A stretch of 54,193 nt of DNA from Candidatus Gastranaerophilales bacterium (lineage in GTDB: Bacteria > Cyanobacteriota > Vampirovibrionia > Gastranaerophilales > Gastranaerophilaceae), in the NCBI GenBank assembly GCA_017467305.1, contig JAFTSM010000046.1, forward strand, positions 1 through 54,193, in the 5' to 3' direction. Of the stretch, positions 1 through 54,193 are shown one piece after another; within the stretch, counting starts at the first letter, position 1; each line of letters opens with the position of its first letter. The position numbers and the translations under genes were made by a program. The notes beneath the pieces were generated by a model that saw nothing but the letters and a program-made list of their open reading frames with translations, made no database searches and was not told where the DNA came from.

Positions 1-1319
1 ATTTGAAGATTGTTGTATTAGAAACATTGATTGTTCTTCGTGAACTTGAAGGTAATTCTAAAGTCAACGAATCTCTTCAAACAGAGCTTCTTGTTGATAA
101 TGGCGAAGTTATTAAGCCAAAAACACCTATTGCAAAAACTGAAGTATTGGCAGTAAATGATGGTGTTGCAGCTATTAATGATAAACAAGGTGACTCAAGA
201 AGATTGCTTGTAAACTGCTCTGGTCATGAATCATCAGTCAAAGTTTCTTCTGCAAGTCTAGTTAAGAAGGGTGATTTTGTTAGACTAGAACAGCAAATTA
301 CTGAAGGTGGCGATATTGCTCCAACTTCCGGTAAGGTTGTTTCTGTTTCTAAAAATGAAATCGTAATAAGAAATGGTCGTCCATACTTAATCAGCCCAGG
401 TACTATGTTGCAAGTAACTAATGGTTCATTAGTAAACCGTGGTGATATGATTGCTACATTAGTATTCGAAAGACAAAAAACTGGTGACATCGTTCAAGGT
501 TTACCTCGTGTTGAAGAGTTACTTGAAGCAAGAAAACCAAAAGATTCAGCAGTAGTTGCAGAATACTCTGGTACAGCTGAAATCGAAATCGAAGATGACG
601 TTCCACGTTTATACTTAAACGGTGAATTAGGTAGACAAGAAGTTAAATATACAATTGATTCAAATATCATTGTTGCTAACGGTCAAGAAATTAAAGCTGG
701 TCAAGCATTAACTGGTGGTCCACTTAACCCACACGACGTTATTAGATTGAATGGTGTTGAAGCAGCTCAACAATACTTAGTAGACGAAGTACAAAGAGTC
801 TACCGTTCACAAGGCGTAGAAATTGCTGATAAACACGTTGAAGTTATTGTTCGTCAAATGACTAAGAAAGTAAAAATTCTTGAATCTGGTGATACAAAAC
901 TTCTTCCAGGTGAATTCTTAGAATTCAAATTAGTTGAACAAGAAAACGAGGCTGTTAAAGCAGCTGGTGGACAGGAAGCTACTTATGAAGCAGTTCTTCT
1001 TGGTATCACAAAAGCAAGCTTGAACACTGAAAGCTTTATTTCAGCAGCTTCATTCCAAGAAACAACTAGAATTCTTACAGAAGCAGCAGTTGAAGGTAAA
1101 CGTGACTTGTTAAGAGGTTTAAAAGAAAACGTAATTATCGGTAGATTAATCCCTGCTGGTACTGGTTTCTACCATTTAACAAATGCTTCAGAAGAAAAAG
1201 ACAGAGAAGCTCAAAGACGTGCAGCAGAAAAGAATAATGTAAGAAAACCTTCTGCTATCTTAGAAGAAATCGAAGGCATGTTTGGTGCTCCTGAATTAAC
1301 CGACTATACAATTGAATAA
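1..1319 (+). CDS. rpoC2: RNA polymerase beta' subunit, C-terminal part (partial)
   Basis: C-terminal part of the largest catalytic RNA polymerase subunit; the 5' end lies outside the window and the frame is open from the left edge. Family signatures are clear: TGDIVQGLPRVEELLEARKP near residue 160 and, at the end, GITKASLNTESFISAASFQE followed by TRILTEAAVEGKRDLLRGLKE and the NVIIGRLIPAGTG motif. The preceding 150 residues are beta-rich hybrid-motif sequence like the insertion region of cyanobacterial beta'. In Cyanobacteria this region is the separate gene rpoC2; whether rpoC is split here cannot be decided because the junction is off-window, so the symbol is provisional. A terminator follows directly. 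Confidence 0.9.
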   Translation, partial: LKIVVLETLIVLRELEGNSKVNESLQTELLVDNGEVIKPKTPIAKTEVLAVNDGVAAINDKQGDSRRLLVNCSGHESSVKVSSASLVKKGDFVRLEQQITEGGDIAPTSGKVVSVSKNEIVIRNGRPYLISPGTMLQVTNGSLVNRGDMIATLVFERQKTGDIVQGLPRVEELLEARKPKDSAVVAEYSGTAEIEIEDDVPRLYLNGELGRQEVKYTIDSNIIVANGQEIKAGQALTGGPLNPHDVIRLNGVEAAQQYLVDEVQRVYRSQGVEIADKHVEVIVRQMTKKVKILESGDTKLLPGEFLEFKLVEQENEAVKAAGGQEATYEAVLLGITKASLNTESFISAASFQETTRILTEAAVEGKRDLLRGLKENVIIGRLIPAGTGFYHLTNASEEKDREAQRRAAEKNNVRKPSAILEEIEGMFGAPELTDYTIE

Positions 1320-1340
1320 ATTCATAGTTGAATAAAAAAT

Positions 1341-1377
1341 AGTAGTAATCTTTCATTTGAGAGATTACTACTTTTTA
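1341..1377 (+). terminator. Rho-independent terminator after rpoC
   Basis: A perfect 11-bp stem (AGTAGTAATCT at 1341-1351 paired with 1362-1372) with a 10-nt loop is followed by a T-run. It lies 21 nt after the rpoC stop codon and just before the next gene, so it should end the rpo operon transcript. Confidence 0.85.
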
Positions 1378-1390
1378 TTTGGGAGACTAT

Positions 1391-1855
1391 ATGAAAATTT
1401 TATTATATGTGTTTATTTTATTTTTGTGTATAAATATGCGTTCTTTTGCTGATGAAATAAGGGATATCCAATGTTTTTTTAATGAATATGTAAGTGCTGC
1501 AAATAATTACAGTTGTGATTATTTTGATTATTATACCAATAATGCAAAGATAATTAGAGTTGTTGAAAAACCAGACGGTACAGAGCAAGCTGTAAATATT
1601 CCACTTGAAAGATACAAAAGTGAAGCAAAGAAAACTAGCAAACTGGCAAAGCTAAGAAAATATAAAAATAAGTATTTTAATGTAAGGATATTTCCTCATG
1701 GTGAAGATTATAAAATCGTTGCTATGAGGATGCCCTCAACAAGTGATTATAAGATACCTGCATATTTTATAGTTGGCAAAGATTGTAATGGTAATTGGAA
1801 AATAAAAGAAGAATCAATGAATACAAGAGTTCAGAAATTTTTGAAAAATAGTTAA
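1391..1855 (+). CDS. small secreted protein of unknown function
   Basis: 154-residue protein starting with a typical signal peptide (MKILLYVFILFLCINMRSFA, probable cleavage before DEI). The ATG at 1391 is preferred over an in-frame upstream start at 1379 because GGGAG (1381-1385) is correctly spaced and the signal peptide then begins with M-K. The mature part is mixed alpha/beta and rich in K, Y and N, with no motif I can name. Its size and pattern (FFNEYVSAANN..., IKEESMN near the end) would suit an NTF2-like exported fold, but this is only a guess. It stands alone between two terminators, so it should be monocistronic. Confidence 0.7.
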   Translation: MKILLYVFILFLCINMRSFADEIRDIQCFFNEYVSAANNYSCDYFDYYTNNAKIIRVVEKPDGTEQAVNIPLERYKSEAKKTSKLAKLRKYKNKYFNVRIFPHGEDYKIVAMRMPSTSDYKIPAYFIVGKDCNGNWKIKEESMNTRVQKFLKNS

Positions 1856-1884
1856 AAGGTGAAACATATAGTTTCACCTTTTTA
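1854..1884. terminator. bidirectional terminator between convergent genes
   Basis: Perfect 11-bp stem (AAAGGTGAAAC 1855-1865 / GTTTCACCTTT 1871-1881) with a 5-nt loop, an A-run on the left and a T-run on the right. It can stop transcription from both sides and lies between the secreted protein gene and the leftward repeat protein gene. Confidence 0.85.
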
Positions 1885-1891
1885 TCTATAT

Positions 1892-2461
1892 CTATTGATA
1901 TTTTTGTTCGTATTCTATTGTACCGTCACCGTCTTTATCGAAAGTTACACTCATTAAGTTGCCTTCAAAATCATATTCATATTGTTGAATGTTAATGATT
2001 TTACCTTGTGCGTTATAAATGGTTTTGGTTCTGCTTGCAAGTACGTGGTCATATTCTTCTACAAAGTCAATATTACCGTCGCCTTCATAGTCTTTTTTTA
2101 CGCTAATTAAGTTGCCGTCTTCATCAAATTGTTCAATTACTTGCCAGTTGTTGTTTGTTTGAGAACCTTCAAATTTTGCAAAATAACTAGCTTTAAGTTT
2201 TCCATTTTCATCAAAATCATATTGATGTTTTTCGCAATAAACAATCGTGTTTTGAGCGTTATACCAAGTTTCTAAAACAATATTGCTGTTTTTATCGTAT
2301 TCCAAAACTATTTTTGTATTATCTGCATAGCTTTCTTCAACCACATTACCGTCATTATTAGACTTAATTTTTAACAATTTGCTGTTTGGATTTTCTACTG
2401 CATAAGTTGTTTTTGAACAATAGTTTTTAGCCAAAAATTGTACATCATCTATTACCGTCAT
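1892..2461 (-). CDS. YD-like repeat protein with two EF-hand-like DxDGDG loops
   Basis: 189-residue protein with no signal peptide or membrane segment, so probably cytoplasmic. It is built from short aromatic/acidic repeats of the type YxxDGNLxxxxxDxDGDGxxxxxxxY: for example YNAQNTIVYCEKHQYDFDENG and YNAQGKIINIQQYEYDFEGN are two diverged copies of one unit. Two loops, DYEGDGNIDF and DKDGDGTIEY, match the spacing of calcium-binding EF-hand/dockerin loops. The pattern recalls YD/MORN-like beta repeats. No catalytic motif is visible and no function can be assigned. A GAGGAG Shine-Dalgarno sequence precedes the ATG at 2461. Confidence 0.65.
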   Translation of the reverse strand: MTVIDDVQFLAKNYCSKTTYAVENPNSKLLKIKSNNDGNVVEESYADNTKIVLEYDKNSNIVLETWYNAQNTIVYCEKHQYDFDENGKLKASYFAKFEGSQTNNNWQVIEQFDEDGNLISVKKDYEGDGNIDFVEEYDHVLASRTKTIYNAQGKIINIQQYEYDFEGNLMSVTFDKDGDGTIEYEQKYQ

Positions 2462-2551
2462 ACTAAACTCCTCTACTAACCGTGTTTATAAATGTCTTTT
2501 TCGACACTTAATAGATTAACTTTAGCTTCAATAAAAAAAGTTTAATATATT

Positions 2552-2899
2552 TTAACAAATGTTATTGTTATCGTCAATTTGAACTACTGTTGGTTTAAAA
2601 GTTTTTGCTTCTTCTGGAGTCATAAGTGCATAAGAACAAATAATAATTTTGTCACCAACTTGTGCTTTTCTAGCTGCGGCACCATTTAGACAAAAATCTT
2701 TATTTCCACGTTTGCCAGATAGAATATATGTTTGAAATCTTTCGCCGTTATTAATGTTTAAAATATCTACCTTTTGACCTTCTGAAAGGTTTGCTTTATC
2801 TAAAATATCTTGGTCAACAGTAATTGAGCCTACATAGTTAAGGTTTGCATCCGTAACTGTTGCTCTGTGTATTTTTGAGTATAAAAATTCTAATAGCAT
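2552..2899 (-). CDS. panD: aspartate 1-decarboxylase proenzyme
   Basis: Makes beta-alanine from L-aspartate for pantothenate/CoA synthesis. The 115-residue protein is close to family length (about 120). The self-cleavage site that generates the pyruvoyl cofactor is present as G24-S25 in YVGSITVD, preceded by the conserved K9 and H11 ([10 protein letters not shown]) and followed by the [20 protein letters not shown] signature. It is a cytoplasmic tetramer in the family. It lies 51 nt downstream of queE and may share its transcript. AGAGGAAA precedes the ATG. No other pan gene is nearby. Confidence 0.95.
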
Positions 2900-2950
2900 A
2901 GTCTGTTTTCCTCTAAGACTATTTTAACAAAAACAAATTTATTTTGAAGA

Positions 2951-3619
2951 TTATCTTACATTCAAAAACTTGTGAACTTGAGGAATAAGTCTCACATAGT
3001 CATATATAGAAACAAATTTGTAATATACTTCATTTATAAATTCTGTTGAAAGGTTTAGATTGTTACCATCCATTTTAGGTTGAAGTACAAGTAAAATATT
3101 ATATTTTTGAGCCAATTCAGCTGTTTTTAAAATTTCATCATCAGTTATATTTGTATCAAATACAACTTTTGCAAATATTTCCTTTGTATTTTTTGCGATT
3201 TTAATAAATTGTTCGTGCGCAAAGAAATGGTCAAAGCCATTGCTCATTGATGGCAGTTTGATATCCATAGAAACAATGTCTATGTACTGGATGATTAGAG
3301 ATAATTGTTCATATAGAGTGCCATTAGTTTCTAAATAGATTTTTTTATTAGTTTTTTGTAGAAATTCATACAAGAAATCAGTATCACAAAGTGGTTCACC
3401 GCCAGTTAAACTAATAGAATGAATATTGTTATGTCTGTTAACTTCTTCTATAAGTTCATCAACCGAATATTCTTTTAAATCATTTCTAAAGTCTGTATCA
3501 CAGTAGTTACAATTTAAGTTACATTTAGAAAATCTTATAAAAAGTTGGTTAATACCAACACAAGGTCCTTCGCCTTGTATTGATTCAAAAATTTCTTTTA
3601 TTTGTACTTTACTTTGCAT
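2951..3619 (-). CDS. queE: 7-carboxy-7-deazaguanine synthase (radical SAM)
   Basis: Radical SAM enzyme that ring-contracts 6-carboxy-tetrahydropterin to 7-carboxy-7-deazaguanine in the queuosine/preQ0 pathway. Visible motifs are FESIQGEG at the N-terminus, the cluster motif C33-x3-C37-x2-C40 (CNLNCNYC) and the SAM-binding SLTGGEPL around residue 70. The length of 222 residues fits the family. Its start overlaps the end of the dnaJ-like gene by 11 nt, indicating translational coupling in one operon. No queC/queD is in the window. Confidence 0.93.
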   Translation of the reverse strand: MQSKVQIKEIFESIQGEGPCVGINQLFIRFSKCNLNCNYCDTDFRNDLKEYSVDELIEEVNRHNNIHSISLTGGEPLCDTDFLYEFLQKTNKKIYLETNGTLYEQLSLIIQYIDIVSMDIKLPSMSNGFDHFFAHEQFIKIAKNTKEIFAKVVFDTNITDDEILKTAELAQKYNILLVLQPKMDGNNLNLSTEFINEVYYKFVSIYDYVRLIPQVHKFLNVR

Positions 3620-4646
3620 TGTTTAAGTCTTTTCTAATATTGTATTTTGAAAGTTCTTTCAATTGATTATATAACGCTTTTTCTTTTTCAGAAAGCTTTT
3701 CTGGTAATTTGATTTGAACTGTAATAATCATATCACCCTTTTTTGTTTTGTTGTTATTTTCAATTCCAAGACCAGATAATTTTAGTTTTTGACCAGAAGA
3801 AGTCATAGATGGAATTTTAACAGTTATTTTTTCACCAAATACTGGAATTGAAACTTCTGCACCAAGAACGGCTTCAAAAGGCGTTATTGGAAGATTACAA
3901 AGAATATCATTACCTTCTATATTAAAATATGGATTTTTTTCGATATCTACAATTAAGTATAAGTCGCCGTCTTTTCCTCCATTAAGTCCTTTGTTACCTT
4001 CTTTTTTTATTCTAACTTTTGAGCCTTGAGAAACTCCTTTTGGAATTTTTACGTTTATCTTTTTTTGTAGAGAAAGTTGACCAGAACCATTGCACATAGA
4101 ACATTGGGAACCATTTATAAATTTTCTCCCTTCACAGTTTGGGCAAGGTTGTGTATGTAAAATATTCACCTTTCTGTTTGTTCCATTTAGTGCTTCGAAA
4201 CAAGAAATAGAAATATTTATATTAATATCTTGACCGTGAATAATTCTTTTGGGCTCTGTAGTTTTGCTTGAACCTTTTCCTGAATGAAATAAGTTATCTA
4301 AAGCAGAGTTAATAGATTTTGTAAAATTTTCTTGAGTGTTGGCATTTATTTTTGCTTTTTTTATGTATTCTTCATACTTGTTTTTTCTAACCGATTCTTC
4401 TTGTTTTCTTATTTTTTCTCTATAGAAACCGTGAAGAACATCGTATTTTTTCCTGTTTTCTTCATTTGTTAGAACTTCGTATGCTTCTTGAATTTCTTTA
4501 AACTTATTAATATCCGCATTTTCTCCAGCTACGTCAGGATGATATTCTCTTACAAGTTTTCTGTAAGATTGTTTTATTTCGTCTAATGTAGCGTCAAAGT
4601 TTAAATTTAAGATTTTATATAAATCTTTATTGTAGTAATTTGCCAA
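3609..4646 (-). CDS. dnaJ: DnaJ-family co-chaperone with a reduced zinc finger
   Basis: J-domain protein (345 aa) that should stimulate DnaK ATPase. The J domain spans residues 4-70 with H36-P37-D38 (REYHPDVAG). The usual Gly/Phe-rich linker is replaced by a charged helical linker (about 72-130). The zinc region has only two CxxC motifs (CPNC and CSMC, around residues 168-184) instead of the canonical four, so only one zinc site can form. C-terminal substrate-binding domains follow (VKIPKGVSQGSKVRI..., DGDLYLIVDIEKNPYF). It is more than a CbpA-type protein, which has no cysteines, but less than canonical DnaJ. dnaK and grpE are not nearby. Operon with queE. Confidence 0.9.
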   Translation of the reverse strand: MANYYNKDLYKILNLNFDATLDEIKQSYRKLVREYHPDVAGENADINKFKEIQEAYEVLTNEENRKKYDVLHGFYREKIRKQEESVRKNKYEEYIKKAKINANTQENFTKSINSALDNLFHSGKGSSKTTEPKRIIHGQDININISISCFEALNGTNRKVNILHTQPCPNCEGRKFINGSQCSMCNGSGQLSLQKKINVKIPKGVSQGSKVRIKKEGNKGLNGGKDGDLYLIVDIEKNPYFNIEGNDILCNLPITPFEAVLGAEVSIPVFGEKITVKIPSMTSSGQKLKLSGLGIENNNKTKKGDMIITVQIKLPEKLSEKEKALYNQLKELSKYNIRKDLNNAK

Positions 4647-4782
4647 AATCTACTCTCCTTATATAATTTTACGGAAGAGTAAAAAAATATCAAATACTTT
4701 TTGTAATTAATATACTTTTATTTACAAGTAAAGTGTATTAAAATAGTCTCAAGTAGATTAGAGAGATTGAACGGGGTTTGAC

Positions 4783-6030
4783 ATGGAGTTAGATTTAATT
4801 AGAAAAACTGATTTAGAAGTTGCTGAATTAATTGAAGAAGAATTAAAAAGACAGCAAACAACTATTGAATTAATCGCAAGTGAAAACTTTACTTCACCAG
4901 CTGTTATGGCTGCTTGTGGTAGTGTTTTAACAAATAAATATGCAGAAGGTAAACCATATAAAAGATTTTATAATGGTTGTGAAAATGTAGATAAAATTGA
5001 AGAATTAGCTCAAGAAAGAGCTAAAAAGTTGTTTGGAGCTGAGCATGCTAACGTTCAACCACACAGTGGCGCACAAGCAAATATGGCTGTATTTTTATAT
5101 GCTGTAAAACCTGGTGATACTGTAATGGGTATGGATTTATCTAATGGTGGTCATTTATCACATGGTTCCCCAGTAAACTTCTCTGGTTTATACTTCAACA
5201 TTGTTTCATATGGAATTAATGACGAGGGTGAAATTGACTACAATAATGTAAGAGAAATGGCTCTTAAACATAAACCAAAATTGATTATTTGTGGTGCAAG
5301 TGCATATTCTAGAATTATTGATTTTAAAAAATTCCGTGAAATTGCAGATGAAGTTGGTGCTTTATTATTAGCAGATATTGCTCATATTGCTGCTCTAGTT
5401 GCAACAGGTGAGCATCCAAGTCCATTCCCATATGCTGATTTTGTAACAACAACAACTCACAAAACATTAAGAGGTCCAAGAGGTGGTATTATTATGTGCA
5501 AACAAGAACACGCACTTGGTATTGATAAAGCTGTATTCCCTGGTGTTCAAGGTGGACCTTTAGAACATATCATTGCTGGTAAAGCTATCGCATTAAAAGA
5601 AGCTTTATCTGATGAATTTAAGGCATATTCTAAACAAGTTGTTTTAAATGCAAAAGCTTTAGCTAAATCATTAATGGATGAAGGTCTTGATATTGTTGGT
5701 AATGGTACTGATAATCACTTAATGACATTAGATTTAAGAAAAACTGGTAAAACTGGTAAAGATATTGCAAATATGCTTGAGTTAGTTGGAATTACAGCTA
5801 ATAAGAATACAGTTCCAAATGACCCTCAAAGTCCATTTGTTACAAGTGGTGTAAGGTTAGGTTCTCCTGCAATGACAACTAGAGGTTTTAAAGAAGAAGA
5901 TATGGTTGAAGTTGGTAAAATTATTGCTGAAGCTGTAAAAATTTCTGAAACTAAAGATGAAGCAAAAGTTAAAGAATTAAGAGCTCGTTCTTTGAAACTT
6001 TGCGAAAAATACCCACTATATAAGGATTAA
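4783..6030 (+). CDS. glyA: serine hydroxymethyltransferase
   Basis: PLP enzyme interconverting serine and glycine with transfer of a one-carbon unit to tetrahydrofolate. 415 residues, normal length. The PLP lysine is K227 in [22 protein letters not shown] (29-36) and the [10 protein letters not shown] segment (61-70) are family signatures, the latter slightly altered from the common R-Y-Y-G-G. Cytoplasmic. It heads the rightward run that continues with the wecA-like gene 2 nt later; together with def/fmt downstream it supplies and uses one-carbon units, though co-regulation is only inferred. Confidence 0.97.
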
Positions 6031-6032
6031 TT

Positions 6033-7082
6033 ATGACTGTTTTGCAATTATCTGAGGCGAATATAATAGGTACTGTTATTGCATTTATTTTAGGATTATT
6101 TATAGTTCCTTTAATAATAAGCTTTTCAGAAAAAAAAGGATTAGTAGATGTTCCGGATGAGAGAAAAATACACTCTCATCCTATTCCACGTTTAGGTGGG
6201 GTCTCTATTTGGGTATGTACAGTATTATCCTTTTTAGCCTTAATCATTTTGAGTTATTATCCACACCGTTCTTTGCTTTCTGGCTTATTGGTTGGTAGTT
6301 CTTTAATGTTTTTATTGGGTTTGGTTGATGATATTTATTGCTTAGCTGCAAAATTTAAATTTGTTATTCAGTTAACAATAGCATCAATTGTTTATTTTTT
6401 AGGTGTAAAAATAACTACCTTGTTTATTCCTTTTATTGGAATGGTTGATGTACATCCAATTCTTTCTTATCTGGGTACTGTTGCTTGGATTGTCGGTATC
6501 AGCAATGCTGTTAATTTTATAGATGGTGTTGATGGTTTAGCAGGTTCTGTTATTACAATTAGTTCTGTTACGTTAGGATTGATTTCGATTGCACTTGCTC
6601 CTTCAGATGTTGTAAGTCCTTTGGTCGCATTTATTTTAGCAGGTTCAATGCTGGGGTTTTTAACTTATAATTTTCATCCAGCTAAAATTTTTATGGGGGA
6701 TTCTGGTGCTTTGTTTGCTGGCTTTTTACTTGCAACACTCTCCGTAATGTATCAAATGAAATCAAATGATATTACAATGTATGTTCCACTTTTGGTTTTA
6801 GCGGTGCCTATTTTAGATATTACATTTTCTTCAGTTAGAAGAATTTTAAAGGGTACATCTCCTTTTGTGGCTGATGCAGAACATATTCATCATAAACTTT
6901 TAAAATTAGGATTATCTCAAAATAAGGCAGTGTTAATTTTAGTTGTATTCTCAATAATAATGGGTGCAATAGCAACTTATATTGCTGCTTCAGATACAAC
7001 AAAATATTTTATATATGCTGTTATAATATCAGTAGTGATGATTATATTAAACAGACACGCAAAAATCGGTGAAGGAAAATAA
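6033..7082 (+). CDS. wecA: undecaprenyl-phosphate sugar-1-phosphate transferase (WecA/TagO family)
   Basis: Integral membrane enzyme of the MraY/WecA superfamily, about 10-11 hydrophobic segments over 349 residues. It transfers a sugar-1-phosphate (usually GlcNAc-1-P) from a UDP-sugar to undecaprenyl phosphate, the first step of O-antigen or wall polymer synthesis. Signature motifs: RKIHSHPIPRLGG near residue 44, the Mg-binding LVDD, NAVNFIDGVDGLAG, FMGDSGAL and the cytoplasmic loop EHIHHKLL that separates WecA/TagO from MraY. AAGGA lies 6 nt before the ATG. The exact sugar cannot be read from sequence, so the symbol names the family. Confidence 0.88.
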   Translation: MTVLQLSEANIIGTVIAFILGLFIVPLIISFSEKKGLVDVPDERKIHSHPIPRLGGVSIWVCTVLSFLALIILSYYPHRSLLSGLLVGSSLMFLLGLVDDIYCLAAKFKFVIQLTIASIVYFLGVKITTLFIPFIGMVDVHPILSYLGTVAWIVGISNAVNFIDGVDGLAGSVITISSVTLGLISIALAPSDVVSPLVAFILAGSMLGFLTYNFHPAKIFMGDSGALFAGFLLATLSVMYQMKSNDITMYVPLLVLAVPILDITFSSVRRILKGTSPFVADAEHIHHKLLKLGLSQNKAVLILVVFSIIMGAIATYIAASDTTKYFIYAVIISVVMIILNRHAKIGEGK

Positions 7083-7085
7083 ACA

Positions 7086-7673
7086 ATGACAGTAAGAAAA
7101 GTATTGAAGTATGGAACCCCGTCTTTAAGAGAAAAATCAAAAGAAGTACATAAAATTTCAAAGAAAATACAAGCATTAATTGAAGACTTGTATGATACTA
7201 TGTATGCTACAAATGGTGTTGGGCTTGCAGCACCTCAGATTGGTGAAAATTTAAGAGTTTTTGTTATTGATGTTGGTACTGACCCTAAAACAATGTGTCC
7301 TATAACTTTTATTAATCCCAAAATTATAAAGAAAGAGGGGGCGATTGTTTCTAACGAGGGTTGTATTAGTTTTCCAGAAGCATATACAGAAGTTAGAAGA
7401 TATAAATCAGTAAAAGTTAAAGCTTTAAATGAAAAAGGTAAGCCTTTTGTTCTTGAAGTTACAGATGGTTCATTATTGGCTAGAGCAATTCAGCACGAGT
7501 ACGACCATTTAGACGGCATTTTGTTTATCGACCATTGTCGTAACCGTTTTGAAGCTGATAAAATATTGACAGAGAAAGGGCTTCCTCCAGTTGATGCTAA
7601 ATATCTTTTAGAGGAAAAAGAATTGGAAGAAGAAATACAAAAAAATCCTCAACCAAAAGAGGAGGAAAAGTAG
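7086..7673 (+). CDS. def: peptide deformylase
   Basis: Metalloenzyme that removes the formyl group from nascent N-terminal Met. All three motifs are intact: GVGLAAPQIG (44-53), EGCISFP with metal ligand C93, and QHEYDHLDG with H137, E138 and H141. 195 residues with an acidic, lysine-rich C-terminal tail (about 170-195). Its stop codon is immediately followed by the TTG start of fmt, so the formylation/deformylation pair is translationally coupled. Confidence 0.96.
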   Translation: MTVRKVLKYGTPSLREKSKEVHKISKKIQALIEDLYDTMYATNGVGLAAPQIGENLRVFVIDVGTDPKTMCPITFINPKIIKKEGAIVSNEGCISFPEAYTEVRRYKSVKVKALNEKGKPFVLEVTDGSLLARAIQHEYDHLDGILFIDHCRNRFEADKILTEKGLPPVDAKYLLEEKELEEEIQKNPQPKEEEK

Positions 7674-8615
7674 TTGATTAATGTTGTTTATATGGCAACA
7701 CCAGATATTGCTGTTAAAAGTTTAGAAGAGTTATTCAACAATAAAGATGTAAATGTTTTGGCTGTTGTAACCCAACCAGATAGACCAAAAGGTAGAGGGA
7801 ATAAACTGACTCCACCACCGGTTAAAGTTTTTGCGTTGGATAATAATATTCCTTGTTATCAAACAGAAAAGATTAGAGTAGATGAAGAACTTTTAAAAAC
7901 ATTAAAAGAATTGAAGCCTGATTTCTTTGTTACTTTTGCGTTTGGGCAAATATTGTCACAAGAAGTTTTGGATATTCCTAAATTTGCTACTGTAAACTTA
8001 CATGCTTCATTGTTACCTAAATATAGAGGTGCAAACCCTATTCAACGTTGTATTTATAATGGGGATAAAAAAACTGGCATTACTACAATGCTCACAGTTT
8101 TAGAACTTGATGCTGGTGATATTTGTGAAACTGAAGAAATTGTTATTACTGAAAACATGACTAATATTGAATTAAAAGATGCGATTAGTGAAAAGTCTCC
8201 AACATTGATTTGTTCAACATTAAAAGGCTTGTATGAAGGTTCTTTAAAACCACAAAAACAAGATAGTGAAGGTGTTACTATTGCTAAAAAGTTTGTAAAG
8301 CAAGACGGTTTAATTGATTGGTCAAAATCAGCTGAAGAAATTCATAATCATGTCCGTTCTATGGTAGATTTTCCTTGTGCATATACATTTTTAGATGGGA
8401 AAATGGTAAAAATTATAGAAACAAGGTTGTCTCAGAATAAGGCAAATTCTTGTTGTTCAAGTGTTTCTTGTGTTACAAAGCAAGGTATTGAAATTTGTAC
8501 TGGCGATGGATGTTTATTGATAACAAAAGTAAAACCAGAAAGCAAAGGGGTTATGAATTCTTATGATTTTGCAAATGGTGCAAAAATTAAAGCAGGTATG
8601 AAGTTTGGAGAATAA
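7674..8615 (+). CDS. fmt: methionyl-tRNA formyltransferase
   Basis: Formylates initiator Met-tRNA with 10-formyl-THF. 313 residues. N-terminal formyltransferase domain with the catalytic N-x-H (N108, H110 in VNLHASLLPKYRGANPIQ) and Asp in the LELDAGDI motif; smaller C-terminal domain from about residue 205. The start is the TTG right after the def stop, with GAGGAGG just upstream inside def; the protein then begins MINVVYMATPDIA, as expected for the family. Confidence 0.95.
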   Translation: MINVVYMATPDIAVKSLEELFNNKDVNVLAVVTQPDRPKGRGNKLTPPPVKVFALDNNIPCYQTEKIRVDEELLKTLKELKPDFFVTFAFGQILSQEVLDIPKFATVNLHASLLPKYRGANPIQRCIYNGDKKTGITTMLTVLELDAGDICETEEIVITENMTNIELKDAISEKSPTLICSTLKGLYEGSLKPQKQDSEGVTIAKKFVKQDGLIDWSKSAEEIHNHVRSMVDFPCAYTFLDGKMVKIIETRLSQNKANSCCSSVSCVTKQGIEICTGDGCLLITKVKPESKGVMNSYDFANGAKIKAGMKFGE

Positions 8616-8616
8616 T

Positions 8617-8982
8617 ATGCAAAGAGGAATAAGAGGTGCAATAACAGTCGAAAATAATTCTATTGAAGCTGTAAAAGCAGCAACAATCGAACTTATATCA
8701 GAGATGAAAGTAAGAAACAATTATAAAGAAGAAGATATCTCTTATGTCCTTTTTACTATGACTGATGACCTTGATTGTGTATATCCAGCAAAATTTGCAC
8801 GTGAAGAATTTAAAGAATGGCAATACGTACCTATGATGTGTACTCAAGAGTTAAAAATAATTGGTTCATTAGAAAAATGTTTAAGAATTCTTATTGTTGT
8901 TAATACAGAGCTTGCACAAAAAGAGATAAAACATGTATATTTAAAAGGTGCTGAGAAATTGAGAAAAGATTTAAGTAAGTAA
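8617..8982 (+). CDS. aroH: chorismate mutase, AroH type
   Basis: Monofunctional chorismate mutase of the Bacillus AroH trimeric fold: chorismate to prephenate for Phe/Tyr. 121 residues. It aligns over its full length with the family: MQRGIRGAITV start (active-site Arg6), VYPAKFAREEFKEWQYVPMM, LEKCLRILIVV with the second catalytic Arg, and KHVYLKGAEKLRKDL at the end. The ATG at 8617 is chosen over an in-frame TTG at 8605: it has TTGGAGA at proper distance and matches the family N-terminus. Its stop overlaps the next start (TAATG). Confidence 0.93.
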   Translation: MQRGIRGAITVENNSIEAVKAATIELISEMKVRNNYKEEDISYVLFTMTDDLDCVYPAKFAREEFKEWQYVPMMCTQELKIIGSLEKCLRILIVVNTELAQKEIKHVYLKGAEKLRKDLSK

Positions 8983-10145
8983 TGAAAATATTAATTGCTG
9001 GTTCTGATTTAAATGCTTTTTTATTAGCTAAATATATAAAGATACAAGACTCAACTCACGATGTATATGTGACGACTGAAGAGCCTTGCGTTGATGAATC
9101 ATATACTTCTATTAATATTAGAGAAAACGATGTAGCTTCAATCTGTGATTTTGTAAAATATAATCAGATAGAATTTACTATTGTGACTTCTCAACTTTCA
9201 ATAATTAATGGTATTGCAGATATATTTAAAAAGGAAGGATTTCCTATCTTTGCGCCGTTTGCAGAAGCTGCAAGAATAACATTCTTTAACAGTATTGCAA
9301 AAAAAATAATGTATAAATTGAAAATTAATACTCCAAAGTTTGGTATTTTCGATAGAGAGAATCTTGCTTTAGAGTACGTTCGCCGTTCTCGTTTTCCAAT
9401 TGTTATTGAAAATGATTTTACACTTTTAGCTCGTGAGTGTAGCATTTGTAAAACATATTCAGAAGCAAAATTGGGTCTTCAAAAAGTATTTGAAAATGGT
9501 AATGAAAAAATAGTTATCGAAAATTATATGGATACAGAGCCTTTATATATCTATTTTGTAACTGACGGTTTTAATGCTTTGCCTCTTGTATCAATAGAAA
9601 GAACATCTGGTGAAAACTTTTCTATAGCGGTATCGCCAAGTAATAAGATAACAGAAAATATACTTATTAAAATATTAAAGCAAGCAATATATCCTTTGTT
9701 AGATGATATTTCAAAATTTGCTTGTGGATATACTGGTATAATTGGCTTAAAGGTAAAATTAGTAAAAGATACTTTTGCAATATTAGAGTTCTATAATGGA
9801 TTTCAATATTATGATTTTCAATCTTTTATTTCTCTTTCAGAAGAAAATATTGTAGATGTTTTGTATTCGGCAGCAAATGGTAGTCTTGCTGATGATTATG
9901 ATTATATTCATCTCAAAGATGCGTTTTCATATTCTGTTGCAGTAAATAAATCAGAAGTTATAGAACACTTTGAAGATGATGAATTTATTCATAGTGAGGA
10001 TTCTGAAAAAATAATATTGACAAATACAGCCTCTACTTTGACATATGCCAAAACAAATTTAATGGATTATTTGCAAGAATTTTGCTCAAAAGATGTTTAT
10101 AATAGAATTATTCATGCGGAAGACAAAAAGGAATTAAGAATTTGA
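8982..10145 (+). CDS. degenerate PurD-like ATP-grasp protein (probable pseudoenzyme)
   Basis: 387-residue protein that follows the layout of phosphoribosylamine-glycine ligase: N-terminal Rossmann-like part (MKILIAGSDLNAFLLAKYIK), IEFTIVTSQLSIINGIADIF, then an ATP-grasp-like region (about 100-280) with FNSIAKKIMYKLKINTPKFG, IVIENYMDTEPLYIYFVTDG and ILEFYNGFQYYDFQ. The motifs that define active PurD are altered: the N-terminal glycine-rich GGREHA is SDLNA, the KADGLAAGKGV loop is ENDFTLLARECS (143-154), the GPNTGGMGA segment is missing, and the E-x-N-x-R-F-G-D-P-E metal motif is EFYNGFQYYD. The C-terminal 100 residues do not look like PurD. ATP binding or catalysis is therefore doubtful. The frame is intact and coupled to aroH (1-nt overlap) and ylxR (4-nt overlap). 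Confidence 0.7.
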   Translation: MKILIAGSDLNAFLLAKYIKIQDSTHDVYVTTEEPCVDESYTSINIRENDVASICDFVKYNQIEFTIVTSQLSIINGIADIFKKEGFPIFAPFAEAARITFFNSIAKKIMYKLKINTPKFGIFDRENLALEYVRRSRFPIVIENDFTLLARECSICKTYSEAKLGLQKVFENGNEKIVIENYMDTEPLYIYFVTDGFNALPLVSIERTSGENFSIAVSPSNKITENILIKILKQAIYPLLDDISKFACGYTGIIGLKVKLVKDTFAILEFYNGFQYYDFQSFISLSEENIVDVLYSAANGSLADDYDYIHLKDAFSYSVAVNKSEVIEHFEDDEFIHSEDSEKIILTNTASTLTYAKTNLMDYLQEFCSKDVYNRIIHAEDKKELRI

Positions 10146-10405
10146 AACAGAATCGAAAATTTTTAAGACAATGTGTCTTTTGTAGAGAATACAAATCAAA
10201 AGAAGATTTAATTAGAATAACAAAAACAAAAGAGGGTTTCGTTGAAATTAACAATGCTGGTGATGTTCAAGGGCGTTCTGTGTATATATGTAAAAATGCA
10301 GAATGTATTAAAAATGCCTTAAAAAAGAAGAAAATAGAGGGTTCTCTAAAGTCAAATCTTCCCGAAAGTATAAAAGAAGAGTTGTCTACTGTACTTAAAA
10401 ACTAA
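10142..10405 (+). CDS. ylxR: YlxR/RnpM-family RNA-binding protein
   Basis: 87-residue basic protein of the DUF448 family, which sits between nusA and infB in many bacteria and binds RNA (reported as an RNase P modulator). Signature: RQCVFCREYKSKEDLIRI (two Cys at 11 and 14) and VQGRSVYICKNAECIKNALKKKKI. The TTG start overlaps the previous stop (TTGA) and has AAGGA about 10 nt upstream; no better start exists before the conserved Cys pair. Its place directly before infB supports the call. nusA and rimP are not upstream here. Confidence 0.9.
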   Translation: MKQNRKFLRQCVFCREYKSKEDLIRITKTKEGFVEINNAGDVQGRSVYICKNAECIKNALKKKKIEGSLKSNLPESIKEELSTVLKN

Positions 10406-10454
10406 ATTGTGTTACAACTATTATATGGTTGTATAAATAAAACGGGAAAATATA

Positions 10455-13148
10455 ATGACAGTTGAAAATAAAAGAGTTTACGAACTAGCTAAAGAATATG
10501 ACATGAGTAATAAAGATTTTATTGAGTATCTAGATCAAAAACTAGATATAAAAGTAAAGTCACATTCAAGCAATTTGTCACCAGCTCAAATTGATAAAAT
10601 TAAAGCATCTTTTTCTAAAGCAAAAAATAATGAAACAGCAAAGAAGCCTAAAGCTTTTATTATTAAGAAAGCTAAGCCAGCTCATGAAGAAGTTAAAAAA
10701 GAAGAAACTCCCGTAAAAAAAGAAGAACCAGTTTTAGTTGCACCTAAAAAAGAAATTGAACAACCAAAAGAAACTCCCGTAGAAGTTAAAGCTGAAGAAA
10801 TAAAGCAAGAAATACAACCAAAAGAAGAGGAAAAGAAATCGGAAGTTCCTCAAATTCGTTCATTATTAGAGTACAACAACCGTAATAGCCAACAAAAAAG
10901 AAAACAAGAAATGTTAGCTAAACAACGTGCTCAAGAAGAACGTAATCAGCAACAACAAAAACGTGAACAACAACGTCCAAATGGTTCAAAATTCCCGCCA
11001 CGTAACCCTAATGAACGCACAAATCGTCCGGAGCGTGCTGATAGACCGGAACAACGTGGAGAAAGAAAACCATTTGATAGAAATAATAGACCTCAAGAAG
11101 GGAATAAAGAACAACGTCCGGATAGACCAGAAAGACCAATGGGACCTAAAAAACCTATCCAGCATCACGTGATATCTCAAGATATTTATGAAGGAAAAGG
11201 TGGTCAAAATCCAAATTCAAAGAAAAAAGGACCTAAAGATAAGAAAAAACAATATAAAAATAAAGAAGAAGAACAAGAATTAATTAGCTTAGAAAAAGCT
11301 ATATCTCAGAAGCACAAGAAAAAATCAAAAGATGAAGGTGCTGCTGAGGTAATTACTCAAGTTGTTATTAATCAACCAATTACAGTTGGTGAATTGGCTG
11401 AAAAGATAAAGAAAACACCTGCTGAAATTGTTAAATTCTTAATGATGCAAGGTATTTTAAGTACAGTAAATGAAATCATTTCTGTAGAAACTCAAAAGAA
11501 AATTTGCGAAAGCTTTGAACTAGAAGTTCTTGAAGAAGACTTAGAAGAATACATGCAACAAGAGCTTGAAAAAGAAGAAAAAGCAAAAGCATTAAGCGAA
11601 GTTGATGAGTCATTATTAGAAACAAGAGCTCCTGTAATTAGTATTATGGGACACGTAGACCACGGTAAAACAACACTTTTAGACTCAATTCGTGCTTCTA
11701 AACACAAAATTGTAGCAACAGAGGTTGGTGGTATTACTCAATCTATCGGTGCTTATTCTGTATATTTAGATGATGACCAAAATAAGAAAATTGTATTTGT
11801 AGATACTCCTGGTCACGAAGCGTTTACAGAAATGAGAGCTAGAGGTGCTAAAGCTACTGATATTGCTATCTTAGTTGTAGCTGCAGATGATGGTATTATG
11901 CCACAAACTATTGAAGCTATTAACCACGCAAGAGCAGCTGAAGTTCCAATTATTGTTGCAGTTAACAAAATTGATAAACCGAGTGCAGACCCAGATAAAA
12001 TTCTTCAACAATTAACTGAATATGGCTTAGTTCCAGAAGAATGGGGCGGTGATACTATTTGCGTTAAAGTAAGTGCGCTTCAAGGTAAAGGTATTGATGA
12101 ATTATTAGAATACATCTTATTGTTAGCTGAAGTACAAAATTTACGTGCAAATAAATCAGCGTTAGCTTCTGGTGTTATTATCGAAGCTAAATTAGATAAA
12201 GGTAAAGGTCCAGTTGCTACATTATTAGTTCAAAATGGTACACTTCATACTGGTGATTGCTTCGTTGTTGGTAATGTATGTGGTAGAGTTAGAGCACTAC
12301 TTTCTGATTCTGGCGAAAGAATTAAAGATGCTGGTCCATCTACTCCAGTTGAAATTTTAGGTTTAACAGAAGTTCCTCAAGCTGGTGATTACTTTGAAGC
12401 AGTTGAAAATGAAAAAGTAATGAGAACTATCTGGCAAGAAAGAAAAGAAAAAGAAAGAAATTCTAAACTTGATGCAATGAAACCAGCTCATATTAGAAAT
12501 GAACAAGTTGGTAATTCTGAAGATAATATTAAGAGATTAAACTTAATCATTAAAGCAAATACTCATGGTGCTGCAGAAGCTGTATCACAAGGTGTTTCTC
12601 AGTTAGAATCTAAAGAAATTATTACTAAAATAGTTCACGTAGGTGTTGGTGATATTTCTGAAGCAGACGTTATGTTAGCAAGTGCAAGTAACGCTATTAT
12701 TTTAGGCTTTACTGTTAAAGAAGATGCAAACGCTCAAGCCGCTGCTGAAAAACAAAATGTAACTATTAAAAAATACAATATTATTTACCAAGTATTAGAA
12801 GACTTAGAAAGAACAATGTTAAATCTTCTACAGCCAGAAATTAAAGAGGTATATCTTGGTCAAGCTGAAGTTAGACAAATCTTCACAGTTGGTAAAACAA
12901 CTAAGATTGCTGGTTGTTATATTACTGAAGGTAAAATTATCAGAAATAAAACAGCGGTTGTTATCCGTAATGGTATGGAAGTATTTAAAGGTCAAATTGA
13001 CCAACTTAAACGTTTCAAAGATGACGTTAAAGAAGTTGCTCAAGGCTTTGAATGTGGTATTTCTTTTGCTAAGTTTAATGACTTACAAGAAGGTGATATC
13101 ATTAAAGTAACAACAACTGAAGAAATTGAAAGACAAGTATTAGTATAG
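10455..13148 (+). CDS. infB: translation initiation factor IF-2
   Basis: GTPase that places fMet-tRNA on the 30S subunit and promotes subunit joining. 897 residues. It has an IF2_N module at 1-55, a long low-complexity linker (about 60-290) rich in K, E, P, Q, R and N, and a second IF2_N-like module ([20 protein letters not shown]). The G domain carries GHVDHGKT (P-loop), DTPGHEAF and NKID, followed by the beta-barrel and C-terminal tRNA-binding domains. It is followed by rbfA and truB as in most bacteria. Confidence 0.97.
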
Positions 13149-13159
13149 GTAAGGTAAAT

Positions 13160-13510
13160 ATGTCTTTAAGAAATGAACGTGTAAGAAAAACATTAATGAA
13201 AGAAATTGCAGATATTATTCAAAAAGAATTGAGAGATTCAAGAATTAATGGTGTTGTTTCAATTACTGATGTTGAAATGTCTCATGATAATTCATTTGCA
13301 AAGGTATATTATTCAGTATTAGCTGGTGAACAAGATAAGGCTAATACAATAAAAGCTATTACAGATAATACTTCTAAAGTTAGATATGAAGTTGGTAAAC
13401 GTATCCGTTTAAGAGTTACACCTGAATTAAGGTTTATTCCAGATGATTCTCTTGAACGTGGTGCACACGTTACTGATTTGATTAATAAAATTTCAAGAGG
13501 CGAGATTTAA
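13160..13510 (+). CDS. rbfA: 30S ribosome-binding factor A
   Basis: KH-fold protein for late 16S rRNA/30S maturation. 116 residues, with RNERVRKTLMKEIADIIQKE, DVEMSHDNSFAKVYYSVL and the conserved RLRVTPELRFIPDDSLERG block. It lies 11 nt after infB and its stop abuts the TTG of truB, the classical infB-rbfA-truB arrangement. Confidence 0.95.
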   Translation: MSLRNERVRKTLMKEIADIIQKELRDSRINGVVSITDVEMSHDNSFAKVYYSVLAGEQDKANTIKAITDNTSKVRYEVGKRIRLRVTPELRFIPDDSLERGAHVTDLINKISRGEI

Positions 13511-14368
13511 TTGTTCGGTTTTTTGAACGTAAATAAACCGTCTGGAATAACTTCTCACAAAGTTATTTCAATCTTGCGTAAACTAACTGGTATAAAACAA
13601 ATTGGGCATGCTGGTACTTTAGACCCATTAGCTTCTGGTGTTTTACCTATTGCTATTGGTAAAGCTTCGAAATTAATTGATTATTTAGAAGAAGATAAAG
13701 CATATCAAGTTGGAATGTATCTTGGTAGAGTCTCTGATACATATGACACTGAAGGAAAAGTTGAAGAGACTGGTGAGAGAAAAGTAACTTTGGAAGAAAT
13801 TGAAGTAATTCTGCCTAAATTTCGTGGTGAAACAAAACAGGTACCACCAGCTTTTTCAGCTGTTCATTATAATGGTAAAAGGCTTTATGAATTAGCAAGA
13901 AGTGGCAATATTCCAGATGATATTCCGTCAAGGGATATTGTTATTTATAAAAATGAACTAATTTCATTTGATTATAAAAATCAGATTTTGAAATTAGATA
14001 TAGAATGTTCAAAAGGCACTTATATAAGGACTATAGTCAATGATATCGGGCAGGAACTTGGTTGTGGTGCTGTTATGTTTGAACTTATTAGGACAAAATC
14101 GTCTGGAATGTTTTTAAAAGATGCTTTGATTCTTTCTGATAATATCAGTATAGAAGATATAAAAAGTGCTCTTTTTAACCCTCTGGGGGTTCTTAAAATG
14201 CAAACTTATGAAATAAATGAATATGAATATAATAAGTTATTAAATGGAAATAAGTTTAAAAATAGAAAAAATGTAAAAGGTGATATTCTGTTGACTCAAA
14301 ATAATAAAGTTATGTCGTTAGCTGTTGCAGATAGTGAGGTAATTCAACCAAAGAAGGTGTTACTATGA
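13511..14368 (+). CDS. truB: tRNA pseudouridine-55 synthase
   Basis: Makes pseudouridine 55 in the T loop of tRNAs. 285 residues. The catalytic aspartate is D38 in GHAGTLDPLASGVLP; other motifs are NVNKPSGITSH at the N-terminus, PPAFSAVHYNGKRLYELAR and CSKGTYIRTIVNDIG. TTG start directly after the rbfA stop, with AGAGG upstream. The 3' end overlaps the next ATG by 4 nt (ATGA). Confidence 0.95.
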   Translation: MFGFLNVNKPSGITSHKVISILRKLTGIKQIGHAGTLDPLASGVLPIAIGKASKLIDYLEEDKAYQVGMYLGRVSDTYDTEGKVEETGERKVTLEEIEVILPKFRGETKQVPPAFSAVHYNGKRLYELARSGNIPDDIPSRDIVIYKNELISFDYKNQILKLDIECSKGTYIRTIVNDIGQELGCGAVMFELIRTKSSGMFLKDALILSDNISIEDIKSALFNPLGVLKMQTYEINEYEYNKLLNGNKFKNRKNVKGDILLTQNNKVMSLAVADSEVIQPKKVLL

Positions 14369-15216
14369 AAAAAGTAGTTCTTTTTCTTTCTTTTCTATTT
14401 ATTCCTTCATTTGTATTTGCAGACGAATGTACTATTACTTGTCCAAATGAGAGTTTAAAAATAATAGAAAATGAAAATGCTGTTGCTAAATTTACGGGCT
14501 TTAATTTTTTAACAAAAAAGGTTGTTGAGCTTGTAATAGAAAAGGAATTAAAGGAAGAATTAGAGTCTAAATTTAATGCTGATTTAGAACTTTTTACTGT
14601 TGGCAGGTTAAAAAATGGAGAATTTAAAGGATTAACTTTAAAAAGTAAAAATTTAAAATATAGTTCTTTGAGTGTTTCTAATTTTATTGCTGAAACAGTT
14701 TGCCCATATAATAAAATTGTTTATCAAAATAAAAAGGTTTACTATCCTTATGAATTGCCATTTAAATTTAGTGGAAAAATTACTAATATAGATTTAAAAA
14801 ATACAATTGATTCTTACGAGTTTCAACGAGTGCTTGAAAAATCAGCACTTAGAATTAATAATTTTACAAGCTTTAGAGTTTTAGAGCCTAAAATCACATT
14901 GAAGGATAATAAACTCAATTTTGAAATTCCAATAAAAACATTTTTATCAAAAGAACCTATGTATTTTAATGTTATATCTGATATTGCTGTTAATAAAAAT
15001 GAAATTGTGTTAAAAGATACCACATTTTCATCAAAAAGTAATATAATAAACATAGATATTTTAGGTGGTTTAGTAAATAAAATAAATCCTGTTGCATTTC
15101 AAAATACAACAATTAATAGCAAGTATTGTAAGTTGTATATAACAAATGCAAAAATCGAAAACAATGAAATTAAGGTAGAAGGTACTTTTATAATTAATCA
15201 AAATTACGGAAGGTGA
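14365..15216 (+). CDS. exported DUF2993-like protein
   Basis: 283 residues with a clear signal peptide (MKKVVLFLSFLFIPSFVFA, cleavage before DEC). The mature part has alternating beta segments and a central block (LFTVGRLKNGEFKGLTLKSK, later LNFEIPIKTFLSKEPMYFNV) that resembles DUF2993/LmeA, a family of periplasmic lipid-binding-like proteins common in Cyanobacteria and Actinobacteria. This assignment is by pattern only. It is coupled to truB by a 4-nt overlap and is followed 1 nt later by another envelope protein, so the two may act in the same compartment. Confidence 0.6.
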   Translation: MKKVVLFLSFLFIPSFVFADECTITCPNESLKIIENENAVAKFTGFNFLTKKVVELVIEKELKEELESKFNADLELFTVGRLKNGEFKGLTLKSKNLKYSSLSVSNFIAETVCPYNKIVYQNKKVYYPYELPFKFSGKITNIDLKNTIDSYEFQRVLEKSALRINNFTSFRVLEPKITLKDNKLNFEIPIKTFLSKEPMYFNVISDIAVNKNEIVLKDTTFSSKSNIINIDILGGLVNKINPVAFQNTTINSKYCKLYITNAKIENNEIKVEGTFIINQNYGR

Positions 15217-15217
15217 A

Positions 15218-15865
15218 ATGAGTAATTTTTCAAAGATAGTAATGACAATAATATTAGTTCTTTCATTTTTCTTTGTAAAAGAAAAATGGGGAAATGATAT
15301 TTCAAATTTTATATCTTCAATAACTTCACTTCCTAAATTTGAATTTAAACTTCCAGAAATGCCGAAGAAAGAAGAAAAACAAAAGGAAGAGGTTGTTAAA
15401 AAGCCTACAGAGGTTCTTGTAAAAACTGAGGTTGCAAAAGAAAAAACAACTGTAGATATTTATTTCTTGGCGTTAGATGCAAATGATAATGGTATTTATA
15501 AAAAAGTACAAAGAGAAGTTCCAGCTGGAGAAAATAAGCTTGAATATGCAATAAAAGAACTTCTAAAAGGTCCAAATTTGGTCGAAAAATCTACTGGTGC
15601 ATATAGTGAAGTTCCTAAAACAACAAAGCTTCTTGGCGTTAAACAAACTGGAAATAAGGTTGTAATTGATTTTGATTCTGACTTCCAATATGGTGGTGGA
15701 ACAGATAGTATTTATTCAAGAATGATGCAATTAATAAAAACATCTTTAGCTAATACAAAAGGAAAACAGATTTATTTATACTTAGACGGTAAACAAGTAA
15801 ATGTTATTGGTGGTGAAGGTATTATGATTTCTCAACCTTTAACAGAAAAATCTTTAGAAATTTAA
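15218..15865 (+). CDS. membrane-anchored GerMN-domain protein
   Basis: 215 residues: one N-terminal membrane anchor (about 6-22), a K/E/P-rich linker (about 45-75), then a GerMN domain: VDIYFLALDAND, REVPAGENKLEYAIKELLKGP, SEVPKTTKLLGVKQTGNKVVIDF and the terminal IYLYLDGKQVNVIGGEGI. GerMN occurs in spore germination protein GerM and in LpqB-type and cyanobacterial envelope proteins; it is not itself evidence of sporulation. It probably faces the periplasm. No lipobox cysteine is seen. Confidence 0.75.
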   Translation: MSNFSKIVMTIILVLSFFFVKEKWGNDISNFISSITSLPKFEFKLPEMPKKEEKQKEEVVKKPTEVLVKTEVAKEKTTVDIYFLALDANDNGIYKKVQREVPAGENKLEYAIKELLKGPNLVEKSTGAYSEVPKTTKLLGVKQTGNKVVIDFDSDFQYGGGTDSIYSRMMQLIKTSLANTKGKQIYLYLDGKQVNVIGGEGIMISQPLTEKSLEI

Positions 15866-15913
15866 AAAAAGAAAATATGTTAGTCTTTTATAGTTAAGAG
15901 TGTGCCAAAATCT

Positions 15914-15934
15914 CTCCATAGTCAAATTATGGAG
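15914..15934 (+). promoter_or_regulatory. hairpin covering the Shine-Dalgarno of the LuxR-type gene
   Basis: CTCCATA (15914-15920) and TATGGAG (15928-15934) form a perfect 7-bp stem with a 7-nt loop. The right arm contains most of the GGAGG ribosome-binding site (15931-15935) of the gene starting at 15942. In RNA this would hide the ribosome site; as DNA it could equally be an operator. Confidence 0.5.
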
Positions 15935-15941
15935 GAAAATT

Positions 15942-16184
15942 ATGACTGGTATATTTAGTACTAATCCATTTAGAAATGGAAAAAATTACAATCTTACAGA
16001 TAGGGAGCTGGAAGTTTTAGAACTTCTAGTACAAGGAAAAACAAATGCCGAAATTGCAGAAGAATTGTGTATTACAGTGCATACTATTAAAGTTTATGTT
16101 GCGAATATCTTGCAAAAGCTTAAAGTACGGGATAGAGTTCAAATTGTAATTAAAGCAATATCTGAAAAACTTGTTGACATTTGA
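15942..16184 (+). CDS. LuxR/GerE-type HTH-only transcription regulator
   Basis: 80-residue protein that is almost entirely a LuxR-family DNA-binding domain: LTDRELEVLELLVQGKTNAE (about 17-36), then IAEELCITVHTIKVYVANIL (recognition helix) and QKLKVRDRVQ. It has no receiver or autoinducer domain, like GerE. The ATG at 15942 is preferred to an upstream in-frame start at 15900 because GGAGG lies 6 nt before it and the extra 14 residues are not family-like. The stop codon lies inside a 13-bp inverted repeat. Neighbours suggest it controls itself and/or the Clp-repeat gene downstream. Confidence 0.85.
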   Translation: MTGIFSTNPFRNGKNYNLTDRELEVLELLVQGKTNAEIAEELCITVHTIKVYVANILQKLKVRDRVQIVIKAISEKLVDI

Positions 16185-16200
16185 TTACAAATGTCAACAA
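16171..16200. repeat. 13-bp perfect inverted repeat at the LuxR/Clp-repeat gene junction
   Basis: TTGTTGACATTTG (16171-16183), ATTA, CAAATGTCAACAA (16188-16200). It spans the stop codon of the HTH gene. No T-run follows, so it is not a classical terminator; it may be an operator or an attenuating hairpin. Its right half overlaps a weak promoter-like pair (ATTACA 16184-16189, 17 nt, TACTAT 16207-16212). Confidence 0.7.
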
Positions 16201-16205
16201 ATGTG

Positions 16206-16222
16206 GTACTATTTAATAGTAC
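16206..16222. repeat. second inverted repeat upstream of the Clp-repeat gene
   Basis: GTACTAT-TTA-ATAGTAC, a perfect 7-bp dyad 21 nt before the TTG start at 16243. It overlaps the possible -10 element and could be an operator. Confidence 0.5.
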
Positions 16223-16242
16223 ATTGTTTAAGGAATACAATT

Positions 16243-17613
16243 TTGTTTGAAAAGTTTACCGAAAAAGCTGTAGAAGTTGTAAAATCAGCACAAATATTGG
16301 CTATTGAGTATAATCACGAAAAAATTTACCCAGAGCATCTTTTATTGGCTTTATTAAATGATACGAATAGTATTGTTGTTAAGACTTTTTCTATATACAA
16401 AATAGAAATAGGTGAACTAAAAAAGGAAATTGAAACACTATTAAATAAGCGTGCTGTAATTAGACCTGCTGAGTTTGTTGTGTTTAGTGATTCTTCAAAG
16501 GATATTTTTTCTAGAACTTTAGAAATAGCTAAAGTTCTAGGTAACTCTTATGTAAAGCCAGAACATATTTTCTTGGCAATATGGGACTATCCTAAATTAG
16601 AATTAACAAGTGTTTTAAAAGAAAAAGGAATAGATGTAGATAAAATGAAATCAATGTTTTATAATATTTTATCTGCAAAGAAACCTAAAAAAATTAAACA
16701 TCCAGAGGCTATTGAAAAAAGAAGAAGAAATGATAAAAATGATAGCATTTTATCATTGATTGAAAATTCAGATAGCTCCAAAATATTTGATAGAGCAATT
16801 GCAAAGTTATCAACCTCGAATTATGAAATTTTAGGTACCGAGCAAATCATGCAATCTATTTTGGAGGATGATGAGTCTGAATTAACTAAAACTTTAGCTG
16901 AATTTGGTGTTACAGCTGAGACTTTTTCTACAAAGTTAAAAGAAATTTCATCAAGACAAGCCGAATTTGGAGATAAACAAATTATATTTACTCCTAATGC
17001 ACTTCAAACTCTAATGTATGCAATTGATATTATTAGAGAAGAAGGAAATGCTTCTATTTTGCCGGAACATATTATATTAGGTTTATTAAAATCTAAAAAA
17101 GGTATTGCATATAATATTTTAAAAGAATTAAATGTGAATGAATATCTTTTAGAAGATAAGATTATGCAACCTATGGAAAAACAAATAAATGAAACTTTAT
17201 ATATTATGAGACTTGCTAAGCAAGAAGCAAGAAGAATCGGAAACAGTGTTGTAGGTAGTGAACTAATACTTTTAGGAATTGTGTTAGAGTCAAATTCTAT
17301 AGCCGCTTCTGTACTTAGGGATTTAGGTGTAATAGTTAAAGATGCAAGAGATGTAATTGAAGAATTAATTGGATATTCTGATGATTATAATGCGTCTGAA
17401 ATAACATTTAGTCAAAGAGCTAAGTTAATACTTGAAGATGCGTGGAATATTGCAAAATCACAAAATAAGAAAAGAACTACAGCTGATGATTTGTTGATTG
17501 CAATATGTAACCAACCTGATTCTATTGCTATGAAAGCATTGACCAAATTAGGGGTAGACGCACTTGAAATCAGACAAGGTATTAAAAACAAGATTACAAA
17601 CTGCGGAATTTGA
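16243..17613 (+). CDS. ATPase-less protein with six Clp N-terminal repeats
   Basis: 456 residues, with no AAA+ domain, Walker motif or protease motif. It consists of three tandem ClpA/ClpC-type N-domains, each of two Clp repeats, at about 5-68, 82-143, 180-237, 248-308, 318-376 and 389-450. Diagnostic cores are IYPEHLLLALL, YVKPEHIFLAIW, ILPEHIILGLL and VVGSELILLGIV; the third module (RLAKQEARRIG... VIEELIG) is most like the N-domain of ClpC. The start is TTG 16243: it has AAGGA 8-9 nt upstream and yields MFEKFTEKAVEVVKSAQ, the standard ClpC N-terminus; the frame open further upstream is not family-like. N-domains bind substrates and adaptors, so an adaptor or client-binding role is inferred. 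Residues 145-170 form a basic linker. The 3' end overlaps rlhA by 50 nt. Confidence 0.85.
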   Translation: MFEKFTEKAVEVVKSAQILAIEYNHEKIYPEHLLLALLNDTNSIVVKTFSIYKIEIGELKKEIETLLNKRAVIRPAEFVVFSDSSKDIFSRTLEIAKVLGNSYVKPEHIFLAIWDYPKLELTSVLKEKGIDVDKMKSMFYNILSAKKPKKIKHPEAIEKRRRNDKNDSILSLIENSDSSKIFDRAIAKLSTSNYEILGTEQIMQSILEDDESELTKTLAEFGVTAETFSTKLKEISSRQAEFGDKQIIFTPNALQTLMYAIDIIREEGNASILPEHIILGLLKSKKGIAYNILKELNVNEYLLEDKIMQPMEKQINETLYIMRLAKQEARRIGNSVVGSELILLGIVLESNSIAASVLRDLGVIVKDARDVIEELIGYSDDYNASEITFSQRAKLILEDAWNIAKSQNKKRTTADDLLIAICNQPDSIAMKALTKLGVDALEIRQGIKNKITNCGI

Positions 17614-19414
17614 ACTTTTAGTCCCCGCAAATAATAAACATATAGCAATGCAGGCAATAAAAGCTGGTGCAGATGCTGTTTATATTGGCTATAGAAAGTA
17701 TGGCGCAAGAATTCAAGCTGGGAACACAATGGAAGACTTGGTTGAATTAATAGAGTTTGCCCATATTTATCGTGCCAAGGTTTATATTACGCTAAATACA
17801 ATTTTAAAAAATGAAGAAATAAAAAATATTGAAAAATTAATCTGGCATTTATATACAATAAAGGCAGATGGCATAATTATTCAAGATATGGGTATTTTAG
17901 AGTGTAATCTTCCACCTATTCCAATAATAGCAAGTACTCAATGTCATAATAATACGTTGGAAAAAGTTAAGTTTCTAGAAAATACTGGATTTAAGCGTGT
18001 TATTTTCCCTAGAGAAATTACGCTTGAAGAAATAAAAAATATAAGTCAAAACACAAATATAGAACTAGAAACATTTGTGCATGGTGCTCTATGTATGTCT
18101 TATAGCGGACAATGCTATCTAAGCTATGCAATTGGTGGTAGAAGTGCAAATCGTGGCGAGTGTGCTCAGCCTTGTAGAAAAAAATATTCGCTTAAAGATT
18201 CTGAAGGAAAATATATTCTTCGAGATAAACATATTTTAAGTTTAAAAGATTTAAATTTATCTGATAGATTAGAAGATTTAATATTATCTGGTGTCACTTC
18301 TTTTAAAGTTGAAGGTAGGCTAAAAAATGAATCTTATGTTGTTAATGTTACAGCATATTATAGAAAAAAACTTGATGAAATTTTAGAAAATTATGGTTTA
18401 AAGCGTGCTTCTTTAGGTAAGAGTGACTGTGATTTTGAACCAGATGTATATAGAACCTTTAATCGTGGCTATACAAATTTTTATTTAGATAAAGAAAAGA
18501 AAGATATAGGTACAGTTAGCTATACATCGTCATTAGGTGAATTTGTTGGTGTTGTTCAATCTGTTAAAAAGAATTATTTTTCTTTAAAAACAAATATTTT
18601 AAATAATGGTGACGGTATTTGCTTTTTTAATGACGAAAAAGTATTAGTAGGAACAAATATAAATAAAACAGAGGGTGATTTTGTTTTTCCATTATCCATA
18701 AAAGGAATAAAAACTGGTGTTAAGATATATAGAAATTATAATAAAGCGTTTGATGATAAGTTGAAAAATGCAAATTTATTAAGAAAGCTTGTCGCAAAAA
18801 TTAAAGTAAGAGAAACTTCCCTTGGTTATATTTTCTTTTTAACTGATGAAGAAAATAATACAGCGACATATATGCTTTCGAAAGATTTAGAGCTTGCACA
18901 AAATAAAGAAAAAGCACTTTCAATAATGCAAGTGCAATTATCAAAATCAGGAAATACAGAATTTAGAGTAAAAGAGACTGATATTAAAATTAAAAATGTT
19001 CCTTTTATTAAAGTTGCAAAAATAAATGAAATCAGACGTATTTTAACGGAAAATTTAAGAAAAATAAGAAGAAAAAATTATAAATATAACTACAGAAGAA
19101 CGCCTATAAATGTAGTTGATTATCCATTGAATAAAGTGGATTATCGTGCAAATATTTATAACGATAAAGCACTTGAGTTTTATAAAAAACGTGGTGTTTT
19201 TGTAGAAGAAATGGCGTTAGAAAATCAAAAAGATACTAAAAATAGAGAAGTAATGATTTCTAAATATTGTATAAAAAATCAACTAGGCTTATGTCCAAAA
19301 CAAACATCTGTGAAAAAGTACTCTGAACCATACGTCCTAATAGACGAATTCAACAAGGTACTCCTTGTTGAATTCAATTGTAAGGATTGTGTTATGAAAA
19401 TAAAAACTTGTTGA
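17564..19414 (+). CDS. rlhA: U32-family protein, RlhA-like (23S rRNA C2501 hydroxylase)
   Basis: 616 residues. N-terminal U32 domain beginning ELLVPANNKHIAMQAIKAGA, with HGALCMSYSGQCYLS and the following GECAQPCRKKY supplying four cysteines likely to bind an iron-sulfur cluster, then SFKVEGRLKNESYV. The C-terminal half has the extra domains found in RlhA (YdcP), which makes 5-hydroxycytidine in 23S rRNA with prephenate as a partner. Related U32 proteins (TrhP, UbiU) are shorter, so length favours RlhA, but the exact substrate is inferred. The TTG start (AGGGG upstream) lies inside the Clp-repeat gene (50-nt overlap). It ends flush against the convergent secreted-protein gene. Confidence 0.75.
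   Translation: MKSDKVLKTRLQTAEFELLVPANNKHIAMQAIKAGADAVYIGYRKYGARIQAGNTMEDLVELIEFAHIYRAKVYITLNTILKNEEIKNIEKLIWHLYTIKADGIIIQDMGILECNLPPIPIIASTQCHNNTLEKVKFLENTGFKRVIFPREITLEEIKNISQNTNIELETFVHGALCMSYSGQCYLSYAIGGRSANRGECAQPCRKKYSLKDSEGKYILRDKHILSLKDLNLSDRLEDLILSGVTSFKVEGRLKNESYVVNVTAYYRKKLDEILENYGLKRASLGKSDCDFEPDVYRTFNRGYTNFYLDKEKKDIGTVSYTSSLGEFVGVVQSVKKNYFSLKTNILNNGDGICFFNDEKVLVGTNINKTEGDFVFPLSIKGIKTGVKIYRNYNKAFDDKLKNANLLRKLVAKIKVRETSLGYIFFLTDEENNTATYMLSKDLELAQNKEKALSIMQVQLSKSGNTEFRVKETDIKIKNVPFIKVAKINEIRRILTENLRKIRRKNYKYNYRRTPINVVDYPLNKVDYRANIYNDKALEFYKKRGVFVEEMALENQKDTKNREVMISKYCIKNQLGLCPKQTSVKKYSEPYVLIDEFNKVLLVEFNCKDCVMKIKTC
19346..19375. repeat. 13-bp perfect inverted repeat inside the rlhA 3' end
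   Basis: GAATTCAACAAGG (19346-19358), TACT, CCTTGTTGAATTC (19363-19375). A near-ideal hairpin in coding sequence, about 40 nt before the rlhA stop. No T-run on either side. It may stabilise the transcript end or act as a factor-dependent stop between the two convergent genes. Confidence 0.7.
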
Positions 19415-19999
19415 TTATGCTCTTTTTAATGATGAATATGCTGGGTTGTTAGCGATTAAGCTTTCTATAGTAGTCATTTTGTTACCATCTTTTGTATATA
19501 ATTTTGATAAGTAGTTTAATCTTTTTACTAATTTAGAATCTGCTGTTTTTAAAGAAGGGTTGTTGTTTGTGAAAGATAACCAAGTTTGTACTTCAGTTGT
19601 CCAAGCTCTAACTTCTTCTTCATAAGTCATTGTGTTTTCGTGGTGAACGCTTTCGTGAGCGATTAAGCAAGCAATTGCTTCAACTGGAGCTGTTTTGTAA
19701 TTAGCGCTGATTAAGATAACTAAACTACCATTTGCAGCTTTAGCTGTAACTGCTTCACAAGTACCATAACCCATAACTTCTAAATTTCTGAACATAATTT
19801 TGATTGGTTGGTTTGTTGAGTTTTGACCTTTAATAACATTTAAAACTTTTGTATTGTTCATAGCTTCTAATTTATTTAATGCTGCAGTTAATACAGGTTG
19901 TTTTGTATTTGCTGTAAAGTCTGCTGCGAAAGCAACATTAGAACATAACATTAAAATTAATGCGCTAAAAAGCACAACTATCTTGCTCATAAATTTCAT
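19415..19999 (-). CDS. secreted HExxH metallopeptidase-like protein
   Basis: 194 residues with a signal peptide (hydrophobic 6-22, cleavage after AFA near 25). The mature protein contains HESVH (115-119) within ACLIAHESVHHENTMTYEEE, the HExxH zinc-binding helix, followed by acidic residues (127-129) that could give the third ligand, as in gluzincins. It is small for a protease and has no recognised family signature, so activity is inferred from the motif. Start at 19999 has AAAGGA about 10 nt upstream; a second ATG at 19990 is less well spaced. Convergent and abutting with rlhA. Confidence 0.7.
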   Translation of the reverse strand: MKFMSKIVVLFSALILMLCSNVAFAADFTANTKQPVLTAALNKLEAMNNTKVLNVIKGQNSTNQPIKIMFRNLEVMGYGTCEAVTAKAANGSLVILISANYKTAPVEAIACLIAHESVHHENTMTYEEEVRAWTTEVQTWLSFTNNNPSLKTADSKLVKRLNYLSKLYTKDGNKMTTIESLIANNPAYSSLKRA

Positions 20000-20181
20000 A
20001 ACAGGGAATCCTTTGAGAACAACTATCTTTTACACTGAACAGGGATTTGTTTTATCCTTACAAATATACATATCGGCAGTTGGAATTGTATACTTTAGTT
20101 TTTGCTTTAACTTTTTCTTGTTTTTGTTACATTTCTTAAAACAATTCCTCAAAACTCAAGGCTGACAAGGGTTTGTTGTTG

Positions 20182-20187
20182 TATAAT
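20182..20187 (+). promoter_or_regulatory. possible -10 element upstream of lpdA
   Basis: A perfect TATAAT lies 24 nt before the lpdA ATG, with AGAGAGAGGGG as ribosome site between them. No good -35 hexamer is seen at 16-18 nt, so the promoter assignment is tentative. Confidence 0.35.
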
Positions 20188-20210
20188 TTTATAAGAGAGA
20201 GGGGTATATT

Positions 20211-21518
20211 ATGTTTGATTTAGGTGTAATTGGTTCTGGTCCAGCTGGGTATGTTGCTGCAATTAGAGCAAGTCAAAGAGGGTTAAAAGTTGTTTTGTTT
20301 GAAAAAAATCAGATAGGTGGTACATGTCTAAATAGGGGATGTATTCCAACTAAAACGATTTTACACTCTTGTAATGTTTTCTCTGAATTAAAAAATTCTT
20401 CTAAATTGGGCATAACTGCTGAAAATATTTCTTTTGATTTTTCTAAAATTCAAGAAAGACAAAAAACAGTTTCTGAAAAAATACGTAAATCTCTCACCAA
20501 TTTAATTAAAAGTTATGGCGTAACTATAGTTGAAGAAGAAGCTACTATTGAAGCTGATAACGTGATAAAAACACTTACAAATATCTATGAAGTAAAAAAT
20601 ATAATTGTTGCAACAGGTTCAAAACCCAACAAAATAACATTTAATGGTAGTTATAATGAAGATTTTGTTATGACATCAGATGATGTTTTGAACATGACAG
20701 AATTACCAAGTAGTATTTTAATCGTTGGTACTGGTGCTATTGGTATTGAGTGGGCAAGAATATTATCTACTTTTGGAGTTAAAGTGACTTTGGTTGAAAT
20801 GTTGGAAAAAGTTATTCCAACAGCTGATTATGAAGTATCTGATAGAGTTGTAAGACTCTTAAAAAAATCAAGAATTGATTTTTATACTTCAACAACAATT
20901 CAAGAAATACAAGGAAAAATGGTAACTCTTTCAAATGGTAAAACTATAGATGTAGATTGTGTTTTACTTGGTGCAGGTAGAAAAACAGATACTATAGAAG
21001 TTGATAAAAACTTTAAAACAGAAAAAGGAAATGTATTTGCAATTGGTGATGTTAATAGAATTTCTATGCTTGCTCATAGTGGTATGAGACAAGCAGAAGA
21101 AGTTGTTGAATATATTGTTTCTGGTAAGGAAAGTCATTTTGATAAAAATCTTGTTCCTTCTGTAATCTATGGAACACCAGAAATAGCTTCAATTGGTAAG
21201 ACAGAACAAGAATTACAAGATAGTGGCTTAGAATATAAAAAGTCTTTCTTCCCAATTTCTGCTTTAGGTAAAGCATACGCAGATGATAAGATTGAGGGAT
21301 TTGTAAAAATACTTGCGACAGAAAATGAAATACTAGGTGCACATATTATTTCAGAAGAAGCAAGTGCAATGATACAACAAGTTTCGATTGCTATGGTAAA
21401 TAAGTTATCTCCTAAAAAATTACAAGAAGTTATTTTTGCACATCCAACGTATTCTGAAGGTTTGTTAGAAGGACTTTTTGCTCTTGATAAAATAGCATTG
21501 CATATACCGAATAATTAG
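20211..21518 (+). CDS. lpdA: dihydrolipoamide dehydrogenase
   Basis: FAD-dependent disulfide oxidoreductase that reoxidises lipoyl groups of 2-oxoacid dehydrogenases or the glycine cleavage system with NAD+. N-terminal FAD motif GSGPAGYVAAIRA; redox disulfide in GGTCLNRGCIPTK; NAD fold SSILIVGTGAIGIEWARIL; FAD motif near NVFAIGDVN; and the C-terminal AHPTYSEGLLEGL with the catalytic His-Glu pair. 435 residues is short against the usual 460-475. No E1/E2 gene is adjacent, so the partner complex is unknown; pairing with glycine cleavage would fit glyA but is speculative. Confidence 0.9.
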   Translation: MFDLGVIGSGPAGYVAAIRASQRGLKVVLFEKNQIGGTCLNRGCIPTKTILHSCNVFSELKNSSKLGITAENISFDFSKIQERQKTVSEKIRKSLTNLIKSYGVTIVEEEATIEADNVIKTLTNIYEVKNIIVATGSKPNKITFNGSYNEDFVMTSDDVLNMTELPSSILIVGTGAIGIEWARILSTFGVKVTLVEMLEKVIPTADYEVSDRVVRLLKKSRIDFYTSTTIQEIQGKMVTLSNGKTIDVDCVLLGAGRKTDTIEVDKNFKTEKGNVFAIGDVNRISMLAHSGMRQAEEVVEYIVSGKESHFDKNLVPSVIYGTPEIASIGKTEQELQDSGLEYKKSFFPISALGKAYADDKIEGFVKILATENEILGAHIISEEASAMIQQVSIAMVNKLSPKKLQEVIFAHPTYSEGLLEGLFALDKIALHIPNN

Positions 21519-21549
21519 CTAATTTGTTGATTTTTTAAACCTTCTTTGT

Positions 21550-21576
21550 GCTAGTATTAGTGATAAGAATACTAGC
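21550..21576 (+). repeat. 9-bp inverted repeat between lpdA and pyk
   Basis: GCTAGTATT (21550-21558) and AATACTAGC (21568-21576) with a 9-nt loop, 19 nt before the pyk ATG. There is no strong T-run, so it could be a weak lpdA terminator, an operator, or a structure in the pyk leader. Confidence 0.45.
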
Positions 21577-21594
21577 TTATATGAGTTTATACAC

Positions 21595-23046
21595 ATGGAC
21601 GAAACAAAGAAAATAAAAAGAACAAAAACGAAGATAATTGCGACTCTTGGACCTTCAACTGATAATTATGAAACAATAAAAAAATTGGTAGAATCTGGCG
21701 TAACTGTATTTAGAATAAATACATCACATGGTGAGCCTTCAGAACATGCTCAAAGAATAAAAATGATAAGGGATGTAGAAAAAGAACTACGTAAAAATTT
21801 ACCAATAATGATAGATTTACAAGGACCTAAAATTAGAGTTGGCAAAATACCAACACCTATTGCTATCAACAAAGGTGAAGAAATTATTTTAGAACATACA
21901 ACAGAAATCAAAGAAGGTATCGTGCCAGTTGATTATAAAAGTATTTCTAAAGACGTAAAAGTTGGAGAAAAGATACTTTTAGATGACGGTAGAATTGGTT
22001 TAAGAGTTACTAAAATCGTTGGTGGTAAAGTATATTCAATAGTTGAACATGGTTCTTTAATTAAACCAAGAAAAGGCATTAATTTACCTGGCGCTCAAGC
22101 AAGTTTAGAAGCTGTAACTCCTCGTGATAAGGAATATATCAAATTTGCTATTGAGCAAGAAGCTGATTATTTAGCACTTTCTTTTGTAAGAACAGCAGAA
22201 GATGTTAAATGTGCAAAATATTACACAAAAGCTTTTGGTGATAGAGAAATACCTATAATTGCAAAGATAGAAAAACCACAAGCTGTAGAAAATTTAGAAG
22301 AAATTATAGTTGCTGCTGATGCAATAATGGTTGCAAGAGGTGACTTAGGAATAGAAATGTCACCACAAGAAGTTCCAATTGCACAAAAGAAAATTATTCA
22401 ATTGACTAATATTCATAAGAAACCTTGTATAGTTGCGACTCAAATGCTTGAATCTATGATGGAAGAGCCTATTCCAACTAGAGCCGAAGCAAATGACGTT
22501 GCTAACGCAATTTTTGACGGAACTGATGCAATTATGTTATCCGGAGAATCTGCAGCAGGAAATTACCCTATTGAAGCTGTTCAAATGATGGCTACGATTG
22601 CTAGAACTGTTGAAAAAAGTGATTTTATAAAAACTGATTATGATGTTGATTTGATTGAAGAGTTAGACCCAGTTTCTCAAGCTATTTCAAATAGTGCTGT
22701 TAACTTATCTAAAAAGTTAAAAGCAAAAGCTATTTTGATATTTTCTGAAGAAGGTTATACTCCACCAATTATTTCAAAATTAAAGCCTTCAGTTCCAATT
22801 ATTGTTGTTACAAATTCATATCACACTGCAAGACGTTTAAGCCTTTTCTGGGATATTTATACATACGTAGATAAAAATTGTAACACTATATTGGATGAAG
22901 CTATGTTTAAATCAATTGATAAACTATTAATTGAAAGAACATGGATAAAAGAGGGTGACAATATTATTATTGTTAACTCAGTACCTAAATTAATGTCAGG
23001 TAAAATTAACGCAATAAGAGTACATAAAATAGGTGAAGATAACTAA
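21595..23046 (+). CDS. pyk: pyruvate kinase
   Basis: Last glycolytic step: phosphoenolpyruvate + ADP to pyruvate + ATP. 483 residues in the standard A-B-C domain order. Motifs: TKIIATLGPST, VFRINTSHGE (active-site Arg), MIDLQGPKIRVG, IIAKIEKPQAVENLEEI (catalytic Lys), MVARGDLGIEM, TQMLESM and the C-domain AIFDGTDAIMLSGESAAG. No extra C-terminal PEP-utiliser-like domain. Abuts the convergent small secreted gene with 1 nt between. Confidence 0.96.
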   Translation: MDETKKIKRTKTKIIATLGPSTDNYETIKKLVESGVTVFRINTSHGEPSEHAQRIKMIRDVEKELRKNLPIMIDLQGPKIRVGKIPTPIAINKGEEIILEHTTEIKEGIVPVDYKSISKDVKVGEKILLDDGRIGLRVTKIVGGKVYSIVEHGSLIKPRKGINLPGAQASLEAVTPRDKEYIKFAIEQEADYLALSFVRTAEDVKCAKYYTKAFGDREIPIIAKIEKPQAVENLEEIIVAADAIMVARGDLGIEMSPQEVPIAQKKIIQLTNIHKKPCIVATQMLESMMEEPIPTRAEANDVANAIFDGTDAIMLSGESAAGNYPIEAVQMMATIARTVEKSDFIKTDYDVDLIEELDPVSQAISNSAVNLSKKLKAKAILIFSEEGYTPPIISKLKPSVPIIVVTNSYHTARRLSLFWDIYTYVDKNCNTILDEAMFKSIDKLLIERTWIKEGDNIIIVNSVPKLMSGKINAIRVHKIGEDN

Positions 23047-23047
23047 T

Positions 23048-23455
23048 CTATAGAATTTTTTGAAAATAAGTAGAATTGTTATTTTCAATATAAGTATGCA
23101 ACTTTTGAATTAAGTTAGGTGAAAAATTATAGTTATTATCAGCGGGTATGATTTTTATAAAAGAATTATACCCGTCTTTTGCTGATATAGAAGCTATAAA
23201 TTCTTTTGAATATGCTTTAAATAATACGCTACCAGTCTTAAATTGAATTTCTTCAATAGAATAGTTATATTCATTTATTGCTGATAAAAGTAAGTATAGT
23301 AGGTTTTCAGATGTTGTTTTATAAGATTTAGCAAAATATAATCTGCTATGAACTGTTTTTATAGCTGAATTTACAGGGATTGTATTTTCAGCAAATGAAG
23401 TTTGCGGAAAAACAAAAACACTTATTAAGAATAAAGATATAATATATTTTTTCAT
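23048..23455 (-). CDS. small secreted protein of unknown function
   Basis: 135 residues with a signal peptide (MKKYIISLFLISVFVFPQTS, cleavage near FAEN). The ATG at 23455 overlaps the polA stop (TAATG) and gives a clean signal peptide; an upstream in-frame start at 23470 would add residues inside polA and is not needed. The mature part has no motif I recognise (IKTVHSRLYFAKSYKTTSEN..., FIKIIPADNNYNFSP). It follows polA and is presumably co-transcribed. Confidence 0.65.
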   Translation of the reverse strand: MKKYIISLFLISVFVFPQTSFAENTIPVNSAIKTVHSRLYFAKSYKTTSENLLYLLLSAINEYNYSIEEIQFKTGSVLFKAYSKEFIASISAKDGYNSFIKIIPADNNYNFSPNLIQKLHTYIENNNSTYFQKIL

Positions 23456-26322
23456 TAAATTTCCATCCAAGACTTATCGGCATGAATATCAACTTTAAGA
23501 GGAACTAGGAATGGTTGGTCTAATTCCATAGCTTTTTTTACTAGTGCTTTGACTTCCTCTTCTTCAGTATTAACTGTTTCAATCACAAGTTCATCATGCA
23601 CTTGTATGATTATTTTTGATTTGATGTTATTTTTTTCAAAATCATTTTGTAAACGAACCATTGCAAGCTTCATTACATCTGCCGCCGTTCCTTGTATTGG
23701 TGCATTTATTGCAGCACGTTGAGCTGCTTCTTGAATTTTCCCGTTTGTGCTTAATAGACCAGAACTCAAATAACGTTTTCTTCCATAGAGTGTTTCAACG
23801 TATCCGTGAGCGTATGCAAATTTAATAGTATCATCCATATATTTTTTTACATCTGGATATGTTAGGAAGTATCTATCAATAAATTCTTGTGCTTCAAAGG
23901 GGCTAATTCCTAAACTAGATGCTAAACCATAACGTGATTGACCATATACAATACCAAAGTTAACAGCTTTAGCCTTTGAGCGCATGTCTTTAGTTACTTC
24001 TTCAATAGGAACACCAAAGACTTTACTTGCTGTTGCGCTATGTACATCTTCATCATCACAGAACGCTTCAATTAAATTATCATCACGAGAAATATGCGCT
24101 AATAGTCTTAATTCTATTTGTGAATAGTCTGCTGAAATGATTAAATTTTCTTTGTTTTCAGCAACAAAAGCACCACGTATTCTATTACCTAACTTACTTC
24201 TTGCCGGTATATTTTGTAAGTTTGGATTTGATGAAGATAATCGACCAGTAGTTGTTATTGTTTGGTTAAAGCTGGCATGTATTCTTCCATCAACTGCACT
24301 TCTTAATTCTGGAAGTGTATCAACGTATGTACTTTTTAATTTTGCTAAGTGACGTTGTTCTAAAATATCTTTTGCAACTTGATGTTCTTCTGCTAGTGTT
24401 TCTAAAACTTTTGCGTTAGTTGAAAAACCAGTTTTTGATTTCATACCTTTTGCTTTAAGGTTTAGTTTTCCAAAAAGCATATCACCAACTTGTTTTGGAG
24501 AATTAATATTAAATCTTTCACCAACTTGTTCATAGATTTTATTTTCTATAATTTCAAGTCGTTCATTAATTTCTTTTTCTATTACGCTTAGATATTCAAC
24601 ATCAATACTTGCGCCATTTTCTTCCATTTTTGCTAATACTAAGCAAAGTGGAACTTCAATGTCATAAAGTAAATCTAGTTCTTTTTCGTCTAAATTTTCT
24701 TGCCAATATTTTGTTAAAAGAAGTGTTGCAAAAGCGTCGTCACAGGCGTAAGATGATGCTTCTTCTATTGGTACAGTTTCAATTGTTAATGAAGAAGAAC
24801 TATTTTTTAGTAATTCTTCATATTCAACCATAATGTAATCTAAGTAATCACTAGCTTGTTGTTTTAGACCGTGTTTACGAGATGAATCTTTGATGTAGCT
24901 AGCTAACATTGTGTCAAAGATTATTCCATTCATTGGCATATTATGATGTTTCAAAACAGAGTAATCATACTTTGCATTTTGAAGTGTTTTTGCAATATTT
25001 TCATTAGCTAAAATTGGGGCTAATTTTTCTCTAACAAGTTCTAAATCTAGTTGTTGACCAACTAAGTGGAAAACAGGAATATAGAAAGATTTAACTAAAT
25101 CACTTCTATTTGAGTCTATTTTAACTCTATTATTTTTCATTTGAATTTGGTCGCAATAGGCAATAGAAATACCAACTAAATCACATTCAAGTGGGTTTAT
25201 GCCAGTTGTTTCTACGTCGATTGAAAAGATAGTTTGATTATTTAATTCTTCAACAAGTTTTTCTAATTTCTCTTCTGTATCAACTGTATTTTTGTTGTGG
25301 TTATATTCTTTGTGCGAAGCAGAAACTAACATTTCTCCAATGCCGAGTCCTAATTGCATTTGACCACCAACTGGAACCTCTTGTTTATTAGCGCAATCTG
25401 GTGAAACTTTTGCTTGTAGAGTACCAATTTTAAATGGTTTTAGAAGATTATCTGAATTTTTTAGGAAGTTATAAAATTGATTTTTTTTGAAGAACTCAAT
25501 AACATCATCATAATTTGGCATTTCTAATTTTGCACAATCAAAGTCAAAATCAATCTCAAGGTTTCTTTGAATAGTCGCTAATTCTTTACTTAGAATAGCA
25601 ATTTCTTTACCTTCTCTAAGTTTTTTGTTTAATGCTTTTTCTGTTATTTCATCTATGTGCTCATAGATTTCTTCTAGTTTATCGAAACGGTTCAACAATT
25701 TGCAAGCAGTTTTATCCCCAATACCTTTAATACCAGGAATGTTATCTGAAGTATCACCACTTAAACCTTTGTAGTCAGTAATTTGATATGGATAAACGCC
25801 CATTCTTTCAAATACTTTGTACCAGTCAAATTCAACTAATTCGCCTTTAGAAGGCATAATTACTTTGATGTATCCCTCTCTATCAACAAGTTGGAAAGAA
25901 TCACGGTCACCAGTTAAAATATAGGTTTTGTGTTGTTTTGCTTTTGCTTTTGTTGCGATAGTTCCAATAACGTCATCTGCCTCATAACCTTCCATTGTGT
26001 AGATTGGAATATTTAAAGCGTGTAAACCCTCAACAATTAATGCTATTTGGCTTCTTAGTGTATCTGGCATGCTTTCACGGTTTGCTTTGTATTCAGCAAA
26101 CATTTCTGTTCTATAGGTTTGGCGTGAAACATCAAAAGTAACAGCGATTGCATCTGGTTTGATTGTATTATTTTGAAGTAGGTCGAATAAGGCTTTAAAA
26201 AATCCAAAAACCGCCCAAGTTGGTTGGTTGTCAGATGTTTTCATTCCAGTTCTTTCTAAAGCAAAAAAGTATCTATACGCTAAAGCGTGACCATCTATCA
26301 AAATAAAACTTTTATCTAACAT
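23455..26322 (-). CDS. polA: DNA polymerase I
   Basis: Three-domain family A polymerase, 955 residues. N-terminal 5' nuclease (1 to about 300: LIDGHALAYRYFFAL, ILTGDRDSFQLV, GDTSDNIPGIKGIG). The 3'-5' exonuclease (about 350-530) retains its metal ligands: DVETTG, NAKYDYSVLKHH and YACDD, so proofreading should be active. Polymerase domain with motif A (SADYSQIELRLLAHIS), motif B (RSKAKAVNFGIVYG) and motif C (QVHDELV). Used in Okazaki fragment processing and repair. Confidence 0.97.
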   Translation of the reverse strand: MLDKSFILIDGHALAYRYFFALERTGMKTSDNQPTWAVFGFFKALFDLLQNNTIKPDAIAVTFDVSRQTYRTEMFAEYKANRESMPDTLRSQIALIVEGLHALNIPIYTMEGYEADDVIGTIATKAKAKQHKTYILTGDRDSFQLVDREGYIKVIMPSKGELVEFDWYKVFERMGVYPYQITDYKGLSGDTSDNIPGIKGIGDKTACKLLNRFDKLEEIYEHIDEITEKALNKKLREGKEIAILSKELATIQRNLEIDFDFDCAKLEMPNYDDVIEFFKKNQFYNFLKNSDNLLKPFKIGTLQAKVSPDCANKQEVPVGGQMQLGLGIGEMLVSASHKEYNHNKNTVDTEEKLEKLVEELNNQTIFSIDVETTGINPLECDLVGISIAYCDQIQMKNNRVKIDSNRSDLVKSFYIPVFHLVGQQLDLELVREKLAPILANENIAKTLQNAKYDYSVLKHHNMPMNGIIFDTMLASYIKDSSRKHGLKQQASDYLDYIMVEYEELLKNSSSSLTIETVPIEEASSYACDDAFATLLLTKYWQENLDEKELDLLYDIEVPLCLVLAKMEENGASIDVEYLSVIEKEINERLEIIENKIYEQVGERFNINSPKQVGDMLFGKLNLKAKGMKSKTGFSTNAKVLETLAEEHQVAKDILEQRHLAKLKSTYVDTLPELRSAVDGRIHASFNQTITTTGRLSSSNPNLQNIPARSKLGNRIRGAFVAENKENLIISADYSQIELRLLAHISRDDNLIEAFCDDEDVHSATASKVFGVPIEEVTKDMRSKAKAVNFGIVYGQSRYGLASSLGISPFEAQEFIDRYFLTYPDVKKYMDDTIKFAYAHGYVETLYGRKRYLSSGLLSTNGKIQEAAQRAAINAPIQGTAADVMKLAMVRLQNDFEKNNIKSKIIIQVHDELVIETVNTEEEEVKALVKKAMELDQPFLVPLKVDIHADKSWMEI

Positions 26323-26480
26323 AACATATCCCGAAATCTATTTGTAATACTTATAATTGTAGGATATTTCAATCGTTTTAACAATAAAATTAATAGATAT
26401 GCTTAACTTTACGTAAAATGCTTTATTACTTGCGTTTACATTGTATTCCATTTTATTTTTTATTCGGTTATTATGTGGAT

Positions 26481-27230
26481 ATGGAAAAGAAAAAGGTTCA
26501 AAAAGTAAGATTAAATAAATATATTGCCTCTTGTGGTTTTTGTTCACGTAGAAAAGCAGATGAATACATAGAGGCTGGTAAAGTTCGTGTGAATGGTGAG
26601 GTTGTTACCGAGCTTGGTTTTGCTGTTAGCACAAAAGATAGAGTAATGGTGCATAACAAAATAGTTAAGCCAGAACCTTTGACGTATATCCGCTATTATA
26701 AACCAGCTGGTTATATTACAACTATGGATGATGAAAAAGGAAGAAAAACAATTTATGATATTCTTCCAGAAGAAGTTCAAAATTTAAAGCCAGTTGGTAG
26801 ATTAGACAAAGACTCTACTGGTCTTTTGATTCTTACAAATGATGGTGATTTTATAAATAATTTAGCTCATCCTTCTGTTCAAGTTTCTAAAATTTATAGA
26901 GTGGTTGCTCAAGGTAAATTGAACTTAAATGATTTAGTGTTAATGGAAAAAGGTATTGAAATAGAAAAAGGTCAAATTGCATATGCCTTAGCTAGAATTA
27001 TTGAAATGGAAGGCAAAAATACAGTTTTAGAAATGGTTCTACATCAAGGTCTGAACAGACAAATTAGAAAAATGCTTGATGCGTTGGGACATCCAGTTAT
27101 TTCTTTAAAAAGATTAAGTATGGGACCAATTGATTTACAAGGTTTGAAAAAAGGTCAATTTAAGTATTTAAAACCAAAACAAATTGAACAAGTTAAAAAT
27201 TATTTGAAAAAATTGGCTAAAGATAAATAG
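26481..27230 (+). CDS. rluB: rRNA pseudouridine synthase, RsuA/RluB family
   Basis: 249 residues. N-terminal S4 domain (VRLNKYIASCGFCSRRKADEYI) then the pseudouridine synthase domain with catalytic Asp in VGRLDKDSTGLLILTNDG and LHQGLNRQIRKMLDALGHPV near the end. RluB modifies 23S U2605; RsuA and RluE/F share the fold, so the exact site is inferred from best resemblance. The ATG at 26481 is preferred over 26418, whose extra residues are hydrophobic and unlike the family. Followed by a strong terminator. Confidence 0.85.
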   Translation: MEKKKVQKVRLNKYIASCGFCSRRKADEYIEAGKVRVNGEVVTELGFAVSTKDRVMVHNKIVKPEPLTYIRYYKPAGYITTMDDEKGRKTIYDILPEEVQNLKPVGRLDKDSTGLLILTNDGDFINNLAHPSVQVSKIYRVVAQGKLNLNDLVLMEKGIEIEKGQIAYALARIIEMEGKNTVLEMVLHQGLNRQIRKMLDALGHPVISLKRLSMGPIDLQGLKKGQFKYLKPKQIEQVKNYLKKLAKDK

Positions 27231-27249
27231 TGTTTATTTCGTATTAAAC

Positions 27250-27284
27250 AAAAAAGCAACAGATTTTTTTCTGTTGCTTTTTTC
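27250..27284. terminator. bidirectional terminator between rluB and the parvulin gene
   Basis: Stem AAAAAGCAACAG (27251-27262) paired with CTGTTGCTTTTT (27271-27282), 8-nt loop, T-runs on the right and A-runs on the left. It serves both converging genes. Confidence 0.9.
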
Positions 27285-27303
27285 TATTTTTAAATTCTTC
27301 TAA

Positions 27304-27702
27304 TTATTTTTTAGAGATAACATAAATCAAATGCCAACCAAATTGTGTTTTAATAGGTTCTGACACTTGACCATTCGGCGTATTAAATGCAGCTTCTTCA
27401 AAAGGTCTAACCATATCACCACGTCCAAAATAACCTAAAAGACCACCTGATTTACCAGAAGGACATGTTGAATATGTTCTTGCTGCTTTCATAAAATTTG
27501 AGAAAATCTTGTTTGGTGTTTCACCTTGCATAATTTCTTCTCTTATTTTAGTTGCTTCACTTTCTGTTGCTACTAATATATGTGCTGCATTTACTTGAGT
27601 AACAGTTGCAGCTTCAACTCTTGATGATACGACATCTGAACACACTGTAGCACCAATGAATAATGCGGTAACAAATAATACTAATGAAATTATTTTTTTC
27701 AT
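27304..27702 (-). CDS. exported parvulin-type peptidyl-prolyl isomerase
   Basis: 132 residues: signal peptide (hydrophobic 4-20, cleavage near VEA at about 31), then a single rotamase domain: VNAAHILVATESEATKIREE, SGKSGGLLGYFGRGDMVRPF, EEAAFNTPNGQVSEPIKTQF and GWHLIYVISKK. These are the PpiC/PrsA core motifs. It should help fold exported proteins. With no PrsA/SurA-like chaperone domain it is a minimal version. Lies 18 nt downstream of ilvN on the same strand but after its own ribosome site (GGAAAGG). Confidence 0.88.
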   Translation of the reverse strand: MKKIISLVLFVTALFIGATVCSDVVSSRVEAATVTQVNAAHILVATESEATKIREEIMQGETPNKIFSNFMKAARTYSTCPSGKSGGLLGYFGRGDMVRPFEEAAFNTPNGQVSEPIKTQFGWHLIYVISKK

Positions 27703-27720
27703 TTTTATCCCTTTCCTAAC

Positions 27721-28224
27721 CTATTTATTTATATTTATAAATTGATTTTCTCTTGTAATAGCAACAGCACCTGAACGAACTAACTCTTTAACGCCTAATG
27801 GTTTTAAAAGAGCAAGTATAGTTGCAACTTCTCTTGCATCACCACAGAACTGAACCGTATATGTATCTGTAGAAACATCAATGATTTTTGCATCAAATAT
27901 TTCAGCAATCCTTAAAATTTCACTACGTGCGTTATCTTTAGCTGTTACTTTACAGAAAATAAGTTCTTTTTGAATACATCTTTCAGCAGATTGTGGCAAT
28001 TCAACAACCTTAATTGTATTAATTAATCTGTTTAATTGCTTACAAATTTGTTCAATTACAAATTCATCACCTACAGTAACGATTGTTATTCTTGAAAAAG
28101 AAGGGTCAATAGTTGCAGCTACTGACAAACTTTCAATGTTATAGCCTCTTGTTGAGAATAAATCACAAACACAAGACAAAATACCTGGTTCATTTTTAAC
28201 TAATACTGATATTGTGTGTTTCAT
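27721..28224 (-). CDS. ilvN: acetolactate synthase small (regulatory) subunit
   Basis: 167 residues with an N-terminal ACT domain (TISVLVKNEPGILSCVCDLF and RGYNIESLSVA) that binds valine for feedback inhibition, and a C-terminal activation domain. It partners the large subunit encoded directly upstream, 2 nt apart. The naming ilvN or ilvH is interchangeable here. Confidence 0.95.
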   Translation of the reverse strand: MKHTISVLVKNEPGILSCVCDLFSTRGYNIESLSVAATIDPSFSRITIVTVGDEFVIEQICKQLNRLINTIKVVELPQSAERCIQKELIFCKVTAKDNARSEILRIAEIFDAKIIDVSTDTYTVQFCGDAREVATILALLKPLGVKELVRSGAVAITRENQFININK

Positions 28225-28226
28225 TT

Positions 28227-29963
28227 TTATTCTCCCATTCCAGTTTCATTTGATAAAAGAACTTCATTCAATGGTTTTCCAGCTAAAACCCAAGGATAAA
28301 CCATTTCAAAAGGTTCTACAACAAAATCTAATATGACTGGACCATCATAAGCAATTGCTTTATCAATAGCTGGTTCTATTTCTTCTTCTTTTGTAACTCT
28401 AATACCTAAAACTCCGTACGCTTCAGCCAACTTAACATAGTCAGGTGATGTAATTGGTGTTTGTGAATAGTGTTTGTTAAATAACTTTTCTTGCCATTGT
28501 CTTACCATACCAAGATATCCGTTATTTATTACTGCAATTTTAACTGGTATTTTGTAATCAACACAAGTCATAAGCTCTTGTATATTCATTTGAATACTAC
28601 CGTCACCAGCAATATTGAATACTAATTTTTCTGGTGCTGCGATTTGTGCACCTATCGCAGCTGGGAAACCAAATCCCATTGTTCCCAAACCACCAGATGT
28701 AACTAATTGACGTGGTTTTGTAAATTTATATAGCTGAGCTGTCCACATTTGATGTTGACCAACTTCTGTTGCAATAATTACATCTTTATCTTTTGTTTTA
28801 TTTGAAATTGCTTCTATAACATCTTGAGGACTCATAATACCGTCTTTTACAGCTTTCATTCCTACATTGTGTTTCCAATCATTTACTTGTTTTACCCAAG
28901 CATTTCTATTTTCAATGTTGTAAGAATATTTTCCAGTATTAAATTCATTCAACATTAAATTAAGAACATTTTTTGCATCACCAACAATAGGTGTATCAAC
29001 ATGAACATTTTTACTGATTGAACAAGGGTCAATATCAACATGAATAACTTTTGCATCTTTACAGAAACGTTTTAAACAACCAGTAATTCTATCATTAAAA
29101 CGAGTACCTACGGCAAATAAAACGTCACAATTGCTAACAGCGTGATTAGCCCAATATGTACCGTGCATACCTAACATACCAAGAGATAATTCTTCACCTC
29201 TTGGGAAGGTTCCAATACCCATTAATGTTGTAGCAACTGGAATATTTAATTTTCTAGCCAATTCTCTAATTTCTTGCCAAGCGTCAGAATGAATTACACC
29301 ACCACCAGCTAAAATTACAGGGCGTTGTGCATCACATAATGCCTTTAATGCTCTACGGCATTGGATTGGGTGACCTTCATAAGTTGGATTGTAACCTGGT
29401 AAGTCAATCTTATCTGGGTATTTAAATTCTCTTACAGAAGTTAAAACATCTTTTGGAAGAGAAACTACAACTGGACCAGGTTTACCAGTACGAGCAATAT
29501 GGAATGATTCTTTAATAATACGTGGTAAATCACTTACATTTTTAACCAAATAATTATGTTTACAACATGTACGAGTAATACCAACAATGTCAGATTCTTG
29601 GAAAGCATCATTACCAATTAATTTAGAATCAACTTGACCAGTAAATACAACTAATGGATAGCTATCATAATAAGCATTTGCAATACCAGTAATAGCATTA
29701 CAAGCACCAGGTCCAGAAGTTACTAAAACAACACCAGGTTTACCAGTGACTCTTGCATAGCCTTCTGCAGCGTGAACAGCAGCTTGTTCATGTCTTACTA
29801 AATAATGCTTTATAAAATCGCATTTGTATAATTCTTCGTATATATGAAGAATTGAACCACCTGGATAACCAAAAATCTTATCAACACCTTCTTTGCGAAG
29901 ACACTCTAAGAAAATTCTAGCACCATTAATTTTTTCTGTTTTGTTGATTTGTTCGGCTGTCAT
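28227..29963 (-). CDS. ilvB: acetolactate synthase large subunit
   Basis: Thiamine-diphosphate enzyme condensing pyruvate to 2-acetolactate (valine/leucine) or with 2-oxobutyrate (isoleucine). 578 residues. Motifs: FGYPGGSILHIYEELYK, the catalytic Glu in VRHEQAAVHAAEGYAR, the FAD/central domain, and the ThDP-binding GDGSIQMNIQELMT...NNGYLGMVRQWQ. Forms a complex with IlvN. Transcribed from a visible promoter at 30005-30033, divergent from ilvC. Confidence 0.96.
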   Translation of the reverse strand: MTAEQINKTEKINGARIFLECLRKEGVDKIFGYPGGSILHIYEELYKCDFIKHYLVRHEQAAVHAAEGYARVTGKPGVVLVTSGPGACNAITGIANAYYDSYPLVVFTGQVDSKLIGNDAFQESDIVGITRTCCKHNYLVKNVSDLPRIIKESFHIARTGKPGPVVVSLPKDVLTSVREFKYPDKIDLPGYNPTYEGHPIQCRRALKALCDAQRPVILAGGGVIHSDAWQEIRELARKLNIPVATTLMGIGTFPRGEELSLGMLGMHGTYWANHAVSNCDVLFAVGTRFNDRITGCLKRFCKDAKVIHVDIDPCSISKNVHVDTPIVGDAKNVLNLMLNEFNTGKYSYNIENRNAWVKQVNDWKHNVGMKAVKDGIMSPQDVIEAISNKTKDKDVIIATEVGQHQMWTAQLYKFTKPRQLVTSGGLGTMGFGFPAAIGAQIAAPEKLVFNIAGDGSIQMNIQELMTCVDYKIPVKIAVINNGYLGMVRQWQEKLFNKHYSQTPITSPDYVKLAEAYGVLGIRVTKEEEIEPAIDKAIAYDGPVILDFVVEPFEMVYPWVLAGKPLNEVLLSNETGMGE

Positions 29964-30004
29964 TTATCTCTCCATTTTTTATTTTGAAAAATATAGTATA
30001 ATAA

Positions 30005-30033
30005 ATTTTATCTTAATAAGACTTATAGTGCAA
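30005..30033 (-). promoter_or_regulatory. sigma70-type promoter of ilvBN
   Basis: On the minus strand TTGCAC (30028-30033), 17-nt spacer, TAAAAT (30005-30010). Transcription would start near 29998, giving a leader of about 35 nt containing GGAGAGA before the ATG. Confidence 0.55.
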
Positions 30034-30076
30034 ACATTTCTATTCTTATATTAATTTTTTGTTTAAGAAACGAATA

Positions 30077-30105
30077 TTGACTATGATTTCATTAAGTTTT
30101 ACACT
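30077..30105 (+). promoter_or_regulatory. sigma70-type promoter of ilvC
   Basis: TTGACT (30077-30082), 17-nt spacer, TACACT (30100-30105). A start near 30112 would give a leader of about 155 nt that contains the paired palindromes at 30133-30216. Confidence 0.5.
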
Positions 30106-30132
30106 AGAAAATACAGAAGAAATGACACTTAA

Positions 30133-30216
30133 GTCATGCTGAACTTGTTTCAGCATCTAACCAGCTTTAAAGAACATTAATAAACTGGAAAGATTCCGAA
30201 ATAAATTCGGAATGAC
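30133..30216. repeat. pair of inverted palindromic repeats (REP/MITE-like) upstream of ilvC
   Basis: The left unit (30133-30158) and right unit (30191-30216) are 26 bp each and are diverged inverted copies of one consensus: GTCAT at the outer end, ATCT at the inner end, and an internal palindrome (GCTGAA..TTCAGC left; TCCGAA..TTCGGA right). CCAG (30161-30164) and CTGG (30185-30188) pair inside. The form resembles dispersed extragenic palindromes seen in many bacterial genomes. It accounts for most of the 303-bp ilvB-ilvC gap together with the two promoters; the rest shows nothing further. Confidence 0.7.
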
Positions 30217-30239
30217 AGATAGAAATATTAATTCCATAA

Positions 30240-31265
<1,026 letters not shown>

Positions 31266-31286
31266 TTCATAGTTCTAAAAAAGCAT

Positions 31287-31318
31287 AAAAAAGAGAGCCA
31301 CGATGGCTCTCTTTTTTA
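31287..31318. terminator. bidirectional terminator between ilvC and ilvD
   Basis: Stem AAAAAAGAGAGCCA (31287-31300) paired with TGGCTCTCTTTTTT (31304-31317), loop CGA. It has A-runs and T-runs for both directions. Confidence 0.92.
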
Positions 31319-31322
31319 TTGG

Positions 31323-32987
31323 TTAAATACTTGTTATTGCACCTTTATCAGATGATGAAACTACAGTAGAATAACGTTTCAAATAACCTTTTCTAACTTT
31401 AGTAGGAAGAGGAACAAATGTTTTTCTTCTTTCTTCTAATTCAGCTTCTGATACATTCAAAGTTAATTCTCTATTTGGAATATCAATGTGGATTTCATCT
31501 CCGTCATTAATCAAACCAATTACACCACCAGCTGGAGCCTCTGGGCAAATATGACCAATACAAAGTCCTCTTGTACCACCAGAAAATCTACCATCTGTAA
31601 TTAATGCAACGTGTTTACCTAATCCTTTACCTACAATTGCAGAAGTTGGAGAAAGCATTTCTCTCATACCAGGGCCACCTTTTGGACCTTCGTAACGGAT
31701 AACAACAACATCACCTGCAACAATTTTATCATCCATAATCGCTTGCATTGCGTCTTCTTCAGAATTGAAAGTCTTGGCTTTACCAGTAAATACTAAAGCT
31801 TCTTTTTCTACGCCAGAAATTTTAACTACAGCACCGTCTGGGGCTAGATTACCATGTAATACTGCTAAACCAGGATTAGATGTAAGTGGGTCAGAAATTG
31901 GTCTAATCACTTCGTTATCACACCAAATATCACTAGCAGCTATTTCTGACAATTTAATACCAGAAACGCCAACTGTATCTTTCATTTCTGGAACATTACC
32001 ATAAATAGTTTTTAACACAGCAGGAATACTACCAGCGTTATCTAAATCAGCCATTGTTTTTAAAGCTGAAGGGTCTAATTTTATAATTTGCGGAACTTTA
32101 AAGCTTAGTTCTTCAAAGTCCTTTAAACTTACATCAACACCAGCTTCATTTGCGATTGCTAATAGGTGAAGAATAGAGTTTGTCGAACCACCTAATGCTA
32201 AGTCTACGATAATAGCATTTCTTATTGCTTCTTTTGTAAGAATTGAAGAAGGACGGATATCTTGTTCAACTAATTCATTAATTCTAACACCAGAATCAAA
32301 TGCAATACGTTTTGTTTTTGCGCTAACAGCAGATGATGTTGCGCAATATGGCATACTCATACCCATAACTTCAGTTAAACAAGCCATAGTGTTAGCTGTA
32401 TATAAGCCTTGACAAGCACCAGCTGTTGGGCAAGATGTGATTTCCATTTCTTTCAGCATTTTTTCATCAATTTCGCCATTTGTGAATTTACCAATAGCTT
32501 CAAAAGTTCCTCTAATCATTGTTAAAGTTTGGTTATGGCATTTACCGTCAGCCATTGGACCTACTGTAACAACAATACAAGGAATATCTAATCTTGCTGC
32601 TGCCATAATCATACCAGGAGTGATTTTATCGCAGTTTGTTAAAAGAACAAGACCATCTAATTTATGAGCTTGAGCAACTGATTCAACGCAATCAGCAATC
32701 AAGTCTCTTGAAGGTAGAGAATAATTCATACCACTATGCCCCATTGCTATACCATCACAAATGGCAGGAACACCAAAAATAAAGGCTTGACCACCACCAG
32801 AGTGGATACCTTTTTCAATTTGGCGTTCAATTTCTCTCATTCCACAATGACCAGGAACTAGGTCTGTAAAACTACTTGCAATACCAATAAATCTTTTGTT
32901 TATTTGTTGTTCACTAACACCTGTACCATACAATAAGGAACGATGAGGTGTTCGCTGTAAACCTTTTGTTATTTCATCACTTCTCAT
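31323..32987 (-). CDS. ilvD: dihydroxy-acid dehydratase
   Basis: Iron-sulfur dehydratase making the 2-oxo acids of valine and isoleucine synthesis. 554 residues. Cluster and active-site cysteines lie in [28 protein letters not shown] and [18 protein letters not shown]; the C-terminal part has [19 protein letters not shown]. The cluster type (2Fe-2S or 4Fe-4S) is not decided by eye. AAGGAG precedes the ATG; its own promoter is visible at 33018-33046. Confidence 0.96.
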
Positions 32988-33017
32988 AAAGTTCTCCTTA
33001 TAACTATCTATGTTCTT

Positions 33018-33046
33018 ATAATAGCAAATAGTAGAGTTTTTGTTAA
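33018..33046 (-). promoter_or_regulatory. sigma70-type promoter of ilvD
   Basis: On the minus strand TTAACA (33041-33046), 17-nt spacer, TATTAT (33018-33023), about 30 nt from the ilvD start codon. It lies just outside the repeat-bounded region at 33051-33437. Confidence 0.5.
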
Positions 33047-33081
33047 ATAGTTCATTAGTACATAATGAATATTATAGATAT

Positions 33082-33120
33082 GTCATTACGAAAAAATCTT
33101 TGATTTTTGTGGCAATCCAG
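33082..33120. repeat. GTCATT...GCAATCCAG dispersed-repeat-like element
   Basis: Begins GTCATTACGA and ends GTGGCAATCCAG, with an inner perfect hairpin AAAAATC-TTT-GATTTTT (33092-33108). The ends resemble the widespread extragenic repeat GTCATTGCGAG...GCAATCCAG. It has no coding potential. Confidence 0.5.
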
Positions 33121-33170
33121 AAAATTCAAATAGAAAAATAATAAAAAATAAAATATTCTGCTAGATATTT

Positions 33171-33264
33171 TTTTCTTACAATACTAGGCTCAGCTAAAAG
33201 CTACGCTAAAGTTACTACGTAACCGCTCCGCTGTGTAATTGCTTCGCCAAGTATTCTTACAGAA
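33171..33264. repeat. long imperfect palindrome rich in GCTNCGC words
   Basis: A locally GC-richer block in an AT-rich spacer. Outer arms AATACTAGGC (33180-33189) and GCCAAGTATT (33246-33255) pair 9 of 10; the apex is GTTAC-TAC-GTAAC (33211-33223). GCTACGCT, GCTCCGCT and GCTTCGCC recur along it. It looks like a small dispersed palindromic element, not a tRNA or known ncRNA. Confidence 0.5.
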
Positions 33265-33496
33265 AAGAAATATATGCTATCATATTTCATTTTTTATTAC
33301 TCTTTTTATTTATTTCAAAACTAAATAATATTTGATTTCGATACCATTGTTTTCACGTAGTAGAAAACACCGGTTGAGAAATTAAATATTTTTAGTTTTG
33401 TTTTTATAGTAACCATAATATTCATTATGTAAATGAATAATACAATTTATAGGCTGAAAAGCCCTAAACATATTTTTATAGTACAATTTTAGTATT

Positions 33497-34861
33497 ATGT
33501 TCGATAATTTATCAGATAGATTACAAGAAATTATAAAAAAAGCATCTGGAAACTCTTCTCTTACAGAAGAAAATATGACAGATGCACTAAGAGAAGTTAG
33601 ACGTGCTCTTCTTGAGGCTGATGTTAGCTTAAAAGTTGTAAAAATATTTATGACTAACCTAAAAGAAAAAGCACTAGGCGAAGATGTTCTAAAAGGTGTT
33701 AATCCTTCTCAACAATTAATAAAATTTGTTCACGATGAACTTGTAAACATACTAGGTAATGAAAATAAACCACTTAATTTAACTGGTCATCCATCATTAA
33801 TTATGATGTTAGGTTTACAAGGTTCTGGTAAAACAACTTCTGCAGCAAAACTTGCTGTAAAACTAAAAAAAGAAGGAAAAAATCCTCTTTTAGTTGCTGC
33901 CGACGTTTATCGTCCAGCTGCTATTACTCAATTAAAAACATTAGGTGAACAAACTCAAACTCCAGTATTTACAATAGATGGTTCAACTAATGTTCAACAA
34001 ATTGTGACAGATGCAATTGAACATGCAAAATCAAATGGATTTAATGTGGTTATCATTGATACAGCTGGTCGTCTTCAAATAGATAACGAAATGATGGCAG
34101 AATTAATGCTTATTGATAGAGCATTTAATCCACAAGAAAAACTTTTAGTTATCGATGCAATGCTTGGTCAGCAAGCCGTTAGCGTTGCAGAAAACTTTAA
34201 TACTCAACTTGATATTACTGGTATTGTTTTAACAAAATTAGACGGTGACTCTCGTGGCGGTGCCGCACTAAGTGTTGTTCAAGCTGCTGGTAAACCAATC
34301 AAATTAACTGGTATTGGCGAAAAACTTGATGCATTAAATGATTTCCACCCTTCAAGAATGGCTGATAGAATACTTGGAATGGGGGATATTGTTTCTTTTG
34401 TTGAAAAAGCTCAAGAAGTTTTTGACGAAGAACAAGCAAAAGAATTTGAAAAGAAAATGGAAAAAGCCGAGTTCTCATACAACGACTTTTTAAAAATGCA
34501 AAAACAAATGCAAATGTTTGGTTCTATCGAGGGAATACTTGGAATGATGCCAAGTATACCAGGTTTAAATAGAGATGCAAAGGAAAGTATTGCTTCAGAA
34601 GGTGAAAAGCAAATGAAACGTATTAATGCGTTCATTTCTAGTATGACACCAGAAGAAAGAGCAAATCCTTCATTGATGAATACATCTAGAAAACGTAGAA
34701 TTTCTGCTGGTTGTGGTATTCCAATGCATGAAGTCAATCAAATAATTACTCAATTTGACCAAATGCGTCAAATGATGAAAGGGATGTCTGATTTAAAAAA
34801 AGGGAAAATCAAAATTCCTAAGAATTTAAGAGGATTGATGAAAGGTAAACGTCCTTTCTAA
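33497..34861 (+). CDS. ffh: signal recognition particle protein Ffh
   Basis: SRP54 GTPase that binds signal sequences and 4.5S RNA and targets ribosomes to the membrane. 454 residues in N-G-M order. G domain: P-loop GLQGSGKTT (106-114), DTAGR and TKLDGDSRGG. Met-rich M domain from about 325, with SRKRRISAGCG as the RNA-binding region. The ATG at 33497 gives the standard N-terminus (MFDNLSDRLQEIIKKASG), but no Shine-Dalgarno sequence precedes it; a small GGCT-GAAA-AGCC hairpin lies at 33452-33463. Confidence 0.97.
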   Translation: MFDNLSDRLQEIIKKASGNSSLTEENMTDALREVRRALLEADVSLKVVKIFMTNLKEKALGEDVLKGVNPSQQLIKFVHDELVNILGNENKPLNLTGHPSLIMMLGLQGSGKTTSAAKLAVKLKKEGKNPLLVAADVYRPAAITQLKTLGEQTQTPVFTIDGSTNVQQIVTDAIEHAKSNGFNVVIIDTAGRLQIDNEMMAELMLIDRAFNPQEKLLVIDAMLGQQAVSVAENFNTQLDITGIVLTKLDGDSRGGAALSVVQAAGKPIKLTGIGEKLDALNDFHPSRMADRILGMGDIVSFVEKAQEVFDEEQAKEFEKKMEKAEFSYNDFLKMQKQMQMFGSIEGILGMMPSIPGLNRDAKESIASEGEKQMKRINAFISSMTPEERANPSLMNTSRKRRISAGCGIPMHEVNQIITQFDQMRQMMKGMSDLKKGKIKIPKNLRGLMKGKRPF

Positions 34862-34884
34862 TAAGAATAGTTTAGGGTGGGTAT

Positions 34885-35898
34885 ATGTTAAAAAAAGCAA
34901 TGATTATGGCGGCAGGTGTAGGTTCAAGACTAGAACCATTATCTAGTGTTGTCCCAAAACCATTAGTACCATTGGCAAATATGCCAACTATGGATATTCT
35001 TGTAAAACATCTTATTTCTTTTGGAATTAAAGATATCATCGCAAATACTTATCATAAAGCTGATGCGATTCAAGAGCACTATAGAAAAAACTCTTTTGGT
35101 GCAAATATACAATTTATAAAAGAGGTTGAGCTTTCTGGTACTGCTGGTGGCGTTAAAAAATGCCAGTTCTTCTTTAATGAAGGTGATGATTTTATAATTA
35201 TGTCTGGCGACGGTTTAACAGATATAAATATAGAAGAAGCTTATAAATCACACAAAAAATCAAATGCTATTGTAACAATAGTAGCAAAAGATGTTGATCA
35301 TAAAGAAGTTTCTAAATATGGAATTATTGTTCCAGATAAAAATGGATTTGTAGAAAGTTTTCAAGAAAAACCAAGCTTAGAAGAAGCAAAATCTAACCTT
35401 GCAAATACTGGAATTTATATTTTTAATTATGAAATTTTTAAATTTATTCCAGAAAATACATTCTATGATTTTGCAAAAAATGTATTCCCAGCAATTATGG
35501 AGAATGGTTTAAAAATTAATACTTATATCCATACTGGTTATTGGTCAGACATCGGTTCATTGGATGTGTATCATCAATCAAATATAGATTTATTAAACCA
35601 CGTAATAAATACATATAAACCACTGGTTGTAAAATCTCAAAACGGACAATATACACTTGGAGAGAATGTACAGTTTAATGGAAAATTTGTAATTGAAAGT
35701 GATTGTATCATCGGAAACAATTGTGTATTTGGTAATAATATTACAATTAAAAATTCAATAATTTGGGATAATGTTAAAATAATGGATAACGTAAATATTG
35801 AAAATTCAATAATATTAAGTGATACAGTTATTGAAAATTCAGTTAAAAACCAAATTATTAGTGAAGAAAAGTTAAAAGAACATTTAATAACAGTATAA
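34885..35898 (+). CDS. NDP-sugar pyrophosphorylase with left-handed beta-helix tail
   Basis: 337 residues. N-terminal nucleotidyltransferase with the signature MAAGVGSRLEPLS...PKPLVPLANMP (8-34), sugar-binding LSGTAGGVKKC and the metal-binding GDGL. C-terminal hexapeptide repeats (about 255-330: CIIGNNCVFGNNITIKNSII...) form a beta-helix. It makes an NDP-sugar from sugar-1-phosphate; mannose-1-phosphate guanylyltransferase and glucose-1-phosphate thymidylyl/uridylyltransferase are both possible. The product probably feeds cell-surface glycans. 23 nt after ffh. Confidence 0.82.
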   Translation: MLKKAMIMAAGVGSRLEPLSSVVPKPLVPLANMPTMDILVKHLISFGIKDIIANTYHKADAIQEHYRKNSFGANIQFIKEVELSGTAGGVKKCQFFFNEGDDFIIMSGDGLTDINIEEAYKSHKKSNAIVTIVAKDVDHKEVSKYGIIVPDKNGFVESFQEKPSLEEAKSNLANTGIYIFNYEIFKFIPENTFYDFAKNVFPAIMENGLKINTYIHTGYWSDIGSLDVYHQSNIDLLNHVINTYKPLVVKSQNGQYTLGENVQFNGKFVIESDCIIGNNCVFGNNITIKNSIIWDNVKIMDNVNIENSIILSDTVIENSVKNQIISEEKLKEHLITV

Positions 35899-35911
35899 AA
35901 AGGAAATAGCT

Positions 35912-36958
35912 ATGATTATAATAATGGAGCCTTCAGCAACACAAGAACAAATTAAAACAGTAGTTAATGCACTACACAACAAAGGTTTTAAGACAGTTCT
36001 AAACCACGGTGATGTAATGACAGTTATTGCTGCGATTGGGGATAAAAGGTTAATTGAACCACATTCTTTCCAATCTTATGAAGGCGTTAGAAGCGTAAAA
36101 TTAATTCAAGAACCTTATAAATTGGCATCTAGAGAAGGTAAATCTGAAGATACTGTTATTGAATTTTCAAATGGTGTTAGAATTGGTGGGCTAGAAAAAC
36201 CAGTTATGATGGTTGGTCCTTGCAGTGTTGAAAAAGATTTAGACGGTCTATTACAAGTAGCTGCTGCTGCAAAAGAAATGGGTTGCCAATTCTTACGTGG
36301 TGGTGCTTTTAAACCAAGAACTTCTCCTTATGATTTCCAAGGTTTAGAAGAAAAAGCACTTGAATATTTAGCAATAGCAAGAGAAAAAACTGGTCTTTTG
36401 GTAGTAACTGAATTAATGGATACTCTTGATTTGGATTTAGTTTGTAATTATGCAGACGTAATTCAAATTGGTGCAAGAAACATGCAAAACTTTAAGCTAT
36501 TAAAAGCGGTTGGTAAATGCAATAAACCAATTATTTTAAAACGTGGTGGAGCTGCTACAATTAGAGAATTTTTATTAGCAGCAGAACACATTATGTATCA
36601 CGGAAATGACAAAGTAATTCTTTGCGAACGTGGTATTATGGGCGTTGATAATACAGCAACAAGAAATACTCTTGATATTGCTGCAATACCTGTTATTAAA
36701 AAATATTCACACTTGCCAATTATTGTAGACCCAAGCCATGGTACTGGAAGACGTTATTTAATTGAACCAATGGCTAAAGCAGGGTTGATAGTTGGTGCTC
36801 ATGGTGTTATGATGGAAGTACATCACGACCCTGAAAATGCATCTTCTGATGGCGCACAAAGTTTAAGTATTCCAGTGTTTAAAGATGTTGCAAAACGTCT
36901 AAACAAGCTTATCGGAAGAATTGACTACGATAATAAACATCTTATAGATAAGGCGTAA
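35912..36958 (+). CDS. aroF: 3-deoxy-7-phosphoheptulonate (DAHP) synthase, type I-beta
   Basis: First step of the shikimate pathway: PEP + erythrose-4-P. 348 residues. N-terminal ferredoxin-like regulatory domain (1 to about 70) as in the Thermotoga type, then the TIM barrel with VGPCSVEK, FLRGGAFKPRTSPYDFQG, QIGARNMQNF, ILKRGG and VDPSHGTGRR. Metal and PEP ligands are in place. The chorismate mutase aroH elsewhere in the window acts in the same pathway. The regulatory domain suggests feedback control, but the effector cannot be read. Confidence 0.94.
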   Translation: MIIIMEPSATQEQIKTVVNALHNKGFKTVLNHGDVMTVIAAIGDKRLIEPHSFQSYEGVRSVKLIQEPYKLASREGKSEDTVIEFSNGVRIGGLEKPVMMVGPCSVEKDLDGLLQVAAAAKEMGCQFLRGGAFKPRTSPYDFQGLEEKALEYLAIAREKTGLLVVTELMDTLDLDLVCNYADVIQIGARNMQNFKLLKAVGKCNKPIILKRGGAATIREFLLAAEHIMYHGNDKVILCERGIMGVDNTATRNTLDIAAIPVIKKYSHLPIIVDPSHGTGRRYLIEPMAKAGLIVGAHGVMMEVHHDPENASSDGAQSLSIPVFKDVAKRLNKLIGRIDYDNKHLIDKA

Positions 36959-36961
36959 ATA

Positions 36962-39256
36962 TTGTATAAATTTAATTTTGAACTGGATGATTTCCAAAAA
37001 GAAGCAGTAGAGTGTATAAACAATTCTAAAAGTGTTGTTGTATGTGCGCCTACTGGTGCTGGAAAAACTTGTATCGCAGAACACGCAATTCATAGAGCAT
37101 TAGAAGAAAATGCAAGATTGTTCTACACAACACCGTTAAAAGCATTATCAAACCAAAAATTTTATGATTTTGGTAAAAAGTATGGCGAAGGTAATGTTGG
37201 ACTTTTAACTGGCGATACTTCAATTAATCGTGAAGCACCTATTGTTGTCATGACAACTGAAGTTTATAGAAATATGCTATATAATACAAACTTTGGTAAT
37301 GTTAAAGATAACCTAAAAGATGTTAAGTATGTTGTTCTTGATGAAGTTCACTATATGAACGATGAGCAACGTGGTACTGTTTGGGAAGAAAGTATTATAT
37401 ACTCTCCAGCAAATGTTCAAATTATTGCTTTAAGTGCAACTGTTGCAAACTCACAACAACTATGTGATTGGATTAATACAGTTCACGCAGGGACTGAGCA
37501 TATTTATACAGATTTTAGACCGGTTCCATTAAGACACTATTATTTTGATTCATCAAAACCAACAGAAATTCTTCCTTTGTTAACTCCAGAAGGTAGGTTG
37601 AATAAAAGAATAAAACCAGAAAAGAAAATGAGTTTTCATTCTCGTCAAGCAAAAAAACAAAACACGGTTAAAGATGTAATCAAGGTTCTTCACGGTAAAC
37701 AAATGCTTCCAGCTATTTTCTTTACTTTTTCTCGTAAAAAATGTGATGAAAATATGGAAAAATGTTCTGATATCAATTTGATTACAAATGAAGAAGCAAA
37801 ACAAATAAGGGAAGAAATTCAAGAATTTTTAAAAGAACATACATATTTAGAAAATAACAAAAATCTTGAATACTTATATAATGGTGTAGCATCACACCAC
37901 GCAGGTCTTTTACCGGCTTGGAAGTTGTTAGTTGAAAGATTATTTCAAAAAGGATTAATAAAAGTTGTATTTGCAACAGAAACACTTGCTGCTGGTATTA
38001 ATATGCCAGCTAGAACGACTGTTATTTCTGCAATTAGCAAACGTACAGATTCTGGACATAGACTGTTGACAGCAAATGAGTTCTTGCAAATGTCTGGTCG
38101 TGCAGGACGTCGTGGAATGGATAAGGTTGGTTATGTTGTTGTAATGGGTACACAATTCCAATCTCCAGATGAAGTTGCTGATTTAGTTAGAAGTTCATCT
38201 AACCCATTAGAAAGTCAGTTTTCCCCAGGGTATTCTATGGTGTTAAACTTACTTCAAAATTTAGAATTAGACCAAGCAAAAGAATTAATTTTAAAGAGTT
38301 TTGGTTATTTTTCATCTAATGACAGATTAAAACCAATTATTATGCAACAGTCAAACTGTGAGCAAACTCTTGCAAAATTAAAGAATGAAAAATGTCCTCA
38401 TGGTTTGACTAATGAAGATTTTATTGAATTTAACAAATTAAAAGATAAATTTATTGTATTTAGGAAACTAACTAGAACACTGCAAAAACAAGCAAAACAA
38501 CGTGGTGATAAAAATGCACCAGAAGTTACTGAATACTTAAATAAAACACGTGAAATGCGTGAACAATTAGAAAAATACCAATGTGAGATTTGTCGTGGCT
38601 ATAAAAAGCATATGAAAAATCTTGAAATTATCAACAGATACGAAAAACGCCTAAAAGAAATTACAAAAAATGTTGATAAACAAAAAGATATTTATTGGAA
38701 TAAATTCCTCGCTCACAAGGATATATTAGAAAAAATGGGATATATCCAAAATGGTGTACCAACTGATGCTGGTGTAACTTGTTCTATGGTAAGGGCAGAA
38801 AACGAATTATTTATTTCTGAAATAGTCCTAAAAGGTATTTTAGATGAGCTCCAACCTTATGAACTTGCTTCTGTTGTATGTGCTTTAGTTACAGAAGATT
38901 TAAGAACTGATGTTTATCCAAATCAACCTATTAGCAGAAATACAAGAAAAGCTTTAAATAGAATAAAAGAAGTACGAAAAAAGATTGCAATTCTACAGCG
39001 TGATTATGACATCAATACAGAAATGTATATAAATTCATATTATTGCCCACTTATGGAACAATGGGTTCAAGAAACTCCTTGGGAAGATATTGCAAAACAA
39101 GTTGATTCTTCAGAGGGTGATATTGTAAGAATATTCAAACGCGTTGTGGATGTTCTTAGACAACTAACAATTCTTCCGAACTTATCAGAAGAATTGAAAG
39201 ATAATGCAAAAATTGCTATAAAAGCTATTTTAAAAGAACCGGTTGATGTAGATTAA
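36962..39256 (+). CDS. Ski2-type DEVH-box RNA helicase with DSHCT domain
   Basis: 764-residue superfamily 2 helicase related to yeast Ski2/Mtr4 and to cyanobacterial homologues. Walker A APTGAGKT (29-36), DEVH (127-130), LSATVAN (motif III), and the C-terminal helicase motifs FATETLAAGINMPARTTVIS and QMSGRAGRRGMDKVG. The last 180 residues are a DSHCT-like helical domain (SEIVLKGILDELQPYELASV). Probably unwinds structured RNA in turnover; a DNA role is less likely. The TTG start at 36962 (3 nt after the aroF stop) gives the family N-terminus. Its 3' end overlaps the convergent XRE gene by 4 nt. Confidence 0.88.
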   Translation: MYKFNFELDDFQKEAVECINNSKSVVVCAPTGAGKTCIAEHAIHRALEENARLFYTTPLKALSNQKFYDFGKKYGEGNVGLLTGDTSINREAPIVVMTTEVYRNMLYNTNFGNVKDNLKDVKYVVLDEVHYMNDEQRGTVWEESIIYSPANVQIIALSATVANSQQLCDWINTVHAGTEHIYTDFRPVPLRHYYFDSSKPTEILPLLTPEGRLNKRIKPEKKMSFHSRQAKKQNTVKDVIKVLHGKQMLPAIFFTFSRKKCDENMEKCSDINLITNEEAKQIREEIQEFLKEHTYLENNKNLEYLYNGVASHHAGLLPAWKLLVERLFQKGLIKVVFATETLAAGINMPARTTVISAISKRTDSGHRLLTANEFLQMSGRAGRRGMDKVGYVVVMGTQFQSPDEVADLVRSSSNPLESQFSPGYSMVLNLLQNLELDQAKELILKSFGYFSSNDRLKPIIMQQSNCEQTLAKLKNEKCPHGLTNEDFIEFNKLKDKFIVFRKLTRTLQKQAKQRGDKNAPEVTEYLNKTREMREQLEKYQCEICRGYKKHMKNLEIINRYEKRLKEITKNVDKQKDIYWNKFLAHKDILEKMGYIQNGVPTDAGVTCSMVRAENELFISEIVLKGILDELQPYELASVVCALVTEDLRTDVYPNQPISRNTRKALNRIKEVRKKIAILQRDYDINTEMYINSYYCPLMEQWVQETPWEDIAKQVDSSEGDIVRIFKRVVDVLRQLTILPNLSEELKDNAKIAIKAILKEPVDVD

Positions 39257-39675
39257 CCGTAAATCGCTTTAATGCCTTGTAAATTTTGTAATAAGCTGTC
39301 TAGAGCTTCCTTGTTACCTTTTTTGATTTCAATTAACTTTAAAATCATTTCTCTACTAGCTGGAGAATTCAACAGTTCAAACAACCCAGTAACTTGTTCA
39401 TCTGTAAGCTCAAAAGTTTCTTGAAGATCAATCATCATACCAGAATCAAGAGTTGCTTTTCTTGTTAAAAACATGTTTCCTTTTCCAGATAGTACCCAGT
39501 TAACGTCAATATTCATATTTTCATATAAAGCGCTTAAAAATTTAGGGCTAGGTTGTGCTTCTGCACGTTCATAACTACCTATTGTTCTTACTGGGATATC
39601 TAACTTTTCTGCTAATTCAGAAGAAGTTAAACGCAAAACTAATTTGATTTCTTTAATTCTTTTCGCAATACTCAT
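39253..39675 (-). CDS. XRE-family HTH regulator
   Basis: 140 residues. N-terminal Cro/C1-type HTH: IKEIKLVLRLTSSELAEKLD followed by IPVRTIGSYERAEAQPSPKF. The C-terminal half (about 75-140) is helical and leucine-rich, probably for dimerisation. The ATG at 39675 is chosen over an upstream GTG at 39687: the GTGGTGG in front of it serves as ribosome site. Divergent from a small unknown gene; the shared spacer holds two dyads that are possible operators. Confidence 0.85.
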   Translation of the reverse strand: MSIAKRIKEIKLVLRLTSSELAEKLDIPVRTIGSYERAEAQPSPKFLSALYENMNIDVNWVLSGKGNMFLTRKATLDSGMMIDLQETFELTDEQVTGLFELLNSPASREMILKLIEIKKGNKEALDSLLQNLQGIKAIYG

Positions 39676-39743
39676 TTTTACCACCACTTGAATTTTTATT
39701 ACATTAAAAAGTTTTTTATTGTTGCAAAGTTGTACATTATCTT

Positions 39744-39774
39744 GTAAAATAGAACATGTAAATAATTATTTTAC
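39744..39774. promoter_or_regulatory. inverted repeat in the XRE/small-gene divergent spacer
   Basis: GTAAAATA (39744-39751) and TATTTTAC (39767-39774), perfect 8-bp arms 15 nt apart. Candidate operator. Confidence 0.4.
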
Positions 39775-39818
39775 TGTAATTACCAACACTAACAATATAC
39801 TATAAAAGTTTTTTTTAC

Positions 39819-39838
39819 ACAATATATTTAAATATTGT
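39819..39838. promoter_or_regulatory. second inverted repeat in the same divergent spacer
   Basis: ACAATAT (39819-39825) and ATATTGT (39832-39838), perfect 7-bp arms 6 nt apart, about 45 nt before the small gene. Candidate operator. Confidence 0.35.
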
Positions 39839-39883
39839 TACATGTTTGCGGATTAACAGCAAAAATTGGGAATGGGAGAAGGA

Positions 39884-40180
39884 ATGAAAAATAAACATTT
39901 ACGTCTTGTAGCTGTAAACTACGATAAAAAGCAAGAAAAATCAATCTCTATAAGTTGTTCGGAAATAATTAAAGATTTTTTCGACTGTATCTTTATTTCT
40001 GAAAACAAAAAAATTTATTTAATAAAAGAAACTTTGACTAGATTATACAAAGACTATGAAGAAACAACTGGAATTATTGATGTACCTTACTTTGTTAGAG
40101 CAGATAGAAGAGTTTCACAAATAATAAAATCTGGAAAAATTAATTATTATTATAAAAAATTAAAAAAAATAGATTTCTAA
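39884..40180 (+). CDS. small basic protein of unknown function
   Basis: 98 residues, rich in K, I and Y, no signal peptide or clear membrane segment. The ATG at 39884 has GGGAG at 39874-39878, better than the in-frame start at 39866. Residues 40-98 look helical (IKETLTRLYKDYEETTG and FVRADRRVSQIIKSGKINYY) and could be a helix-turn-helix; a faint resemblance to the Spo0A C-terminal effector domain is not strong enough to call. Divergent from the XRE regulator and 15 nt upstream of smpB, so it may be controlled by the former and co-transcribed with the latter. Confidence 0.6.
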   Translation: MKNKHLRLVAVNYDKKQEKSISISCSEIIKDFFDCIFISENKKIYLIKETLTRLYKDYEETTGIIDVPYFVRADRRVSQIIKSGKINYYYKKLKKIDF

Positions 40181-40195
40181 TGTTATAATCAAAGT

Positions 40196-40651
40196 ATGAG
40201 TAAAAAAGTTATATCAACAAACAGAAAAGCTTTTCACGAATATCATATCTTTGACAAATTTAATGCAGGTATGGTATTAACTGGTACTGAAATAAAATCT
40301 ATTAGAAAAGGGGCGGTTAACCTAAAAGATAGCTTTGTCAGAATTGATGACGGAGAAGTTTTTCTATATAACAGTCATATTAGTCCTTATGAACAAGGAA
40401 ACAGATATAACCACGAAGAAAAAAGAACAAGAAAGCTTCTTTTAACAAAAAAAGAAATTGATAAGTTAATAGGAAAAATAAAAAAAGACGGTTACACAAT
40501 TGTTCCTATTGAGTTGTATTTAGACAACAATTGGGCAAAATTAGAAATAGCACTTGCAAAAGGTAAAAAACTATATGACAAGCGTGATGATTTAGCTAAA
40601 AAAGCTCAAAACAGAGATATTGATAGAGCAATGAAATCTAAAAATCACTAA
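40196..40651 (+). CDS. smpB: SsrA-binding protein SmpB
   Basis: Partner of tmRNA in trans-translation rescue of stalled ribosomes. 151 residues, beta-barrel with NRKAFHEYHIFDKFNAGMVL, GTEIKSIRKGAVNLKDSFVR and YTIVPIELYLDNNWAKLEIA, followed by the basic tail GKKLYDKRDDLAKKAQNRD typical of the family. No tmRNA gene was seen in the window. Its 3' end overlaps convergent dnaX by 4 nt. Confidence 0.96.
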   Translation: MSKKVISTNRKAFHEYHIFDKFNAGMVLTGTEIKSIRKGAVNLKDSFVRIDDGEVFLYNSHISPYEQGNRYNHEEKRTRKLLLTKKEIDKLIGKIKKDGYTIVPIELYLDNNWAKLEIALAKGKKLYDKRDDLAKKAQNRDIDRAMKSKNH

Positions 40652-42453
40652 TCTATATATTTACCGTCAAAAAGTTCTCTAACCATTGCAGCTTGACTTG
40701 AAGAATCAACTGGCTTTACTTCTTTTGGTTTGTCAGCTTCTTCTTTTTTAGCTTGCATTATTGCGTGATATTCTTCTTCCTCTTGTTTCTGAATATTTTG
40801 CTCTTCAACCTTTTTTTGTGCAGGTGTAGGTGGCGGAGTCATTGTAGTTTTAACTGGCTGTATATTTGTTCCTACAACAACTGAAATATTCGGATTTTTT
40901 ATATTCAAATATTTTAAAATTGCTGTTTCAAGAGCTGGACGTCTTTCTTTTTCCTTCTTTGCAAGAATTTCAGATGGGAAGGCAATAACAATTTTATCTT
41001 CAGAAATTTCAACTGGTTTTGCAACAGCATATATAGCCTTTGAAGGTGGACTATCTATGCTATGGAGTATTGACACCCACAAAGAATGAATATCAGCAGT
41101 CTTTGGGTCAGCAATTGGTGTAGAAACTGGTGCTTGTTTTTGTTGTTGAACTTGTGGCTGTGGGCGTTGTATTTCTTCCCTTTGTACTTGTTGCACTTGT
41201 TGTCTTGGTGCTTGCGCTACAGGTTTAGGTTGTTGTATTGGTTGCGGAGCACTTCCCCTTTGTGGAGCTGGTGCAGAAACAACTCCAGACGCTAATTGTT
41301 GTTCTAGAACTTCAATTCTCTTCAATAAGTTTTCTGCCGACGGCAAATTCTTGTAGTTCGTTAAATCAATAATACATAGTTCTAACCATAGATATTTATT
41401 CGTTGTATCTTTTATTTGTGTTGTATAGTATGACAACCTATCTATTATTTGAATAATTTCTGATACTGTGAACTTTTCAGCTTGTGGTTTTATTTTTTCA
41501 TAATTAATTTCATTTACTTGTGTTAGAGAAAAAATTAATTCTTTATCAGAACAATTTTTTAAAATCATCAAGTCTCTAAAATATTGAATTAAATTGTTAA
41601 CGATTTGAACAGGTTCGTTACCTTTTGCATAAATACTATCAATTAAAGGTACTGATTTTGAACAATCAGAAGAAACTATGCAATCAACAATTTCGTGTAT
41701 AACGTCATAAGAAAGTTTTCCTAAAATTTCATTAATATCGTTTGTTTCGATTTTTTTATTAAAACCTAAAACACTAATTTGATCTAAAAGAGCAAGTGCA
41801 TCTCTCATACCACCTTGAGCATTTTTTGCAATAGTATAAAGAGCTTCTTTTGCGATATTAATATTTTCTTGTTGAGAAATAAACTCTAATCTTTTTACTA
41901 TATCATCAGTTGTAATACGTCTATAATCAAATCTTTGACATCTTGAAATAATAGTATCTAAAACCTTATGTGGTTCAGTTGTTGCAAGAATAAAGATTAC
42001 ATTTTCTGGTGGTTCTTCTAATGTTTTTAATAATGAGTTAAAAGCAGTAGTAGAAAGCATATGAACTTCGTCTATTACATAAATTTTATATTTTCCATTA
42101 ACTGGAACGTATTGAATTTTTTCTAAAATGGCTTGAGTATCTTCAACACTTCTATTACTTGCTGCGTCTATTTCTATAACGTCTACAGACATAGAACTCA
42201 TTACATCTAAACAAGCTGGACATTTTCCGCAAGGAGTAAGAGTTGGCCCTTCATGACAGTTTAATGATTTTGCCAAAATTCTAGCTGATGATGTTTTACC
42301 AGTACCTCTTGGACCACATAATAGATATGCGTGTGCAATTCTATTTAATTCAATTGCTTTACTTAGTGCATGTACAATATTTTCTTGACCAATTAGGTCG
42401 TGGAAGGTTTGTGGTCTATATTTGCGGTACAAAGGTATATATTTATTTTCCAA
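40648..42453 (-). CDS. dnaX: DNA polymerase III subunit gamma/tau
   Basis: Clamp-loader ATPase. 601 residues. Walker A GPRGTGKT (47-54), zinc module with C66, C75, C78 and C81 (CHEGPTLTPCGKCPAC), DEVHMLS Walker B, and SRCQRFDYRRI sensor region. After residue 380 comes a Gln/Pro/Ala-rich linker and a tau-like C-terminal domain that ends MVRELFDGKYID. I see no clear slippery site for a gamma product. ATG follows a weak ribosome site; convergent with smpB. Confidence 0.95.
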   Translation of the reverse strand: MENKYIPLYRKYRPQTFHDLIGQENIVHALSKAIELNRIAHAYLLCGPRGTGKTSSARILAKSLNCHEGPTLTPCGKCPACLDVMSSMSVDVIEIDAASNRSVEDTQAILEKIQYVPVNGKYKIYVIDEVHMLSTTAFNSLLKTLEEPPENVIFILATTEPHKVLDTIISRCQRFDYRRITTDDIVKRLEFISQQENINIAKEALYTIAKNAQGGMRDALALLDQISVLGFNKKIETNDINEILGKLSYDVIHEIVDCIVSSDCSKSVPLIDSIYAKGNEPVQIVNNLIQYFRDLMILKNCSDKELIFSLTQVNEINYEKIKPQAEKFTVSEIIQIIDRLSYYTTQIKDTTNKYLWLELCIIDLTNYKNLPSAENLLKRIEVLEQQLASGVVSAPAPQRGSAPQPIQQPKPVAQAPRQQVQQVQREEIQRPQPQVQQQKQAPVSTPIADPKTADIHSLWVSILHSIDSPPSKAIYAVAKPVEISEDKIVIAFPSEILAKKEKERRPALETAILKYLNIKNPNISVVVGTNIQPVKTTMTPPPTPAQKKVEEQNIQKQEEEEYHAIMQAKKEEADKPKEVKPVDSSSQAAMVRELFDGKYID

Positions 42454-42512
42454 TTGCTTACTCCAATAATATTTGCTAATATCAATTATAGCTTAACTCT
42501 AAGAAAAAGTGG

Positions 42513-43430
42513 ATGAATATGAATATAATTAAACCTAAAAAATTAAAAAAAGGTGATACAATTGGAATTCTTGCTGTATCTGGAAAAATTAAAGAATATG
42601 AAAATATATTGAAAGCAAAATCCTTTTTAGAATTAGAAGGCTATAATGTAGTCATTTCTGATACTTGCAAATGTTACCATAATTATATGGCTGGAAATAA
42701 TGATGAAGATTGTGTAAACGCTCTACATCATTTTTTTGAGGATACATCAATAGATGCAATTTTATGTGCACGTGGTGGATATGGAACACTAAGGCTCCTC
42801 AATAAAATTGATTGGAACATAATAAAAAATAATCCCAAAATTTTTGCTGGGTATTCTGATATTACAATTCTTTTAAATAAAATATTTAAAGAAACTGGGT
42901 TAATTACGTTTCATTCACCTATGGCAAATGGTGATTTTGCTGATGATATTCTAGAATATACAAAGGAAAATTTCTTTAAAACATTAACTGGTGAAACAAC
43001 ATACTTTGAGTCCGACCGCTATAATACATTTTATTCTGGTGTTACAAATGGAATTTTATGGGGTGGGAATTTATCTTCCTTAATTTCTTTAGCTGGTACA
43101 GACTTTATTCCTAATAGTGATTTAATTTTATTTTTAGAAGATTTGAATGAACCTATTTATAAAATAGATAAAATGCTAACTCAACTTTTTAATATCGAAG
43201 AAGCAAGAAAAAATATTAATGGTATTGCGATTGGTGAGTTTAAAGATATAGAAGATAAGAGGAAATTAGATGAATTATTCCAAAGTTTTGCAAATGAATT
43301 AAAAATTCCAATATGCGATGGTTTCAAGATAACTCACAGTAAAATAAAAGATACCATTCCAGTTGGTGTTGAAGCAATTCTTAATGCAAATATGGGAAGA
43401 ATAAGCTTGAAAAATCAGTACACTATATAA
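42513..43430 (+). CDS. ldcA: LD-carboxypeptidase (peptidase family S66)
   Basis: 305 residues. Cytoplasmic serine peptidase that removes the terminal D-Ala from tetrapeptide stems in peptidoglycan recycling. Motifs: KKLKKGDTIGILAVSG at the N-terminus, ILCARGGYGTLRLL, IFAGYSDITILLNK with the nucleophile Ser, ILWGGNLSSLISLAGT, and the C-terminal GFKITHSK carrying the active-site His. The S66 family also contains MccF-like immunity proteins, so the substrate is inferred. A second in-frame ATG lies at 42519. Confidence 0.87.
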   Translation: MNMNIIKPKKLKKGDTIGILAVSGKIKEYENILKAKSFLELEGYNVVISDTCKCYHNYMAGNNDEDCVNALHHFFEDTSIDAILCARGGYGTLRLLNKIDWNIIKNNPKIFAGYSDITILLNKIFKETGLITFHSPMANGDFADDILEYTKENFFKTLTGETTYFESDRYNTFYSGVTNGILWGGNLSSLISLAGTDFIPNSDLILFLEDLNEPIYKIDKMLTQLFNIEEARKNINGIAIGEFKDIEDKRKLDELFQSFANELKIPICDGFKITHSKIKDTIPVGVEAILNANMGRISLKNQYTI

Positions 43431-43465
43431 TTATTCTTTGCTAAAAATAATGTATAATTGAACTT

Positions 43466-44437
43466 ATGAAAAAACTTTTTGAAATAAAAAATCTAAATAT
43501 GCACTATCCAGTAGTAGACGGTCTTTTAGGAAATCTAAAAGGATATGTTTATGCTTTAAATAATGTTGATTTAGACATTTATGAAAATGAAATTTTAGGT
43601 TTGGTGGGTGAATCTGGAAGTGGAAAATCAACACTAGGAAATTGTATTTTAAAACTATTAAATCCAACAAGTGGTGAAGTTATTTTTGAGAATGAAAATA
43701 TTCTCTCCAAAAAGAAAAAAGAACTAAAAGACTTTAGAAAAAAAGCACAACTAATATTCCAAAACCCATATATGAGCTTAAATCCAAGAATGAAAATTTA
43801 TGACATTCTAAAAGAGCCTTTTATTATAAATGGGATTAAAGATAAAAAGATTATTGAAGATAAAATAAAAAAAATCATTAATCTTATTTGTATGCAAGAA
43901 GAGGTTTTAAACCGTTATCCACATGAATTTTCTGGTGGGCAAAGACAGCGTATTGCTATAGCTAGAGCAATTATATTAAACCCTCAATTTATTGTTGCAG
44001 ATGAACCAGTTAGTGCTTTAGATGTTAGTATTCAAGCACAAATCATTAATCTACTAATTGATTTAAAAGAGCACTTAAATTTAACTATGCTATTTATTTC
44101 GCACGATTTAAGTGTAATAAAATTTATATCAGACAGAATTGCAGTTATGTATTTAGGTGAAATTGTTGAAATTGCTGATAAAAACGAATTATTTAATAAT
44201 CATAAGCATCCATATACCGAAGCACTTTTAAATGCAGTACCAGTAATTTCAGAGGATAAGGGAAAGAAAATAATTTTATCTGGTGATTTACCTTCTCCAC
44301 AAAATCCGCCCAAAGGATGTAAATTCCATACAAGATGTCCTTATGTTATGGATAAGTGTAAATGTAACCAGCCAGAGTTAAAAGAAATATCAGAAAATCA
44401 CAAGGTAAGATGCTTTTTAGCTCAAGAAATTTTATAG
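43466..44437 (+). CDS. oligopeptide/dipeptide ABC transporter ATP-binding protein (OppF/DppF type)
   Basis: 323 residues. Walker A GESGSGKST (48-56), Q-loop FQNPYMSLNPRM, signature FSGGQRQRIAIARA, Walker B FIVADEPVSALD and H-loop ISHD. The C-terminal oligopeptide-transporter extension is present (GCKFHTRCPYVMDKCKCNQP), with cysteines often found in this family. It should power uptake of peptides. No OppD, permease or binding protein gene is next to it, so partners must be elsewhere. It follows ldcA by 35 nt; peptide or murein-peptide uptake would be a sensible link but is inferred. Confidence 0.88.
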   Translation: MKKLFEIKNLNMHYPVVDGLLGNLKGYVYALNNVDLDIYENEILGLVGESGSGKSTLGNCILKLLNPTSGEVIFENENILSKKKKELKDFRKKAQLIFQNPYMSLNPRMKIYDILKEPFIINGIKDKKIIEDKIKKIINLICMQEEVLNRYPHEFSGGQRQRIAIARAIILNPQFIVADEPVSALDVSIQAQIINLLIDLKEHLNLTMLFISHDLSVIKFISDRIAVMYLGEIVEIADKNELFNNHKHPYTEALLNAVPVISEDKGKKIILSGDLPSPQNPPKGCKFHTRCPYVMDKCKCNQPELKEISENHKVRCFLAQEIL

Positions 44438-44439
44438 TT

Positions 44440-47400
44440 TTATAAATCTTGTGTAATATCTGCAAAGCTAGGTAATTCGCTTTCCTTTTTTACTCCATCA
44501 GAAACAATCCATTCAAATGAATTTATTGCACTTAGAGAGTCTATATCACCATAAATGTTAACTCTAAATGTGTTTGTTTTTGCATATGGTTGTTTATATA
44601 AAATAGGAATTTTATTCATTACATAATCGGGTTGAGTTACAACATTAGTATATTTTTTATTTGTTTGAGATGTTAACATTTCAGAGATTGAAACATTTCC
44701 AAAAGAACCTAATTTGTTTTTTATTTCATCTGAAATTCTTCCATAAATATCAATATTAGCTTGGTTTGTAATCATATTATGACGTCCCTTTACAAAAAGA
44801 CTCATATCATTACCTATAGTTTGAATTCCGTCTGTTATTAAATATCCGTTTTGGAAGAATACATTACCAGACGCTTCTCTAAAATGTGCAGTATTATCGT
44901 GAACAACAGCATCAGCAATTCTATTTAAAGTTGCATTTAATAATCCGTGATAGAAAAGATTTTGAGCATACAAATAGTATTCAAATTTACCAAGTGTCCC
45001 CATTTTGCCATTCTTAGCATTAAATTGCATATTACCAGTCAAAGATTGAAGCGCAGTGTTGTATTCACCTGCAAGTATTGAAAATTTAGCACCAAAATCA
45101 GCCCTACCAGCTAAATTATCTTTTAATTTGCACAAATCATAAAGAGAATCTTTTATATCAATATTCTTACCAACAAGGTTTGCCATTAATTTGCCTTGAT
45201 TAAAAGAATATCCGACAACACCCTCAATAGTACCGCTATACGCTTGTGCCAATATATTTGACAGTTCTAAAATATTTTTTTCAATTACTATGTCAGCACT
45301 AATATCTTTTGCTTTTAAATCTAATATTTTTAAATCACTAACAGTTAACGCACCTTTTTTTACTGTCAATTTAGATTCAGCAAATGGATTTCGTTCATTT
45401 TCTATCAATGAAAACAATGAATTTAAATCCAACTTCATTGAATTTAGTTGCAAATTAGAAACAACTATATCATTAAAGTTAAAAGTTGGATTAACATCTG
45501 CCACCAAATTAAATGAAGAATCATTCATTACTACATCTGGAGCAATAATCCTAATATTATCTTTATCTAGGCTAATATCTGCATTTTTTAATGATGTTAA
45601 ATATCTTTTTAAGTTATACTTGTATATTTTTGCATCTCCAAGTATATCTGGAGAATTAATTGTTTTATTCAAAATCAAATCCGCAGATAAAGAAATTTCC
45701 TCACCACCAAAAAAATTTGTGGCAATGCTTATAGTAGAAGGGATACTAACCTTTAAATCTTTCATTATCGGTGTTTTAGCCAAAAGAACACCACCAGAAA
45801 TATCTACAAAATGCTTTTGCTTTTCTGTTGTTGCTGCGCTTTTTTCATATATCGATAAATTTTTTATATCTACTTCATTTGAAGATATATTCATATCAAT
45901 ATCAAAAATGGATTCTTTTCCTAACAATTCTTGAACAACAACGTATGATAAATAGTTATCTTTATCAGCTGTAAATTTAGATTTTATATTTAATTTATCA
46001 TCTAAATAACTTGCTCTACCATTTACATCAATATTTCCAAGTGCTTTATATGGTAATTTTAATTGTTCTTTAAACAAACTTGCTATCTTAGAAGAAGAAA
46101 CTTTCCCTTTAAAATCAAGATATCCAGTTGGTTTTTTAATGTAATCATTAATAACACCAGAAAATTCTATTTCCCCTAATGAAGTAATTTTGCTTTTAGG
46201 GATTGTTATTTTTTTATTGTCAAATAGAACATTTAAATCAGACAAAAAGATTTTTTCTTTTTGTGCTCGAATTGCAATATCAGAACATAAAACTTCACCA
46301 TTATATTTTTTATCATCACCCTTGAAGGTTAAATTTAAAGTTTTTACATCAATAGGATATCCATATTCTTTATCCTTTAACTTTAAATTTGAAAGATTTA
46401 TAGTAGAATTTAACAAAAATGATTTATTCAAAATTCCAGATATTTTTGAATCAAAAGATAATTTCCCACCAAGCACATTAATTGGAAGATTATTGTTTAA
46501 ATTGAATAAATTTACAATAGTTTTTAATTCTAAATCATTTGAAATAGCATTGATGTCAAAAGTAACATCCTCATTAATAACACCTTGTATTTGAATTGGT
46601 GTATTATTTACTTTTGCTTCAGCTTTTTCAATTTTAATTTTGTTATCATTTAAATTTATGTTCGCATTGATATCAGAAATAGAATAAGGCAAAGATTTAT
46701 GTGAAATGATTGTATTTATGAGCTTTGCAGTTCCACTAGATTTTAATTTTTTAAAATCAGAATTTAAGTTAAAATCTGCGTCTAAAAAACCTTTTAATTT
46801 AATATCTGATAAAGGATTTTGAATATTTAAAATCTCACTAACTTCAGAAACTATTTTTAATAAATTTTCAAGATTTATATTTTTCGCTGTTGTATTAAAA
46901 TCAATATACTTTTTAGCACCAAAATTAAGCTTACCATTTACTTTTGCACTATCAGTTTTAGATGTATGAAGTTTAGCATCTATATCAACTTCTTTACCCT
47001 TAAATGTCAAATTCGCTTCATTACCACTTAAAAGCATATTATCTAAGGTTAAAGATAAATCACTAACCTTTAAATTGCCATTTATATTATTTGATTTATC
47101 AATTACAAGGTGACCTAATATATCAGCTTTCATCTTAGATTCTAATAATGGTTTAAATGGTGAAAATGTAAATTGTTTTTTATCACTATTCAAAGCAGAT
47201 ATGACATCAATATCGTATTTTATATATTCTGTTTCACCTTCAAAAATAGAACCTTTTAAAGCAACGTGAGCCTTGTCATTTAATTTTAAATCTTTTAATA
47301 AAAGCTCATCACCTTCTAAATAAAAAACTTTATTAGTTGTCTCATCATTAAACTTAATTTTATAACGTTCACAAACCGTATCGTAAATTAAACTATCAAA

Positions 47401-47838
47401 ATTAAAACCATTTGTTTTAATAGATTTATTGACATCAATATATTTTTCTAAAGAGGTTGAAAAATCCTTATATAAAGTAATATTTATAATTGGTCTAGTT
47501 AATTTTGCATCTTTTATAACAACCTTTTTGAATATAAGAGGCAAGATTTTAACTTTTAAATCTACTTCTTTTAATTTTAAAAATACTTCATTATCTGGAT
47601 AAAGAACTAATGTATGATACATATTTATTTTTAAACAAGGAGTCAAACTTTTCTTAAAAGAAATATCTTCACAAGCAACCTTAAAACCAGTTTCTTTTTC
47701 AATCGCTTGAGCAACAGAGTCTTTATATTTATTTAAATCAACAACATTTGGAAGTGATATTAATGCACCATAATATAGAGCCGTAAACGCCGCTGCCCCA
47801 CAAAGAACACCTATACCTATTTTCTTCCATTTTTGCAT
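44440..47838 (-). CDS. giant AsmA-like envelope protein
   Basis: 1132 residues. N-terminal membrane anchor (about 7-28) then AsmA N-domain (NVVDLNKYKDSVAQAIEKET, DISFKKSLTPCLKINMYHTL). A very long stretch of repeated beta strands follows, and an AsmA-like C-terminal domain (about 930-1100: AQNLFYHGLLNATLNRIADA, then VKGRHNMITNQANIDIYGRI). The AsmA/TamB/YhdP superfamily forms beta-groove bridges carrying lipids between membranes, which would fit a diderm envelope. Exact orthology is not clear. It begins 5 nt after atpG, so it sits on the ATP synthase transcript. Confidence 0.78.
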   Translation of the reverse strand: MQKWKKIGIGVLCGAAAFTALYYGALISLPNVVDLNKYKDSVAQAIEKETGFKVACEDISFKKSLTPCLKINMYHTLVLYPDNEVFLKLKEVDLKVKILPLIFKKVVIKDAKLTRPIINITLYKDFSTSLEKYIDVNKSIKTNGFNFDSLIYDTVCERYKIKFNDETTNKVFYLEGDELLLKDLKLNDKAHVALKGSIFEGETEYIKYDIDVISALNSDKKQFTFSPFKPLLESKMKADILGHLVIDKSNNINGNLKVSDLSLTLDNMLLSGNEANLTFKGKEVDIDAKLHTSKTDSAKVNGKLNFGAKKYIDFNTTAKNINLENLLKIVSEVSEILNIQNPLSDIKLKGFLDADFNLNSDFKKLKSSGTAKLINTIISHKSLPYSISDINANINLNDNKIKIEKAEAKVNNTPIQIQGVINEDVTFDINAISNDLELKTIVNLFNLNNNLPINVLGGKLSFDSKISGILNKSFLLNSTINLSNLKLKDKEYGYPIDVKTLNLTFKGDDKKYNGEVLCSDIAIRAQKEKIFLSDLNVLFDNKKITIPKSKITSLGEIEFSGVINDYIKKPTGYLDFKGKVSSSKIASLFKEQLKLPYKALGNIDVNGRASYLDDKLNIKSKFTADKDNYLSYVVVQELLGKESIFDIDMNISSNEVDIKNLSIYEKSAATTEKQKHFVDISGGVLLAKTPIMKDLKVSIPSTISIATNFFGGEEISLSADLILNKTINSPDILGDAKIYKYNLKRYLTSLKNADISLDKDNIRIIAPDVVMNDSSFNLVADVNPTFNFNDIVVSNLQLNSMKLDLNSLFSLIENERNPFAESKLTVKKGALTVSDLKILDLKAKDISADIVIEKNILELSNILAQAYSGTIEGVVGYSFNQGKLMANLVGKNIDIKDSLYDLCKLKDNLAGRADFGAKFSILAGEYNTALQSLTGNMQFNAKNGKMGTLGKFEYYLYAQNLFYHGLLNATLNRIADAVVHDNTAHFREASGNVFFQNGYLITDGIQTIGNDMSLFVKGRHNMITNQANIDIYGRISDEIKNKLGSFGNVSISEMLTSQTNKKYTNVVTQPDYVMNKIPILYKQPYAKTNTFRVNIYGDIDSLSAINSFEWIVSDGVKKESELPSFADITQDL

Positions 47839-47843
47839 AATTT

Positions 47844-48764
47844 TTACTTATTTATAGCAGCACTACCACCAACAATCTCTGTCAGTTCTTGAGTTATCAT
47901 TGCTTGACGTACTTTATTATAATCGATAGTCAATTTTTGTATCATCTCATCTGCATTGTTACAAGCAGCAGACATCGCTGTCATTCTTGATGCTAATTCA
48001 CTTGCTATAGATTCTAACATAGCTTGAAAAATAATGCTTGATATAAACAATGGAACTAATTCTGCTAATACATCTGGCAAACTTGGTTCAATTTCCATAT
48101 CAACAAATTGCTCATTAGCATAATCTTCTTCAATTTCATCAAGCGGGAGAATATCCCATTTCTCAACTGAATATGACATCATATTTCTAAAACGAGTTGT
48201 GACAATCTCCATAGAATCAATATCGCCATTTACAAATGAGCGTGCCATATCAGAAGCTACTAATCTTGCTTGAGAAGATGTCGGTGTTTCGCTAAATGCA
48301 AGATATGTTTGAGTTATCTTAAAACCATATTCATCAGCAACACGTTTTAAGGCATTATAACCCTTTTGACCAATGATAAATAATTCGCAACCGATTCCTT
48401 TTTCTTTATATTCTTCTATAGTTCTTAAAGTATAACGAACAACATTCGCATTAAAAGCACCAGATAAACCTTTATTTGATGTCATTACAACTAAACCAAC
48501 ATTCTTTATTGGGCGTTCTGCCAAAAGCACAGGATAGTTATTTAATGGCTCATTAAATTTTGTTTGTTTTGACTCAATTTCACAAACAGAATGTAAAAGA
48601 CGATAGAACATTTTTTCTAACTCATATGTAAATGGCCTTGATGCTTTTACTTTGTTTTCGAACTTTTTAACCTTTGCAGAAGCAACCATTTTCATAGCAC
48701 GAGTTATTTTTTGCGTGCTTTTTATTGAATTTATTCTTGTTCTTATCTTTTTTAAATTAGCCAT
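47844..48764 (-). CDS. atpG: ATP synthase gamma subunit
   Basis: Central rotor stalk of F1. 306 residues, starting MANLKKIRTRINSIKSTQKI and ending SYNKVRQ-like DYNKVRQAMITQELTEIVGG. Between IVTTRFRNMMSYSVEKWDIL and LPDVLAELVPLFISSIIFQA the roughly 35-residue regulatory insertion typical of photosynthetic cyanobacterial gamma subunits is absent. Eighth position of the operon is taken by the AsmA-like gene; epsilon and beta are not here. Confidence 0.95.
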   Translation of the reverse strand: MANLKKIRTRINSIKSTQKITRAMKMVASAKVKKFENKVKASRPFTYELEKMFYRLLHSVCEIESKQTKFNEPLNNYPVLLAERPIKNVGLVVMTSNKGLSGAFNANVVRYTLRTIEEYKEKGIGCELFIIGQKGYNALKRVADEYGFKITQTYLAFSETPTSSQARLVASDMARSFVNGDIDSMEIVTTRFRNMMSYSVEKWDILPLDEIEEDYANEQFVDMEIEPSLPDVLAELVPLFISSIIFQAMLESIASELASRMTAMSAACNNADEMIQKLTIDYNKVRQAMITQELTEIVGGSAAINK

Positions 48765-48771
48765 TTTTTAC

Positions 48772-50289
48772 CTATTTAAAGAAATTTGTTTTGTAATTAT
48801 TTAATTTTTCTGTTAAAGCAACCTTATCTTCATCAGATAATTTATCACCAGCATTTAATTTTTCAGATAATTCTTTCATATTAGCTTCAAAGAAATCAAA
48901 CCAACCTTGTTTAAAATCTTTTATCTTTGCGTTATCAACATCATCTAAAATACCTTCATTAGCAGCAAATAATATACTAATTTGTTTTGCTACGCTTAAT
49001 GGTGCATATTGTGGTTGTTTTAATACTTCTGTTAATTTTTGACCTCTTGTTAATTGGTCTTTAGTTGCTTTATCTAAGTCACTTGCGAACTGTGCAAATG
49101 CTTCTAATTCTCTAAATTGAGCTAAGTCTAATCTTAATTTACCTGCAACTTGTTTAATACCTTTGGTTTGAGCAGCACCACCAACACGAGATACTGAAAT
49201 ACCTGCATTGATAGCTGGTCTTGTACCAGCGTTAAACAAGTTAGATTCTAAGAAGATTTGACCATCTGTAATTGAAATTACGTTTGTTGGAATATATGCT
49301 GATACGTCACCAGCTTGAGTTTCAATAATTGGAAGTGCTGTGATACTACCGCCACCTAATTCATCACTTAATTTACAAGCTCTTTCAAGTAATCTTGAGT
49401 GTAAGTAGAAAACATCTCCTGGGTACGCTTCACGTCCAGAAGGTCTCTTTAATAATAAACTCATTGCACGATAAGCTTGTGCGTGTTTAGATAAGTCATC
49501 ATAAATTATTAAACAGTGTTTTCCTTGTTCCATAAATTCTTCAGCAATAGCACAACCTGCAAATGGAGCAATATATTGCATTGGTGCAGATTCGTTAGCT
49601 GGTGCAGAAACAATAATTGAATACTCCATTGCACCATATGTTTCTAAAGTTTTTGCTAATTGTGCAACTGTAGAGGTTTTTTGACCAACCGCAACATAAA
49701 TACAAATAACACCCTTACCTTTTTGGTTGATAATTGTATCAATTGCAATAGCAGTTTTACCTGTTTGACGGTCACCGATAATAAGTTCTCTTTGACCACG
49801 ACCAATAGGTGTTAATGCGTCAATAGAAGTTAAACCAGTTTGTAATGGTTCACATACAGATTTTCTAGTAACGATACCAGGAGCAACTCTTTCAATTGCA
49901 CGTGTTCTATCACAGTGGATTTCACCATTTCCATCGATAGGAACACCGGTTGGGTCTATAATTCTACCAAGTAATCCTTCACCAACTGGAACAGATGCAA
50001 TTCTTCCAGTTGTTCTAACTGTCATACCCTCTTTAATATGCGTATAATCACCTAAAATTACAACACCAACATTATCTTCTTCAAGGTTTAATACAATACC
50101 TAAAGTACCCTTACCATCTTCAAACTCTACAAGTTCTGAAGACATAGCGTCACTTAAACCATAAATTCTTGAGATACCGTCAGCTACTTCTAATACAGTA
50201 CCTACATTTTTAACCTCAAGTTTGGATTCATAGTTTTGAAGCTTCTCTTTAATTATCGAAGTTATTTCATCAGGATTAATCGTTACCAT
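48772..50289 (-). CDS. atpA: ATP synthase alpha subunit
   Basis: Non-catalytic nucleotide-binding subunit of F1. 505 residues. Walker A GDRQTGKT (172-179), [40 protein letters not shown] and the alpha-specific [16 protein letters not shown]. It overlaps the end of atpH by 14 nt. Confidence 0.97.
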
Positions 50290-50848
50290 ATCTATTTCCC
50301 TTTGTTAATTGTTTTTGCATATTTTCAAATTTTGTTTTAAGACTACAATCTACTGTTTTATCATCAATTTCTATTATCAATCCACCAATAATATCTGGAT
50401 TAATTTGATATTCTGGAACTATAGTCTTTGTCATTTTATTCTGTAATTTTTCAACTATTTTATTTTTTTGATTTTCATTCAATTCAATAGCAGAAATAAT
50501 TACTGGCTTTACAATATTATTTTTTTCATTGTATGAAAGTTCATATTGATTTAACACTTCGCACAAGGCATCTGTTCTATTTGCTTCTATCAATAAAAGA
50601 AGAAAATCTAAAGTTACTTTTTCAATGTGTACAGCAAATAACTTTTCTATAATTTCTGTCTTATCAGTTTGTGAGACAATTGGACTATAAAAAATTTCTT
50701 GAAGTTGTTCATTAGAATTAATAGTTTCGCATACAAAAATCAAATCTTCATATACCTTTGATGAAACATTTTTATCAATGGATGTCTCTAGTAAAGCATT
50801 TGAATATTTACGAGCTATTTTTTTGTTTTTTATATCGCCAATTTTCAT
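50276..50848 (-). CDS. atpH: ATP synthase delta subunit
   Basis: Peripheral stalk subunit linking F1 to the b/b' dimer. 190 residues; N-terminal helical bundle with [13 protein letters not shown] and [21 protein letters not shown]-terminal [20 protein letters not shown], which is the family signature. It overlaps atpF by 4 nt and atpA by 14 nt. Confidence 0.93.
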
Positions 50849-51345
50849 AGATTAATCCTATCAAGCTCTTCAATTGCATTATTAATATATTTATTGTGCA
50901 ATTCATTGTTTTCTTTTAATTGATTTATTGCATTATCTCTTGCAATTTCAACAGATTTTTCAGAAAGAACTGAAGTTAATTTTTGCTTGAATTTTTTTGT
51001 TTCTAAATTAAAAATTCTTTCAGCACTATTTGCAATATCTTGCTTCTGTTCTTGAATATCAGCCTTTATTTTTTCGCCAATACTTTTTACACTGTTTTCT
51101 GTACTTTTTTCTATATCTTCAATTGCTGATGGAAGTTGTTGGATTTTTTCCTTTATTAAAGATAAGTTTTGTTCAGCAACCTTTTTTTCATTAACAGAAG
51201 CTTCAACATAAGTTCTAATTTCATCTCGTAAAACTTCAATTTTATCTTTTAAGTTGAGTTTTACAACAATCACAACTAATATTGCTAGTACAATAAAAAA
51301 GTTTAAAGTATTTGAATTTATTAATAAATGAATGATATCAGACAT
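50845..51345 (-). CDS. atpF: ATP synthase b subunit
   Basis: Peripheral stalk subunit: one N-terminal membrane helix (about 12-28, FFIVLAILVVIVVKLNLKD) and a long charged coiled coil to residue 166. Assigned as b (not b') from its place directly before delta, following the cyanobacterial gene order. Sequence conservation in this family is low, so the call rests on context, length and topology. Confidence 0.88.
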   Translation of the reverse strand: MSDIIHLLINSNTLNFFIVLAILVVIVVKLNLKDKIEVLRDEIRTYVEASVNEKKVAEQNLSLIKEKIQQLPSAIEDIEKSTENSVKSIGEKIKADIQEQKQDIANSAERIFNLETKKFKQKLTSVLSEKSVEIARDNAINQLKENNELHNKYINNAIEELDRINL

Positions 51346-51346
51346 T

Positions 51347-51814
51347 TTAACCTTGTTCTTCTTTAATTTGAGATTTGTTTATAGATTCAGCATTAATATC
51401 AAAGCCCAAAACTTTGTGCGAAATTTCCTTTGCAATATCTACAATGTTGTCTTTTAAAACTTCTTTAGCTTCTAAAGCTGATTTTTTGAGATTTTCTTTT
51501 TCTTTCGCAATATTGCCATAAAGTTCTGTCTTATATTCAGATATCTCTTGTGAGCGTTCTTGCTTAAATTGTTGAGAAGCTTCTGCAATTTTTTGACGAG
51601 CTTCATCACGAGATTTTTCAAGTTCAGTATCGTGATACTCAGTTTGTTTTTGAGTTTCTACATTCAATTCTTTTGCAGCATTAAAATTATCTTCTACAAC
51701 ATTTTGACGTTCTTGCATAATTTTTAAAATAGGAGCATAGAAAATCTTGTTCATAATCACTACGAACACGATAAAGCTTATTACTGCTATTAAAAATGTT
51801 GCGTCAAATTCCAT
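51347..51814 (-). CDS. atpF': ATP synthase b' subunit
   Basis: Second b-type stalk subunit (155 aa): N-terminal membrane helix (FLIAVISFIVFVVIMNKIFY), the b'-like FYAPILKIMQERQNVVEDNF and then a long coiled coil. A distinct b' next to b is a trait of Cyanobacteria, chloroplasts and some other phototrophs; here it lies between c and b as in Cyanobacteria. 1 nt separates it from atpF. Confidence 0.9.
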   Translation of the reverse strand: MEFDATFLIAVISFIVFVVIMNKIFYAPILKIMQERQNVVEDNFNAAKELNVETQKQTEYHDTELEKSRDEARQKIAEASQQFKQERSQEISEYKTELYGNIAKEKENLKKSALEAKEVLKDNIVDIAKEISHKVLGFDINAESINKSQIKEEQG

Positions 51815-51823
51815 AATTTAAGC

Positions 51824-52066
51824 CTAGATTTTACCAATTAACATTAAAGCCACAACTAGAGCATATAAAGCACAAGCTTCTGCTAAAGCTGCACCTAACA
51901 AGAAGAAACCAACTGCTTTACCAGCAGCTTCTGGTTGTCTTGCAACCGCTTCCATAAGACCTTTAATACCAACACCGATACCAAGACCAGCACCAAGACC
52001 AGCTAAACCGATACCTAAACCCGCACCTAATTGTGCTAAATCCGATACTGTTTTTACTGTTTCCAT
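51824..52066 (-). CDS. atpE: ATP synthase c subunit
   Basis: Ring-forming proteolipid, 80 residues, two membrane helices. The first has the glycine repeat GLAGLGAGLGIGVGIKG, the loop ARQPEA is present, and the ion-carrying carboxylate is E63 in LAEACALYALVV. The Na+-binding residues (Gln in helix 1, Ser-Thr after the Glu) are not there, so it should be H+-coupled. The ATG at 52066 has AAGGAGA at the right distance; the upstream in-frame extension to 52123 overlaps atpB and is not family-like. Confidence 0.95.
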   Translation of the reverse strand: METVKTVSDLAQLGAGLGIGLAGLGAGLGIGVGIKGLMEAVARQPEAAGKAVGFFLLGAALAEACALYALVVALMLIGKI

Positions 52067-52085
52067 TATATATCTCCTTTCAAAA

Positions 52086-52760
52086 TTAGTGTTCGTGTGA
52101 TACTGCTGATGTAATATAAGCAATTGTTAACATCATAAATACAAATGCTTGAATAAATGCTACGAATATTTCAAAAAACATTACTGGTATTGGAGCGGCA
52201 AAAGCACACAAGCCAAGTACAACACTCACCAAAATCTCACCAGCTAAAATATTCGCAAAAAGACGTAATGCAAGGCTTAAAGGTCTTGTAACCATTTCTA
52301 ATATATCAACTAGAGTAGTAATCACGCCAGTAATACTAAATCCGTGATAAATATAGCGGAAACCTTTTTCCTTAAAACCTTGAAACAAATAATATATCAG
52401 AACTAAAACAGCTAATGCAGCTGTTAAATTGATATCATTTGTTGGAGACGCCAACTCACCTTGTTTCAAATGAATTAGTCTTAAAGGCAATTGTCCCATT
52501 AAATTTGCAACAAGGATAAATAAGAACAACGAAGCAACAATAGGAATATGTTTATTTCCATCTTTAACCTCAGATAGATTGCCCATAAAGAACTTCATAA
52601 TACTTTCAGCAACCGCTTGAGCTTTACTAGGAACAACTTCAAGTTTTCGAGTTAATCCCAAAGCAAACAGAATAACAACAGCCATAGCAAACCACATTGT
52701 TAATAATGTATCCCAGTGTACTTGAAAATTACCTATATACCCTACCCAATGTTCGCCCAT
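52086..52760 (-). CDS. atpB: ATP synthase a subunit
   Basis: Membrane stator half-channel subunit, 224 residues, 5-6 hydrophobic helices. The essential Arg lies in LALRLFANILAGEILVSVVL; PLRLIHLKQG and TRPLSLALRL are also typical. First gene of the operon (a-c-b'-b-delta-alpha-gamma); no atpI lies upstream, where a divergent promoter region is found instead. AAGGATATT precedes the ATG. Confidence 0.95.
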   Translation of the reverse strand: MGEHWVGYIGNFQVHWDTLLTMWFAMAVVILFALGLTRKLEVVPSKAQAVAESIMKFFMGNLSEVKDGNKHIPIVASLFLFILVANLMGQLPLRLIHLKQGELASPTNDINLTAALAVLVLIYYLFQGFKEKGFRYIYHGFSITGVITTLVDILEMVTRPLSLALRLFANILAGEILVSVVLGLCAFAAPIPVMFFEIFVAFIQAFVFMMLTIAYITSAVSHEH

Positions 52761-52851
52761 ATAATATCCTTATAAAAGTCTCTTCCATGTTAACACATCC
52801 AAAGGAAAAAGAGAACAATTTTTTTAAATCAAAATCAAACGCACTTATGAC

Positions 52852-52867
52852 AGTGTTTACAAACACT
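52852..52867. promoter_or_regulatory. palindromic operator-like site over the -35 box
   Basis: AGTGTTT-AC-AAACACT, a perfect 7-bp dyad whose centre is the -35 hexamer TTTACA (52856-52861) of the promoter at 52856-52884. Its position suits a repressor site. Confidence 0.5.
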
Positions 52868-52884
52868 TTTTGATGTGATATAAT
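52856..52884 (+). promoter_or_regulatory. strong sigma70-type promoter
   Basis: TTTACA (52856-52861), 17-nt spacer, perfect TATAAT (52879-52884), with an extended -10 TGA directly before it (52876-52878). It should start transcripts near 52891 for the small membrane protein gene and probably hydE. Confidence 0.75.
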
Positions 52885-52926
52885 ATAGTGCTGGTTATTT
52901 TGTGTTTATAAAAGGAGGTTAGAGCG

Positions 52927-53367
52927 ATGAGAGTATCGACTGTTAGTTCTGCAACTTCTCTTGCTTTTACGAGAAGGAATAAACAACGTAATTATGAATA
53001 TCATCCTCCAATAACTTATGATACAAATAAAGTTAGAAAAACACTGTTGTGTCTTGCTGGTATTGGAATTGCTGGTTTAACAGTTGCTTTAATTAAAGAC
53101 GCTGGAAATAATTCTGTAAAAACAGCCTTCAATACCGTGAAAGAAGCTGCAAAAGAAGTTATGCCAGATCCTATGATTATTGCTGTCGGAAATAGAAGAG
53201 ACAGTTTGGGTGTAAAGCGTTATAATGTACATACAGCAAAAACTAAATTAAAAAAACTCAAAGCCAAAATTCAAAATGGAGAGTTTAAAAACTTACCAGA
53301 ACATGCACTTAAAGACATAGAAAAACAAAGAGCAGCACTAATAAAACAATGTACACAAAAAATATAA
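52927..53367 (+). CDS. small membrane protein of unknown function, upstream of hydE
   Basis: 146 residues. A basic, Ser/Arg-rich N-terminus (1-37) precedes one hydrophobic segment (about 39-57, TLLCLAGIGIAGLTVALI); the rest is basic and partly helical (TAKTKLKKLKAKIQNGEF). No known family recognised. The near-consensus ribosome site AAAGGAGG (52911-52918), 8 nt before the ATG, and the strong promoter predict high expression. It overlaps the start of hydE by 19 nt, so the two are likely coupled; a role linked to hydrogenase is only a possibility. Confidence 0.7.
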   Translation: MRVSTVSSATSLAFTRRNKQRNYEYHPPITYDTNKVRKTLLCLAGIGIAGLTVALIKDAGNNSVKTAFNTVKEAAKEVMPDPMIIAVGNRRDSLGVKRYNVHTAKTKLKKLKAKIQNGEFKNLPEHALKDIEKQRAALIKQCTQKI

Positions 53368-54193
53368 CTAAAGCAGAAATTATAGAAATTTTATCTTCTG
53401 ACGATACGAAATTATTTGATATTGCTAATGAAGTAAGAAAGTTAAATAAAGGTAATAGTGTTCATTTACGAGGTTTATTAGAATTTACTAATATTTGCAA
53501 ATGTAATTGCAAATATTGTGGCTTGCGTTCAGAAAATAAATCAATAAAAAGATATCGTCTAAGTGAAGATGAAATTATAGCCAGTGTAAACTCTGCAGTG
53601 AATTTAGGTTTTAAAACAATTGTATTACAAGGTGGCGAAGATAATTATTTTACAATAGATAAATTATGCAAAATTATAAAAAAAATAAAAGAGTTTGATG
53701 TTGCAATTACTCTAAGCATAGGTGAAAAAACTTTTGATGAGTATAAGGTACTGAAAGAAGCTGGTGTTGATAGGTATCTTTTAAGAATAGAGACTACTGA
53801 TAAAGCGTTATATAAATCACTCCACCCTAATATGAGTTTAGAAAATCGTTTTAAATGCTTAGAAAACATTAAAAAGCTAGGTTTTGAAACAGGAACTGGA
53901 TGTTTAGTCGGATTACCAAATCAAACAATAGAATCACTTGCTAATGATATACTATTTTTTAAAGAGTTAGATGCAGATATGGTGGGTATAGGTCCATTTA
54001 TCCCACATCCGAACACGCCATTGGCGGGGAAACAGCCAGATAATTTTAATCTCGCATTAAGAGTTATGGCGTTAACAAGGATAATTCTTCCAGACATAAA
54101 TATTCCTGCAACAACTGCAATGGAAACTTTGAATCCAAACGGTAGAATTATTGCACTTAACTCTGGAGCTAATGTTGTAATGCCAAATATAAC
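53349..54193 (+). CDS. hydE: [FeFe]-hydrogenase maturase HydE (partial, 3' end off-window)
   Basis: Radical SAM enzyme for H-cluster assembly; 281 codons are present and the frame is open to the right edge. Cluster motif C50-x3-C54-x2-C57 (CKCNCKYCGLR) follows HLRGLLEFTNI; then LGFKTIVLQGGEDNYF, the TLSIGE motif, GVDRYLLRIETTD, LGFETGTGCLVGLPNQT, DMVGIGPFIPHPNTPLAGK and IPATTAMETLNPNGR. These match HydE closely and separate it from BioB and PylB. The start is the ATG at 53349, inside the previous gene. Its presence implies an [FeFe] hydrogenase, hydF and hydG elsewhere. Confidence 0.93.
   Translation, partial: MYTKNITKAEIIEILSSDDTKLFDIANEVRKLNKGNSVHLRGLLEFTNICKCNCKYCGLRSENKSIKRYRLSEDEIIASVNSAVNLGFKTIVLQGGEDNYFTIDKLCKIIKKIKEFDVAITLSIGEKTFDEYKVLKEAGVDRYLLRIETTDKALYKSLHPNMSLENRFKCLENIKKLGFETGTGCLVGLPNQTIESLANDILFFKELDADMVGIGPFIPHPNTPLAGKQPDNFNLALRVMALTRIILPDINIPATTAMETLNPNGRIIALNSGANVVMPNI

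Follow-up and report, generated by a model that had tools for sequence, protein, structure and literature searches.

The window analysed here is a stretch of 54,193 nucleotides from a Candidatus Gastranaerophilales bacterium. On its forward strand, positions 16243..17613 carry an intact reading frame with a TTG start codon, which encodes a 456 amino acid long protein with six Clp_N repeats, referred to below as the hexa-Clp_N protein. A Shine-Dalgarno-like AAGGA (16230..16234, forward strand) is located 8 bases ahead of the TTG, and a similar element is found in 68 of 75 relatives. The upstream neighbour (15942..16184, forward strand) is a LuxR-type, HTH-only gene (GerE), for which an ATG start at 15942 is predicted from the sequence. 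Downstream, a gene of the U32 family (17564..19414, forward strand, start uncertain) overlaps the 3' end of the hexa-Clp_N coding sequence.

Positions 16183..16212 (forward strand) hold a promoter-like block with a putative extended -10 element, which reads GATTACAAAT ... ATGTGGTACTAT (ATGTGGTAAAAT in many relatives). In a comparison of 21 loci (20 distinct sequences) from the window's genus and the next genus, TTACAA was present in 18 and TGTGGTA in 14. The conserved block looks like the hexa-Clp_N gene's own promoter; it was absent from the output of a generic promoter-consensus scan. Two perfect inverted repeats with arms of 13 and 8 bases are also present upstream of the coding sequence, at 16171-16200 and 16206-16222. 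They were considered as a conserved operator, but this was dropped, as any repeat with arms of 7 bases or more occurs in just 3 of 20 other loci; the loci L011 and L115 have shorter inverted repeats (arms of 7 and 8 bases) roughly where the first one of the window sits. Among 75 loci of the gene, the start codon is TTG in 63, ATG in 9 and GTG in 3, and when one rule was applied to both groups, TTG starts were found in 63/70 for this gene versus 57/362 for other genes. The prevalence of TTG suggests that a low or tuned dosage may matter for the hexa-Clp_N protein.

A Pfam scan of the 456 amino acid protein identified Clp_N (PF02861) with E = 5.3e-51 and six individually passing stretches, while no match to the AAA families or to vWA was obtained and the two remaining rows (0.071 and 0.09) were non-significant. 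In the whole-genome profile search, for which the curated cut-off of PF02861 is 20.7 bits, the six repeats on the forward strand score 44.9 bits (repeat 1, 16288-16443), 31.4 bits (repeat 2, 16522-16647), 22.4 bits (repeat 3, 16819-16947), 36.1 bits (repeat 4, 17035-17166), 43.1 bits (repeat 5, 17215-17373) and 21.5 bits (repeat 6, 17491-17586); even the weakest, repeats 3 and 6, are still above the cut-off. The repeats are arranged in three pairs, all encoded on the forward strand. Pair 1 (16243..16665; residues 1-141, repeats 1 and 2) keeps the ClpC residues T6, K8, E31, F80, K85 and E106, and is followed by linker 1 (16666..16755; residues 142-171), in which an HPE motif at 153-155 is invariant in 32/32 aligned orthologues. 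Pair 2 (16756..17175; residues 172-311, repeats 3 and 4) is diverged and keeps the equivalents of E31 and E106, but has lost the K85 equivalent in 30/32 sequences. Pair 3 (17176..17592; residues 312-450, repeats 5 and 6) is closest to the ClpC N-domain, with a mean identity of 41.6% to its own ClpC; for pair 1 the mean identity to the ClpC N-domain is 31%.

The AlphaFold2 model, based on 32 aligned sequences (mean pLDDT 83, pTM 0.59), contains three eight-helix domains, one per pair, and an additional helix at residues 162-174. Model confidence is mostly high in pairs 1 and 3 and low at residues 141-180, including linker 1, which suggests that this linker is flexible. In a Foldseek search, most of the best 50 of 210 rows align about 130-150 columns, corresponding to one pair, to the N-domains of ClpC or other Hsp100 proteins, with 5gui as top match (1.3 A, target TM 0.88). 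Both rows with more than 500 columns have an rmsd above 25 A, so that a solved structure resembling the whole three-domain protein was not found among these best 50 of 210 rows. The fold of single ClpC N-domains (PDB 5gui, 5hbn, 2y1r, 3wdc) is matched with 1.1-1.8 A over 130-137 columns; unlike ClpC, however, the hexa-Clp_N protein lacks AAA modules and a middle domain, has three copies of the N-domain and evolves far faster. The profile score above the cut-off and the eight-helix double-repeat fold, seen in the model and by Foldseek, place the protein in the Clp_N family. It does not belong to the ClpC/ClpB Hsp100 ATPases, as the AAA+ modules are absent and the NCBIfam Clp models stay far below their cut-offs, and no NCBIfam model reaches its cut-off for the three-pair orthologue.

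The initial annotation had proposed a stand-alone, ATPase-free protein of 456 residues with six Clp-N repeats in three pairs, and this architecture is borne out by the Pfam scan, by the repeat count of the genome profile search, middle repeats included, and by the three domains predicted for the protein alone. A frameshift that joins the frame to an AAA+ domain is also not present: 66 other loci, including six genes fetched twice, encode proteins of 447-466 amino acids, the next gene belongs to the U32 family, and the window's genome has separate genes for ClpC (815 amino acids) and ClpB (866 amino acids) on contigs other than that of the window. A contig edge of the same genome (G000:C75:3-65) also holds a Clp_N fragment that spans 21 profile positions.

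Two repeats as weak as 22.4 and 21.5 bits could point to a decayed or spurious ORF without function. This explanation is contradicted by the conservation of the gene and is exceedingly improbable: an orthologue was matched in 141 of 146 sampled Gastranaerophilales genomes, its length is similar in the 66 other loci, and both linker motif and start are conserved. The hexa-Clp_N gene is thus a core gene of the Gastranaerophilales, an order of bacteria that live in the gut. In one of the 141 genomes (G134) the orthologue is cut at a contig edge, and in G118, which gave no orthologue match at first, the gene was found by a profile search and is cut by the contig end. Genome G135 (locus L268) encodes a complete 143-residue protein with an ATG start that equals pair 1 alone, a naturally reduced variant of the three-pair architecture. 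In three genomes, G007 (99% complete), G016 (87%) and G026 (88%), the gene was not found by profile search.

Outside the order, no orthologue was found in the sampled genomes (96 of the class; 109 of the class and phylum). The best E-values per genome there were no lower than 1.6e-46 (96 class genomes) and 9.6e-46 (109 class/phylum genomes), compared with 1.8e-159 or lower for the orthologue within the order, and the out-of-order matches listed cover approximately positions 321-451, i.e. the ClpC N-domain. Of the best 80 relatives among public genome records, 43 bear the title Gastranaerophilales, 6 are titled Melainabacteria and 5 cyanobacteria; the remainder are unnamed bacteria, records with other titles and records with odd titles (Fusobacterium, Acinetobacter, Heliobacteriaceae), the latter of which are taken for mislabelled bins. 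Viral contigs contain five weak relatives.

The gene is carried by the families f1-f7 of the order, and the origin of the three-pair form therefore most likely lies in the order's ancestor. Pairs 2 and 3 each form one clade with strong support in both trees that were calculated, and in the small careful tree they are sisters beside ClpC (82/94) and group with ClpC, not with ClpB. Pair 1 is monophyletic in the larger quick tree (support 82), while the small careful tree places ClpB within the pair 1 sequences. In the window's family, the mean identity among 15 genomes is 98.2% for the ClpC N-domain, but 51.7% for pair 1, 71.9% for pair 2 and 73.0% for pair 3, and linker 2 reaches 87.2%.

Both neighbours named in the initial annotation, the HTH-only gene and the overlapping U32 gene, are present, whereas the rRNA modification ascribed to the latter is unproven: the NCBIfam model that fits the U32 gene best, that of the tRNA hydroxylase TrhP, scores 174.9 bits and thus stays below its cut-off of 534. 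The U32 gene is constant in the window's genus (downstream in 18/18 further loci) and is also found in the next genus (L016, L123, L057), but no U32 match was obtained in 18 neighbourhoods from other genera and families (L058-L075; for two, less than 1 kb is covered downstream), and the HTH gene is located upstream in 10 of the 18 further loci of the genus. The two neighbours are therefore weak functional clues, and their rank as candidate functional partners was lowered, since both are local to a few genera.

A different association is seen in six of 20 neighbourhoods (L058-L062, L067), where the hexa-Clp_N gene is part of a run with a ClpX zinc-finger gene and genes for a protein of about 530 amino acids, RuvX, DUF1292, TilS and a phosphoribosyltransferase, the last of which is not displayed for L059. 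The zinc finger and DUF1292 were confirmed by a domain test for L061, while the identities of RuvX, TilS and the transferase are our own reading. In L061, the zinc-finger gene (2682-2957) encodes a stand-alone ClpX C4 zinc-finger protein of about 90 amino acids that is separate from ClpX itself, and a 533 amino acid protein (L061:2963-4564) without Pfam or NCBIfam match is encoded between it and the RuvX-like gene. Four further neighbourhoods of the window's family (L063-L066) are without the zinc-finger gene. Across the order, the stand-alone ClpX zinc-finger protein is encoded in 59/60 genomes, in frames of 88-129 amino acids. In this sample, no more than 6 kb separate its gene from the hexa-Clp_N gene in 37/38 genomes of the window's family and in 0/18 genomes of other families; the one exception within the family is the genome of the window itself (match at G000:C58:36396-36497).

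In Staphylococcus aureus ClpC, the N-domain is anchored by T7 and R9, which touch the adjacent middle domain, and by K85, which touches AAA1, and the T7D, R9A and K85A variants show MecA-independent proteolysis; R122 is a further named contact, whose mutant stayed MecA-dependent (from the available part of PMC12583610). In the aligned orthologues of the hexa-Clp_N protein, pair 1 keeps all three of these anchors, numbered here T6 (32/32 sequences), K8 (31/32) and K85 (30/32), with either K or R at the latter two positions. When K and R are treated as equivalent, this corresponds to retention scores of 1.00, 0.97 and 0.94 and a mean of 0.97, versus 0.34 over 140 positions (P = 0.0006 against random positions, a statistic that ignores shared descent). 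The means of this anchor set are 0.05 in pair 2, 0.34 in pair 3, 0.33 in the paralogues of family f8 and 0.53 in the ClpB control (P = 0.08). In ClpB, T6 is retained with 0.92 (11/12), K8 with 0.58 and K85 with 0.08 (1/12). Thus, part of the anchor signal reflects the fold, because ClpB also keeps T6 and two glutamates (11/12 and 12/12), and it is K85 that, judged from the alignments, carries most of the specificity to ClpC. The K85 equivalent is present in 32/32 sequences in pair 3. R122, which was left out of the anchor test set, is not kept in pair 1, where K or R is found in just 14/32 rows.

The ClpC of the order itself was also inspected. Its middle-domain motif QEFE is present in 13/15 sequences, and for this reason the order's ClpC probably forms a resting state too. 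The AAA1 position that pairs with K85 (D356 in S. aureus) is occupied by P, S or N in the 15 ClpC sequences of the order; this position was mapped via the Bacillus sequence. A co-evolution of ClpC position 356 with the hexa-Clp_N gene was considered and dropped, as P or Q is also found in the ClpC of other families of the class. ClpP is represented in the window's genome by two full and two partial matches. Profile searches found ClpS in 0/60 and MecA in 0/60 genomes of the order, with positive controls in both cases.

Based on these data, the hexa-Clp_N protein may be a trans-acting regulator or adaptor of ClpC, which imitates the N-domain of ClpC and consists of three spare ClpC-type N-domains. 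This is the reading that we favour, although we hold it tentatively and with less than even confidence. The suggestion of the initial annotation, a multivalent adaptor, decoy or stress sensor for ClpC, is partly supported: with the affinity of pairs 2 and 3 to ClpC in the tree, the anchors kept in pair 1 and ClpS and MecA found in 0/60 genomes, an adaptor, decoy or regulator of ClpC is reasonable, while the neighbouring genes on which the suggestion also relied contribute little. In the proposed mechanism, pair 1 would, on its flexible tether, trade places with the N-domain of ClpC at those contacts to the middle domain and AAA1 by which the resting state is maintained. Pairs 2 and 3, with a short and conserved linker between them, would hold a substrate or partner. 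The hexa-Clp_N protein would thereby bring cargo to ClpC and free its brake, and would do so in bacteria whose order yielded neither ClpS nor MecA in the 60 genomes searched. Against this regulator reading stand the loss of R122, the P, S or N at the partner position D356, the three genomes in which the gene was not found and the lack of an adjoining clpC in 20 neighbourhoods. Homology to ClpS or MecA does not place the protein among the ClpC adaptors, because Clp_N is the sole significant family in it.

The main rival is a decoy or sponge, in which the free N-domains would bind ligands of the ClpC N-domain, such as toxic peptides, phage proteins, substrates or adaptors, and thereby withhold them from ClpC, in the way that mycobacterial ClpC2 acts on cyclomarin A. 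ClpC2 is described as a cyclomarin A sponge whose ClpC-like domain also mediates repression of the clpC2 gene itself, and F2, F80 and E89 are named as critical for cyclomarin (available part of PMC10030653); K85 is a further cyclomarin contact (available part of PMC12583610). Like the hexa-Clp_N protein, ClpC2 (PDB 8ad9) is ATPase-free with a ClpC-type N-domain; it is matched by the family profile through pair 1 and also matches in fold. DNA binding, as in the autorepression by ClpC2, is conceivable for the hexa-Clp_N protein as well. The two differ in that ClpC2 has one such domain and an N-terminal dimerisation domain (available part of PMC10030653), whereas the hexa-Clp_N protein has three N-domains without any further recognised domain and begins with the N-domain itself, as seen in profile and model. 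Three domains in a single chain would fit a sponge, and in pair 1 F2 is kept in 28/32 and F80 in 32/32 sequences, in addition to K85; E89, however, is kept in only 2/32, and the F2/F80/E89 set is not significantly retained (P = 0.08); with K85 added, P is 0.02. A set of F2, Q17, F80 and K85 (P = 0.0001 in pair 1) was given no weight, as it was picked after the counts had been seen and Q17 is unsourced, and a five-residue set with P = 0.00005 in pair 1 is high in ClpB too (P = 0.0015). The pairs also differ from ClpC and are only 52-73% identical among the 15 genomes, against 98.2% for the ClpC N-domain, which argues against the decoy and makes it rather unlikely, even if it deserves to be taken seriously.

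Fast divergence of the pairs relative to ClpC, together with the lack of a clpC next to it in the 20 neighbourhoods inspected, would also fit an ATP-independent holdase or scaffold, whose N-domains bind unfolded or partner proteins without involvement of ClpC. For such a protein there is no obvious reason to keep K85 in pairs 1 and 3, a residue that ClpB does not keep, and we consider this explanation unlikely.

A third possibility is a reader of phosphoarginine, in which glutamates at five of six sites would bind arginine-phosphorylated proteins. Glutamate is indeed found at the E32 and E106 positions in most rows of five of the six sites (29/32 and 28/32 in pair 1, 30/32 and 31/32 in pair 2, 32/32 and 13/32 in pair 3). 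The same glutamates are kept in ClpB (11/12 and 12/12), so that they mark the fold, and this lowered the reading to a very small probability. The arginine kinase family (PF00217) was found in 0/60 genomes of the order, yet it was also without a match in the controls, and this result therefore shows little. The Bacillus subtilis control genome gave no match for either PF02861 or PF00217, and so the region of mcsB and clpC, which are neighbours in B. subtilis, may be absent from this copy.

Several other Clp_N proteins outside a Clp ATPase are known. Plastid ClpT1 and ClpT2 (PDB 4y0b for ClpT1, whose record names a double Clp-N motif protein, and 4y0c) are likewise Clp-N-only accessory proteins, but have one pair each; they are matched by the family profile via pair 3, with 57.5 and 51.9 bits. 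Plant ClpT1 binds ClpC2 and ClpD and raises the ATPase activity of ClpD (available part of PMC4243950), which offers a precedent for the regulator or adaptor reading. NTP-dependent conflict systems also contain repeated Clp_N outside a Clp ATPase, and there the repeats are fused to vWA (available part of PMC7159879), for which the hexa-Clp_N protein has no match.

Closer to the window, family f8 of the same class, probably the Obscuribacterales, has large genomes with ATPase-free poly-Clp_N proteins whose pairs are often in tandem. They differ in having one to nine pairs, in being partly arranged in paralogue clusters and in not keeping the anchors as a set. In the larger tree, 5 of 48 f8 pairs are located beside the hexa-Clp_N clades with modest support (one beside pair 1 at 80, one beside pair 2 at 84 and three beside pair 3 at 84). 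ATPase-free Clp_N gene clusters adjoin a putative topoisomerase I gene at L222:6449-14699 (genome G193) and L223:5569-12858 (G226); single proteins in these loci have 1620 and 1375 amino acids, with 11 and 10 Pfam stretches and, by a custom profile, nine and eight pairs, respectively. In two f8 genomes, a Clp_N region is fused to a Ser/Thr protein kinase domain (L227:2140-3561 and L228:900-2348; 473 and 482 amino acids). The initial annotation knew of no protein with this tandem form, but the many examples in f8 and the ClpN repeats fused to vWA that were mentioned in 2020 (available part of PMC7159879) show that it is not singular. ATPase-free Clp_N proteins, including tandem ones in f8, are thus already known; for the three-pair orthologue of the order, no description was found among the matches listed from open-licence PubMed Central papers.

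Returning to the reading of a ClpC regulator or adaptor, a broader view is conceivable, in which the usual ClpC adaptors were replaced in this order by an N-domain mimic with a two-domain substrate receptor, and in which, given the free copy of ClpX's zinc-finger recruiting domain in 59/60 genomes, both ClpC and ClpX are run by detached copies of their own docking domains. A detachable N-domain would here take the anchor sites of ClpC and pull ClpC out of its resting state. This wider proposal is doubtful.

The N-domain of ClpC helps to hold the resting state, and partners or toxic peptides activate ClpC by binding there (available part of PMC12583610). If the regulator reading is true, a regulator can arise in evolution as a copy of the very part that acts as the brake, as the hexa-Clp_N protein consists of nothing but ClpC-type N-domains. 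The protein would then be a ready-made ClpC modulator, and the control of ClpC in these non-photosynthetic relatives of cyanobacteria would become testable.
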